Part shown: positions 1 through 64,000 of the stretch, one piece after another
Numbering within the stretch: position 1 is the stretch's first letter
Layout: each line of letters begins with the position of its first letter
Source: Medicago truncatula
Lineage: Eukaryota; Streptophyta; Magnoliopsida; Fabales; Fabaceae
Direction: 5' to 3'
Length of the DNA stretch: 64,000 nt
Assembly: GCF_003473485.1 (NCBI RefSeq)
Contig: NC_053049.1
Location: 29,595,292 to 29,659,291, forward strand
Notes under the pieces: generated by a model
The model's database searches: none
What the model saw: the letters and a program-made list of their open reading frames with translations, nothing else
Told to the model about the DNA's origin: nothing
Position numbers and translations under genes: made by a program

Positions 1-1158
1 GGAAGGGAAATCATTACCAGAAAGACAACAAAAATATTTTTTTTTTTAATTTCCTTTCTATAGATTATTACAAATTTGACATAAATTAGTGAATTTTTTT
101 TTACCTCTAAAGTGCAAAAACAACTTGGATCACAACAAAACAGTGTAGAAGTGCCTCTACGCATCCGTATAACATAATGTCTTTGGTTCTCAGTGCTCGC
201 CAAGCGATTAGAGGTTCAGAGAGAGCTAGGGTTTTAGTTTGCACTTTTAGGGTTTCTGTAAAATGGTTATTCTGCACGACTGAGTTCTATTTATAGACTC
301 ACTTATGTGCATCATAGCCTACTGCATTCCACTTAAAATGCATTGTACATTACGTGCGTTGCATTTTGTAATTTAATTAATAAATCATATTTATTAACTT
401 AATTACACATAAGTCCATACTTATTGATTTATAAGTAAGTATTATTTATTTATTTCTATTTTCGGTCATCTATATGTCCTACGTGTGACTCTATAGGTTT
501 TCTTCACGTTGGTAATAATATTAAATCATATATTAATATTATAAACAACGATAAGTATCTAGCAATACGTCGTTCCCGCCCAAGTTACGGGAATGTCATG
601 TGATCTAATGAAACTTTTTCCGTGATAATGATCATGTGTATAATTACACATTTTCTTTTATAACTATATTGAACACAAGACATAGATTGTGTCACCCTTG
701 TATAGCTCAATAGTAATATTTCTTGATCCTAAAATATATTGAGTAATGAATAAATCCAATATCCCATATTGACTTAATCCGGCATGATCATGCAATTTTA
801 CAGTCACATTTCATCAAGAGACCTAAAGACATTTCTCGTGTTATGCAGGAGGGGCAAATCTCATCTAGGACACTTATGTCCCTCATCATGATTCATCAAC
901 TTTCCATTAACCAACTTTATGGTTATCCTATTACATATAACGTTTAAATGATAATAAAACACTTAAGTCCACATCTATAGATCATATTAGTTTTATGTCA
1001 AAGAGTGGTATACACAATTATCACCATGAGGATATCTTATAATACCTTCATAACATACTATGTAATATTCTCATCATAGGTTAATCCGGTATAAATATTA
1101 CTTCTAATATTTATACACATGTATAGACTTAGTACTTCATATCTTTGACATATGAACA
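1..1158 (-). mobile_element. LTR-like retrotransposon remnant (probably Ty1/copia)
   Basis: On the minus strand this reads like a long terminal repeat. It begins TGTTCATATGTC near 1158 and has a TATAAATA box near 285-295 in AT-rich sequence. No coding domain is seen, and the element may run off the left edge of the window. Family assignment is from general appearance only. It is a fossil. Confidence 0.35.
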
Positions 1159-1160
1159 AT

Positions 1161-1203
1161 GGCGGATCTTGACTAATTTGTTAGGGGAGCCAGATATTCA
1201 TAA

Positions 1204-1247
<44 letters not shown>

Positions 1248-1503
1248 TGTTTTCATGAGTATATACAAATTGTAATATGAGGTAGATGGTTGTTGTGCTT
1301 GATTTCTGCATGAGGATCACTTTTTGTGAATAAAAATTAAAAAAATGCATTAAAAAGAGATAGAGGGACTCGAACTCACGCCCTCATGATAGAAAGTGCC
1401 TCCAATATCCGATACGAAACATGCGAAACATATGTAATATTATGCCTAATCTAGTATTTATTAGAAAACTGAGGGGAGGCCATGGCTCCCATGAAGATCT
1501 GCC
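1161..1503. mobile_element. Non-autonomous TIR element (MITE), hAT-like guess
   Basis: The ends are inverted repeats: GGCGGATCTTGA at 1161 and TGAAGATCTGCC ending at 1503. The interior holds a TA microsatellite and a short GGGACTCGAACTCACGCCC stretch that resembles a tRNA T-arm. No target-site duplication was found with certainty, so the superfamily is open. Confidence 0.5.
1206..1245. repeat. (TA)n microsatellite
   Basis: About 20 uninterrupted TA dinucleotides inside the MITE at 1161-1503. Confidence 0.95.
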
Positions 1504-2710
1504 AGTGCATAAGAGACATGGTCATCAATCTAGATACATAATATAGTCTTTACACTTTATTATTTTCTCAATTTTTACAGAAGTTTAACTACAGACGGAT
1601 ATTTTTAAAAATGTTATTTTTTATGTTAATGTAATCTCACATTTATATCTTACTTAATGTTCCATTCCTTGAACTATATATCAAAAGATAAACTCATCTC
1701 ACTTGCTAATTTTATGAGAAATACATACAACTTTGGTTGGTAACCTAACACTAAGGTAGAAGCTTTCATAAACTTGAGTAGAACAACTTTTATGTTGTTG
1801 GTAGGGTACTGAACACATTTAATTGATTCAATACAAGTGGCCATAGTACTGAGCACATTTAAAACACAAGATCCTTACAGACCGGGCATGATGAATGAAT
1901 AAACTCTATGCTCATCCATTAGAATAAAGCCTTCACTTATAGAATCTCTACTTTATTTTCTTTTATCACTCTCTCTACTTTTTCTTTTCTACCAGAACAA
2001 ACATTTCACACTTTAATTATGCTCAATTCTTTTTCACAAAATTAAAAGATGGAGGGGTCGTGATTTATCAAATTGTAAACAGTGAAAATGAAACAGATGG
2101 ACCAATTCTTTACATAAAAAAATAATAATACATTAACCTTTTTTATTTTTTGTATGAACTTTGTCAGTGAAACTTTAAATTTTCAGTCTTTGGCTAAATC
2201 AAAAGCTGGTCTCTCATGAGATTCCAACAAGTTTGTACATAATTACTCTTTGATTGATCTTTATTTTTATCTTTTAAAAGCCAAGGAATGATTGAACTAG
2301 AAGGACGTTATATACACACAATACCTTAATTAGAATCCAATGTATAAGAAGCTAGTAATAATTTCCACAAAACAGCACAAAAAAAGCACCAACAAAATGA
2401 ATTTCCAAAAATGTGAAAAAGCCATGGCTACATATGAGCCATGCTGATCATAACCATAAAAAATTCTCCAAATGCAAAAAAAAAATGGATATACAATGAG
2501 TCATGATGACGTTCAAAAAGTGTTGATAGGATTATGTAATTGATCCCTTAGTTAAAGCAAAATGAAAGTATTTGTCAATCAGTTGAATTATAATATAAAT
2601 AAGTCATGATTAATTGGCAGACTCCAAATCAGTTAATCCAACGTGTTAAGAAAGATTGGTTTTATTTTTCAAAAAAAAAGAAACATTGGTTTTATATTTG
2701 GAGACTTTTA
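1504..2710. other. AT-rich intergenic, nothing recognised
   Basis: No coding potential, RNA gene or clear repeat end was recognised here. Short open frames (for example minus strand 1674-1856) have no family resemblance and look like chance. Confidence 0.6.
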
Positions 2711-3099
2711 TGGTACACTCACAAATTTTAGTGTACCGATATTTTTGTTTTACAAAATTTATAAAATATCGATCATTTTTATGAAATAAAAAGCTATTTG
2801 TCAATATTTATATTTTAGAAAACATCATTTCATAAGGAAAAACATCATTTCATTGTTTATAAGGATCATATTAAAAAATTTACATTTTGTCATAAAAAAT
2901 AATCAATATTCATTGTTATGAGCAATAAAAATTCATAAAAATTAAATTTTATTTCGTCGAAGCTCTTGGTAAATAAAATTTAATTACTATAGTTGTCAAT
3001 GATAGAAAATAATTATTTTTCTTCAAAAAAAACAACTCATTTATTATTAATTTAACGACTTGGTGTACCGATACACCTAAATTTATTGGATGTACCATA
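2711..3099. mobile_element. TIR-bearing MITE of about 390 bp
   Basis: The left end TGGTACACTCACAAATTTTA and the right end, containing TAAATTTATTGGATGTACCA, form imperfect terminal inverted repeats of about 40 bp that share a GTGTACCGATA core. The interior is AT-rich and non-coding. A target-site duplication is not clear. Confidence 0.6.
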
Positions 3100-3349
3100 G
3101 AAATTGCCTTTATATTTTCTCCCTTAAAAATATTGAAGAACATTTCTCGTTTAAAAATAGTGATGTGGACGTGGATGGAAATAATTTGGCAGATATAAGC
3201 ATACCAAGTCCAACAATTAATTACATGAAGGTGTATGTGGGCGTGGGGAAATCAATAACTCAGCTGTTTTAGACTATAATTCAACTGACCGAGCACTCAT
3301 TTTGTAGAGCAGTCATTTATGTAAAATGTGAGTTAATGGTCGATAACCT

Positions 3350-3500
3350 ATGAAGCATGGATACAGACACCGACATCGAATACGATATGGACATTGACAC
3401 GCCGACACCGCTAATAATTTGAAAAAATCACATAATTTAGTGAATTATAGGTGTCAGTGTCGGACATGACACATGTCCGAAACCAGCTGATTGAGTATAT
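3350..3500. repeat. GACACCGACA-rich dispersed repeat fragment
   Basis: The segment starts near TGAAGCATGGATACAGACAC and contains repeated GACAC/GTGTC words, partly as inverted copies (GACACCG at 3398-3412 against GGTGTCAGTGTCGGAC near 3451). A similar end, GTGTCTATGCCCGTGCTTCA, occurs at 22480-22499 inside the AOR gene, so this looks like a dispersed non-autonomous element. Confidence 0.45.
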
Positions 3501-4134
3501 ATGCGAATTTTATATGTTGATCAAATTAAAAACTTGCACTCATCAACAAAAAGAAAGTAATAATTAAGATCTTGCATGGAACACATTTACTTAAATAAAA
3601 TAAGGTTAACTATGTAATTATCAATTTATTTTTTTTGTTTTGAGAAAAATGTGTTTACCGATTTTTGTATAATTCATGATATATGTGAATTCAACATTTT
3701 CTCAATCAGACATTACATTGAGTGGTATATATAGGACCCTCCATTTGAGAAGCTAAGCCAATGGCTAATTAGTTTAGCATATGGTTAGTTAGATTTTTTT
3801 TTCTTTCCAGGACTCGAACCCTAAACCTAGCATATTTTATGCATCATCTTTACTAATTGCTATGTTTGTAGAGACATATGAATAGTTACATAAACACCAA
3901 ATTCTCATTTGCAATACTTATTTGTTTATATCTATCATTTTTAATTATCAATGAAATATATTTTTTACTGAAATATTCTTATTTATTATAGGAAAATGCT
4001 AACTAATTAATATCCTTGCAACACTAGTTAATAAACAAATAAAGTATCCTCTAAAAAAAAGTATGAATATTTTGAAATTTGTGTATTCAAAGTCTTAAAA
4101 ATGTAAAAAATTATGTTTTAAATTTGAAACTTTC
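3501..4134. other. AT-rich intergenic, nothing recognised
   Basis: No gene or bounded repeat was recognised. GGACTCGAACCC near 3810-3822 resembles a tRNA T-arm and may be a worn SINE end on the minus strand. Confidence 0.5.
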
Positions 4135-4164
4135 CTTTTTTTGTTTCATTAACGAATAAGTGTG

Positions 4165-4270
4165 ATGTTTGGGGATCGAACCCCTTTTTTTCTTTAGCCA
4201 AGTAGTCTAGTGGCTAGAGAAATTCACCTTTAACATGAAAAAGTGGGGTGTTTGGGGATCGAACCCCATC
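4165..4270. repeat. tRNA-like (SINE-type) fragment with duplicated GGGGATCGAACCCC
   Basis: Two copies of GGGGATCGAACCCC, the T-arm-like self-complementary word of tRNA-derived SINEs, lie near 4171 and 4255. Between them is TAGTCTAGTGGCTAGAGAAA, which resembles an A box. It does not fold as a complete tRNA gene, and I read it as a duplicated SINE fragment. Confidence 0.4.
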
Positions 4271-4666
4271 ACATGCACATATTATGCATTATTTCTTACC
4301 ATGGCCCGTTATTACATCTCATTTAATTATTTTTGCAATTTTTTTTGTTTTTGAAATTGAATATTTGGCCCAAAAATCGATTCATCAGAGGAACCAATCT
4401 CACTGTCCACTATCATTGAGAGAATTCAAACGTAGAAGCTAAAAAAAAAAAAAAACATGCTATATTTTTATCAATGAAATCAAAATAAATATTTTTTTTT
4501 GGACTGGAAACAACTATAATTTAAATAATGATTAATAAACAACTCAAATAAAACATTTATAAATTTTAAGATATTTTTTAAACCATTTGTGAAAAAAAAA
4601 AAAAAAAGATATTTTTTAAACCAATCATATTCTTCGCACTCATCAGGAAAGAATAATCCTCTTGTC

Positions 4667-4749
4667 CTCGTGAGGTTAGCTCAGTTGGCATGGACAATGC
4701 AAGGTTCGGAATTCAAATCTGACCAACACAAAAAAAAAAAAAAAAAAAA
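4667..4749 (+). repeat. tRNA-derived SINE, 3' part with poly(A)
   Basis: GAGGTTAGCTCAGTTGGCAT is an A-box-like segment. It is followed by GGTTCGGAATTCAAATC, a degraded B box, and a run of about 20 A. This layout is that of a plant tRNA-derived SINE. Related pieces lie at 30965-31049 (plus) and 36284-36370 (minus). Confidence 0.6.
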
Positions 4750-5715
4750 ATCCTTTTGATATAACTAAGATCAATGTGAATAAACGTTTTTCATACGTAC
4801 CGGGATTGAACTTTGTGTTGCATGATAAATGCAAAGTACCGAGTTAGTTTAGAGCGTATTTATTAAACGAGATAAGGTCATATATGAAATTGATCAAGGA
4901 CCTTGGTATAGAAAGTTTGTTATACCTACTCATCTAATATGAAACTTGTGGTACGTATTTACACCATCTACAATTAATAATACGCACTGATATAAATTTG
5001 TTCCATCAATATTATTCCCACACACAAGTGCACAACTTGAAAATGAGATGATACTGACTTTTATATCGTGGACCATAGTCCAGAAATATATATGATGCCT
5101 AAGTCTATGGCCATAATCTGCAAGCTTTTCCAAATATCTTCATCACTTAACAATTTAAGTAATTATCTTTTTTCATAATTTGGCATAAAACAAATTGAGT
5201 TTTATAAATTTGATGCATGTTTAAACGTTTTGGTTTTGGTACCTTTCATGCCTAATTTGAAGATCTATGCCTACTAGCTATGATAACTCTTTTTCTGGCT
5301 CCATATGTTCCAATTTCAACAAATGAAAACCCTACATCGAATGTGAAAACTGATTCTATCAATTTTTTGTATTCAAAAAAGAAAATGAACATGTAACATG
5401 TAACAATGATCGTTTTAGCTTTGGACCATATGTTATTCACGCCAGCATGCATGAAAATCTTTTGTAGGAACATGAAATTGATGCATGCCCGCAAATAAAG
5501 TTTCTTTGTCTAACAGATGGTAGATTAGGGCAGAAATTTTGATGCTCTTAAAATTTAATATATGATGATTAATCAATTAGGGCAGATTAGTGATATATAT
5601 AAGTGGTTGATATTAGAGTTTTTTAATGATAGGTAGATATTAGCTAAAAAAATAAAATATATTTTTAATTTTAAAAAGATGACGACATATATATTTATAT
5701 GATTATCTAAAAACC
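4750..5715. other. AT-rich intergenic, nothing recognised
   Basis: Two short open frames on the minus strand (4930-5133 and 5252-5494) show no recognisable domain. No splice-linked coding was found around them. Confidence 0.5.
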
Positions 5716-5718
5716 TAA

Positions 5719-6058
5719 GGGTGTGTTTGATTTGCAAAACAACAAGTACTGGACAGAACAGTACAAGATAGAACATTACAACACAAGGCAGAACAGCACA
5801 TGACAAATTTTTTATGGCATTGAGTAATTTTTTGTTTTATATGATTTTTGAGGGACAAAATGCTATTTTGATATTTTAGACAACTTGTACGTGGGACAAA
5901 AAGTTGTGCAGTGGTTTGGTGAGGGACAAAAATATGAGTTTTTGTCATGTCCCTTGCCTCCAGTTTGTCCTGTACCTGAAACAGTTTTACAAATCAAACA
6001 TTGAACAACTAGAGTTGTTCTGTTCTGTCCTTCATTTTTTAGCAAATCAAACGCACCC
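5719..6058. mobile_element. Harbinger/Tourist-type MITE, 340 bp
   Basis: The ends GGGTGTGTTTGATTTGCAAAA (left) and AGCAAATCAAACGCACCC (right) are terminal inverted repeats. A TAA trinucleotide flanks each side (5716-5718 and 6059-6061). A TAA target-site duplication with GGG(T)GTGTTTG ends is typical of PIF/Harbinger MITEs. A relative in the opposite orientation lies at 11415-11950. Confidence 0.8.
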
Positions 6059-6061
6059 TAA

Positions 6062-8117
6062 ATGAACTTCGGAGGAGGTTGGTAGTGGTGGATCTCTGGC
6101 ATGGGTGATGGTGGTGTTACATTAATTATTTAATTAATCAATTATGAATTAATCGATAATAATTAATTATTAAAAATATTATTAATATATTTATGATTTA
6201 TCATTATTAAGCATTAATTAGTTTATAAATATATCTCTTGATTTTGTTTTGTAATGGAAGGTGATGGGTTGAACTATTTTGTTAAGCACAATGAAACATA
6301 CTATAAACTCTAAATCTAGAATCTAAATGACTCTGACGGTAGTTCATCTCTCATTCTCTATCAATCAAAATCCTTCGTTGTCGTTGGTTATCATCCATCA
6401 TTTTAAGGTACACAACTCTTGATATTCTTATTGTTGTTAAGACTAGTCTCCGATAAAAAATGTATTAGACAAAAAGATAACCCGTTTCAATTGACTTTTT
6501 TTTATACACAAGAGTCAATGATCATGTCTTTAACCATTCATTTATGGTATCTGACATCTTACCACTTGAATCAATCACATGTTAACTAACAAGATATTAT
6601 TATTTGTATTGAGATTATAGTATATTTAGCGTTATAAGTTTTGTTGTTCTTAATTTATGCTAAAAGAAATTAACCACTTATTTTATTCCACGTTGTCTCT
6701 GCTCTACATTCGATATTATGAACCCACATGCTATAATATTTTTTTATAAGCCCACATGATATAATTGATTACATATATAGTGAAAGAGAAAATCATTTTG
6801 TTGGCAGAATCATCGTATAGATAACGGTCATGTGATGATTGACTTTTATTAACTAATGGTATCAACATCATCTACAACATACACTTTTTTATACTCACGA
6901 GTTAAGAATAGGACCCTTAATTATAAATTAAGAAAATATTAATCTGTGTGTTTGGTCTATTGAAAATTATATGGTCAACATTTTAAAAATTAAGAAAATA
7001 TTATTTTCAATTTAAAATATTCTCTTCTGACCTATTTAACTAATGTTTCAGAGATACCAATTAACATGTCATTTTTAATTGTGTTTAGAAAACTCGATTA
7101 TGTCAGCAATATCACAACACGTTGGTAAATTTCCTATTCTGTTTACAGAGTGGATTCCTAATATTTTCAAACTTTTGGTCAAAGTTTATGAAAACATGTC
7201 TAAAGGTGTTTGAGTGGGAGAAAGATGAATCATGTCTAATTTAATCAAACTAAAGTAGATAAAAACTCAAAAAAAGAAAAAACGTCTGCAACTAAAGCTG
7301 CCCAATTGTTTCAGTGATTATGAATGAGTAGAATTCTTCACGTGGAGGTCCATTCTATATCCTCAAGTGACGTGCATGCACATTGTAATTTCATCGTTAA
7401 ACAAACAGTTTTTTTTTTACGGAGAATACTAAAAAAACACGACAATTTGGTAGTTAATTTACTGAAAGTTAAACTTAAATGAGTATCTATTTGCATAGAC
7501 AAAAAAGTAATCTAAACCAAACCATTTAATTATAAAAATTATTCTTAGGAATAACTTTTCCGGAAAATAAGAACGATTCACGATAAAAAATAAAAATAAA
7601 AAAAATAACACCCAACCCAAAACCACCTATCTAAAGAAAATTAAAGGAAGAACTTAAAGTTTGTATATATAAATATTAGAGGGGGTGATTTTTGTTTTTT
7701 TCTTTTTAACCTACGTTCAAATGTTTCAATTTAAGCTCAAAATACTTTGGTTAAACTGAAAGAGGTCATTATATAAAACAAAGAAAGTTTGAATGATGTA
7801 AATCAAAATTTCATAAATTATGAATTAGTTATCTATCTAATCTAATTGATAAACACCCTCTATATTTGAAGTGAATGAAAAAGTGGTTAATGTCTTTCTG
7901 TCTAATGTTAAGCAGACAAGTCTTTTTTTCTTTCATGAAGTCAATGTTTCTTTTTTAAGTATGTTCAAGGTTGTCTATACTTAGTCAAAAAAGGTTGTTT
8001 ATACAAATCAAAGAATATACGCAAATATCGTTTATAAAATATGTTTAATTAAATTTATTGGGTAAAACTAATAGTTCAACATAGGATAGGACAATATAAA
8101 AAATAAAGAAGTTGTTG
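6062..8117. other. AT-rich intergenic, nothing recognised
   Basis: About 2 kb of AT-rich DNA without a supported gene, RNA or bounded repeat. A purine-rich non-coding stretch near 7560-7640 is the only compositional feature. Confidence 0.5.
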
Positions 8118-8125
8118 TTAGAAAC

Positions 8126-9438
8126 CAAGGTTTTAAAAAACGGTCCTATATCGAGATTTCAGCCGTTACAAAACAGTCACGGCAGCCATGGTACCGTTTT
8201 CACAGAGTGAACAAAAATTACATGTGAAACGTCGTTACGATCGCGACATTGTATGGTCTTAAAACGTTGTTACCGATGCGATACATCAGAGAAAAGCCGT
8301 TACCGGCCTCCTTCCTCTTTGATTCAGTTCAACCATCTTCTAATTCATATCGCATCCTCCAGTCCAAGTTGGTAATATAAATCTCTCTCCCTCCTATATT
8401 CGTGTTGTTGGGGTGTGCATAAGACTTGAAAATTGAGATCTGAGAGAGAAAAATTGGGGTTTCCATGATAAACATGAAAATTTATAGATGAAAGTTGACG
8501 GTGACACTTGAGAAATTGTATGTATCAGTGTCACATGTTGTGAAATTTTGAAAATTTTAGGTGAGTTGTGAAATTGTGGGTAGATCTCTTCAAAAATATC
8601 AATGTTGCGATTATAGACAATGTTGTTATTATTTATGTTGCAAATTCGATGAGAAAACACACCAATAACAAACTTGATGTGTGGAGCAAGGGATAGTCAA
8701 GCAACCAAAACAAAGTGTATGGAAGTTATAATCACAGACAAAAGTAGAAAACAACGAGAGAAAGAAAGAGAAAACACAAAATAATTTGTTGACCCAGTTT
8801 GGTCCAAATTGACCTAGTCTGGAGGAGATAGCAGCCCTCCGTTTCACTATATGATGAGTAACCCTACAAAAGAGATATCTATGGGTTACAAGAATAAGTC
8901 TCCCGCCTAATTCTACCCAAAGTCACAATCTCTTCCCGTAACCAAGAGACTCAATCCTAATAGTGTTTCCCAAGGTGAGTCAACCCTCAAACTCTAGTGT
9001 TTGTTCCGAAGAGACAAACTCTATACAAACCCTAGTTTTGTTGTTGCCTTTCTAAACCCTTGTTTCAGCCCCCTCTATCTCAAGGTTTATACTGATACAA
9101 TGTCTATATTTATAGTAAAAGAATCCTCAATAAAACTGGAACAAATCTAGGCCCGAAAATACGTTTCTATTTTATTTTCTGCTGTCAAAATCGGCCATCG
9201 AATGCTCCAAATCGGCCACCGATTTTTGCCGAACCAAAGGCCATAAAACAGAGTCCAAAATCGGCCACCATGCTCTGAAAATCGGCCATCGATTTTCAGC
9301 TTCCAGAATTCTAATTTCTTCAATTTTGAGGCACTTTCACAACAATTTACACCACGACAACCGCAATCTTCAACGCAACATTCGTGACAGTCGAAATCGT
9401 GAAAACTATCGCGATCGCAACCATTATTTAAAACCTTG
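8126..9438. mobile_element. hAT-like TIR element, 1.3 kb, non-autonomous
   Basis: The left end CAAGGTTTTAAAAAACGGTC and the right end GCAACCATTATTTAAAACCTTG are inverted repeats. TTAGAAAC and TTAGAACC (7 of 8 identical) flank them at 8118-8125 and 9439-9446, consistent with an 8-bp hAT-type duplication. The interior holds repeated ATCGGCCA(C/T)CGA words (9190-9300) and other unclassified sequence that may be a later insertion. No transposase was seen. Confidence 0.65.
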
Positions 9439-9878
9439 TTAGAACCTATCATGTTGGTTCAAGCTCACCATTAACTTATGCATCAAATGCAATAATGTTA
9501 CACATGAGATAGTGTATTAGGACACACTAAGTTTCATATAAAATAATATGCTGATGTTAATGAGTTTATTTTTTATTTTTTGAGAACATGTTAATGAGTT
9601 TATTAAAAGTGATATTCTTTCACCTTGCAAATCAGAGCATCAATATTCATATCACCAATTTTGGTGGTATAAATGGATTCCATCTAATATAATATATTAC
9701 ATCACACTTCTAATTAGTTAAACTACTCAACTATATTTTTTAAATATCGTCACCACTTATCTAAAGCTCTAAAATAAGTCCAACTAATGTCACAACATAC
9801 TCTAAAAATAAAAATTAAAAAAGAGAGAATGGCATTGCAGCTATTTTTGAATACGTGATGGACAATTGCTAAAATATA

Positions 9879-10023
9879 CTTTCTTTTATCCTTATTATAA
9901 GAAACAATTGTCATTTTATGTTCATTATGTAAATGATGTATCTAATCTGTATTTATAACGAGATATGTTAATTATTCAATGAATCTAAAAAATCAGTTAT
10001 TTTTTATAATAAGAACCGGAGGT
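9879..10023. mobile_element. Stowaway-like MITE, worn
   Basis: A short segment with ends CTTTCTTTTATCCTTATTAT and ATAATAAGAACCGGAGGTAG, roughly complementary and next to TA dinucleotides, as in Stowaway (Tc1/mariner) MITEs of plants. Confidence 0.4.
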
Positions 10024-10569
10024 AGTATCAATTAATGGTGTCTATACCAACAATGGTTGCTCGCTAATAAGACTAGTTTACATAATCACAATAAATTTTG
10101 TTAGAGTTTCGCTACGATAATCCTAACAATTATATTTTTTTTATTTCTTTAAATTATCTCTTTTCACAATAAATAGTAGAATATTAATTAAAAAAAAAGT
10201 TAGAATATTAATTAAAAAATCTAGTTTATAGCATGCTACACTAAGAGTAGCCTCTCACCGACATTACCACTTTTAGTTATAGTTGTATTGTAGTAACTTG
10301 TGACGTTGATCATTCGTAATCTTTGTCCCTCGTGTGAGTTATGACCTTGTTTTATATACATTGCTCCTTAATCTTCGTCATATCTTATTTCCCTTGCTTT
10401 TATCATTTTGTTATGAGCCTGTGGGCCACTTAAAGGAAGACAATATATGGTGATATAAATGCGTGGAACCCAACTTTATATCTCACATTATAGTTATTGA
10501 AAATCATAATCCAATATGATTATTTGCTTTGCTGTGTACAACTAAGCTATTTTATGGTAGAAAGTATCG
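10024..10569. other. AT-rich intergenic, nothing recognised
   Basis: No coding or repeat structure was recognised in this interval. Confidence 0.5.
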
Positions 10570-11165
10570 TATGGATCTTTGAAGTCCGGATACGAGATAC
10601 AATACTGATACGATACTGTACCGATGCATCGATACAGAACTTTTTTAAAAATCATGATACGATACGATCAGGATACATTAATAAAAAATGATATAATTAA
10701 ATGTACAATATAATTATAACCATTTTTTTAATATGCAAATATATTAACAAACAAAAGAACCTGATCATAGGCTCGTAACACATCAACATAACTATAAATA
10801 ATATTGACAATTAAGAGAGTGATGATTAGTCAATTACATACATAATATATCCCAAAAAGAGCACAATAAGTGCTATACTATATCCAAAAGGAAAATTGTT
10901 AGTGTTATACTATATCGATCCAAAAAAGAAGCACTATATCCAAAAAAGAACACATCGGTACTTAACAGTTAAGTTATTTTAGTTAACATTAGTTGGGAAA
11001 TATCGGTGCAGGATAATTATCGGATACTCTTCTGATACGTATTGGGTAATTATTTTTTTAAAAAAATAAAAAATAATCTTCAAATACTCTTCTGATACGT
11101 ATCGAGCAGACATCGATGCATGATACGTAGGAGATACGATACATCATCCATTTTAAAATATCAGG
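10570..11165. repeat. GATACGATAC-rich element
   Basis: Both ends are dense in GATACG/CGTATC words (10590-10690 and 11020-11150) around an AT-rich core, and TTCTGATACGTAT occurs twice (near 11028 and 11088). The layout suggests a non-autonomous element with subterminal repeats, though no target-site duplication was identified. Confidence 0.5.
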
Positions 11166-11414
11166 GCTTCAGAGATGTGGATGAATGGAACATGGTTTCC
11201 AGGGGTGTTGAATCAATAGCCAAGTTTAAATCTAATTGGATTGGGTTATGGAACCAATCTTTGAAACTCGTCTAATCCTATTGAAACAATTGAATTTTTT
11301 CATCATAACTATCGGATTCTCAGAGAAAAGCAACTTTGGTAATCCAGAAATCAAAGTAATTAAAGTCTTTTTTTAGAAATCAAACTAGTTCATGAAATTG
11401 GTATAAAAAAGAAT

Positions 11415-11950
11415 CGAACTTGGAGGCAAGGGACATGATAAAATCAGATATTTTTGTTCCTTACCAAACCACAACACAACTTTTTGTCCCGCGTACAAAT
11501 TGTTTAAAATACCAAAATAACATTTCGTCCCCCAAAAATCATATAAAACAAAAAAAATTATTCAATGCTATTAAAATTTGTCCTGTACCGTTCTGCATTG
11601 TATTGTGTTGTTCTATCTTGTACTCCATCCGTTTCAAAATGAGTGTCGTTTTAGGTGTTGGCACACATATTAAGAAATAGAATGAAATAATCATTAGATA
11701 TAACACTTTTACTAAATTGTCTTTTACTTTATAAGAAAAGGACAAACTTAAAGTTGCATTGGAAATTGTGTGAGAGAAAAGTTAGAGTATTTATTGAGGG
11801 TAAAGTTGGAAGAAAAAAATTAAAGTTGTATTGGAAATGGAAAGTGACATTCATTTTGAAACAAATATTTTTGGCTAAAACAACATTCATTTTAAAACAG
11901 AGGGAGTACTGTTCTGTCCGGTACTTAGTATTTTACAAACCAAACACACG
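11415..11950. mobile_element. Harbinger-type MITE fragment interrupted by a Stowaway MITE
   Basis: 11415-11620 matches the reverse complement of the MITE at 5719-6058 (shared GGAGGCAAGGGACATGA, CAACTTTTTGTCCC and CTGTTCTGTCC words). The match resumes at 11907-11950 after the nested element. The end beyond about 11400 is missing, so this copy is truncated. Confidence 0.7.
11623..11906. mobile_element. Stowaway-type MITE, 284 bp, nested
   Basis: It starts CTCCATCCGTTTCAAAATGA and ends CATTTTAAAACAGAGGGAG, with TA on both sides (11621-11622, 11907-11908). These are the terminal consensus and TA duplication of Stowaway MITEs. It sits inside an older Harbinger-type MITE. Confidence 0.85.
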
Positions 11951-12750
11951 GTTTTATCAAGAATTGTTTAAGATTCATATTGTGATTCTCTTGAATAATT
12001 TGTTCTTAACTAAAGTTTATTCACCATTTAAACATGGTCACTTGATTTTATTTAAAGAAACTTATCTTTGAACATACTCACGCTTAATTTTTTGAAATTA
12101 TTGACGATTTGTTAGAAGTTTATTTATTTATTTTTTTTACAAAAATAAAACGATAATCATTCATTTGAATTGATAGAGTGCATCACATCAGATACAAACA
12201 TCACTAAAAATGCAAAAGATGAATATGCGAACAAACTCACAACACCCAAGTTAATAGCATACAACGATAAAATGTCTACAAATAATATGATAAAATCTAA
12301 GTCACTAAAATACACATGCTTCCAGATCTGCAACGTTGACGCTCAAATCATTGATTGAATTTGTAGTTGTCTGATGTCAATCTTTCAACATGAACTAAAC
12401 GAACACTGCGACAAGACGCAAAATCAAACGCCACACAAGACGACTACCAACACAACGCTGCAATTAGATGACGAAATTACAAAAACACAAAAGGAAAAAC
12501 TTGATATATGTGAAGACCACTTATTTAGATTGAAAGAAAAGAGTAAAAAAGATGTAGATGTGTGATTTTAGATCAAAAAATGACCTAAAACCACCCATCT
12601 TCGATGAATGAAGGAGAAAGAAAGTTTAGAGAGAAGTTGGAGTTTCTCTCACTAGAAAACTAGCGCCGGATGTATTGTTAGATGTTTATTTAAAAGTCAC
12701 TATACATATATCGAAAGCAAATAAATAATTAAATATGTTAAAATGAAAAA
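11951..12750. other. Unclassified repeat-like sequence
   Basis: Two adjacent open frames (12170-12358 and 12374-12565) and a following segment (GACCTAAAACCACCCATCTT, then AGTTTAGAGAGAAGTTGGAG) look like part of a dispersed repeat rather than a host gene. They have no recognised domain. Confidence 0.35.
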
Positions 12751-12754
12751 TTTA

Positions 12755-13001
12755 GGCAAAATACCTTTTTTAATCCTTTAAGTTGATAAAAATACCGGAT
12801 AGTCTTTTAAATTTTTTAAGTTTTAAATAAATTCTTTAAGTTTTCAATACGTCTTTAAGTTTTTTTAAGTTTCAAATAGAGTTTCTTAAGTTTTAAATAG
12901 ATCCTTTAAAGGATAATAAGGACCAATTTAAAACTTAAAAAACTTAAAGGATTAATCTAATATTTTTGTCAAACTTGAATGACCAAAAGAAGTATTCGGC
13001 C
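12755..13001. mobile_element. Mutator-like MITE, 247 bp
   Basis: The ends GGCAAAATACCTTTTTTAAT and AAAAGAAGTATTCGGCC are inverted repeats, with TTTAAGTTTT-type internal repeats. The flanks AAAAATTTA and AAAATTCTA (7 of 9 identical) suggest a worn 9-bp duplication, as for Mutator-type elements. Confidence 0.55.
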
Positions 13002-13430
13002 AAAATTCTAAAATTAAAATACGATAAAATATCATTGACAAAACCACGTAATTAAATATTTAAAATTTAAATATCATTAGGGTTTTTAACAATTTTTTTT
13101 TTTTGGTACAAATTGTTTTATAGGATGAGATATTCGATAGTTTGAATTATTTTCTAATATTCATTGGATATTCTATATATTATTAAATATTTGAAAAAAA
13201 AAAATATATATATATATATATAAAATTATTCAAAATAAAAATGTCTAATAAATAAAACTGACATCTATAAAGAAAAATATTCAAAGAAAACCTTAGAGCT
13301 TAGACTATGTCTATTAAAATGATTCAATTATATTCACTTTGATATAAGGGTAGGTAGTGCAGAATTACAATAACTCATCATGATTTTTAAAAAACTACAC
13401 TCTATAGTTTTACAAAATTACAAAAGATTA

Positions 13431-13547
13431 CCGTAATTCTAACATACCCATATATTACCAGACGTACTCCACCCTCTGAATCTCTAAATCACCGTAATTC
13501 TAACATACTCATATGTTACCAGACGTACTCCAGCCTCTGAATCTCTG
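13431..13547. repeat. 61-bp tandem duplication
   Basis: Two adjacent copies start at 13431 and 13492. Both contain CCGTAATTCTAACATAC, TTACCAGACGTACTCCA and CCTCTGAATCTCT, with a few substitutions. Confidence 0.85.
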
Positions 13548-15542
13548 TGCTTGAACTTACTGAGATATTGTTCTTGTCCCCACGTACATGTATAAGAACC
13601 TTATATTATTATCTTCAATGCATATTCTTATACAAGTTTTTGTATGTAAGAATTCTTATACATTTCATCATAGAAGATCTTTGTTGTGGTGGAAGGTTCT
13701 TAAATTATAATGTAGGATTGTAGAGTCCAAAAAGGTGAGTTAAGAATCTAAATTGTATTTTATCTTTCTTTTTTTTTGAAGGAAAATTGTATTTTATCTT
13801 GGATTCCATGACTCTTTTTAACATTGCATTAATCGTAAACTTAATTATCGACCTAACGAGTTATCCACATACTTTGACTACTTACAAAAAAATAAATATT
13901 ATAGAAGGCTTTACAAACTCATGCAACATTGCATAACTAATCTACATCTAATAGTTCCTAAACCTATTATTTAACTTGATCCCAACTCTCACACAGTCAC
14001 CTCCTTGATTGTAAACCAAATGTTTGTTGCAATTCATTAATGGTATTAATTTAGTGACAATGTACAAAAGAGATCATAATTTTGCATACACCTCAATCCC
14101 AAAAGTTTGTTAAGGGAATTTACCAATAGTACCATTATAAATTGATAGGGTTGATGAATAATAAATAATGAATAGCATCATGACCAACAACTTCCCTTGC
14201 CCAAACCATAAGACAATCATGATTAACACATGTGCTTTGAAGTGCTGCGGGCCTCACATTTTGTATTGTCAAGCACTCATGTGCTGGTTTTTGGTAGTTG
14301 AAAACTTGAATTCCACTACCAAAAGTGTCACATTATGAATTATTATGGGTTAGAGTTAGAGGATAAAATATTAATGGAAGTATCTTCCCTTTAATTCAAA
14401 CCAAGTACTCATAAAATGAACATTGGTTTCCAGTTTTCATCCGCAATAACTCATAAAATGCCAAAGGACAGAATAGGTTGCTACAAACACTAGTTTTTTT
14501 CTGTCATACGATATAGCATACATCAAACTGGTAACTGATGGACTAAGAAAGAACACAATTGTAGTGACCATAATCAAAGTTCTAAAAAACCTTCATTCCG
14601 ATTACAAAGTTTTAGGGAAATTAATCACTTGCACTGGCATGCACTGAGATATATGCTTCAAGAAAAATGCATTCACCACTCTTATTTGTGGGAAAATTTG
14701 CAAGCCCTACCACTCATTTCTGTTTGAATGGAGACACGACCATTTTTTCAACCAAGTGGTTGGTTTCAAGCGGTTAATAAACTTCAGTTAATAGCCAATC
14801 AATTAGAAATCTAAGTTATAATGTCATCTTTGACCGAACTCTAAATTATCATGGCCTCTTAACTAAGAACCGGAGAGTTAAAAGGAAAAAAAAAAAGACA
14901 CCACCATTTTTCAATAAGAGGTGTGTAATTAAGGAGGCAGGCGTCTTTAAAAAAATAGTAACTGCATTTAAATATATCTCAGGAGAGGTGTACAATATCC
15001 CCTTCTTTCCTCTGCAACTGCAATCTTTTTAATGAAAATTGTTTGATGATTGAACCTAGGAAGATTTTTAAAATACATCATTTTATGGTATGAATCATTG
15101 GAGGTTCTAATATTATTATTAATTATGGTTTAAGTGTCCACTTAGACACTTTTACACCACACTGAGAAAGCACAAAAAAACTTACGCTTTGGTTGATTAT
15201 AATTGGGAGTATTAAAAGCAAAAAAGGGATTACATGAAGTATAAAGGCTTGTCATCCACATATAATATACTCCAGTACATGAGATCTAAAGGTCGAAAGA
15301 TGCACAAAATCCATAATTAAAGATAAGATAACAAAACAAAAAGCAAGATTTGGAAGCCAATTCCCTTATCTTTCATTTAAAGCAATGCACATCACAATTT
15401 TTTTTTTCAGTTGTATTAGAACCACTGATTCAACTGGAAGAAATAATTCTTGGTACCACTGCTTCCAAATCTCTTTTCCTAGTTGATGGATTTGCTTTAT
15501 TCCCATTATAACACAGTAGAAGTTGCAAACTAATCCAACAAG
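13548..15542. other. Intergenic; 3' flank of the OB-fold gene
   Basis: No gene or bounded repeat was recognised. The last few hundred bases contain the 3' UTR of the minus-strand gene that ends at 15543. Confidence 0.5.
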
Positions 15543-17935
15543 TTACTCCACAACATTAACAAGTTCATATTCAATAAGGGACAGGTTGTTGTCTTCCTTA
15601 ACAGTGAAATCAGCAGGATCTGTTACTTCAACACGGCCCCATTTGTCCACAGCAAGCCTCATTGATCCTTTAAACATGTCAATTTTTGCATTTCGCAAAA
15701 TGATAGTAGAGCCATCTTTCAGCAGATCGACTGAATAAAAGAAAAATCCAAGAAAAGGATTAACATTTGCATGCCTTTAGATTTTCAGCAACTTTACTAA
15801 ACATGGATGGGATTCAAAGCTAAAGAAAAAAGAAATCAATTCACTTATAGATGACAAATATAACAGAACAACAAAGAGTATGGAATTAATTAAGCTAATT
15901 TTTTACATGCAGAGTAAAATTTGTAACCATATTTGTATTGCAAATACAAACTATACATAAAAATCATTAGAGAAATTGTGCCACAAAAATGAACTTCATC
16001 TGCATATAACATGATGAGTATATTATTCTCCATTAAGTTAATGGCATTAACCTATGAGGATACTGAATTTCATTCATTTCTTACCCCTAATGATGAATCA
16101 ACAGTTCACAACGTTATGGATGTAAACAACACGTTGATTCCAAATTAAAGATAGAAGAAGCAGCGATTGATCATTGCTCTAAAGGCAACAAACGCGATAT
16201 CAAGTCAGATGAATTTACAGATTACAATGCTACTTAAAGACAGTAACAAAAACATAGCATAAAAAGAAAACATAATGCACAAATGTCCTTGCAAATTACA
16301 CATAATATTTTGGAATTTGAAAAGCAAACCACATTAAATTTCAAAAACAGACGATGAAATCACCATATGGAGGGTGATGTTACTTGAAGTTAAACAACTG
16401 CCATACTATTTATTTAGCATCGTGTGGAGTTAATGAACTTAAAATTTAACAGGTCTTTCGGTCTGTTATAACATGTGTTCTAACTATGATTATCAATTCT
16501 TAATTTATCCTCATCGTATGGACAACACAAAACCGGAATTAACGAAAGTAGGAACAAATGTAAAAAATGCCGACAAAATTGACATTTTGAACAAGTTTGA
16601 CGAATAATATGTCATGGTAAACAAACATAGAGTTTAATGTTTATACTCTGACGGTGCAATTTTTTTTTTGCCTTGACATCCAATAAGAATCAACTACTTC
16701 TTCCCATAATACCACTAAAGTGGGGTGTAGTGGAGTGATTTAGCAGAATACACAGTTACTAGGGGTGGGCATGGTTCGGTTAACCATATTAACCGAACCG
16801 AACTGAACCAAATGTTGAAATGGTTCGGAATAACCGAACTGAACCAAAGTTATGGTTCGGTTAACCATTTACTTCCCTATTAACCGAACCGAACCAAAAC
16901 CAAAATTTTGAACCAAAATGTATTTTTTTATCCTATATTTTAAGTACACAAATTACATTAACATGGTGAAACAACTTCTCTTCACTTCATGTTACTTCAA
17001 ATATTGATCTCTAAGCATGGTTTAGGGTATTTAAATGTGACAGTTATTTACTATTTCACATATTATTTATAGCCTATATCATAATAACACGATATACACT
17101 TAATATTACTTCTGTCCATATTGATCTCCAAGCATGGTTTATGGTATTTAAACGTGACTGCATTTTTTTTGGTTATGACAGATCAATGAAACAGTGAATT
17201 TTAGTTTAAAAACATTGTTCATAAAACTACATGTAATAATAACCAAACATGCATGCTGAAAATTAATACAATGCGCATATGGATATCTTTTGGCAGGAAC
17301 AGTAGTTTAAATTCTCTTTCTTACTACTATTTTGAAGCATCAATATTATATGGATCAGAAGTAGAAATTTTAAAGTGCCAATATTGTATTTTGAAGCATC
17401 AATATTACATGGATCAGGAGTGAAAAAATAAGAGGTGTTGTGTAATTCTGTTATATGGTTATGGTTCGGTTCGGTTTGGATAATTGTGGTTATTAATGGT
17501 TCAGTTAATTTTGATATGGTTCAATTCGGTTATTGGTTAATTTTGCCCACCCCTAACAGTTACTACTGTTGGATGACAGTGTAAAGTGTATCATATTTTC
17601 TCATAAACATATAAGTGTATAAAAACTTAAGAAAAATAACGGCAACATCACGAATTCAGAACAATTATACCAAACGGGCATCACTACAAAATCAAAGCAA
17701 TAACATTTATACCTTGATCATTTCTCGCAGTAAAGATGATCATCCCAGTCTCATCCCCAACCAAACTTTCAGCAATTCGCATCTGACGAGGCTGAGGACC
17801 ATCGGGACGACCCTTCTGCATCACCATCTTAGTATTCACCACCTTGACAGTCAGAGTGTGGCCACTAGTCCCCGGTCGAAGCTGTTCGACCTTAGTGAAG
17901 GTCGGCTTTCTCAATCCAGGTTTTGCCTCCGCCAT
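15543..17935 (-). CDS. OB-fold nucleic-acid-binding protein (At4g28440-like), 136 aa
   Basis: Two exons, 17935-17713 and 15730-15543, join at a GT-AG intron (donor AAG|GTATAA, acceptor TTCAG|TCGAT) to give 136 residues. The N-terminal half (MAEAKPGLRKPTFTKVEQL, then an LTVKVVNTKMV strand) and the C-terminal half (DLLKDGSTIILRNAKIDMF, then GRVEVTDPADFT) match the plant single-domain OB-fold family typified by At4g28440, related to the SSB/SOSS-B fold. Members are small proteins expected to bind single-stranded nucleic acid; the cellular role is not established. The start is the first ATG of the conserved N-terminus. Upstream on the minus strand, a 5' UTR intron is likely (donor CAG|GTCAGATT near 18231, acceptor TTTTAG|GTTAAG near 17945). 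The 2-kb coding intron carries a hAT-type element. Confidence 0.93.
16760..17555. mobile_element. hAT-type non-autonomous element, 796 bp, intronic
   Basis: The ends are TAGGGGTGGGCA and TGCCCACCCCTA, and a perfect 8-bp duplication ACAGTTAC lies at 16752-16759 and 17556-17563. Subterminal GGTTCGGTTAACC words are repeated on both sides. The interior is AT-rich and has no transposase. It lies in the intron of the OB-fold gene. Confidence 0.9.
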
Positions 17936-18434
17936 AATCTTAACCTAAAATCTTACAAAACCAAATATCACAACAAAAATTCCACTAGAAAAATCTAACA
18001 CAACAAAATGTTAATAATACATAACCTTAAACTAATATAATGTCGGATCAATTGATTAATGAACAAAACTAGGGTTATAGAATTTGTCATATTTTTGTGT
18101 ATTTTTAATCGAAAAATTTTGCATAAAAAGGAAAAATGATTTTGATTAGTGTTAGTTAAGTATAATACAAGTGAATAAGCAAGGTTAATTAACATGAATG
18201 GTTAAAAGTAATAGAAATTGAAATCTGACCTGAAATGAAACTGGAAGTGAAACTGCAAAGGCAAAAAGAGATCTGAAAAGTGAAACGTAGCCGTCGAGGT
18301 TGGTTTTTAAGGTATATATGCTCCAACTTGATATTGGGTCAAGTATTGACCCGCTCCGATACAACTTCCTTTTCTGTTATAAAAGGCCCAATGTTGTTTA
18401 TTTTGCTTAAAATTACCAAAAATATAGATAAATA

Positions 18435-18718
18435 GTCTCCCTTCCATATCAAATTATAAGTTGTTTTGGAGGAAAAAATTGTCTTAAATTATAAGTTGTT
18501 TTACAATATCAATGGAGCATTAAATGTTAATTTCCCTTCTATACCATCAACTATTTATTATTTTCACTTTTTTAATTCTTTTATTTATCTTTCTTATTCC
18601 GTTAATAAAGGATAATTTTGTTAAATTACTTATAATTTATCTTTTCCATACAACATTAATTACATTTCTTAATTTGTGTGAAATGATCGAAATATCATAT
18701 AGTTTGGGACGGATGAAG
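18435..18718. mobile_element. Stowaway-type MITE, 284 bp
   Basis: The ends GTCTCCCTTCCATATCAAAT and ATATAGTTTGGGACGGATGAAG are flanked by TA (18433-18434, 18719-18720), and AATTATAAGTTGTTTT is repeated inside. It lies about 130 bp beyond the probable 5' end of the OB-fold gene. Confidence 0.7.
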
Positions 18719-18754
18719 TATTAGTTTAAAGTAACAGTTCAGATTTGTTAGAAG

Positions 18755-19310
18755 TAGAAATGTGAGCATATACAAATTCTAACATAGAAAGTCCACTCTT
18801 ACAAGCTTCATCTAGAATTAATCTCTTCAATTTTGCATCGTTAGAAACACATATCCTTCCCTCAAATAACATCTACCCATCCGGTGTTAGAGTAAACTCA
18901 GTTTGTCCCATCCTTCTCCTAAGATCCATATCCATTTTCTGAGCATATGTAATCCTTGGCCGAAAGTCATAGGTGATTTCCAACTTATGCAACAAAATTC
19001 CATTACCCACATTTGTGGCTTCAAGGTTGAGATCTCTTAATTTTTTTCATATAAGTTGTATGTATGCATCATAAGTTTCGCTCTAAGTTGAGTCTTCCTA
19101 CTCAAAGCGTCTTTTACTAGGTTTGCCTTTCTTGGATGGTGCTTCGAGTCAAAGTCAAAGTCCTTTAGATAGTCCATCCTCCCTCCCCTCATTCAAATCT
19201 TTCTAATCAAACATGTATTTTAAACTCTTGTGATCACTAAACTTATCAAATTGGGGTCTATACAAAGGGGTGTCTCCAACTTTCAATGCAAAGACTGATG
19301 GTGCATTCGG
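18755..19310 (-). mobile_element. Ty3/gypsy pol fragment (RNase H to integrase region), fossil
   Basis: The minus-strand sequence resembles the RNase H end and the start of integrase of Ty3/gypsy elements: a YxxD-type 'DHKSLKY'-like stretch, a 'RRWMD..KDFDFD'-like stretch, and an 'LKRLILDEACKSG'-like stretch. It is a short, old, broken remnant with several breaks and no LTRs nearby. Confidence 0.65.
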
Positions 19311-19639
19311 TGAATTGGCAAATGCACCAAATCGTATCAAGTAATAAAGTAGTAAGTTAATCGTCCTCACAAGGATCGTCGTTCAACTCGGTAATCAGCG
19401 GAGTCTATTTAAAAAACAAATAAAAGAAAAGAGATTTGAAGGTTGTTGCAGGGTTTTGATTGTCTTGCCTAATGTAAGATTAGGTTTGGTTGATTCAAAA
19501 GCTTAACGATGATTAAGAAATCCTTGAATCCCTCGTTCATCTTTGTTGAAAATTTAAACGAAAAATCATCAGTTTATAACTTACCTTATGTATGGAGTTA
19601 ATAAAGTAACACATAACCCCTTGGTGGACATTTATTTTA
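19311..19639. other. Unclassified repeat-like sequence
   Basis: AATTGGCAAATGCACCAAAT followed by AAGTAATAAAGTAGTAAGTT resembles dispersed legume repeat sequence. No bounded element was defined. Confidence 0.3.
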
Positions 19640-19863
19640 GGCTAAAATATGGTTTTGCTCCCTGCAAATATGTCTCGTTTTGATTTTAGTCCCTGTAAAA
19701 AAAATTGTTGTTTTTGGTCCCTGCAAAAGATTTTGCAGGGACTATTTCTCTAATAAATGGGTTCAGTCATCACGTGCCACGTGTGCAAATCATCACAAAA
19801 TTGAAGCTAGGGACCAAAACCAAAATGAGGCATATTTGCAGGGACCAAAACCATATTTTAGCC
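19640..19863. mobile_element. Mutator-like foldback MITE, 224 bp
   Basis: Long inverted ends start GGCTAAAATATGGTTTTGCT and finish AAACCATATTTTAGCC. A perfect 9-bp duplication TTTATTTTA lies at 19631-19639 and 19864-19872. Repeated 'GGTCCCTGCAAA' words are typical of this legume foldback family. Confidence 0.88.
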
Positions 19864-19872
19864 TTTATTTTA

Positions 19873-20149
19873 ATACCCGCAATTCAACCATTTACAAATT
19901 GCGAGGGTCCTTAAAGATGAGTTATAACCCCAAATTCATACTTAGATTAAATTATGCTAGAAACTAAGCAATTCAATACTTTCTTGTTCCAATGGAATCA
20001 AGGTTGTCAATCATGTGGCTCCATCTAAGATACAATATAAAAACAAACATATATGAATTAAATCATACTTTAGATTATAATAAGGGGTTCATCGTAGAAC
20101 CCTACTCAAAGAGATTTAGTTGCTCATGACAACCGATATCATTGTTGGA
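19873..20149. other. Intergenic, nothing recognised
   Basis: No supported gene or repeat boundary was recognised. Confidence 0.4.
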
Positions 20150-20540
20150 ACAAAATTGGCTTGTACAATTTCTCTAAGGTTTTGATGATAAGAAAGTATT
20201 GAAGAACAATTGAATATAGTAACATTTGTTCAAGTGTGCAGGATCAACGAATGTATCCATCAAATATTGAACATGTATAAGAGCATCAGAATCACTGATG
20301 AAGCTTAAAAGGCTATGCTAGAAAATCTGAAGAAAGGTCAACCAAAAGTTAATGTCTTGGATCAGAAGAAAAAACGTCTTTTAGAAGTTGAAGATTAGCC
20401 TCATCAGACTCTGTGGAGATCATCAGACTCAGAACCTCATGAGACTTCGAAGATCTCAAACTTCAAAATATTAGGGGACCAAACTCCACGTCAGATTTGT
20501 TGTCTTTTATAGTTGTCTCTATCAAGAATCTGAATGCAGT
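20150..20540 (+). mobile_element. Ty1/copia (SIRE-like) LTR fragment, fossil
   Basis: It begins TTGTTGGAACAAAATTGGCT and then reads AAGGTTTTGATGATAAGAAA, the start of LTRs of SIRE/Maximus-type copia elements as I recall them. Repeated CATCAGACTC words follow. A related sequence in the opposite orientation is near 40410-40490. Only part of one LTR is present. Confidence 0.5.
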
Positions 20541-20735
20541 TTTATCTTCTTTTGACCGCGTGTAGAAACAGAAAAAGAACTTCAATAACAATAAGAATGA
20601 ACATATACTTTTAGTTTCAGCAAAAAAATTTCGAATAGCTGTTCAACATAATTATCCATATTAAACAAATGAACGAGAGTTTGTTTTATTATCTACCTTA
20701 CTTTATTTTTATGAAAGGATCCACTAATAGATCCC

Positions 20736-23510
<2,775 letters not shown>

Positions 23511-23513
23511 ATC

Positions 23514-24330
23514 AAATCAAAATTATAGGCAATTTTGTTATGTATGTATCTAGTTATGTTCACATCCATTGAGTAAATAAGAGTTCTGATAACAGCAAAA
23601 AAAATTATACTCAGTACTTTATTGTCATTCTTTCTCCCTTGAAACTTTATGACATTTAATTTTTTTGGTGTACAAACGGGTATCCAAGAAGCTCTTCCTA
23701 AAAGTTTTAACACTGTTGCATGCTTAAAGCTGGATTCGAACCCAGAACTTTGGTTAAGCTAGAAGAGACCCGTGTTATCTCATCTACGCTTTCGGGTAAT
23801 ATTGTTTTAAATAAAAAAATATGAAATTATGCTAAGCAATGCACTCCTGTGCACTAACCAAACAACTAAAAAGTTTATTCTAAATTAGGGAGATTCAAAA
23901 TTGTTTAATCCAACAAGGATGTTAAATTTAACATATTTATTCTAAACTTCATTCAACAATTTAACCAATTAAACTAATAAAAGGGGACAAAATTTTCCAA
24001 ACTAAAAGAGCTAGATTCAAAATCGTTTTAATCCAATGATGATGATGCATTTAGATAACTTGTACTATCCCAACCTCCTTTAATTAGCACACCTCATCTG
24101 TCACTAACCAAATTAAATAACAAATTTATTCTAAAAAAGATATTGCCAAAAATAAGTTTATTTTTCCATTATTGAAATGAAACTAAATTTTAATGTTTGA
24201 TGTTACTTAACAAATTGAAATAGACACTAATTACATTATAAATTAGCATGATATGTAGTTTAATTTGAAATATAAAGAAGATAGGAGAATTATACAAGTT
24301 CAAGCAAGAACAATACCTATATATATAATT
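23514..24330. other. Intergenic; AOR 3' UTR then AT-rich DNA
   Basis: The first 100-200 bases are the likely AOR 3' UTR. GGATTCGAACCCAGAAC near 23731 resembles a minus-strand SINE T-arm. Nothing else was recognised. Confidence 0.5.
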
Positions 24331-24338
24331 TTCTCATC

Positions 24339-24551
24339 ATGAAGGTATTGTTCATTTCTTTTCTCCTAATTAGTATGGTTATGTTAAACCAGAACAATCT
24401 GGTCGAGGGAGAAATTTCATTTAAAGATATAGAGAAGAGATCAAGAAAAAATCATCATCATTATAATGATACAGAAGGAAATTACACTCGAGGTTGCTCC
24501 CCTATAAATAGGTGTCGTGGACGTGATGATCATCAGAATCATAATGAATGA
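24339..24551 (+). CDS. RALF-like secreted peptide precursor, 70 aa
   Basis: A single exon encodes a hydrophobic signal peptide (residues 1 to about 24, MKVLFISFLLISMVML onward) followed by a charged stretch with His runs. The C-terminus NYTRGCSPINRCRGRDD matches the end of Rapid Alkalinization Factor peptides (consensus like Y-x-R-G-C-S-x-I-x-R-C-R). RALFs are secreted signals perceived at the cell surface by CrRLK1L kinases and LLG proteins. Only this last Cys pair is present. The first Cys pair, the YISY receptor-binding motif and the RRxL S1P cleavage site are not seen, so this is a short divergent member or a degenerate paralogue. A TATA-like TATATATATAAT lies about 20 bp before the ATG, which would leave a very short leader. 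Confidence 0.65.
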   Translation: MKVLFISFLLISMVMLNQNNLVEGEISFKDIEKRSRKNHHHYNDTEGNYTRGCSPINRCRGRDDHQNHNE

Positions 24552-24692
24552 TTAGTACCTATGATAATGATATTTTCCATTGTATCTCACAAAACTATGT
24601 TTCTATGATTATATATACACCAAAAAGATCTAACTGTGCAACATATTGTCTGTTTGTCTTCTTTTCATATGTAATTAATCCCTTATATATCC

Positions 24693-24695
<3 letters not shown>

Positions 24696-24736
<41 letters not shown>
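24696..24736. repeat. (TA)n microsatellite
   Basis: About 20 TA repeats, about 145 bp after the RALF-like stop codon. Confidence 0.95.
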
Positions 24737-24741
<5 letters not shown>

Positions 24742-25189
24742 ATATATGAGTATATACACCATAACTAATTGAAATATTTATATAGTTCCTCTTTGTATTA
24801 AGTTTGTGCAATCTTTGGCATAAGTCTTTCTTATATTTCTGGCAAAAATAATTTACTTTCTTTGTGTTGCTCTTCAAGTTTGACCTTTATTTATTTTTCC
24901 TGATTCCTCAAGTAAAAATATAGAGTATCTTTCTGGTAATTATAATTCAGATTGCAAAATGATTTTATGGAGATTTGATAATCAGAGACGCGGGTTCGAA
25001 CTGATAATTTTCTATTTCTTAACATTTAATATCTTGATAGTCTATTAAGCACAATTTTTATTTTTAATCTATGCATTTTTCATAGCAATCTTCTTCTACA
25101 CATATAACGAGAGGGAGAGGGAGAGTAGTGCCTATGATCACCAAAATAAAAAATGTAAAATATAAACTTTTATATTAATGTAAATATTA
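24742..25189. other. Intergenic, nothing recognised
   Basis: GCGGGTTCGAACTGATAA near 24992 resembles a SINE or tRNA T-arm. No other feature was recognised. Confidence 0.4.
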
Positions 25190-26165
25190 TTCCTTTGATA
25201 ATCGAAGTCTATCTCTTCAACATGAGGATTTTGACGCGAATGGAACTTAGCGTGAAAGGCTCTAAAGGCCCTTGAGCTCAACAAGACGTGAGACATGAAT
25301 GCAAGTTCGTCGAAGCCAAGTAGTTACTGTTGAGGCGGGAAAATTTTGAATTTCAAAGAGAAGCGTTTTCCTCAATGGAAACGTGGGAGACAAGCGGTTC
25401 CCAAATGGAAGGAGTGCTGATCGTGGAGTTAGACTTTTTCCAGTTATTTTGCTATGTATAAATAGTAGTTTTCCATAGGAAAAATGAGTCGCAAATCAAT
25501 TATAGAAATTCTACAACACTCAGTACCGATGCGAGAGAAAAGAGTTATACATAATGTATGTAATCTGATTTATCGAACCACCTTTATTTTAATGCAATGC
25601 AATTTATCATTCCTTTAAGTTTATGCGTTTTAAACTTTTATCCTTTATCTTGCATTTATTGCGTTTTCTTTTGTTTTTAAAACCTTTTTCTGTCGAAAGA
25701 CGCCATACAGACTCGTCTTGTTCATAAAGAAACCTATGAATTTGATGAACGCAATCTTTTTTTTTCTTTCTAAAAACTTTGAACAACATGTCCTAGGATT
25801 TCTGATTTGATCATGCTTGTAATAACCAAAACCATCCCTTCTTGTTTACCAAAAACACCGGTAAACAAATTGGCACGCTCAGTTGGATCTTGTTTGTGCA
25901 ATTTTTGAAAATAACTATCATTTTGTTAAACAATTTTTTCAAAACTATTTTCAAAACTTTTCTTGTGAAAACCGTTTTCTGAAAATTAGCAACTATTTTT
26001 AGGAAACTTTTTCTCGAAAAAAACTCTTGTTTGTGTATGCATTTAAGAAGTTGTAAAACTTTGAAAATAATGACTAAATCCACCAGTAGTGGTGCTTATA
26101 CGTCATCACAATCCTCTTCACATGCATAATTTACACAGGCATCTGCCCCTACAGTGGGTGCTAGT
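25190..26165 (+). mobile_element. LTR retrotransposon remnant (Ty3/gypsy, Tat/Ogre-like), fossil
   Basis: It contains a promoter-like GTATAAATAGTAG (25455-25467), then a downstream LTR-like stretch. ACAAATTGGCACGCTCAGTT near 25865-25884 has the look of the segment joining an LTR to the primer-binding site in Tat-type elements. An apparent gag start follows near 26070. It is a truncated piece, ended by another LTR fragment from about 26170. Confidence 0.5.
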
Positions 26166-26169
26166 GTAT

Positions 26170-26565
26170 CTGTAACTCCCGTTTCGAATTATTTAATTAT
26201 TTAATTATTTAATTGAGTTTAGAAGTTATTTAGATGAGTTTATATTATATTTATATAATATATGTGTGATTTATATGATTTATTTGATTGAGGTGGTTTT
26301 ATATGATTTTATGAGGAGTTGTGACTTATTTTATTGTTTAATAAAATAAGATTTGAAAATAAAATAAATATTGAGTTTAGGGGATGTTTTGAGATTTTAG
26401 AGAATTTTGGGGGAGAAAGAGAAATAAGATAAGATAATTGGAGGAGATATAAATAGGGAAACCAGAAAAAAAACATGACACGTATCAGTTTTTGAAAAAG
26501 AGGGAGAAAAAGTTGGAGCATAAGAAACCATTGGTTGAACTGTTTAGAGACGATGAAGAGAATCA
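26170..26565 (+). mobile_element. 5' part of a Ty3/gypsy-like LTR (same family as 37168-39277), fossil
   Basis: It starts TGTAACTCCCGTTTCG. In order, it shares with the minus-strand LTR at 37168-39277 the words TATTATATTTATATAATATA, TTTTGGGGGAGAAAG, GAGATAAGATAAG-type and GGAGATATAAA (TATA box). Only the first about 400 bp of the LTR are recognisable. It lies within or next to the remnant at 25190-26165. Confidence 0.75.
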
Positions 26566-26570
26566 ATTTT

Positions 26571-27736
26571 CAGAGTCACTCATACATATAGGGAAGGGGA
26601 CTCATGCGTTGATGGTTTGGCAAACATTGGCTTAACTTTATCTAATTTTATCTGGTCGCATGAAGCACCATACCCTATTATTATTGAGCTAGCTAGAAAC
26701 GTGTTGGGTATGTCCAACTATAGATTTGTAACCTTTTAAAAGGCTTGAAACAAGTACTAGTATCGTTTCTTCTTCATCAGGTCCTGGTAGATGTGTTACA
26801 GGGTTATTCGGTCCAGGTGGAAAACTTATCCGTGGCTTCTGCATTGGGTAATCCAGAATCGAGGGTTGAGTTCCTGCTACTGGGCTGCATGCATATTCTC
26901 TAGCGCATGACATGTGGCTCGCCTGCATAGTACTGCCATAAGGTAGAACTTGCCGCATGCCAATATGGCAATATGTCTTACACCTTCAGGTGGCCTCCTC
27001 ACCATATGTATCTGTCTAGATTGAAGCTTAGCCTAGTTAAAAGCATCACTTGCCACTGGGTGCTCCTAGCGTTAGCCATGGGAAAAAATATTAGGTTGAA
27101 AATAGGAGGTAGAATGTGCCAATTGTATATGAATCAGCTGAACCTATTGAGGTCACCGATTCAATACTCGATTGGTCTTGATTAACAATGTCTACATAAT
27201 TTGTGGTTCCTTGTACACCTTGTTGGTGAATGAATTGTCACCAAAATCAGTTGAAGCTTGTGATACTACACAGTTACAACTATGGTGGTCCTACACAGTT
27301 TGATGTTTATTATTCTGAAAGCTTTATTATCTATGGTGATCCTACACAGTTTGAGGAATTAGTCTCTGCACTTGCGTACAAAGATTAACCGGTTTAAACA
27401 AAAAATATAAAGCAATGGTAGGAATTTAATTATTTGATCCTAATATCCCAAAATGAGAAGACTTCATTCACATTTGACAGCATTCAATTTGAATAAAATT
27501 AACTCATACCAAATACATTGCTCAAACTTTATTGGGAGATTATTTTCAAAGTTTTCCGAATGAAAACCACTATACTTAACGGAAAGCATTACAAACCAAA
27601 AACTGTTATGCAGATCATAGACCATCATTTTGCAATGTCTATGCTTATTTTAAGGGGATTTAGAGAAAATGAACCACGATGATGTACAAGATGCATTGTA
27701 GGGTATGAACCCTTTCCTTTTGACGCCTTAGAAATC
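26571..27736. other. Unclassified; 3' flank of the carbonic anhydrase gene
   Basis: A less AT-rich block (26690-27190) holds open frames on both strands, but none has a domain I recognise; it may be old retroelement sequence. The phrase GGT(G/C)CTACACAGTTT recurs near 27260-27355. The last about 200 bp are the probable 3' UTR of the minus-strand carbonic anhydrase gene. Confidence 0.35.
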
Positions 27737-30700
27737 TTAAAAGGACACTGAGGGTGAAATTTTGAAGTCTATATCCCACAGTTCAAATGCTCCGTTAACA
27801 AAATCGTAATGTGCACCTTTCAAAGCAATTGTTTTCTTCACGACAGCATCTCTCACGAATGGATAAGTCAGTAAGTTCCCCAGAGATACATTAACAGCTT
27901 CCTGTATTGAAGAAAAGAGATAAATAAAGAAACTTCAATAGGAGATTACATGATTAGGGCATCCAAATTTTCACATATATATTGAGAAAAATAGGTAGCA
28001 TATTCAATTCAATGCATCTATTTTATGTAATGATGTATCTACAATACAAGTGTATAGCAAAATAGTCCCTCTATTTTTCAAATTGACAAATCCATTACTA
28101 CGAGTATATCTTGAAAGCCAAATAGAGCTTTCATCTCTTTATGCCGTCTTTCCCAATTCTTGCCATCAAGAACTGAGAATGTATTGGGGAGACCATTACT
28201 AAGAGTCATCGTTGCAACAGATGAAGTTTAAACCCTGAATTTTTGAGTTCTAACCACCCATAATCGAGCTCGTGATACCAATTTGTTAGAACAACTATAG
28301 TGACAACGATTGCTTGCACACCAAGAAAGAGGAAAACTCTACATTATGAGAGTAAGATTATAGAGTTTTTATGAAACTTCTATTCTATAGATGAGTGAAG
28401 TGAGTGCATCATACTACACACAAGTCTCTTTATAGCTAAGGTGGTGTCATGTATCTAGAGCTGTCAAAAATGGGCCGGGCTCATGGGCCGGCCCATTGGC
28501 TCATATTTTTGGGTCGGGCCTAAAAAACTAACCAAAAAATGCGCTCGGGTTTTTTCGGCCCAAGCCCATTTGGGCCAGACAAAAGTTGGGCCGGGCTTTG
28601 GGCCGGCCCATTGGCCCATATTTTATTTTATTTTTGTTAAAAAACAACATATTTTTTAAAAAAATTATCAACTAATTTAAAATTTATTAACAAAAAAATA
28701 TTTAAATAAATAAACTTAATAAATATGGATGAATTTAGCTTACAGTTTTAAAATTTTAAAGTTTATAAATTATTAATTTGATTTAATTGAAAGAATAATC
28801 TTGAGTTTAATTATTATTCAATGTTAATGTAAAAATTATTTATATTTTTATGTCCATCCAATCATATTTTAGCAAAAAAATAATGGTGAGTATCTAATAC
28901 ATAAGAAAATATATAAAAAAAGCGAATAAAATTTAAAAATAAAACATAAACGGGCCAGGCCGGGCTGGCCCATGGCCCACCCGGGCCGGGCTGGGCTCTA
29001 GATTTCACGGCCCAATCATAAACAGGTCGGGCCGGGCTGGCCCATTTCTATAGTCGGGCCTCTCGGGCTTGGGCCGGGCTGGCCCATTTGACACCTCTAC
29101 ATGTATCTCAAGTAAATAGCTTAAAAATACTTGAGATTATTGATATATATAAATCTTCATGTTTGTAATTTAAAAATCAATAATATTAATATCCAAGAAA
29201 AAATTTAATCAAGTGGAGTAACAAACTAAGGAATGATATGTCTTAAAACTTAAACTAGAGACTGATGTGGGACATATACTTGCCTTCTCCAAGTTGGTAC
29301 ACTGCTCTGAGAAATCTGAGTTGCTTGCTTCTTTAACTTTTGACTTTGCTGGATTACAAATTTGGACCCACTGCTCTATGAAGTCACTGTATGATCATAG
29401 ACAAAGGTAATTATTTTCAAGATCATTATGCTTTGTTACTTTTTTTCACCAAAAACCCAGGTGTTTTTGTATAATAAAAATCATCAAAGACCAACAAGTC
29501 CACTGACTAGTGGATGATATTTAAACAATCCTCATAAAAAATTGTCACAAAATGGTTGTATAAATATAATTTCTACAGCAAAAAACTATTATTTACACTT
29601 TTTTTAACTTTTATGGAGCCTAGCATGGTAGCATGATTTATGATACTTGTACTACTAATCATTTTAAGACCATAAAAGAAATGATTTTTAATCAGGATCA
29701 CACCAAGTTAACTAAAAGCTACGAAAATAGTTTATAATTTTTAGGTTAAATTACACGGGAGGTCCTTTAAGTTTGAGTTTGTAACAGATTGGTTATTTAA
29801 GTTATTTTGATCACACATAAGTTTTAAGTTTGAGTTTGTAACAGATTGATTCTTTAAGTTATTTTGGTCACACATAAGTCCTTTAAGTTTGTAAATGTTT
29901 TCAATTTAGTCCTTCTGCCACATCATCGTTTGGGTTAACAGAATGACTAAATTGAAAACGTTTACAGACTGAAAAAACTTATGTGTGACCAAAATAACTT
30001 AAAAAGATCAATTTGTTAGAAACCTTAAACTTAAAGGACTTGTGTGTGATCAAAATAACCTAAAAACCAATCTATTACAAACCTCAAACTTAAAGGACCT
30101 CTGATACAATTTAACCTAATTTTTATGATATGTAGTTTTGCTTTTGGAATATATACCATATGTACTTTAGATGTGTTAGAGTACTCATTCATTTAGCAAA
30201 ATTAAAGTCAATTTAATCCTTATAATTTCAGATATCAAACTAATAGTTTATAGACTTATACCTTGCGGTGGTCCCATCATCTGGGATGGACATGAGACCC
30301 TTTATACCTCCACAGCAACTGTGTCCAATAACCACAATATTCTCCACCTGTAACACATTCCCTTTAGCATATCAACAACAAAGGGATTGCAATTTATTTT
30401 TAAAGGCCATTAATTATGTACCACTAATACCAACTCATTTTCTCCTTATCCTTTACAACTTACTCTATGATTCTGAATGGAAGGTGTGAGGGTAGGGTGT
30501 TTGGTTATAATTCATTGACTACAGCCTAACATGAAAAAGTATATACTAGTATATACTGATATAATTTATTACTTCGATCGTTAATTTACTAAACATTAAA
30601 AATTCAATAAGTTATCTTATTCGTTATCGGATATAAGCTAACTTATAAGTTATCTGCTATAAATTCATCTTCCATGTTGGAAGAAAAACATTCTAATTCT

Positions 30701-33700
30701 AAAGAAAAGAAAACACGCAATAGCACAAGTGATTGATCAAATAGTTCGGTCAATTGTGCATATTCCATGACAACAAACATGGTGGTTGTTGTGATTTTTA
30801 ATAATTCAAGCATAGTATTATAATTTGTAGATTGAAAATTACACCTCCCCTCCTTATTTTATGCGTGAATATTACTAAATTGTTATTTGTTTATATGTAT
30901 ATTTAATTTAACATTTTGTATTAGAAGATAAGTTAGAAGTATTAATTACGGTTATATTTGGTTCCTGTGAGCTTACCTCAGTTGGTAAGAACATTGCATA
31001 ATATATGCAAAGTTCAGGATTCGAACCTCAGACACTACCGAAAAAAAAATTACAGTTATGTTTGAAAAAAATAATAAACGTACCCTAGTAATTTGTATAG
31101 GACTTATTTATACTTAAAAGACAATTTTTTTTAAAAGGTGCTTATAATTAGAGGTCGAGGAAGTAAATACTTCTCCCCCATCCCTTTTTATAAAACCATA
31201 TAAAAAAAAAGGGTTAAATATGATTTTGGTCCCTATAAATATATCAACTTTTAGTTTTAGTCCCTCTAAAATTTTTCTTCAACTTTTAGTCCCTTAAAAA
31301 TTTTCAATCATCAATTTTGGTCCCTCCTTTAAAATAAAATCATATGTAGAATTCGTATTTTTGAATAAAATTTTGCAGAAAAATTCATGATATTATAAGA
31401 ATCTCTCCCAAAAAAATTTAGAATTTTTTAACAGAACATGAATTTAATATAAATTTTTATATTTTTGATATGAATTTATATTTTAAATATATATGACTAT
31501 TATTAAATTGTTCTTTATTTTAGATGATCTTATAATTAGAGACAAAAAAATACGATTCAATTTACAAAATTACCCATTACTTAGCATAGAGGAAAGGTAG
31601 AAATTGTGTATCATACCCCAAAGGTAGACTCAAAAGTGGGGATATGCAAGAGAAAAGGAAACATGTTCCACCACCAAACTAACTAGTACTAGCTAGTTTT
31701 CACATGCATATGTGACCCATCTCATTATAGGGAAAAGAAGAATGCTGTCTATTTATTTACCTTTAAATGTACGACTGCATATTCAATGGCAGCACCTGTT
31801 CCTGAATACTTGCTCTGCAGTACGTTATTAATAGAATAGAAAGGTTATTCAAACTACAATTTGATGACAAATTTAAGTAGCAAGTTTTAAATTGTTTTTC
31901 TACATGACATAGTAAAATATATTATGGACAAATTAAGGTTAAATTAACCTTGTCATATGGTGGAACCATGTTGGCAATGTTACGGACCACAAAGGCTTCA
32001 CCAGGTTGAAAATTTAGAACATAAGATGGGCAAACTCTTGAGTCTGAGCAGGCGAAAACCAGAAACTGCAAGTTGGGAAATGCAAAATTATATAACAATT
32101 ATCAGTGATTGGTTTTTAACCAAAGCATCATTAGAGGCTAATCAATCCCAACTAAGTTGTCCCGTAATCCTAGGCTTGTAGCTCGAATAAAAAAAAAACT
32201 GCAGAAATATTTGATATCGTAGGCTCAAACCCACAATGCTCTTTATATTCTCACATTTAATGTGTGTTTGCTTTGGTGTTTAACAAGCTTTTCGTACGTT
32301 ACAATTTACAAACACACCTCAACGTGAAAAAACATAAGCCAAAAATCCTAGCTTCTCTCGTGACGTGTGTATGGTTGAGTTCTACCGCTAAATCAAAGAC
32401 ATCATTAATGTGTGGAAGTTTCATCGCTAGACTTGTTAAAACAAACAAAATTTCCAACTAAATGTGTATATATATATAGTCATGTTAACAAATGCTCTAA
32501 AATACCGACTACTTAAATATCAAAATATTTTTGCTTTATCTTTTTGGTAAAAAAACAAAAGTTTGATATATTCACACACATAATGCATGACAAAAAATTT
32601 TTCTACCAAAATAAATAAAAAGACCTCGACCTTATAAAGGATAAGATCAATTTGATATTATATATCAAGGTTTCAATCATTCACTAATCATTATAAAATT
32701 ATCAATCATTATTTGATCCTTATTAATAGAGAGGATATCACCCACTTTCCTCTTTAAAATAAATTATTCACTTAGATGAGCACATTTTCTAAACTAATAC
32801 TATTTTCCTAGAAATAATTGGACAGATAATATTATTGAAGAAGCCATTTTCATATTAAACGATCAGGAACACTCATCAGATGTGATAACAGCCTGCACAT
32901 GCGTATGGTTGACAAAATAAGGGGCATGCAAAAGATGGACTTTATATCATTATAAGAAAGAAAAAAGAAAAAGAAAAAAAGAAGAGGTTTTTTAATTCCA
33001 CTTAAAGCATTTGTCTCTTCCCATTTGTTATATTAAATTTTCCATTTTTGGAGTTTAGAGAATAAGTATGACCCAGAAGATAGCCCAATGGGGAATTAAG
33101 AAGACTAAGTTAATTATGGCCGAATCTAATAATAGACAGTTGCTTTTCTGACGTCCAATATGTTTTTTTTTTTTGAGGGAGACATAAATAAATGACTAAA
33201 AAATTCAGTGGTTGTTAATAGCTGCCGGATTTCTAGTTATAAGCTACCACAGGTGGTATTTTAGTATTTTACTTGTGTTTTTAAGAAGTTTATGATGTAA
33301 AAAAAGAAATTATCCTAATAACATGGCTGACCTTTGGGCTCTGGCCTTTGGCAAGTTCACCATACAGTTCTGGTTTTTTCCTGAAAAAAATAAGCAGACA
33401 ACAAAATTAATAGTATTTTAAATAAAATGAATTATCCATGTTGAGTATAGCATATACGCCATGTTGTCAATAAAAAAAACATATAGGCCTTATTCCTTGG
33501 CAAACAGAAGCTCTACTTCCTCGGTATCCTTTTATAATCACGTCTTTTACTCTTTTTACATATAAATATGTTTATAAATAATAATAAATCACATAGTAAA
33601 TTGTATATAGATTGTTCTCAAGAACATAGTTCAATTGGTACGAACATCGTATTATATAGGCATGAGACGGAGTTCAAACATAGGATTTTCAACTTATTCA

Positions 33701-35578
33701 CCTCAGTGAGTGAATTTCTACCCACTAGGTTATTTGACTCAAAGAAAATTGTATATGAACTTATATTTAGAGACAAAAAATTTCTTCAAAAAGGTATGTA
33801 AGAAAAAGTCATAATTTTAAAATTCATACTAAATTCTATTTTTCAAAATCACACTCTGTCTATTCTAAGGATGTACATGGGTTGGGGTTGGACCAATTTT
33901 AGTTAAAACATCACCCCAAATCATATAGGAAACCCTAGTTTGGGTCTGGTGCGAGAATCACCACGTATAGTTTTGGATTAGTTTGGGTAAAAACAACTTT
34001 ATTTTCGGGTCGGTATTAGGTTAGCCACATACTTTTTAATTAATCTCATTGTAACTAATGAGCCATCATATTCTTTACAAAAAAATAAAAATTTATCCAA
34101 CCTTATTTTAAGGTAAAATATGGTGTAACATATTTTTGTTTTGCTCAAATATACAAATAGTAGTATGAATATGAAGTTTTGACACGTGAGTTCATTATAG
34201 AATAAAAATTTGTGAAATAAGAATAACTCTTTTCTTTCACTAATCCTCTATTGTTTGGTAACAAAAAAAAAACCTCCATTGTTTTGTTTGTGTTAGGTTG
34301 AAGGAGTTCCAAATTATTCAAACCAAAAAGTAGATTGATAAATCAAATTCATCGATTACCCGACCCATTCTTTATGGATTGAGTGAGTTGAACGTGTTGA
34401 CCCAAATCATATACACCCTTACTTACAAGAACTTTTCTTTCTTGAAATACTCGAACCCACTTCGAATTCTTTCATCCGGGTTAAAACCATCCGACCCAAC
34501 AGCAACCAGCTCCGTCGTCAACTGCTTGATCTTTGCGGCGGCAACATGTCCGAGGTCAGCTTTCTCGCTGCAAAAAAGATTTACTAAAAGTCATAAACGA
34601 ATCACATCATGAGGGACCCATTGACAGGTTAGGGCCTGCCTACTGCCAGCGTCCTACCTATACCTCTAGTCTCTAAGTCAAAACAGAAAAAAAACTGCTG
34701 TTTTTGGTAAATAAGCATTTCCCTTGTAAATAAGCATCATTAACAAAAACACACCTAAAATGAAGGTCAATTCATATTTTTTAATGAAACATAATTATTT
34801 TCTTTTAATTTTATTTTAAATATTAAAATTAAAATATCATTTGAAATGAAATATAAACAAAAAAAGATAATTGAAAAATTGATGTACGTAGACTAAATTT
34901 TTTACCACGTACATTGAGTTACCATTTTGTTTGTATTTCATTCTAGATGGAATGCTATACTTATTATACTTATTTTAGAGGAAATTGTTAATATTTGTAG
35001 ACATCCAATTAATTCATATACACAACAAAAATATTTTGTAAATGTTCTTTATATACTCAGACAAAAAAATATTGCATGGACATTGGATATATGATGAGAT
35101 GGTTCAAACATGCAATTCTTCACTTAACTTTAATGTGTTAATCTCAAATCATTAAAGCCTAAACAAAACATTCCAAAAAAAAAAATTAAAGCCTAAACAA
35201 CTGAATTTTGATTTGGTGATAGTAAAAAAAGAATTATACTTATGTTAAAATTATCTATAAAAAAAAAATAGATACTACTATCATATCAATATAAATAAAT
35301 TAATTTATACAATCAAGATATTTTTTTTATAGGGTTTAAGATTATAAAAAGTTCTGACAATTAAGGATTATTGATATGGGTGTAGGAAATAAAGAAGGAA
35401 ACTGAAACACAAAACGACAACATTAACGATGTTTCTTATTAAGGAATAATGACTGAACGCAAACGGTGGTGTTTTGTTTTGTTTTGTTGTGTTGTGGGGT
35501 AAGAAAGTTGATAAGATTCGTTAACCTTAGAAGCTTCGTCAACTCTGCAATGGCCTCCTCGTATGACTCTCCTGCCAT
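27737..35578 (-). CDS. Beta carbonic anhydrase (BCA4-like), 255 aa, eight exons
   Basis: Exons are 35578-35526, 34567-34427, 33380-33332, 32065-31949, 31814-31761, 30347-30262, 29386-29284 and 27901-27737; they join in frame to 255 residues. The enzyme hydrates CO2 to bicarbonate. The zinc ligands Cys87 (in FACSDSR), His147 and Cys150 (in GHSCCGG) and the Asp89/Arg91 pair are all present, as is the family signature [17 protein letters not shown]. The protein begins [20 protein letters not shown] and lacks a long N-terminal transit peptide. It is closest to the cytosolic/plasma-membrane BCA4 group (At1g70410), not to plastid BCA1. A further 5' exon that extends the N-terminus in some transcripts is possible. 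Seven introns contain several MITEs. The last intron has a GC donor (AAG|GCAAGT); the other six use GT. Confidence 0.96.
28456..29099. mobile_element. hAT-type non-autonomous element, 644 bp, intronic
   Basis: The ends are TAGAGCTGTCAAAAATGGGC and GCCCATTTGACACCTCTA, with a perfect 8-bp duplication CATGTATC at 28448-28455 and 29100-29107. Subterminal regions are packed with GGGCCGGGC/GGCCCA words around an AT-rich core. It lies in the last intron of the carbonic anhydrase gene. Confidence 0.92.
29744..30116. mobile_element. Mutator-like foldback MITE, 373 bp, intronic
   Basis: The ends GGTTAAATTACACGGGAGGT and CTGATACAATTTAACC form inverted repeats. A perfect 9-bp duplication TAATTTTTA lies at 29735-29743 and 30117-30125. 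Internal TTTAAGTTTGAGTTTGTAAC words occur in direct and inverted copies. It sits in intron 6 of the carbonic anhydrase gene. Confidence 0.9.
30965..31049 (+). repeat. tRNA-derived SINE with short poly(A), intronic
   Basis: GTGAGCTTACCTCAGTTGGT (A-box-like) and AGGATTCGAACCTC (B-box-like) are followed by a run of A. It lies in intron 5 of the carbonic anhydrase gene and is too degenerate at its arms to be a working tRNA gene. Confidence 0.6.
31211..31483. mobile_element. Half of a Mutator-like foldback MITE, intronic
   Basis: It starts GGGTTAAATATGATTTTGGT and runs through TATAAATATATCAACTTTTA, matching the left half of the element at 42814-43278. The matching right end is not seen, so this copy is truncated. 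Confidence 0.7.
33611..33765 (+). repeat. SINE-like tRNA-related fragment, intronic
   Basis: CTCAAGAACATAGTTCAATT and GGTACGAACATCG resemble an A-box segment, and GAGTTCAAACATAGG a worn B box. It lies in intron 2 of the carbonic anhydrase gene. Confidence 0.35.
33869..34419. mobile_element. MITE-like element next to a carbonic anhydrase splice donor
   Basis: GGATGTACATGGGTTGGGGT on the left and GACCCAAATCATATACACCC on the right form imperfect inverted ends. The right edge lies about 5 bp from the exon 2 donor at 34426-34425. No convincing target-site duplication was found. Confidence 0.5.
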
Positions 35579-36283
35579 GTCAACCTTCTACACACAAAAA
35601 ATTACAGTTTTTATTGGTTATGATACAACCTCTAAAAAAAATTATTTCATAGATAATAAAATGGCATGAATTATATATTTATGAATGGGAGAAATTATAT
35701 AACGATAAAAAATGGTATGAACTATGAAGGATGGGAGGTATATATATCAATGGAACAGTCACCTTTTTGTTTCTATGAATGAACAGAAAGCAAAAGAGAT
35801 TGTGGATACTTAGTCACCAATTTGATTTGAGGGTCCCCTTGAAAGAGAGATAGTACTAGAATGCGTATTGTGTGACACCTAAGGTAGGGTATTAATATTA
35901 GTGCAGAAGCATTCACACATACACCCCCACCGAAACTTGCTTACGTTATGAGCATAGGAAAACATAAATGTATGATTTATGACTATAATTGGGATTTTTG
36001 TAACTTTGCACATTTGTTTTCCTCTTCTGCTTCATCAACGACACGTTATGCTGGCTTTCCTCCACTTTTTATTTATTTTTACTTAATTGCATTTTGGTCC
36101 TTATATTTTTATCATTTGTAGAATTAACTTCCTATTTTAAAATTTGGCAGTTTTGATCCATCTATCATGTTTTTGAACTTTAAAAAAAGTGATGTGATAT
36201 GTTTTAAAAGTCGTGGTACTCCACTGTCTTAAATTAGGAGTCTGCTTTCCTAATTTCCCTTGTCTCAAATGATTTGTCCTTTA
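35579..36283. other. Upstream region of the carbonic anhydrase gene
   Basis: A minus-strand TATA-like GATATATATACC lies near 35738-35749, about 160 bp before the ATG. Nothing else was recognised. Confidence 0.4.
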
Positions 36284-36370
36284 ATTTTTTTTTGTGGTTG
36301 TCGGAGTTTGAACCCCGGACTTTGCATATATTATACATTGTTCATACCAACTGAGTTAAACTCACGATGA
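36284..36370 (-). repeat. tRNA-derived SINE, minus strand
   Basis: Read on the minus strand it has TGAGTTTAACTCAGTTGGTA, then GGGGTTCAAACTCCGAC, then a poly(A) run. It belongs to the same family as 30965-31049. Confidence 0.6.
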
Positions 36371-36835
36371 CTGATTTGTCCCTTTAATAATACCAATACA
36401 ACATTTATTATTCTTAGAAAACCTTTTAAGCATCCAAAAATAAAAAAAAAATATTACATTGAAAATTGTGTAGTTATAACTTTTAAATGTGTTTTAACTT
36501 GTACTTTTAAGATAAAATTTCTTTTTGTAAGTTCCTTAAACAATGTCTTTAGGACACTTGTTAGCAAGACTTTATAACAAAATGGCTTTGCATATGTATT
36601 GGTAAGGACCGATAAAAAGTAACTAAATCAAAGGTAATTGAAATAATTTTTTTTATAACAAAACATATTTTTTTTTATATGTAACATCAAAATAAGACTT
36701 TTTTATAATGTCCATTATTGTTTATATTTTCGTGGATTATTTCTCCTATTGTTGTGAATTGTTTCTATTGTAATGGAATTTGACTAATTTTGTTAATTGA
36801 TAATTTAATTAATATTATAAAAATGATAAATTAGG
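36371..36835. other. AT-rich, nothing recognised
   Basis: No coding or bounded repeat was recognised. Confidence 0.5.
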
Positions 36836-37167
36836 GTGCCGATCCCTAAAAGGCACTAAACGGAAAAAGAGTTATCCCGTAAAGGGCTCTAAAGTCAGAA
36901 AAAATGTCAACCCCTAAAGGGCTTTGAACATAAAAAGGCATCAACCCCTAGAGGGCTTTGAACGCAAAAAGAGTCAATCTCTGAAGGGATCTGAACTCAT
37001 AAAAAACGTCAACCCCTAGAGGGCTATGAACGTACAAAAACTTCAAGCCCTAAATGGTTTTGAATGTACAAAGACGTTGACCCCTAAAGTGCTCTGAAAT
37101 AAAAAATGGAGTCAACCTCTAAAGGGCTATGAACTTAAAAAACAAGTCGACCATTATGCAGGCTCTA
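36836..37167. repeat. Tandem repeat, about 35-bp unit, nine to ten worn copies
   Basis: The phrase GTCAACCCCTAAAGGGCTTT followed by GAAC and an A-rich tail recurs every 33-35 bp. The copies differ at several positions. The array is cut at its right end by the LTR starting at 37168 and continues for a few bases after it (CTCTGAACTTAC at 39278). Confidence 0.85.
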
Positions 37168-39277
37168 TGTAACACCCCGTTTTTCCAATATACAAATTTC
37201 TTAAATCATTTATCAGAGTAAGCATCATAAACAACGGGATATCACATATAACATAATCCAAAATAGTTAAATAATAATTTAACCCAATATCTTAAACATT
37301 GCAGCGGAAATTATATCATAATCATAAAACGTTTTGGCACGCAGGCCCCGTCAAAATATTTTCAAAAGAGTTAGTTCAATAAACAGATAGCATAGTATTC
37401 ACGTAATAAAACGAAGCATGCATAACATATAGCCCCATCCCGTTACGTATCAGAGCGACCTAGACGACACAGTGAAGGCAAGGCCACTCACGACGACAAC
37501 TGCACACTAAGCACGATCACCTGCAAGTTACCCATACGAAGGGCAACATTTTCAAGCAGAAGGGGTGAGATTTCATAACAAAATAATGTTAATCAAAGTA
37601 ATTCGAATCATAATTAACATTAACATCATAATCATTCTTAAATAACTTTGCATATTCAAATAACAAGTATCACGTATTCACATATTCGATTGTTGTCAAC
37701 AACATAGCATTATGGACATGACAATGTGACAATGCTCTTAGACTCCTCCTTATATGCATGTGGTACCAATCGTCATCATAAGTATTAATATACTTTAATC
37801 ATGCGGAGGACAAAGCTCCTATAAATCGTGCGGAGGACAAAGCTCATAATAATCGTGGTGAGGACTAAGCTCAATGAAATGCTATGCATGGACTCTTATG
37901 AACAAATCACGTAATCAACATATCAACATGCATCCAATAATTTGGAGCTAAACGTCATCATTTCATCATATATATATATACACATTATGCACTTAGTTAA
38001 ATAACAGCAGCAGCATAATCAAGTCACATAACAGGATGATATCATTATATCAAAAGTACATCAATTGCATCATAATTAAACTTCCATAACTTACATAATT
38101 GTACAACACATTAATTCATGTCCAATTAGTATCAACATGTCTTAAACAGCTTTACAGACTGCATTAAACGTCATCATTAGGTCTCATTATCTTAAGGGGG
38201 GTTCACTCTTGATCCAAACGTGCGACGCAGATCGCACAACACTCAAGACACTCAAAGCTGGAAGTGCTCGCGAGGCGAGAGTTCTTACTCGCCATGGCGA
38301 GTACCAAACAATTCCCAAACTAAAGCTGTTCTGGGTTCAATCTTGCCCTACATTCATTCCTAATCACTACTAGGTATGTTCAAGCACTCAGAGGCACTCA
38401 AGGTCCAACTAAAAAGGTCGAAACACAAAATCTAACATGCTCTCTGCCTTAGCTCGCTATAGCGAGTAAGGTTGCTCGCTATGGCGAGCGATACCAAAGG
38501 AACTCGCGAGGCGAAGGGAAAGGGCTCGCGTGGCGAGCGATGAAGATCATCACTCGCGAGGCGAGGATCATAGCTTGTCGTGGCGAGCGATGAATGTCGC
38601 TACGGCCAGGCTTCCTATTTTCACAAAAATCCGACGATTCACATGGTTCTAAGCCTAGTATTGATTCCAAAGTTTGTCCTAAACATAATCTAAGGTCCAG
38701 GAACACTTTCTACAACAATTTAATCAATTCCTACCGTTTATTTATCAATTTTAGGGATTTGACCTAGTTTTCATTTTCTCCAATTAAATCCTAATTCTTG
38801 CTAACTAATCATCAGAATTACATTCAATTAACAATACTGAGTTATTAGTCTCACCCTTACCTTAATTTGCAGAAATCGCAGCTCTCCCTCTTGGTTTCTC
38901 TTCTCTTGGCTTTTTCTCCCTTTTCTCCAAAAACGTACGTACAACAATGTTTTTCTAAAGCTAGGTCTAACCCTTTTATATCTCCTCTTAATTACTTATC
39001 TTATCTCACTTTCTCCCCCAAAACTATCTAAAATATCAAAACAGCCCTCAACTAAATATTTTATATTATTTTCAAATCTTTATTTTATTTAATAATAAAA
39101 TAAATCCCTTAATCTTATCAAATCTTCCAAAACTCATAACTTATCACAATATCAACTAAACCATCAATATAAACGTAAATCATTCAAATCATACCATAAT
39201 CATGCATATATTATATAAATATAATATAATCGCCTAAACTCGGTTTAAATAAACAATTAACGAAAGTGGGCGTTACA
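37168..39277 (-). mobile_element. Solo LTR, 2.1 kb, Ty3/gypsy-like (possibly Tekay/Del), fossil
   Basis: On the minus strand it starts TGTAACGCCCACTTTCG and ends GGGGTGTTACA. The flanks CTCTA (37163-37167) and CTCTG (39278-39282) fit a 5-bp target duplication with one change. A TATA box (GAGATATAAAAGGG) lies near 38975-38988. No internal coding region is attached, so it is a solo LTR. The family resemblance to Tekay/Del LTRs is a guess from the termini and length. Confidence 0.85.
38264..38605. repeat. Cluster of GCGAG/CTCGC words inside the LTR
   Basis: CTCGC(T/G/C)ANNGCGAG-type short palindromes occur about eight times in 340 bp (for example GCTCGCGAGGCGAG, CTCGCTATAGCGAG, GCTCGCTATGGCGAGC). 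They are far richer in CG than the surrounding DNA. Confidence 0.8.
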
Positions 39278-39299
39278 CTCTGAACTTACCCGCAAGGTA

Positions 39300-39465
39300 A
39301 CTGAAGGTGAGGAAAACACAAAAAGGGGTTGAATTGTGTTGGTTTTTTCAGAAACTTTTCCTAAGTGTTTATCAAAACAACTCAAAGTCTGATCAGAAGC
39401 AAAGTTATATCAAAGTCTGAAACATAGTATGTAGCGAAATCAAATCACACGCGCGCGCACACACA

Positions 39466-39517
<52 letters not shown>

Positions 39518-40490
39518 AAGCAAATCATCATGTTTTACCTCACAATTTGAGGTTAGTTCAGTCCCCTGCAACTTTCAAGAGATTTTTCACTATAGTCACA
39601 CAAGATTACAATTTGCTCAAACACACAATAAGAGTTTTTCTTTTCTCAAACACACAACTATGAGACTTCTACAATTTATGTTTAATCAAATAAAAGAGAT
39701 TGTTTTTACATTTGATATACAACCAAAGGTGTAAGAAAGTTAAAGTGAAAATGACTTCTAAATACTTAAGAAATTCTAAGATTGAAAGCTTGTAAGAATT
39801 TCTTAGAATTTTTAATACACTTGTAATATTATAGAAGTCTTGTTGTTTTTATTCAACTTCTCAAGTCCTTGTATAGCAAAGAATGAGAGAGCAGTTGTAG
39901 AAGAAGTGTCGACACATCAATTAAGTCCTTGAGAAGCTTGATCAAAGACGTTGAGATGTTGCCTCAAATGGATAATGTCGTTGAGTAGTCATTCAAAAAA
40001 TCCCTTTTTTTTAATAGAATGATCTGTTACATTCTCTTTGTCCTTGACTTTCCTTTTTTGTTTATGCTCATTTTTAGAAGACGACAAACTGTACTAGTTA
40101 GAGTCTAATAGTGGCATTCCTTCAGAAGAAAACAAACTGAGTTAGAGTCTTCAATTCGTGACGTCATCTTCATATGTTTCATTCTTAAACTGAGTTAGAG
40201 CATTTTTATCTACTCAATATGATGCTTCTGAGTGAAAACCCTCTTCTTATCAGAGCATTGACTTTCTGGTTGACCTTTCTTCAGATCTTGTTCCAAGTCA
40301 TACGAGATTTTCTTTTGCTTCAGATGCTTTCTTATGCGTTAAGGGTATTGATGTTTCAGAACCAAACTTAACTTAAGTGTTAGAGTTTGATTTTTACTTG
40401 AATAGGCATTATTATATCCAATTGTTCTTTCAACTTTGTTATCATCAAAACTTCAAAGCATTGTTCAAAACCTATTTTAGTTCAACAATA
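39300..40490 (-). mobile_element. Ty1/copia (SIRE-like) LTR remnant, fossil
   Basis: The minus strand begins near 40490 with TTGTTGAACTAAAATAGGTT and then AAGTTTTGATGATAACAAAG, a SIRE/Maximus-like LTR start. Downstream are repeated 'CAGAAG'/'ATCAGA' words, and the left part includes AAAAGGGGTTGAATTGTGTT. A related fragment lies at 20150-20540. No intact coding region was seen. Confidence 0.5.
39446..39516. repeat. Compound microsatellite (GC)n(AC)n(AG)n
   Basis: CACGCGCGCGCACACACACA is followed by about 24 AG repeats ending at 39516. Confidence 0.95.
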
Positions 40491-41140
40491 ATCCACTAGG
40501 CTATGACTTTAAAGTAAAATATAGGCCACATCCCTCCAATACACCTTGTTTAAGGATCTCCCCAAATGTTAGGCCGACGTACATACCGCCTGCCGCCCTA
40601 CTTGGGCCCTGTTCAAAAAGCTTAGCATGAGGACTTAAGTCATAACAATTAGTGCTTTAAATGAGAGTTGGATCATGAAAAGTGCTACCTATAGGTTGGA
40701 TTAAGGTGTTGCACATAATACTGATAGATTAGTGAAGCCACCAAAAAATAAAAGGGTTGCCATCAGGTCCGTGCCGATAGAATGAAAATCTGGCGTAGAC
40801 GTCGGCTCTTAAAGAACGTGGCAATGTTAGGAATCTCATATTGAGTAGATAAAAATGCTCAATATTGGACTTAAGCCGTGGAGCTCTCTGACATAATGAA
40901 TTTGTCTTCTGAATTAGACTCTCTTCGTGGGCTTAAGTCCCACACACATATTAAGTAGATAAGAAAATTCAATACTTAAACCAAGATGCTCTCTCATCTA
41001 TTAATAGATTAATTGGATTAGGCTCTTCTTATAGGTTTAGGTCGTACTAATAAGTTATTTATGAGTCTCACATTTTGTAGATAGAAAATATTAATTTACG
41101 CCTTCCATCTCTAATTGTAAGCACTCATTCAAAAAATATT
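40491..41140. repeat. Unclassified degenerate repeat
   Basis: Phrases such as TAAGTAGATAAGAAAATTCA and GAGTAGATAAAAATGCTCAA with GGGCTTAAGTCC recur at intervals of about 100 bp. This suggests a worn tandem or retroelement-derived repeat. Confidence 0.35.
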
Positions 41141-42804
41141 TGTCCTTAAATATAAGATCCAGAGCTGATCCATTGGATAACAAAATAATCACCAAGCTCA
41201 CTCCCTGTGAATTCAAATATATTGCAGAATGCAGACATCATGCCACAATCAGGAATTAATATATGGATTTAATCCAAACTCTATCGTATATATCATCATA
41301 TATTAGCCCTTCATGTTGTCCAAAGGAACAATTCCGCTAAATGTCAACCCATAAGAATTATTTATTGTTTATTCCTTTTAGTATCATTTGTTGGCCGATT
41401 GGTTTTCACCAGCAAGTTCATATTTAAAAATAAACGGAAACCAATCTCTCTTAGAATAATTAGTTTAAGTTCCTCTATTTTTAAAATCAAAATTTTGGTC
41501 CCTCTATTTTTGAAATCAAAATTTTGGTCCCCAATTTTATTTTTTCTTAAGTTTGGTCCCCAGACCTTGCATATATTATGTATTGTGCTTGCTAGCTAAG
41601 CTCATGACACATGCCATTTTTGTTTGATTCAATAATAAACATTTTAAAACAAAAAAAATATATCTTTAATCTTTTAAAAAAATGATAAACATTTATTTAA
41701 TTTAATTAACACAAATATTTTGATTCTCTTTCTCCTTCATTCATTGGGTTCAATTATGTTCATCATCTCATTATACCCTAATTTTACCTTGAATAACCCA
41801 AAACAAATTTGCCTAAAATCCCTAACCCCTTCCGTTTTTTTGTGTGAAGATGTTTTTCGGTTATTAGTTTATTTTGTGATTCAAATTCCACCACTGATCC
41901 ACAAATTCTCATCTTCATTTGTTGAATTTGGTTGAAAAGTGTACAAACAAAATAATATTGTTTCGGGTTTGTTGTCGTCGTTGTTTCTAATTTGTGAACC
42001 CTTTTCAATGTTTTTTGTGTTGTTTATCTTTGTATTTGAGAACAAAATTGAGACTACATATTGCAAGAGAGAGCAAAACTGATATGGATAGAAAACAAAA
42101 CTAGGAGAGGGAGAGAGAACGTATTATATGAAGAGAGAGAGGGCATGTGTTGGGGATTTTAAGAGATAAAAGGTTATGAAATAGAAGGAGAGCAAGAGAG
42201 TTTGTGATGAAGGGGCTATAGGGATTTTTAGGCTCCGGTTTGTGGGAAGATGATTTTGGGTTTATTTGATTTAGGTTAATCAAGATTGATGGAGAATTCG
42301 GGGATTTTGATTTTTTTTTAAGATGATAAAAATTTAAGGTTATATGATTTTGATTTGTTTGAGTTTATTAATTTTGACATAGGGTATTTTAAAATTGTTG
42401 GTCTATTGATGATGTAACCAATTTTTTCTTCCTTTTTAGTATCTCTTCATAACATTTACTCTGTTTGAGATGACAACAAACCTATTGTAGAATCCAGTTG
42501 GATGCCAACCTAATTAAGATGTTTTAATTTTTCTTTCATGTCTAACCTTTCCATTGGCCTTATAAAAAAAATTGTAGAACCCACATTTACTAATCTAAAG
42601 AAGTTGTAAATTATAATTATTAAACACTCATTGTTCCATTATTTTGGTTATAAACCTATATAATGGTAGATAAAAGTGGTTTGAAACTTGTTGTACACAC
42701 TGTTTTTGATAACTACCGACTCAATTGGATTTACCATAAGGTTGTCAAGTAGAACACTTGTGATGGATGGTGCACTAAACATTTTCAAATATATAATTAT
42801 ATAT
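41141..42804. other. Intergenic, nothing recognised apart from a SINE-like piece
   Basis: A minus-strand SINE-like fragment lies at about 41548-41612 (GAGCTTAGCTAGCAAGCA, then a T-arm-like GGTCTGGGGACC). Purine-rich sequence is at 42065-42200. No gene was recognised. Confidence 0.4.
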
Positions 42805-42813
42805 TAAAATATA

Positions 42814-43278
42814 GGGTTAAATATGTTTTTGGTCCCTATAAATATACCAACTTTTCGTTTTAGTCCCTCTAAAATTTTCCTTCAAATTTTAGTCCCTATA
42901 AAATTTTCAATCACTACTTTTGTAATTGTGCAGAAATGTATGGAATATTGTAAAAATCACTCCCAAAATAAATTAGAATTTTTTTAACAAAACATGAATT
43001 AAATATGAATTTTTTTATCTCCAAACATATAAAAATTCATATTTAATTCATGTTTTGGTAAAAAATTCTAATTTTTTTTGGGAGAGATACTTATAATATT
43101 ATACATTTTTCTGCAAAATTTTATTTAAAAATATGAATTCTACATATGAGTTTACTTTAAACGGGGGACCAAAAGTAAAGATTGAAAATTTTATAGGGAC
43201 TAAAACTTGAAGGAAAATTTTAAAGAGACTAAAATAAAAAGTTGATATATTTATAGAGACCAAAAACATATTTAACTC
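42814..43278. mobile_element. Mutator-like foldback MITE, 465 bp
   Basis: Long inverted ends start GGGTTAAATATGTTTTTGGT and finish CCAAAAACATATTTAACTC, with a perfect 9-bp duplication TAAAATATA at 42805-42813 and 43279-43287. Almost the whole element can fold on itself. A half copy lies at 31211-31483. Confidence 0.92.
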
Positions 43279-43675
43279 TAAAATATATATATTTATAGCT
43301 CTTCTATTGAAAATACCAAATATGTTCTTAAAGAATACATTTAAATACTACTAGGGCGATGAGAGTGTTAGATGAAATCAAATGTTTATATTCCTTATCA
43401 TGTTTCGTGTTTCCTTCTGAGTTAATTTGGATATAATTAAAAAACATGTTTACCACATGTTTCAATTTAATAAGATACACATGAAATTGTGTATTATATA
43501 AACAAACATTACATCCTTCACTATACATTATCATGCAAAGGAATTAGAACTCTTGATTTTCATAATGAGAGAAACAAAACCTATTATTAATTAGCTTATG
43601 TTATGTACATTAAAGTATTCTAGCATGTCAAAAATCAAATGTACTCCCAATATGAGAAAATTTGACAATTCAAAA

Positions 43676-44237
43676 AGGAAGGGAAATAATAAGCTTAACT
43701 TTGCTTTAATATACTTTCAAATAGATGAATTTATATGGGTTAAACACATGCAAGTGCATCAAAGGAGGAAGTGAAGATTTGACAAGTTGTGGAATGATGG
43801 GGATTCGCTTACCATAGGAATGAAAGGGGAAAAATAATTTTGTGTTACCCTTTGACCCAAATGAAGAAGTTGATCAATTCCACACACATAAGGTTTGATT
43901 TTCATTGATTTGGGAAGAAAAGTGTGGATAATGGTGAGGAGGGAGGAGAACGAGAATGAAAGAAGAGAGGAGAGGAGTAGTCTTTAGCTAGTGAGAGAAA
44001 TGAAGAGATAGAATGAAGGAGTTAGGTGAGTTTGGCCTATTTATAAGGACAAGGTGAAAGTACCTTAGTACCCTTTTCTAAAATATTTGCTCAGACCACT
44101 AAAGCCGACACTGATAACTGAACGTGTGTGTTTATTGGCCACTGCAGGTTAAGTATTCCTCGTTAATTAATTTTCAAAAACATTTTTCATACGTTCTCCG
44201 ACATCGCAATCTGTTGAGAATTTAGCGGGATGTTACA
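43676..44237 (-). mobile_element. LTR-like fragment at the left end of the array, fossil
   Basis: On the minus strand it begins TGTAACATCCCGCTAAATTC and contains CTTATAAATAGGCC, a TATA box, near 44034-44047. The terminus resembles that of the LTR at 37168-39277. It takes the place of the C-terminal half of the first DUF1645 copy. The other edge is not well defined. Confidence 0.6.
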
Positions 44238-44726
44238 TGAAGATGTGAGACATTATTATTTGATGTGGGATAAATGAATAGAGATTGGTCAAAAGTGTGT
44301 GGTATTTGTCGCATTTTTCCATTTTCAAACGTCTCATCGGCAAAAATATATATATGCAGTCCTTGAACTTTGGTGCATGCAACATTAAACTCTCTTTCTT
44401 CAACATTTTCTTCATCATTGTCCTGCATTTGTTCTTTGGTTCTATAATATGGATCGACTTTAAAAGCCATCAAAATAAAAAAAAGAGTCGTTGTCAATTT
44501 GTTGTTTTGTACTACAAAATGGATCAACTTTATCTTGAACGGGAGAAGAGCCATTAAAATCAAAAAGAGTGTCGTTCTTAATTTGTTGTTTTCTGCTACG
44601 AATTGAATCAACTTTATCTGGAATGGGAGCAAACCCAGAAAATTCAAGAAAAGGGTGGGGTGTGCAGAGAATTGATAGAGCTTGCACTCTTAGGATCTCA
44701 ATATTATTTGAGCCTGTTTTCTGCAT
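44238..44726 (-). pseudogene. DUF1645 copy 1, truncated pseudogene
   Basis: It starts like the other copies (MQKTGSNNIEILRVQALSIL) and keeps two of the three N-terminal 28-residue repeats. A deletion of 11 bp near 44462, relative to copy 2, shifts the frame within the third. The C-terminal half, from about residue 163 on, is absent; LTR-like sequence takes its place and the downstream spacer resumes before 43675. The 53-bp promoter-proximal segment of copies 3-8 is also missing. It is not expected to make a functional protein. Confidence 0.9.
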
Positions 44727-45260
44727 TTTGTTTCAATTACGAGTTTGAGATGTGTTGTCAAACAGCTACGAAATGATGAATTATGGTTGTCAAACGACAC
44801 TCGGTTAACTTGGATATTTTAGGATGTAGTTACACATGGAAGGTGCGAAAGAGTGTTAAGAAGTTGCCAATGTCTTTTTATGTTATACCTTACATTTGTT
44901 GCTTATCAAATTTAATCGATACGATTTAGTTATTTCTTTTTAAAATTAGGAAATTATATTGGGCTTTACAACAATTTACCCTCTTTTAGTGAGTTGTTCG
45001 ACCACTGTTATGTTTTCTAAGCATTTCAACAGAACACACACAAGTGCAACCTCCATGTGTTCGCTTGTTAGTTGCTACTAATTAAGTACGTTATTTATTA
45101 ATGATTTACTCTTTGGTTGAGAAAAAAAAAAAAGAATTCACTTGGAAAGGTCATACAAATTTAAATCAGAATATTGTCATTACATAGCATATATATTAAA
45201 AAAGATATTACAAGAATCATGTAATTAAATCTTTATAAGAACACTAAAAAATAAGATATG

Positions 45261-45479
45261 TTACTCAAAAGCAAAATAAAAATTACGATATGTTGTTATT
45301 GTTACATGCTCTAAATAGTTTTGTAGATTTATAAAGATAATAGAAGGAACATGTTGAACATATATTAACTCGAAATGTTTTTCACTCATTTTTCCACAAT
45401 ATTCTAATGCACGGGATGATTCATAAGAAGACGAGAAAATAAATTTTTTAATTAAGTACAAAATTTTATTATATAGCAT
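45261..45479 (-). other. Spacer open frame of 72 codons, kept in three units
   Basis: An open frame (MLYNKILYLIKKFIFSSSYE onward) occurs at 45261-45479, 47477-47695 and 49699-49917 with the same predicted protein. It is not open in the later units, which differ by substitutions and indels. It has no recognised domain and lies in AT-rich spacer DNA, so it is more likely a by-product of unit identity than a gene. Confidence 0.3.
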
Positions 45480-45979
45480 TTATGATTTTCTTATGTATAT
45501 TCTGTTTTCCAAATTTGTTTTTGATCTATATAATATACCATATTGCATTCTTTAAAGATTATAAATAAGCTACATATGTTTTGCTTGTATGAACTTTAGA
45601 TTTGACTAACCTTTAAATATATTTTTTTATTATTAAAATTTTTTATTAGTAAAAAAGGAAAACAATGCGTTGTTCCAAGTGGTAACTGAGAAAAAAAAGT
45701 TTCTTTAGTACGTACTATTCATAAAACTTGTAATATGATTAAAAAAACATGTTTAACACGTGTTTCTATTTAATGAGATACACATGAAAATGTGTATTAT
45801 ATAAACAAACATTAGATCATTCACTCTACATTATCATGCGAGGAAATTAGAACTCTTGATTTTCATAATCAGAGAAACAAAGCCTATTGCTAATTAGCTG
45901 ATTTTAATGTACATTAAAGTATTCTACTATGTCAAAAATCATATGTACTCCCAACACGAGAAAACTTGGCAATTCAAAC

Positions 45980-46942
45980 TCAAAAGGGGTGCAGGTTCCT
46001 ACTCAATCCATGCATGTTGGTAAAGAGCCCCAATAACTGGCGTTTGTAAGGCAAAAATGATCTTCTTTTGTTGCTATCCTTCCTTGTTTTATTAGACACG
46101 TACAACTTCTCGTAAGCTGATAATCCATTTATGTGTTTTTCATCCTTCCTCTTTTTATGAACAAAGTTTTCTACCTTTGGCTTTCTGGAATTTTTTGGAT
46201 CCGAAGCATTCAATAAAACTAATGAATCCTTATGGTCGCTGTTACTTCGAAGATTCATGTTTTGTCTAAATTTCCACAAATTTGATGACCCTGTGGAGTT
46301 GCTTTTTTCGTAACACTCATTCGAAGCCTTTATCTCCACCATTGTCATATTCTGCAATGACTCGTTTTGAGATTCTTTTGAAATACCACCTAGCATTGAG
46401 TGTCGATTTACGAAATTCTTAATAAAGATCTTCTTTAGTGGTGGTCGAAGATGTGAGACATTATTATTTGAGGTGGGATAGATGAATAGAGATTGGTCAA
46501 AAGTGTGTGGTATTTGTCGTATTTTTCCATTTTCAAATATCTCATCGGCAAATATATGCAGTCCTCGGACTTTGGTGCATGCAAAACTAAACTCTCCTTC
46601 TTCAATATTTTCTTCATCATTGTCTTGCCTTTGTTCTTTACTTCTATTATATCTATCGACTTTATCTTCAACTGGAGAAAAGCCATCAAAATCAAGAAAA
46701 GCGTTGTTGTCAATTTGTTGTTTTGTACTACAAAATGGATCAACTTTATCTTGAACGGGAGAAGAGCCATCAAAATCAAAAAGAGTGTCGTTCTTAATTT
46801 GTTGTTTTCTGCTACGAATTGAATCAACTTTATCTGGAATGGGAGCAAACCCAGAAAATTCAAGAAAAGGGTGGGGTGTGCAGAGAATTGATAGAGCTTG
46901 CACTCTTAGGATCTCAATATTATTTGAGCCTGTTTTCTGCAT
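45980..46942 (-). CDS. DUF1645 family protein, array copy 2, 320 aa
   Basis: Intronless frame of 320 codons. Residues 29-56, 57-84 and 85-108 are three tandem repeats of the type F-(D/S)-G-x-(A/S)-P-x-x-DKVD (28-residue period). The DUF1645 core follows: an acidic EEGEFSFACTK near 115-124, then FADEIFENGKIRQIPHTFDQ at 131-150, PPLKKIFIK, an LRSNSDHKDSLVLL motif at 231-244, and the C-terminal SFLPYKRQLLGLFTN with LSRNLHPF. DUF1645 is plant-specific; rice SGL, a member, affects grain length and drought response. The biochemical role is unknown. This is the most divergent full copy (for example Val91, Arg97, Phe177, Phe260, His262, Ile271, His311). It lacks the 53-bp upstream segment with the TATA-like box, so it may be silent. 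Confidence 0.9.
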   Translation of the reverse strand: MQKTGSNNIEILRVQALSILCTPHPFLEFSGFAPIPDKVDSIRSRKQQIKNDTLFDFDGSSPVQDKVDPFCSTKQQIDNNAFLDFDGFSPVEDKVDRYNRSKEQRQDNDEENIEEGEFSFACTKVRGLHIFADEIFENGKIRQIPHTFDQSLFIYPTSNNNVSHLRPPLKKIFIKNFVNRHSMLGGISKESQNESLQNMTMVEIKASNECYEKSNSTGSSNLWKFRQNMNLRSNSDHKDSLVLLNASDPKNSRKPKVENFVHKKRKDEKHINGLSAYEKLYVSNKTRKDSNKRRSFLPYKRQLLGLFTNMHGLSRNLHPF

Positions 46943-48194
46943 TTTGTTTCAATTACGAGTTTGAGATGTGTTGTCAAACAGCTACGAAATGATGAATCAT
47001 GGTTGTCAAACGACACTCGGTTATCTTGGATATTTTAGGATGTAGTTACACATGAAAGGTGCGAAAGAGTGTTAAGAAGTTGCCAATGTCTTTTTATGTT
47101 ATACCTTACATTTGTTGCTTATCAAATTTAATCGATACGATTTAGTTATTTCTTTTTAAAATTAGGAAATTATATTGGGCTTTACAACAATTTACCCTCT
47201 TTTAGTGAGTTGTTCGACCACTGTTATGTTTTCTAAGCATTTCAACAGAACACACACAAGTGCAACCTCCATGTGTTCGCTTGTTAGTTGCTACTAATTA
47301 AGTACGTTATTTATTAATGATTTACTCTTTGGTTGAGAAAAAAAAAAAAGAATTCACTTGGAAAGGTCATACAAATTTAAATCAGAATATTGTCATTACA
47401 TAGCATATATATTAAAAAAGATATTACAAGAATCATGTAATTAAATCTTTATAATACCACTAAAAAATAAGATATGTTACTCAAAAGCAAAATAAAAATT
47501 ACGATATGTTGTTATTGTTACATGCTCTAAATAGTTTTGTAGATTTATAAAGATAATAGAAGGAACATGTTGAACATATATTAACTCGAAATGTTTTTCA
47601 CTCATTTTTCCACAATATTCTAATGCACGGGATGATTCATAAGAAGACGAGAAAATAAATTTTTTAATTAAGTACAAAATTTTATTATATAGCATTTATG
47701 ATTTTCTTATGTATATTCTGTTTTCCAAATTTGTTTTTGATCTATATAATATACCATATTGCATTCTTTAAAGATTATAAATAAGCTACATATGTTTTGC
47801 TTGTATGAACTTTAGATTTGACTAACCTTTAAATATATTTTTTTATTATTAAAATTTTTTATTAGTAAAAAAGGAAAACAATGCGTTGTTCCAAGTGGTA
47901 ACTGAGAAAAAAAAGTTTCTTTAGTACGTACTATTCATAAAACTTGTAATATGATTAAAAAAACATGTTTAACACGTGTTTCTATTTAATGAGATACACA
48001 TGAAAATGTGTATTATATAAACAAACATTAGATCATTCACTCTACATTATCATGCGGGGAAATTAGAACTCTTGATTTTCATAACCAGAGAAACAAAGCC
48101 TATTGCTAATTAGCTGATTTTTATGTACATTAAAGTATTCTACTATGTCAAAAATCATATGTACCCCAACACGAGAAAACTTGGCAATTCAAAC

Positions 48195-49112
48195 TCAAAA
48201 GGGGTGCAGGTTCCTACTCAATCCATTCATGTTGGTAAAGAGCCCCAATAACTGGCGTTTGTAAGGCAAAAATGATCTTCTTTTGTTGCTATCCTTCCTT
48301 GTTTTATTAGACACGTACAACTTCTCGTAAGCTGATAATCCATTTTTGTGTTTTTCATCCTTCCTCTTTTTATTAACAATGTTTTCTACCTTTGGCTTTC
48401 TGGAATTTTTTGGATCCGAAGCATTCAATAAAACTCTAAATTTCCACAAATTTGATGACCCTGTGGAGTTGCTTTTTTCGTAACACTCATTCGAAGCCTT
48501 TATCTCCACCATTGTCATATTCTGCAATGACTCGTTTTGAGATTCTTTTGAAATACCACCTAGCATTGAGTGTCGATTTACGGAATTCTTAATAAAGATC
48601 TTCTTTAGTGGTGGTCGAAGATGTGAGACATTATTATTTGAGGTAGGATAGATGAATAGAGATTGGTCAAAAGTGTGTGGTATTTGTCGTATTTTTCCAT
48701 TTTCAAATATCTCATCGGCAAATATATGCAGTCCTCGGACTTTGGTGCATGCAAAACTAAACTCTCCTTCTTCAATATTTTCTTCATCATTGTCTTGCCT
48801 TTGTTCTTTACTTCTATTATATCTATCGACTTTATCTTCAGCTGGAGAAAAGCCATCAAAATCAAGAAAAGCGTCGTTGTCAATTTGTTGTTTTGTACTA
48901 CAAAATGGATCAACTTTATCTTGAACGGGAGAAGAGCCATCAAAATCAAAAAGAGTGTCGTTCTTAATTTGTTGTTTTCTGCTACGAATTGAATCAACTT
49001 TATCTGGAATGGGAGCAAACCCAGAAAATTCAAGAAAAGGGTGGGGTGTGCAGAGAATTGATAGAGCTTGCACTCTTAGGATCTCAATATTATTTGAGCC
49101 TGTTTTCTGCAT
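48195..49112 (-). CDS. DUF1645 family protein, array copy 3, 305 aa
   Basis: Same architecture as copy 2 but 45 bp shorter in frame. Residues 227-241 of the 320-aa form (QNMNLRSNSDHKDSL) are missing, which removes most of the family's LRSNSDxKD motif. The N-terminal triple repeat, the ADEIFENGKIR core and the C-terminus are intact. It has the TATA-like box at 49188-49195, 76 bp before the ATG. The same 45-bp loss occurs in copy 8. Whether the shorter protein works is unknown. Confidence 0.85.
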   Translation of the reverse strand: MQKTGSNNIEILRVQALSILCTPHPFLEFSGFAPIPDKVDSIRSRKQQIKNDTLFDFDGSSPVQDKVDPFCSTKQQIDNDAFLDFDGFSPAEDKVDRYNRSKEQRQDNDEENIEEGEFSFACTKVRGLHIFADEIFENGKIRQIPHTFDQSLFIYPTSNNNVSHLRPPLKKIFIKNSVNRHSMLGGISKESQNESLQNMTMVEIKASNECYEKSNSTGSSNLWKFRVLLNASDPKNSRKPKVENIVNKKRKDEKHKNGLSAYEKLYVSNKTRKDSNKRRSFLPYKRQLLGLFTNMNGLSRNLHPF

Positions 49113-49187
49113 TTTGTTTCAATTACGAGTTTGAGATGTGTTGTTATAAGGTTAATTGAATGTGGGAAGTGATTAAGAAATTTGAAA

Positions 49188-49195
49188 TATATATA
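49188..49195 (-). promoter_or_regulatory. TATA-like box of array copies 3-8 (copy 3 position)
   Basis: On the minus strand GTTTATATATATTTC lies 76 bp before the ATG. The same spacing holds in copies 4 (51456-51463), 5 (53723-53730), 6 (55993-56000), 7 (58258-58265) and 8 (60481-60488). Copies 1 and 2 lack it because 53 bp are absent there. Confidence 0.6.
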
Positions 49196-50417
49196 AACAA
49201 ACAGCTACAAAATGATGAATTATGGTTGTCAAACGACACTCGGTTAACTTGGATATTTTAGGATGTAGTTACACATGGAAGGTGTGAAAGAGTGTTAAGA
49301 AGTTGCCAATGTCTTTTTATGTTATACCTTACATTTGTTGCTTATCAAATTTAATCGATACGGTTTAGTTATTTCTTTTTAAAATTAGGAAATTATATTG
49401 GGCTTTACAACAATTTACCCTCTTTTAGTGAGTTGTTCGACCACTGTTATGTTTTCTAAGCATTTCAACATAACACACACAAGTGCAACCTCCATGTGTT
49501 CGCTTGTTAGTTGCTACTAATTAAGTACGTTATTTATTAATGATTTACTCTTTGGTTGAGAAAAAAAAAAAGAATTCACTTGGAAAGGTCATACAAATTT
49601 AAATCAGAATATTGTCATTACATAGCATATATATTAAAAAAGATATTACAAGAATCATGTAATTAAATCTTTATAAGAACACTAAAAAATAAGATATGTT
49701 ACTCAAAAGCAAAATAAAAATTACGATATGTTGTTATTGTTACATGCTCTAAATAGTTTTGTAGATTTATAAAGATAATAGAAGGAACATGTTGAACATA
49801 TATTAACTCGAAATGTTTTTCACTCATTTTTCCACAATATTCTAATGCACGGGATGATTCATAAGAAGACGAGAAAATAAATTTTTTAATTAAGTACAAA
49901 ATTTTATTATATAGCATTTATGATTTTCTTATGTATATTCTGTTTTCCAAATTTGTTTTTGATCTATATAATATACCATATTGCATTCTTTAAAGATTAT
50001 AAATAAGCTACATATGTTTTGCTTGTATGAACTTCAGATCTGACTAACCTTTAAATATTTTTTTTTATTATTAAAATTTTTTGTTAATAAAAAAGGAAAA
50101 CAATGTGTTGTTCCAAGTTGTAACTGAGATAAATAAGTTTCTTTAGTACATAGTAATCATAAAACTTGTAATATGATTAAAAAAACATGTTTAACACGTG
50201 TTTCTATTTAATGAGATACACATGAAAATGTGTATTATATAAACAAACATTAGATCATTCACTCTAGATTATCATGCGAGGAAATTAGAACTCTTGATTT
50301 TCATAATCAGAGAAACAAAGCCTATTGCTAATTAGCTGATTTTTATGTACATTAAAGTATTCTACTATGTCAAAAATCATATGTACTGCCAACACGAGAA
50401 AACTTGGCAATTCAAAC

Positions 50418-51380
50418 TCAAAAGGGGTGCAGGTTCCTACTCAATCCATTCATGTTGGTAAAGAGCCCCAATAACTGGCGTTTGTAAGGCAAAAATGATC
50501 TTCTTTTGTTGCTATCCTTCCTTGTTTTATTAGACACGTACAACTTCTCGTAAGCTGATAATCCATTTTTGTGTTTTTCATCCTTCCTCTTTTTATTAAC
50601 AATGTTTTCTACCTTTGGCTTTCTGGAATTTTTTGGATCCGAAGCATTCAATAAAACGAATGAATCCTTATGGTCGCTGTTACTTCGAAGATTCATGTTT
50701 TGTCTAAATTTCCACAAATTTGATGACCCTGTGGAGTTGCTTTTTTCGTAACACTCATTCGAAGCCTTTATCTCCACCATTGTCATATTCTGCAATGACT
50801 CGTTTTGAGATTCTTTTGAAATACCACCTAGCATTGAGTGTCGATTTACGGAATTCTTAATAAAGATCTTCTTTAGTGGTGGTCGAAGATGTGAGACATT
50901 ATTATTTGAGGTGGGATAGATGAATAGAGATTGGTCAAAAGTGTGTGGTATTTGTCGTATTTTTCCATTTTCAAATATCTCATCGGCAAATATATGCAGT
51001 CCTCGGACTTTGGTGCATGCAAAACTAAACTCTCCTTCTTCAATATTTTCTTCATCATTGTCTTGCCTTTGTTCTTTACTTCTATTATATATATCGACTT
51101 TATCTTCAGCTGGAGAAAAGCCATCAAAATCAAGAAAAGCGTCGTGGTCAATTTGTTGTTTTGTACTACAAAATGGATCAACTTTATCTTGAACGGGAGA
51201 AGAGCCATCAAAATCAAAAAGAGTGTCGTTCTTAATTTGTTGTTTTCTGCTACGAATTGGATCAACTTTATCTGGAATGGGAGCAAACCCAGAAAATTCA
51301 AGAAAAGGGTGGGGTGTGCAGAGAATTGATAGAGCTTGTACTCTTAGGATCTCAATATTATTTGAGCCTGTTTTCTGCAT
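50418..51380 (-). CDS. DUF1645 family protein, array copy 4, 320 aa
   Basis: Full-length frame with all DUF1645 blocks. It differs from copy 5 at Pro41, His79 and Phe241. It has a TATA-like box at 51456-51463. Against copy 2, I count eleven amino-acid-changing substitutions and one silent one over the whole frame. Confidence 0.9.
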   Translation of the reverse strand: MQKTGSNNIEILRVQALSILCTPHPFLEFSGFAPIPDKVDPIRSRKQQIKNDTLFDFDGSSPVQDKVDPFCSTKQQIDHDAFLDFDGFSPAEDKVDIYNRSKEQRQDNDEENIEEGEFSFACTKVRGLHIFADEIFENGKIRQIPHTFDQSLFIYPTSNNNVSHLRPPLKKIFIKNSVNRHSMLGGISKESQNESLQNMTMVEIKASNECYEKSNSTGSSNLWKFRQNMNLRSNSDHKDSFVLLNASDPKNSRKPKVENIVNKKRKDEKHKNGLSAYEKLYVSNKTRKDSNKRRSFLPYKRQLLGLFTNMNGLSRNLHPF

Positions 51381-52684
51381 TTTGTTTCAATTACGAGTTT
51401 GAGATGTGTTGTTATAAGGTTAATTGAATGTGGGAAGTGATTATGAAATTTGAAATATATATAAACAAACAGCTACGAAATGATGAATTATGGTTGTTAA
51501 ACGACACTCAGTTAACTTGGATATTTTAGGATGTAGTTACACATGGAAGGTATGAAAGAGTGTTAAGAAGTTGCCAATGTCTTTTTATGTTATACCTTAC
51601 ATTTGTTGCTTATCAAATTTAATTGAAACGGTTTAGTTATTTTTTTTTTTAAATTAGGAAATTATATTGGGCTTTACAACAATTTACCCTCTTTTAGTGA
51701 GTTGTTCGACCACTGTTATGTTTTCTAAGCATTTCAACAGAACACACACAAGTGCAACCTCCATGTGTTCGCTTGTTAGTTGTTACTAATTAAGTACGTT
51801 ATTAATTTATGATTTACTCTTTGGTTGAGAAAAAAAAAATGAATTCACTTGGAAAGGTCATACAAATTTAAATCAGAATATTGTCATTACATAGCATATA
51901 TATTAAAAAAGATATTACAAGAATCATGTAATAAATCTTTATGAGAACACTAAAAAATAAGATATGTTACTCAAAAACAAAATAAAAATTACGATATGTT
52001 GTTATTGTTACATGCTCTAAATAGTTTTATAGATTTATAAAGATAATAGAAGGAACATGTTGAACATATATTAAGTCGAAATGTTTTTCACTCATTTTTC
52101 CACAATATTCTAATGCACGGGATGATTCATAAGAAGAGGAGAAAACAAATTTTTTAATTAAGTATGAGATTTTATTATATAGCATTTATGATTTTCTTAT
52201 GTATATTCTGTTTTCCAAATTTGTTTATGATCTATATAATATACCATATTGCATTCTTTAAAGATTATAAATAAGCTACATATGTTTTGCTTGTATGAAC
52301 TTCAGATCTGACTAACGTTTAAATATTTTTTTTTATTATTAAAATTTTTTATTAGTAAAAAAGGAAAACAATGCGTTGTTCCAAGTTGCAACTGAGAAAA
52401 AAAAGTTTCTTTAGTACGTAGTAATCATAAAACTTGTAATATGATTAAAAAAACATGTTTAACACGTGTTTCTATTTAATGAGATACACATGAAAATGTG
52501 TATTATATAAACAAACATTAGATCATTCACTCTACATTATCATGCGGGGAAATTAGAACTCTTGATTTTCATAATCAGAGAAACAAAGCCTATTGCTAAT
52601 TAGCTGATTTTTATGTACATTAAAGTATTCTACTATGTCAAAAATCATATGTACCCCAACACGAGAAAACTTGGCAATTCAAAC

Positions 52685-53647
52685 TCAAAAGGGGTGCAGG
52701 TTCCTACTCAATCCATTCATGTTGGTAAAGAGCCCCAATAACTGGCGTTTGTAAGGCAAAAATGATCTTCTTTTGTTACTATCCTTCCTTGTTTTATTAG
52801 ACACGTACAACTTCTCGTAAGCTGATAATCCATTTTTGTGTTTTTCATCCTTCCTCTTTTTATTAACAATGTTTTCTACCTTTGGCTTTCTGGAATTTTT
52901 TGGATCCGAAGCATTCAATAAAACTAATGAATCCTTATGGTCGCTGTTACTTCGAAGATTCATGTTTTGTCTAAATTTCCACAAATTTGATGACCCTGTG
53001 GAGTTGCTTTTTTCGTAACACTCATTCGAAGCCTTTATCTCCACCATTGTCATATTCTGCAATGACTCGTTTTGAGATTCTTTTGAAATACCACCTAGCA
53101 TTGAGTGTCGATTTACGGAATTCTTAATAAAGATCTTCTTTAGTGGTGGTCGAAGATGTGAGACATTATTGTTTGAGGTGGGATAGATGAATAGAGATTG
53201 GTCAAAAGTGTGTGGTATTTGTCGTATTTTTCCATTTTCAAATATCTCATCGGCAAATATATGCAGTCCTCGGACTTTGGTGCATGCAAAACTAAACTCT
53301 CCTTCTTCAATATTTTCTTCATCATTGTCTTGCCTTTGTTCTTTACTTCTATTATATATATCGACTTTATCTTCAGCTGGAGAAAAGCCATCAAAATCAA
53401 GAAAAGCGTCGTTGTCAATTTGTTGTTTTGTACTACAAAATGGATCAACTTTATCTTGAACGGGAGAAGAGCCATCAAAATCAAAAAGAGTGTCGTTCTT
53501 AATTTGTTGTTTTCTGCTACGAATTGAATCAACTTTATCTGGAATGGGAGCAAACCCAGAAAATTCAAGAAAAGGGTGGGGTGTGCAGAGAATTGATAGA
53601 GCTTGCACTCTTAGGATCTCAATATTATTTGAGCCTGTTTTCTGCAT
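52685..53647 (-). CDS. DUF1645 family protein, array copy 5, 320 aa
   Basis: Full-length frame whose protein is identical to that of copy 6. The TATA-like box is at 53723-53730. All family blocks are present, and the C-terminus ends LSRNLHPF. It can serve as the reference sequence for the array. Confidence 0.92.
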   Translation of the reverse strand: MQKTGSNNIEILRVQALSILCTPHPFLEFSGFAPIPDKVDSIRSRKQQIKNDTLFDFDGSSPVQDKVDPFCSTKQQIDNDAFLDFDGFSPAEDKVDIYNRSKEQRQDNDEENIEEGEFSFACTKVRGLHIFADEIFENGKIRQIPHTFDQSLFIYPTSNNNVSHLRPPLKKIFIKNSVNRHSMLGGISKESQNESLQNMTMVEIKASNECYEKSNSTGSSNLWKFRQNMNLRSNSDHKDSLVLLNASDPKNSRKPKVENIVNKKRKDEKHKNGLSAYEKLYVSNKTRKDSNKRRSFLPYKRQLLGLFTNMNGLSRNLHPF

Positions 53648-54954
53648 TTTGTTTCAATTACGAGTTTGAGATGTGTTGTTATAAGGTTAATTGAATGTGG
53701 GAAGTGATTATGAAATTTGAAATATATATAAACAAACAGCTACGAAATGATGAATTATGGTTGTTAAACGACACTCGGTTAACTTGGATATTTTAGGATG
53801 TAGTTACACATGGAAGGTGTGAAAGAGTGTTAAGAAGTTGCCAATGTCTTTTTATGTTATACCTTACATTTGTTGCTTATCAAATTTAATTGATACGGTT
53901 TAGTTATTTTTTTTTTTAAAATTAGGAAATTATATTGGGCTTTACAACAATTTACCCTCTTTTAGTCAGTTGTTCGACCACTGTTATGTTTTCTAAGCAT
54001 TTCAACAGAACACACACAAGTGCAACCTCCATGTGTTCGCTTGTTAGTTGCTACTAATTAAGTACGTTATTTATTTATGATTTACTCTTTGGTTGAGAAA
54101 AAAAAAATGAATTCACTTGGAAAGGTCATACAAATTTAAATCAGAATATTGTCATTACATAGCATATATATTAAAAAAGATATTACAAGAATCATGTAAT
54201 TAAATCTTTATGAGAACACTAAAAAATAAGATATGTTACTCAAAAACAAAATAAAAATTACGATATGTTGTTATTGTTACATGCTCTAAATAGTTTTATA
54301 GATTTATAAAGATAATAGAAGGAACATGTTGAACATATATTAAGTCGAAATGTTTTTCACTCATTTTTCCACAATATTCTAATGCACGGGATGATTCATA
54401 AGAAGAGGAGAAAACAAATTTTTTAATTAAGTATGAGATTTTATTATATAGCATTTATGATTTTCTTATGTATATTCTGTTTTCCAAATTTGTTTATGAT
54501 CTATATAATATACCATATTGCATTCTTTAAAGATTATAAATAAGCTACATATGTTTTGCTTGTATGAACTTCAGATCTGACTAACGTTTAAAATTTTTTT
54601 TTTATTATTAAAATTTTTTATTAGTAAAAAAGGAAAACAATGCGTTGTTCCAAGTTGCAACTGAGAAAAAAAAGTTTCTTTAGTACGTAGTAATCATAAA
54701 ACTTGTAATATGATTAAAAAAACATGTTTAACACGTGTTTCTATTTAATGAGATACACATGAAAATGTGTATTATATAAACAAACATTAGATCATTCACT
54801 CTACATTATCATGCGGGGAAATTAGAACTCTTGATTTTCATAATCAGAGAAACAAAGCCTATTGCTAATTAGCTGATTTTTATGTACATTAAAGTATTCT
54901 ACTATGTCAAAAATCATATGTACCCCCAACACGAGAAAACTTGGCAATTCAAAC

Positions 54955-55917
54955 TCAAAAGGGGTGCAGGTTCCTACTCAATCCATTCATGTTGGTAAAG
55001 AGCCCCAATAACTGGCGTTTGTAAGGCAAAAATGATCTTCTTTTGTTACTATCCTTCCTTGTTTTATTAGACACGTACAACTTCTCGTAAGCTGATAATC
55101 CATTTTTGTGTTTTTCATCCTTCCTCTTTTTATTAACAATGTTTTCTACCTTTGGCTTTCTGGAATTTTTTGGATCCGAAGCATTCAATAAAACTAATGA
55201 ATCCTTATGGTCGCTGTTACTTCGAAGATTCATGTTTTGTCTAAATTTCCACAAATTTGATGACCCTGTGGAGTTGCTTTTTTCGTAACACTCATTCGAA
55301 GCCTTTATCTCCACCATTGTCATATTCTGCAATGACTCGTTTTGAGATTCTTTTGAAATACCACCTAGCATTGAGTGTCGATTTACGGAATTCTTAATAA
55401 AGATCTTCTTTAGTGGTGGTCGAAGATGTGAGACATTATTGTTTGAGGTGGGATAGATGAATAGAGATTGGTCAAAAGTGTGTGGTATTTGTCGTATTTT
55501 TCCATTTTCAAATATCTCATCGGCAAATATATGCAGTCCTCGGACTTTGGTGCATGCAAAACTAAACTCTCCTTCTTCAATATTTTCTTCATCATTGTCT
55601 TGCCTTTGTTCTTTACTTCTATTATATATATCGACTTTATCTTCAGCTGGAGAAAAGCCATCAAAATCAAGAAAAGCGTCGTTGTCAATTTGTTGTTTTG
55701 TACTACAAAATGGATCAACTTTATCTTGAACGGGAGAAGAGCCATCAAAATCAAAAAGAGTGTCGTTCTTAATTTGTTGTTTTCTGCTACGAATTGAATC
55801 AACTTTATCTGGAATGGGAGCAAACCCAGAAAATTCAAGAAAAGGGTGGGGTGTGCAGAGAATTGATAGAGCTTGCACTCTTAGGATCTCAATATTATTT
55901 GAGCCTGTTTTCTGCAT
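54955..55917 (-). CDS. DUF1645 family protein, array copy 6, 320 aa
   Basis: Full-length frame that encodes the same protein as copy 5, with a near-identical spacer. This points to a very recent duplication or conversion. The TATA-like box is at 55993-56000. Confidence 0.92.
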   Translation of the reverse strand: MQKTGSNNIEILRVQALSILCTPHPFLEFSGFAPIPDKVDSIRSRKQQIKNDTLFDFDGSSPVQDKVDPFCSTKQQIDNDAFLDFDGFSPAEDKVDIYNRSKEQRQDNDEENIEEGEFSFACTKVRGLHIFADEIFENGKIRQIPHTFDQSLFIYPTSNNNVSHLRPPLKKIFIKNSVNRHSMLGGISKESQNESLQNMTMVEIKASNECYEKSNSTGSSNLWKFRQNMNLRSNSDHKDSLVLLNASDPKNSRKPKVENIVNKKRKDEKHKNGLSAYEKLYVSNKTRKDSNKRRSFLPYKRQLLGLFTNMNGLSRNLHPF

Positions 55918-57222
55918 TTTGTTTCAATTACGAGTTTGAGATGTGTTGTTATAAGGTTAATTGAATGTGGGAAGTGATTATGAAATTTGAAATATATATA
56001 AACAAACAGCTACGAAATGATGAATTATGGTTGTTAAACGACACTCGGTTAACTTGGATATTTTAGGATGTAGTTACACATGGAAGGTGTGAAAGAGTGT
56101 TAAGAAGTTGCCAATGTCTTTTTATGTTATACCTTACATTTGTTGCTTATCAAATTTAATTGATACGGTTTAGTTATTTTTTTTTTTAAAATTAGGAAAT
56201 TATATTGGGCTTTACAACAATTTACCCTCTTTTAGTCAGTTGTTCGACCACTGTTATGTTTTCTAAGCATTTCAACAGAACACACACAAGTGCAACCTCC
56301 ATGTGTTCGCTTGTTAGTTGCTACTAATTAAGTACGTTATTTATTTATGATTTACTCTTTGGTTGAGAAAAAAAAAATGAATTCACTTGGAAAGGTCATA
56401 CAAATTTAAATCAGAATATTGTCATTACATAGCATATATATTAAAAAAGATATTACAAGAATCATGTAATTAAATCTTTATGAGAACACTAAAAAATAAG
56501 ATATGTTACTCAAAAACAAAATAAAAATTACGATATGTTGTTATTGTTACATGCTCTAAATAGTTTTATAGATTTATAAAGATAATAGAAGGAACATGTT
56601 GAACATATATTAAGTCGAAATGTTTTTCACTCATTTTTCCACAATATTCTAATGCACGGGATGATTCATAAGAAGAGGAGAAAACAAATTTTTTAATTAA
56701 GTATGAGATTTTATTATATAGCATTTATGATTTTCTTATGTATATTCTGTTTTCCAAATTTGTTTATGATCTATATAATATACCATATTGCATTCTTTAA
56801 AGATTATAAATAAGCTACATATGTTTTGCTTGTATGAACTTCAGATCTGACTAACGTTTAAAATTTTTTTTTTATTATTAAAATTTTTTATTAGTAAAAA
56901 AGGAAAACAATGCGTTGTTCCAAGTTGGAACTGAGAAAAAAAGTTTCTTTAGTACGTAGTAATCATAAAACTTGTAATATGATTAAAAAAACATGTTTAA
57001 CACGTGTTTCTATTTAATGAGATACACATGAAAATGTGTATTATATAAACAAACATTAGATCATTCACTCTACATTATCATGCGGGGAAATTAGAACTCT
57101 TGATTTTCATAATCAGAGAAACAAAGCCTATTGCTAATTAGCTGATTTTTATGTACATTAAAGTATTCTACTATGTCAAAAATCATATGTACCCCAACAC
57201 GAGAAAACTTGGCAATTCAAAC

Positions 57223-58182
57223 TCAAAAGGGGTGCAGGTTCCTACTCAATCCATTCATGTTGGTAAAGAGCCCCAATAACTGGCGTTTGTAAGGCAAAAA
57301 TGATCTTCTTTTGTTGCTATCCTTCCTTGTTTTATTAGACACGTACAACTTCTCGTAAGCTGATAATCCATTTTTGTTTTTCATCCTTCCTCTTTTTATT
57401 AACAATGTTTTCTACCTTTGGCTTTCTGGAATTTTTTGGATCCGAAGCATTCAATAAAACTAATGAATCCTTATGGTCGCTGTTACTTCGAAGATTCATG
57501 TTTGTCTAAATTTCCACAAATTTGATGACCCTGTGGAGTTGCTTTTTTCGTAACACTCATTCGAAGCCTTTATCTCCACCATTGTCATATTCTGCAATGA
57601 CTCGTTTTGAGATTCTTTTGAAATACCACCTAGCATTGAGTGTCGATTTACGGAATTCTTAATAAAGATCTTCTTTAGTGGTGGTCGAAGATGTGAGACA
57701 TTATTGTTTGAGGTGGGATAGATGAATAGAGATTGGTCAAAAGTGTGTGGTATTTGTCGTATTTTTCCATTTTCAAATATCTCATCGGCAAATATATGCA
57801 GTCCTCGGACTTTGGTGCATGCAAAACTAAACTCTCCTTCTTCAATATTTTCTTCATCATTGTCTTGCCTTTGTTCTTTACTTCTATTATATATATCGAC
57901 TTTATCTTCAGCTGGAGAAAAGCCATCGAAATCAAGAAAAGCGTCGTTGTCAATTTGTTGTTTTGTACTACAAAATGGATCAACTTTATCTTGAACGGGA
58001 GAAGAGCCATCAAAATCAAAAAGAGTGTCGTTCTTAATTTGTTGTTTTCTGCTACGAATTGAATCAACTTTATCTGGAATGGGAGCAAACCCAGAAAATT
58101 CAAGAAAAGGGTGGGGTGTGCAGAGAATTGATAGAGCTTGCACTCTTAGGATCTCAATATTATTTGAGCCTGTTTTCTGCAT
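57223..58182 (-). pseudogene. DUF1645 copy 7, frameshifted
   Basis: The frame opens normally but runs only to residue 228. Relative to copy 6, one T is missing from a T run near 57500-57503, which shifts the frame just before the LRSNSDxKD motif. A 2-bp loss near 57376 in a GT-rich run restores the original frame for the last 60 or so codons, after stops in between. The truncated product would keep the N-terminal repeats and the ADEIF core but lose the C-terminal blocks. The TATA-like box at 58258-58265 is intact. A sequencing error in homopolymer runs is possible. Confidence 0.85.
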
Positions 58183-59487
58183 TTTGTTTCAATTACGAGT
58201 TTGAGATTTGTTGTTATAAGGTTAATTGAATGTGGGAAGTGATTATGAAATTTGAAATATATATAAACAAACAGCGACGAAATGATGAATTATGGTTGTT
58301 AAACGACACTCGGTTAACTTGGATATTTTAGGATGTAGTTACACATGGAAGGTGTGAAAGAGTGTTAAGAAGTTGCCAATGTCTTTTTATGTTATACCTT
58401 ACATTTGTTGCTTATCAAATTTAATTGACACGGTTTAGTTATTTTTTTTTTAAATTAGGAAATTATATTGGGCTTTACAACAATTTACCCTCTTTTAGTG
58501 AGTTGTTCGACCACTGTTATGTTTTCTAAGCATTTCAACAGAACACACACAAGTGCAACCTCCATGTGTTCGCTTGTTAGTTTGTTACTAATTAAGTACG
58601 TTATTAATTTATGATTTACTCTTTGGTTGAGAAAAAAAAAATGAATTCACTTGGAAAGGTCATACAAATTTAAATCAGAATATTGTCATTACATAGCATA
58701 TATATTAAAAAAGATATTACAAGAATCATGTAATTAAATCTTTATGAGAACACTAAAAAATAAGATATGTTACTCAAAAACAAAATAAAAATTACGATAT
58801 GTTGTTATTCTTACATGCTCTAAATAGTTTTATAGATTTATAAAGATAATAGAAGGAACATGTTGAACATATATTAAGTCGAAATGTTTTTCACTCATTT
58901 TTCCACAATATTCTAATGCACGGGATGATTCATAGGAAGAGGAGAAAACAAATTTTTTAATTAAGTATGAATTTTATTATATAGCATTTATGATTTTCTT
59001 ATGTATATTCTGTTTTCCAAATTTGTTTATGATCTATATAATATACCATATTGCATTCTTTAAAGATTATAAATAAGCTACATATGTTTTGCTTGTATGA
59101 ACTTCAGATCTGACTAACGTTTAAATATTTTTTTTTATTATTAAAATTTTTTATTAGTAAAAAAGGAAAACAATGCGTTGTTCCAAGTTGCAACTGAGAA
59201 AAAAAAGTTTCTTTAGTACGTAGTAATCATAAAACTTGTAATATGATTAAAAAAACATGTTTAACACGTGTTTCTATTTAATGAGATACACATGAAAATG
59301 TGTATTATATAAACAAACATTAGATCATTCACTCTACATTATCATGCGGGGAAATTAGAACTCTTGATTTTCATAATCAGAGAAACAAAGCCTATTGCTA
59401 ATTAGCTGATTTTTATGTACATTAAAGTATTCTACTATGTCAAAAATCATATGTACTCCCAACACGAGAAAACTTGGCAATTCAAAC

Positions 59488-60405
59488 TCAAAAGGGGTGC
59501 AGGTTCCTACTCAATCCATTCATGTTGGTAAAGAGCCCCAATAACTGGCGTTTGTAAGGCAAAAATGATCTTCTTTTGTTGCTATCCTTCCTTGTTTTAT
59601 TAGACACGTACAACTTCTCGTAAGCTGATAATCCATTTTTGTGTTTTTCATCCTTCCTCTTTTTATTAACAATGTTTTCTACCTTTGGCTTTCTGGAATT
59701 TTTTGGATCCGAAGCATTCAATAAAACTCTAAATTTCCACAAATTTGATGACCCTGTGGAGTTGCTTTTTTCGTAACACTCATTCGAAGCCTTTATCTCC
59801 ACCATTGTCATATTCTGCAATGACTCGTTTTGAGATTCTTTTGAAATACCACCTAGCATTGAGTGTCGATTTACGGAATTCTTAATAAAGATCTTCTTTA
59901 GTGGTGGTCGAAGATGTGAGACATTATTGTTTGAGGTGGGATAGATGAATAGAGATTGGTCAAAAGTGTGTGGTATTTGTCGTATTTTTCCATTTTCAAA
60001 TATCTCATCGGCAAATATATGCAGTCCTCGGACTTTGGTGCATGCAAAACTAAACTCTCCTTCTTCAATATTTTCTTCATCATTGTCTTGCCTTTGTTCT
60101 TTACTTCTATTATATATATCGACTTTATCTTCAGCTGGAGAAAAGCCATCAAAATCAAGAAAAGCGTCGTTGTCAATTTGTTGTTTTGTACTACAAAATG
60201 GATCAACTTTATCTTGAACGGGAGAAGAGCCATCAAAATCAAAAAGAGTGTCGTTCTTAATTTGTTGTTTTCTGCTACGAATTGAATCAACTTTATCTGG
60301 AATGGGAGCAAACCCAGAAAATTCAAGAAAAGGGTGGGGTGTGCAGAGAATTGATAGAGCTTGCACTCTTAGGATCTCAATATTATTTGAGCCTGTTTTC
60401 TTCAT
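59488..60405 (-). CDS. DUF1645 family protein, array copy 8, 305 aa
   Basis: It carries the same 45-bp in-frame deletion as copy 3, and Lys instead of Gln at residue 2. Elsewhere it matches copies 5-6, including Ile97, where copy 3 has Arg. The TATA-like box is at 60481-60488. Its upstream spacer is cut at about 61058 by retroelement sequence, roughly 650 bp before the ATG, so distal promoter sequence present in other copies is lost. Confidence 0.87.
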   Translation of the reverse strand: MKKTGSNNIEILRVQALSILCTPHPFLEFSGFAPIPDKVDSIRSRKQQIKNDTLFDFDGSSPVQDKVDPFCSTKQQIDNDAFLDFDGFSPAEDKVDIYNRSKEQRQDNDEENIEEGEFSFACTKVRGLHIFADEIFENGKIRQIPHTFDQSLFIYPTSNNNVSHLRPPLKKIFIKNSVNRHSMLGGISKESQNESLQNMTMVEIKASNECYEKSNSTGSSNLWKFRVLLNASDPKNSRKPKVENIVNKKRKDEKHKNGLSAYEKLYVSNKTRKDSNKRRSFLPYKRQLLGLFTNMNGLSRNLHPF

Positions 60406-61329
60406 TTTGTTTCAATTACGAGTTTGAGATGTGTTGTTATAAGGTTAATTGAATGTGGGAAGTGATTATGAAATTTGAAATATATATAAACAAACAGCTA
60501 CGAAATGATGAATTATGGTTGTTAAACGACACTCGGTTAACTTGGATATTTTAGGATGTAGTTACACATGGAAGGTGTGAAAGAGTGTTAAGAAGTTGCC
60601 AATGTCTTTTTATGTTATACCTTACATTTGTTGCTTATCAAATTTAATTGATATGGTTTAGTTATTTTTTTTTTTAAATTAGGAAATTATATTGGGCTTT
60701 ACAACAATTTACCCTCTTTTAGTGAGTTGTTCGACCACTGTTATGTTTTCTAAGCATTTCAACAGAACACACACAAGTGCAACCTCCATGTGTTCGCTTG
60801 TTAGTTGCTACTAATTAAGTACGTTATTTATTTATGATTTACTCTTTGGTTGAGAAAAAAAAAATGAATTCACTTGGAAAGGTCATACAAATTTAAATCA
60901 GAATATTGTCATTACATAGCATATATATTAAAAAAGATATTACAAGAATCATGTAATTAAATCTTTATGAGAACACTAAAAAATAAGATATGTTACTCAA
61001 AAACAAAATAAAAATTACGATATGTTGTTATTGTTACATGCTCTAAATAGTTTTATAGAAGAAGAAGAAGGACGGAAAGAGAGAGAAGAGAAAGGAAAAA
61101 ATGAGAAAAAAAGGAAAGAATGGGTATTTATACCCCTTTTATTTGGCAGATTAAATCAAGGCCGTTGATCAAATCAACGGCCGAGATTTGATCTCTGAGG
61201 TCCAACCTTGTTCTTGGCCCATCTTTTTCGTTTTATTTTCTGCACCCCCCTTTACTGCTCACACACCCCCAGCATCTCATTTTTCTAATTTCTTTTTCAT
61301 GCATTTTAATTCTCGCTCTATCTGTTAAT

Positions 61330-61740
61330 CCAGAGTGCTCTGGTCCAAAATTAACTTAATATTATATTCTTGCTTAATTTAGTTATTCTCCAGGATAATC
61401 TGGTCATTGTTAATTAAATTAATCCAGAGTGCTCTGGTCCTATATTAACTATTAATATTATATTTCTGTTTAAATTAATTATTCTCCAGAGTGCTCTGGT
61501 CATTGTTAATTAAATTAATCCAGAGTGCTCTGGTCCTAATTAACTGTTAATATTATATTTTTTTTAATTATTCTCCAGAGTGCTCTGGTCATTGTTAATT
61601 AAATTAATCCAGAGTGCTCTGGTCCTAAATTAACTGTTAATATTATATTTTTGTTAATCCAGAGTGCTCTGGTCCAAACTTAAATGTTAATATTTATTTA
61701 TTTTTGTTTAATTTAATTATTCTCCAGAATATTCTGGTCC
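61330..61740. repeat. Nine copies of a CCAGAGTGCTCTGG palindrome in an LTR
   Basis: CCAGAGTGCTCTGG or a close variant recurs near 61333, 61392, 61425, 61484, 61521, 61574, 61609, 61660 and 61723. Flanks alternate between TTAAATTAATCC-type and AATTATTCTCC-type words, giving a higher-order repeat of about 90 bp in the middle of the block. Confidence 0.85.
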
Positions 61741-63241
61741 ATGTTAAAACAACTTCACAATTCAGCTTAACTTCATTTTTCTCATTCTGCTTATCTTTAT
61801 TCCAAAACAACAAAAACATTCAAATAAAAAATCACAAAAATATTTTTTCATTACAAACCTTGATTCTCAAATCAAGTGATCGTTCTTTTTATTTTTCTTA
61901 ATCAAATTTCAAATCAAGTCTAATTCAACTTCAAGTCAATTTTCTTCAATCTAAAAAACACAAATCAATTCTCATTTGCCATCTGGCTTTTTATTTCAAA
62001 ACCTTTTTCAAAACATATAAAAAACACCAAACAAATCAAACGTTAATTTCTACCCCGAACTACGAGGTTTTGATCCCTCACGGGTACGTAGGCAGAGGAC
62101 CTTGTCCTTCCAAATCAATTAAAAAACAATTTTCTTTTTTTTCTTTTCAACTTTCAACTAAAAAAATATTTTTCTTTTTTCTTTTCAATTAAAATCAATT
62201 TTCTTTTCTTTTTCAACTCATCATTCAATTCCATTTTCATCTCTTTAAAAGCAAGCAAGTTTAAGCACAAAAAGTTAAATAAAATCAAGAGGTTCTCGTA
62301 GAGTACTACGAATATTTAGGGTGCTAATACCTTCCCTAAGTATAACCAACCCCCGAACCCTGAATCTCTTCAAAATGGGTTGTTTGGAACGTTTTCCCCT
62401 AAAAAAAAATTTGTTCGGTCGTGATATAAAAAGTGAGTCAAAGTCAATCAAATGGCCTTGACGTCCGAAAAATGGCGCGGCAGAAATGGCGACTTCACTA
62501 GGGAACCTTAAGAGGGTTGAGCCTAACTTGGCTTTATTTAATTCTTTGCGCTCTAACTTGCTTAAAACAAAAAAAACAAAAATAAAGGATGGAAATACTG
62601 GTATATATGTTCTCTTTTCTTCTTTCTTTTTTTTCCTTAACGTGAGTGGTGAGATAAGTCCTACACCCGGGCTTGAGGGAAACATAAGATAAGATGGTGG
62701 TATAACCAAAGTGCCATTCCGAGAGTCAAGTCTCGTGTTTTGGTTCATGTGGTATAACCCCGCTCAATGGAGGAATCTTGGAAGTAATTTATGTTGGCAT
62801 GAGTAGTCGTGTTGGCATTGTATTTTCAAGTGACCGTCGAAGTGGAGGACCTTTAGTTACCATTACCCATCTTGGCCTTTTAGGACGTAGTGCGGTGGCT
62901 AATCAAGAGTAGTCTTGGTCTAGTTGATACGCGATACTACACTCAGACGAGACTTTCTTACGAACGTTGTTGGACCGGAAGTATTTCCGTAACCCGATGA
63001 CATTCGGAAGCGGTTAAAGACTCTGGGAACTTGGTAGAACCCGTGATACAGGTACAAATGAGACCATAGTCCTTACCAAATGGCGTGTTTACCCTTTGAC
63101 TCCATCATTGTGGACCTAAAACCTCACCATGTTTTCACCATTTGTGCAGCATAATCATGCATACATGCATTCATCCATAAAAACTTCTTTCATCAAAATA
63201 TCGAAGGGCTTATATAGTTTTTTTTTGTAAATATCAAAGGG

Positions 63242-64000
63242 ATGGAGAGAAGAAACACTAGGAAGTTTACTTTCAAGAAATTGGATTTGATGAACTTAAG
63301 GGATCTTGCAGTTAAGGTAGCTAGTCCGGAAGACTTTCATGATCGTCATGGGAGGCTGCTTGGTATCCTTTGGACAAATGTTGAGAAAGGATGTTTGGAG
63401 ACCTTGGTCCAATTTTATGACCCTACTTACCATTGTTTTACTTTCCCCGACTACCAACTTGCTCCCACCCTCGAGGAATACTCCTACTTAGTTGGCCTAC
63501 CAGTGCTTGACGAAGTACCATTTACCGGCCTTGAACCCATTCCAAAAGCCGCCACTATTGCAGATGCTCTCCATCTCGAAACCTCTCTCATAAAAACAAA
63601 ACTCACCATCAAAGGAAATCTTCCAAGCCTACCCGCCAAATTCCTTTACCAACAAGCCTCTGATTTCGCCGAAGTAAACAATGTCAACGCCTTTTACTCC
63701 ATCCTAGCCTTACTCATTTACGGCCTTGTACTGTTCCCAAATGTTGATAATTATGTTGACATCCATGCCATTCAAATCTTCCTCACAAAGAACCTGTCCC
63801 CACATTGTTAGCCGATATGTACCATTCCATACACGATCGGAACCAGGTAGGTCGTGGGGCTATCCTCGGTTGTGCACCTTTACTATACAAATGGTTTACC
63901 TCTCATTTACCCCAAACCCATTCCTTTCAAGCCAATCCAAGAAATCTCTCTTGGTCTAAAAGAATCATGTCCCTCACTCCATCTGACATAGCCTGGTATC
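63242..64000 (+). mobile_element. ORF1-type (plant mobile domain-like) region of the Ogre/Tat element
   Basis: The translated sequence begins MERRNTRKFTFKKLDLMNLR and includes FYDPTYHCFTFPDYQLAPTL and EEYSYLVGLP. This is typical of the plant mobile domain (aminotransferase-like, PMD) found in transposon-encoded proteins and in the extra ORF that Ogre elements carry before gag. The region is not a clean reading frame throughout and runs off the window. Confidence 0.7.

Follow-up and report, generated by a model that had tools for sequence, protein, structure and literature searches.

A young tandem array of 26 DUF1645 gene units, split by an LTR retrotransposon, in Medicago truncatula

DUF1645 proteins are tied to growth and stress through a few cereal members. 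In the portions of the literature cited here, overexpression of members in rice alters grain size and drought response (PMC10298434), and the link rests on OsSGL (PMC5186801, PMC5137154) and ZmDUF1645 (PMC10298434), proteins other than the one described below, for which an OsSGL-like role in growth or stress is a candidate by family membership. The two are reported from different places in the cell, ZmDUF1645 from membranes and OsSGL from the nucleus (PMC10298434), so no mechanism can safely be borrowed from either. The maize gene is also called intron-less there, as the present gene is. At the level of genome organization, the closest known systems are plant tandem gene arrays; on chromosome 6 of M. 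truncatula, for example, the CBF/DREB1 array, in the part of the paper cited (PMC4046650), likewise consists of local gene duplications in a Medicago genome. Judged by the titles and abstract openings listed, no paper on DUF1645, PF07816 or Medicago tandem duplication in the library searched reports a comparable DUF1645 array, and the main text of PMC5369179 contains no word beginning with "DUF".

Our starting point was a 64,000-nucleotide stretch of M. truncatula DNA (the window) on contig C8, which measures 49.71 Mb in a genome of 429.9 Mb and 42 contigs. A first-pass annotation, made from the letters of the window, had described eight head-to-tail units of about 2.2 kb at 43430-61058, six of them with full-length frames, as a recent tandem amplification of a DUF1645 gene. 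The eight units are there, in register at window positions 43431-61059, with a start-to-start spacing of 2170-2270 bp and a single orientation by BLAST, and the six frames are confirmed as U02, U04, U05 and U06 (320 aa) and U03 and U08 (305 aa). The features in the window are:

43431-45979, minus strand: U01, a decayed edge unit with 3' flank and a coding remnant (44239-44758); about 0.56 kb of other sequence replaces the 3' coding half, and the TATA-like site is missing
45980-48194, minus strand: U02, 320-aa frame intact (45980-46942); ahead of the ATG 53 bp are deleted, and with them the TATA-like site
48195-50417, minus strand: U03, 305-aa frame intact (48195-49112); the LRSNSD stretch is lost by a 45-bp in-frame deletion
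50418-52684, minus strand: U04, 320-aa frame intact (50418-51380)
52685-54954, minus strand: U05, the reference unit, 320-aa frame intact (52685-53647)
54955-57222, minus strand: U06, 320-aa frame intact (54955-55917), 0.04% from U05
57223-59487, minus strand: U07, broken by a 2-bp and a 1-bp deletion, leaving a 228-aa frame (57496-58182)
59488-61059, minus strand: U08, 305-aa frame intact (59488-60405), with the 45-bp deletion of U03 and its upstream part cut by the retrotransposon
61060-64000, plus strand: start of an LTR retrotransposon of 15.2 kb in all (C8:29656351-29671516), which splits the array

What the first-pass annotation took for the whole array is less than one third of it. With the U05 unit as query against 220 kb of C8 around the window, less 291 bases outside the array, BLAST finds 26 units over 73 kb (C8:29638722-29712075, 73.4 kb), all 26 head-to-tail in one orientation, the gene lying on the minus strand. 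U01-U08 lie in the window and the other 18 (U09-U26) beyond it, to the right of the retrotransposon, which rules out the window edge as the end of the array and enlarges the picture about threefold by units and fourfold by length. In addition to the 26 units, a partial spacer (C8:29671517-29672254) directly adjoins the retrotransposon on its right. A whole-genome DNA search with the unit, in which common words were skipped, returned two matches, both at the array ends; the genome-wide view is taken from a protein search, among whose 44 matches all near-identical ones fall on C8 and none elsewhere.

That the locus marks the breakpoint of the A17 chromosome 4/8 translocation was considered and rejected: the excerpts cited put this breakpoint at about 37.03 Mb on the Mt5.0 chromosome 8 (PMC8122578), or about 34 Mb on that of an older assembly (PMC5545040), and the array lies at 29.6 Mb, a comparison that takes the present genome to be Mt5.0. 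No Rfam family reaches its gathering score in the window's part of the array; elsewhere in the window, precursors of the MIR5286 and MIR5285 families do so on the minus strand (5942-6019 and 8870-8932). The window also holds a 34-bp tandem repeat (CCCTAAAGGG...) of about 8.7 copies at 36844-37142.

The units bear out the proposed recent amplification, and indeed the window understates it, the youngest copies (U18-U26) lying outside. Mean divergence is 1.19% within the left block (U02-U08), 0.26% within the right block, 0.90% between blocks and only 0.07% within U18-U26, where U21 and U23 are identical. Across U02-U26, units differ more the farther apart they lie (Mantel r 0.43, a value reached by none of 5000 permutations), U01, which is 11-19% from the others, having been left out of the test. 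The near-identity of U05 and U06 had been read as a sign of youth; the near-identity itself stands, but the pair sits in the older left part. Old units are found at the left edge, U01-U03, with U02 and U03 differing from other units by 0.8-2.2%, and not at the right, where U26 is 0.15% from its neighbours, so that edge units older than the middle are seen on one side only. Such older edges are common in arrays shaped by unequal exchange, and not obligatory.

Shared variants are mostly ordered as well. The listed two-allele columns whose rarer allele occurs in two or more units number 36; in 26 of these the carriers stand next to one another (for example U18-U26, U20-U25, U24-U25 and U02-U03), and 10 do not fit. 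The array shows two marks of a tandem array grown by unequal exchange, units head-to-tail on one strand and neighbours more alike than distant units. Divergence falls along the array and near units are alike, which suggests an array with a young right end, shaped by repeated unequal crossing-over and by conversion, and the 45-bp deletion common to U03 and U08 suggests exchange or conversion between units. Such a ladder of nested variants is hard to obtain from one burst of copying.

The copy number is that of one assembly of near-identical repeats, and the size of the array could in part be an artefact, with right-end units over- or under-counted and many broken frames due to consensus errors. 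Sixteen of the 26 units have intact frames (U02-U06, U08, U14, U15, U18-U21 and U23-U26). Among the ten broken ones, U01 is truncated, U11 has a 10-bp deletion, and the other eight (U07, U09, U10, U12, U13, U16, U17 and U22) have no gaps other than of 1-3 bp, each with at least one deletion of 1-2 bp and two also with a common 3-bp deletion. Isolated 1-bp indel columns in U02-U26 comprise 30 minority deletions against one minority insertion, a bias that looks like the consensus error of unpolished long reads, so that 16 intact frames may be a lower bound. Since eight of the ten carry only such small deletions and the bias is this strong, some of the broken frames are probably assembly errors. 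Private deletions, 20 in number, are moreover concentrated in U09 (six) and U10 (five), of which U10 has just one private substitution, and U18-U25 are only 0-0.1% apart. Against an artefact, substitutions among units are ordered and mostly nested, U02-U04, U07 and U09 each carry 6 to 21 private ones, none of the protein matches off C8 is near-identical, and the span is assembled without a single N. U09 may be truly diverged, because six private substitutions accompany its six deletions. We regard a partly artefactual size as doubtful yet a serious possibility, and one that is compatible with our preferred account of stepwise amplification by unequal exchange.

Inside the array, selection is weak or leaves no visible trace. 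Changes among the 16 intact copies number 5 at synonymous and 13 at nonsynonymous sites, and the pN/pS of 0.66 is not different from 1 (binomial p 0.39). Nonsynonymous sites vary less than the spacer (p 0.0005), while synonymous sites do not differ from it (p 0.26). Indels of 1-2 bp are not significantly rarer in coding sequence (12 events in 963 bp) than in spacer (28 in 1305 bp; p 0.15), a comparison blurred by errors. A TATA-like string is retained in 24 of the 26 units, and in the 23 of those whose start site matched the search string it lies 83 bp before the ATG (U08, which differs at codon 2, falls outside this set); in U05, TATATATATTTC begins 83 bp upstream of the ATG.

An adaptive amplification, in which many near-identical copies increase expression of one DUF1645 protein, would account for the many intact frames, the retained TATA-like sites, the lower variability of nonsynonymous sites relative to spacer, and the fact that eight right-block copies (U18-U21 and U23-U26) score alike as proteins. 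It is not what the pN/pS ratio or the coding indels would lead one to expect, and we consider it rather unlikely. At the other extreme, the array could be a satellite-like repeat in which a dying gene happens to sit, and which is for the most part silenced or gives rise to small RNAs. Ten broken frames, a retrotransposon inside the array and an identity gradient such as satellites would give fit this reading, but 16 frames are intact, near-identical copies are confined to one locus, and the coding sequence has been constrained since its split from a paralogue on chromosome 5; we think it unlikely. That constraint is seen over 237 codons, where the array gene and the paralogue differ by pS 0.83, which is saturated, and pN 0.40, and therefore points to protein-coding evolution of the lineage before the array arose.

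As to family, the three intact window copies tested, of six, match PF07816 along the full length of the model (U02 46.5, U06 55.7 and U08 37.9 bits; cut-off 25), with the 228-aa frame of U07 falling below the cut-off at 17 bits. In having the whole model in one open frame the protein resembles rice OsSGL and maize ZmDUF1645. The blocks EF.F, DE.F..G.IR, KSNSTGSS..WKFR, LRSNSD and LPYK align with most of the paralogues shown, LRSNSD being absent from U03 and U08. These blocks are kept C-terminally; the N-terminal part holds an 84-bp (28-aa) internal repeat, of 2.6 copies in U02-U08 and 2.0 in U01, without clear counterpart in the paralogues. The nearest of these, the chromosome-5 gene, is 39% identical, and the protein matches on C5, C3, C6 and C4 are 32-62% identical across the parts matched. 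A blastn comparison for promoter homology with the chromosome-5 gene yielded two weak matches, which lie within coding sequence, and in the spacer two short ones that are not significant. No solved structure matched the protein at E values up to 1, and a structure predicted for U05 from its single sequence is uninformative, with a mean pLDDT of 33.7.

Among nine aligned paralogues of the same genome (L005 left out), eight have the C-terminal LPY block. The ninth, on C4 (L008:1288-1917), has a 209-aa frame without it. Two DUF1645 genes on C6 (L037:1859-2758 and L038:3447-4304) lie about 10 kb apart with dS 0.40 and dN 0.11, and are an older local duplication within the family.

The two LTRs of the retrotransposon share 99.07% identity across 1404 bp, the alignment having 10 mismatches and three gap openings. 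Taking about 1e-8 substitutions per site per year, the 10 differences in 1404 would correspond to an insertion roughly 0.36 million years old. Four of the five frames searched match known domains (gag, reverse transcriptase, RNase H and integrase zinc-binding between them), and relatives exist in the genome, for example a 98% match at C8:18675589 (19 of 3708 candidates scored, with the left 8.65 kb as query). No target-site duplication could be established at the element. In unit coordinates, the unit parts that flank it leave a gap of about 82 bp, therefore a small deletion is assumed with or after insertion. Within the 5' LTR a stretch of about 96 bp is repeated in tandem, in 3.5 copies (window 61325-61699), and internal repeats of that sort occur in both LTRs.

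Together, these observations make the following history very probable. A full cassette of a DUF1645 gene, comprising a promoter-like region, the intronless coding sequence and 3' flank, would have been duplicated in tandem, and repeated unequal homologous exchange between units would have led to 26 head-to-tail copies, while U01, U02 and U03 at the left edge escaped homogenization and diverged. The retrotransposon would then have entered between the present U08 and U09, accompanied or followed by the loss of about 82 bp, and the right-hand block would have expanded or homogenized separately, its distal end becoming the youngest. Copy number in this assembly, orientation, the divergence gradient, the mostly nested variants, the insertion and the 16 intact frames are directly seen; unequal exchange as the mechanism and the order of events are what we infer from them. 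A pN/pS not clear of 1, the 10 misfit columns of 36, a right edge that is not old, the single assembly behind the copy number with its 30:1 indel bias, and the extra deletion needed at the retrotransposon count against the account.

Many copies may be transcribed, and together they would then supply more of a single, nearly uniform protein, though we think it somewhat more likely that copy number drifts neutrally, or nearly so, than that the dose is selected. A bolder reading is that the array serves dosage, is specific to this lineage and is still expanding; its gene would be a DUF1645 regulator that evolved rapidly, its copy number would vary among Medicago accessions and so adjust a trait of growth or stress, and the retrotransposon would have isolated the old block and let the distal block run away. 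We consider this distinctly improbable. If copy number does vary among plants, the array would offer a direct test of DUF1645 dose on such traits. With its many intact frames it is in any case a natural record of ongoing amplification, in which the ladder of shared variants lets the order of duplication be read, and equally a warning that assembly polishing limits copy counts and pseudogene calls in arrays of near-identical repeats.

Compared with its DUF1645 kin, the array protein stands apart by its low identity to even the best paralogue and its N-terminal 28-aa repeats, and the locus by its 26 tandem copies, where the other DUF1645 matches in the genome lie in separate places or, on C6, as a pair. 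The regularity of the array is closer to that of a satellite or rDNA-type array. Unlike the CBF/DREB1 array, as described in the excerpt cited (PMC4046650), it consists of uniform 2.2-kb cassettes, 26 in number, up to 100% identical and interrupted by a retrotransposon. Its kind, a young tandem gene array, is known; it is the regularity, size and youth that are notable, and the locus is striking in size and ordinary in kind.
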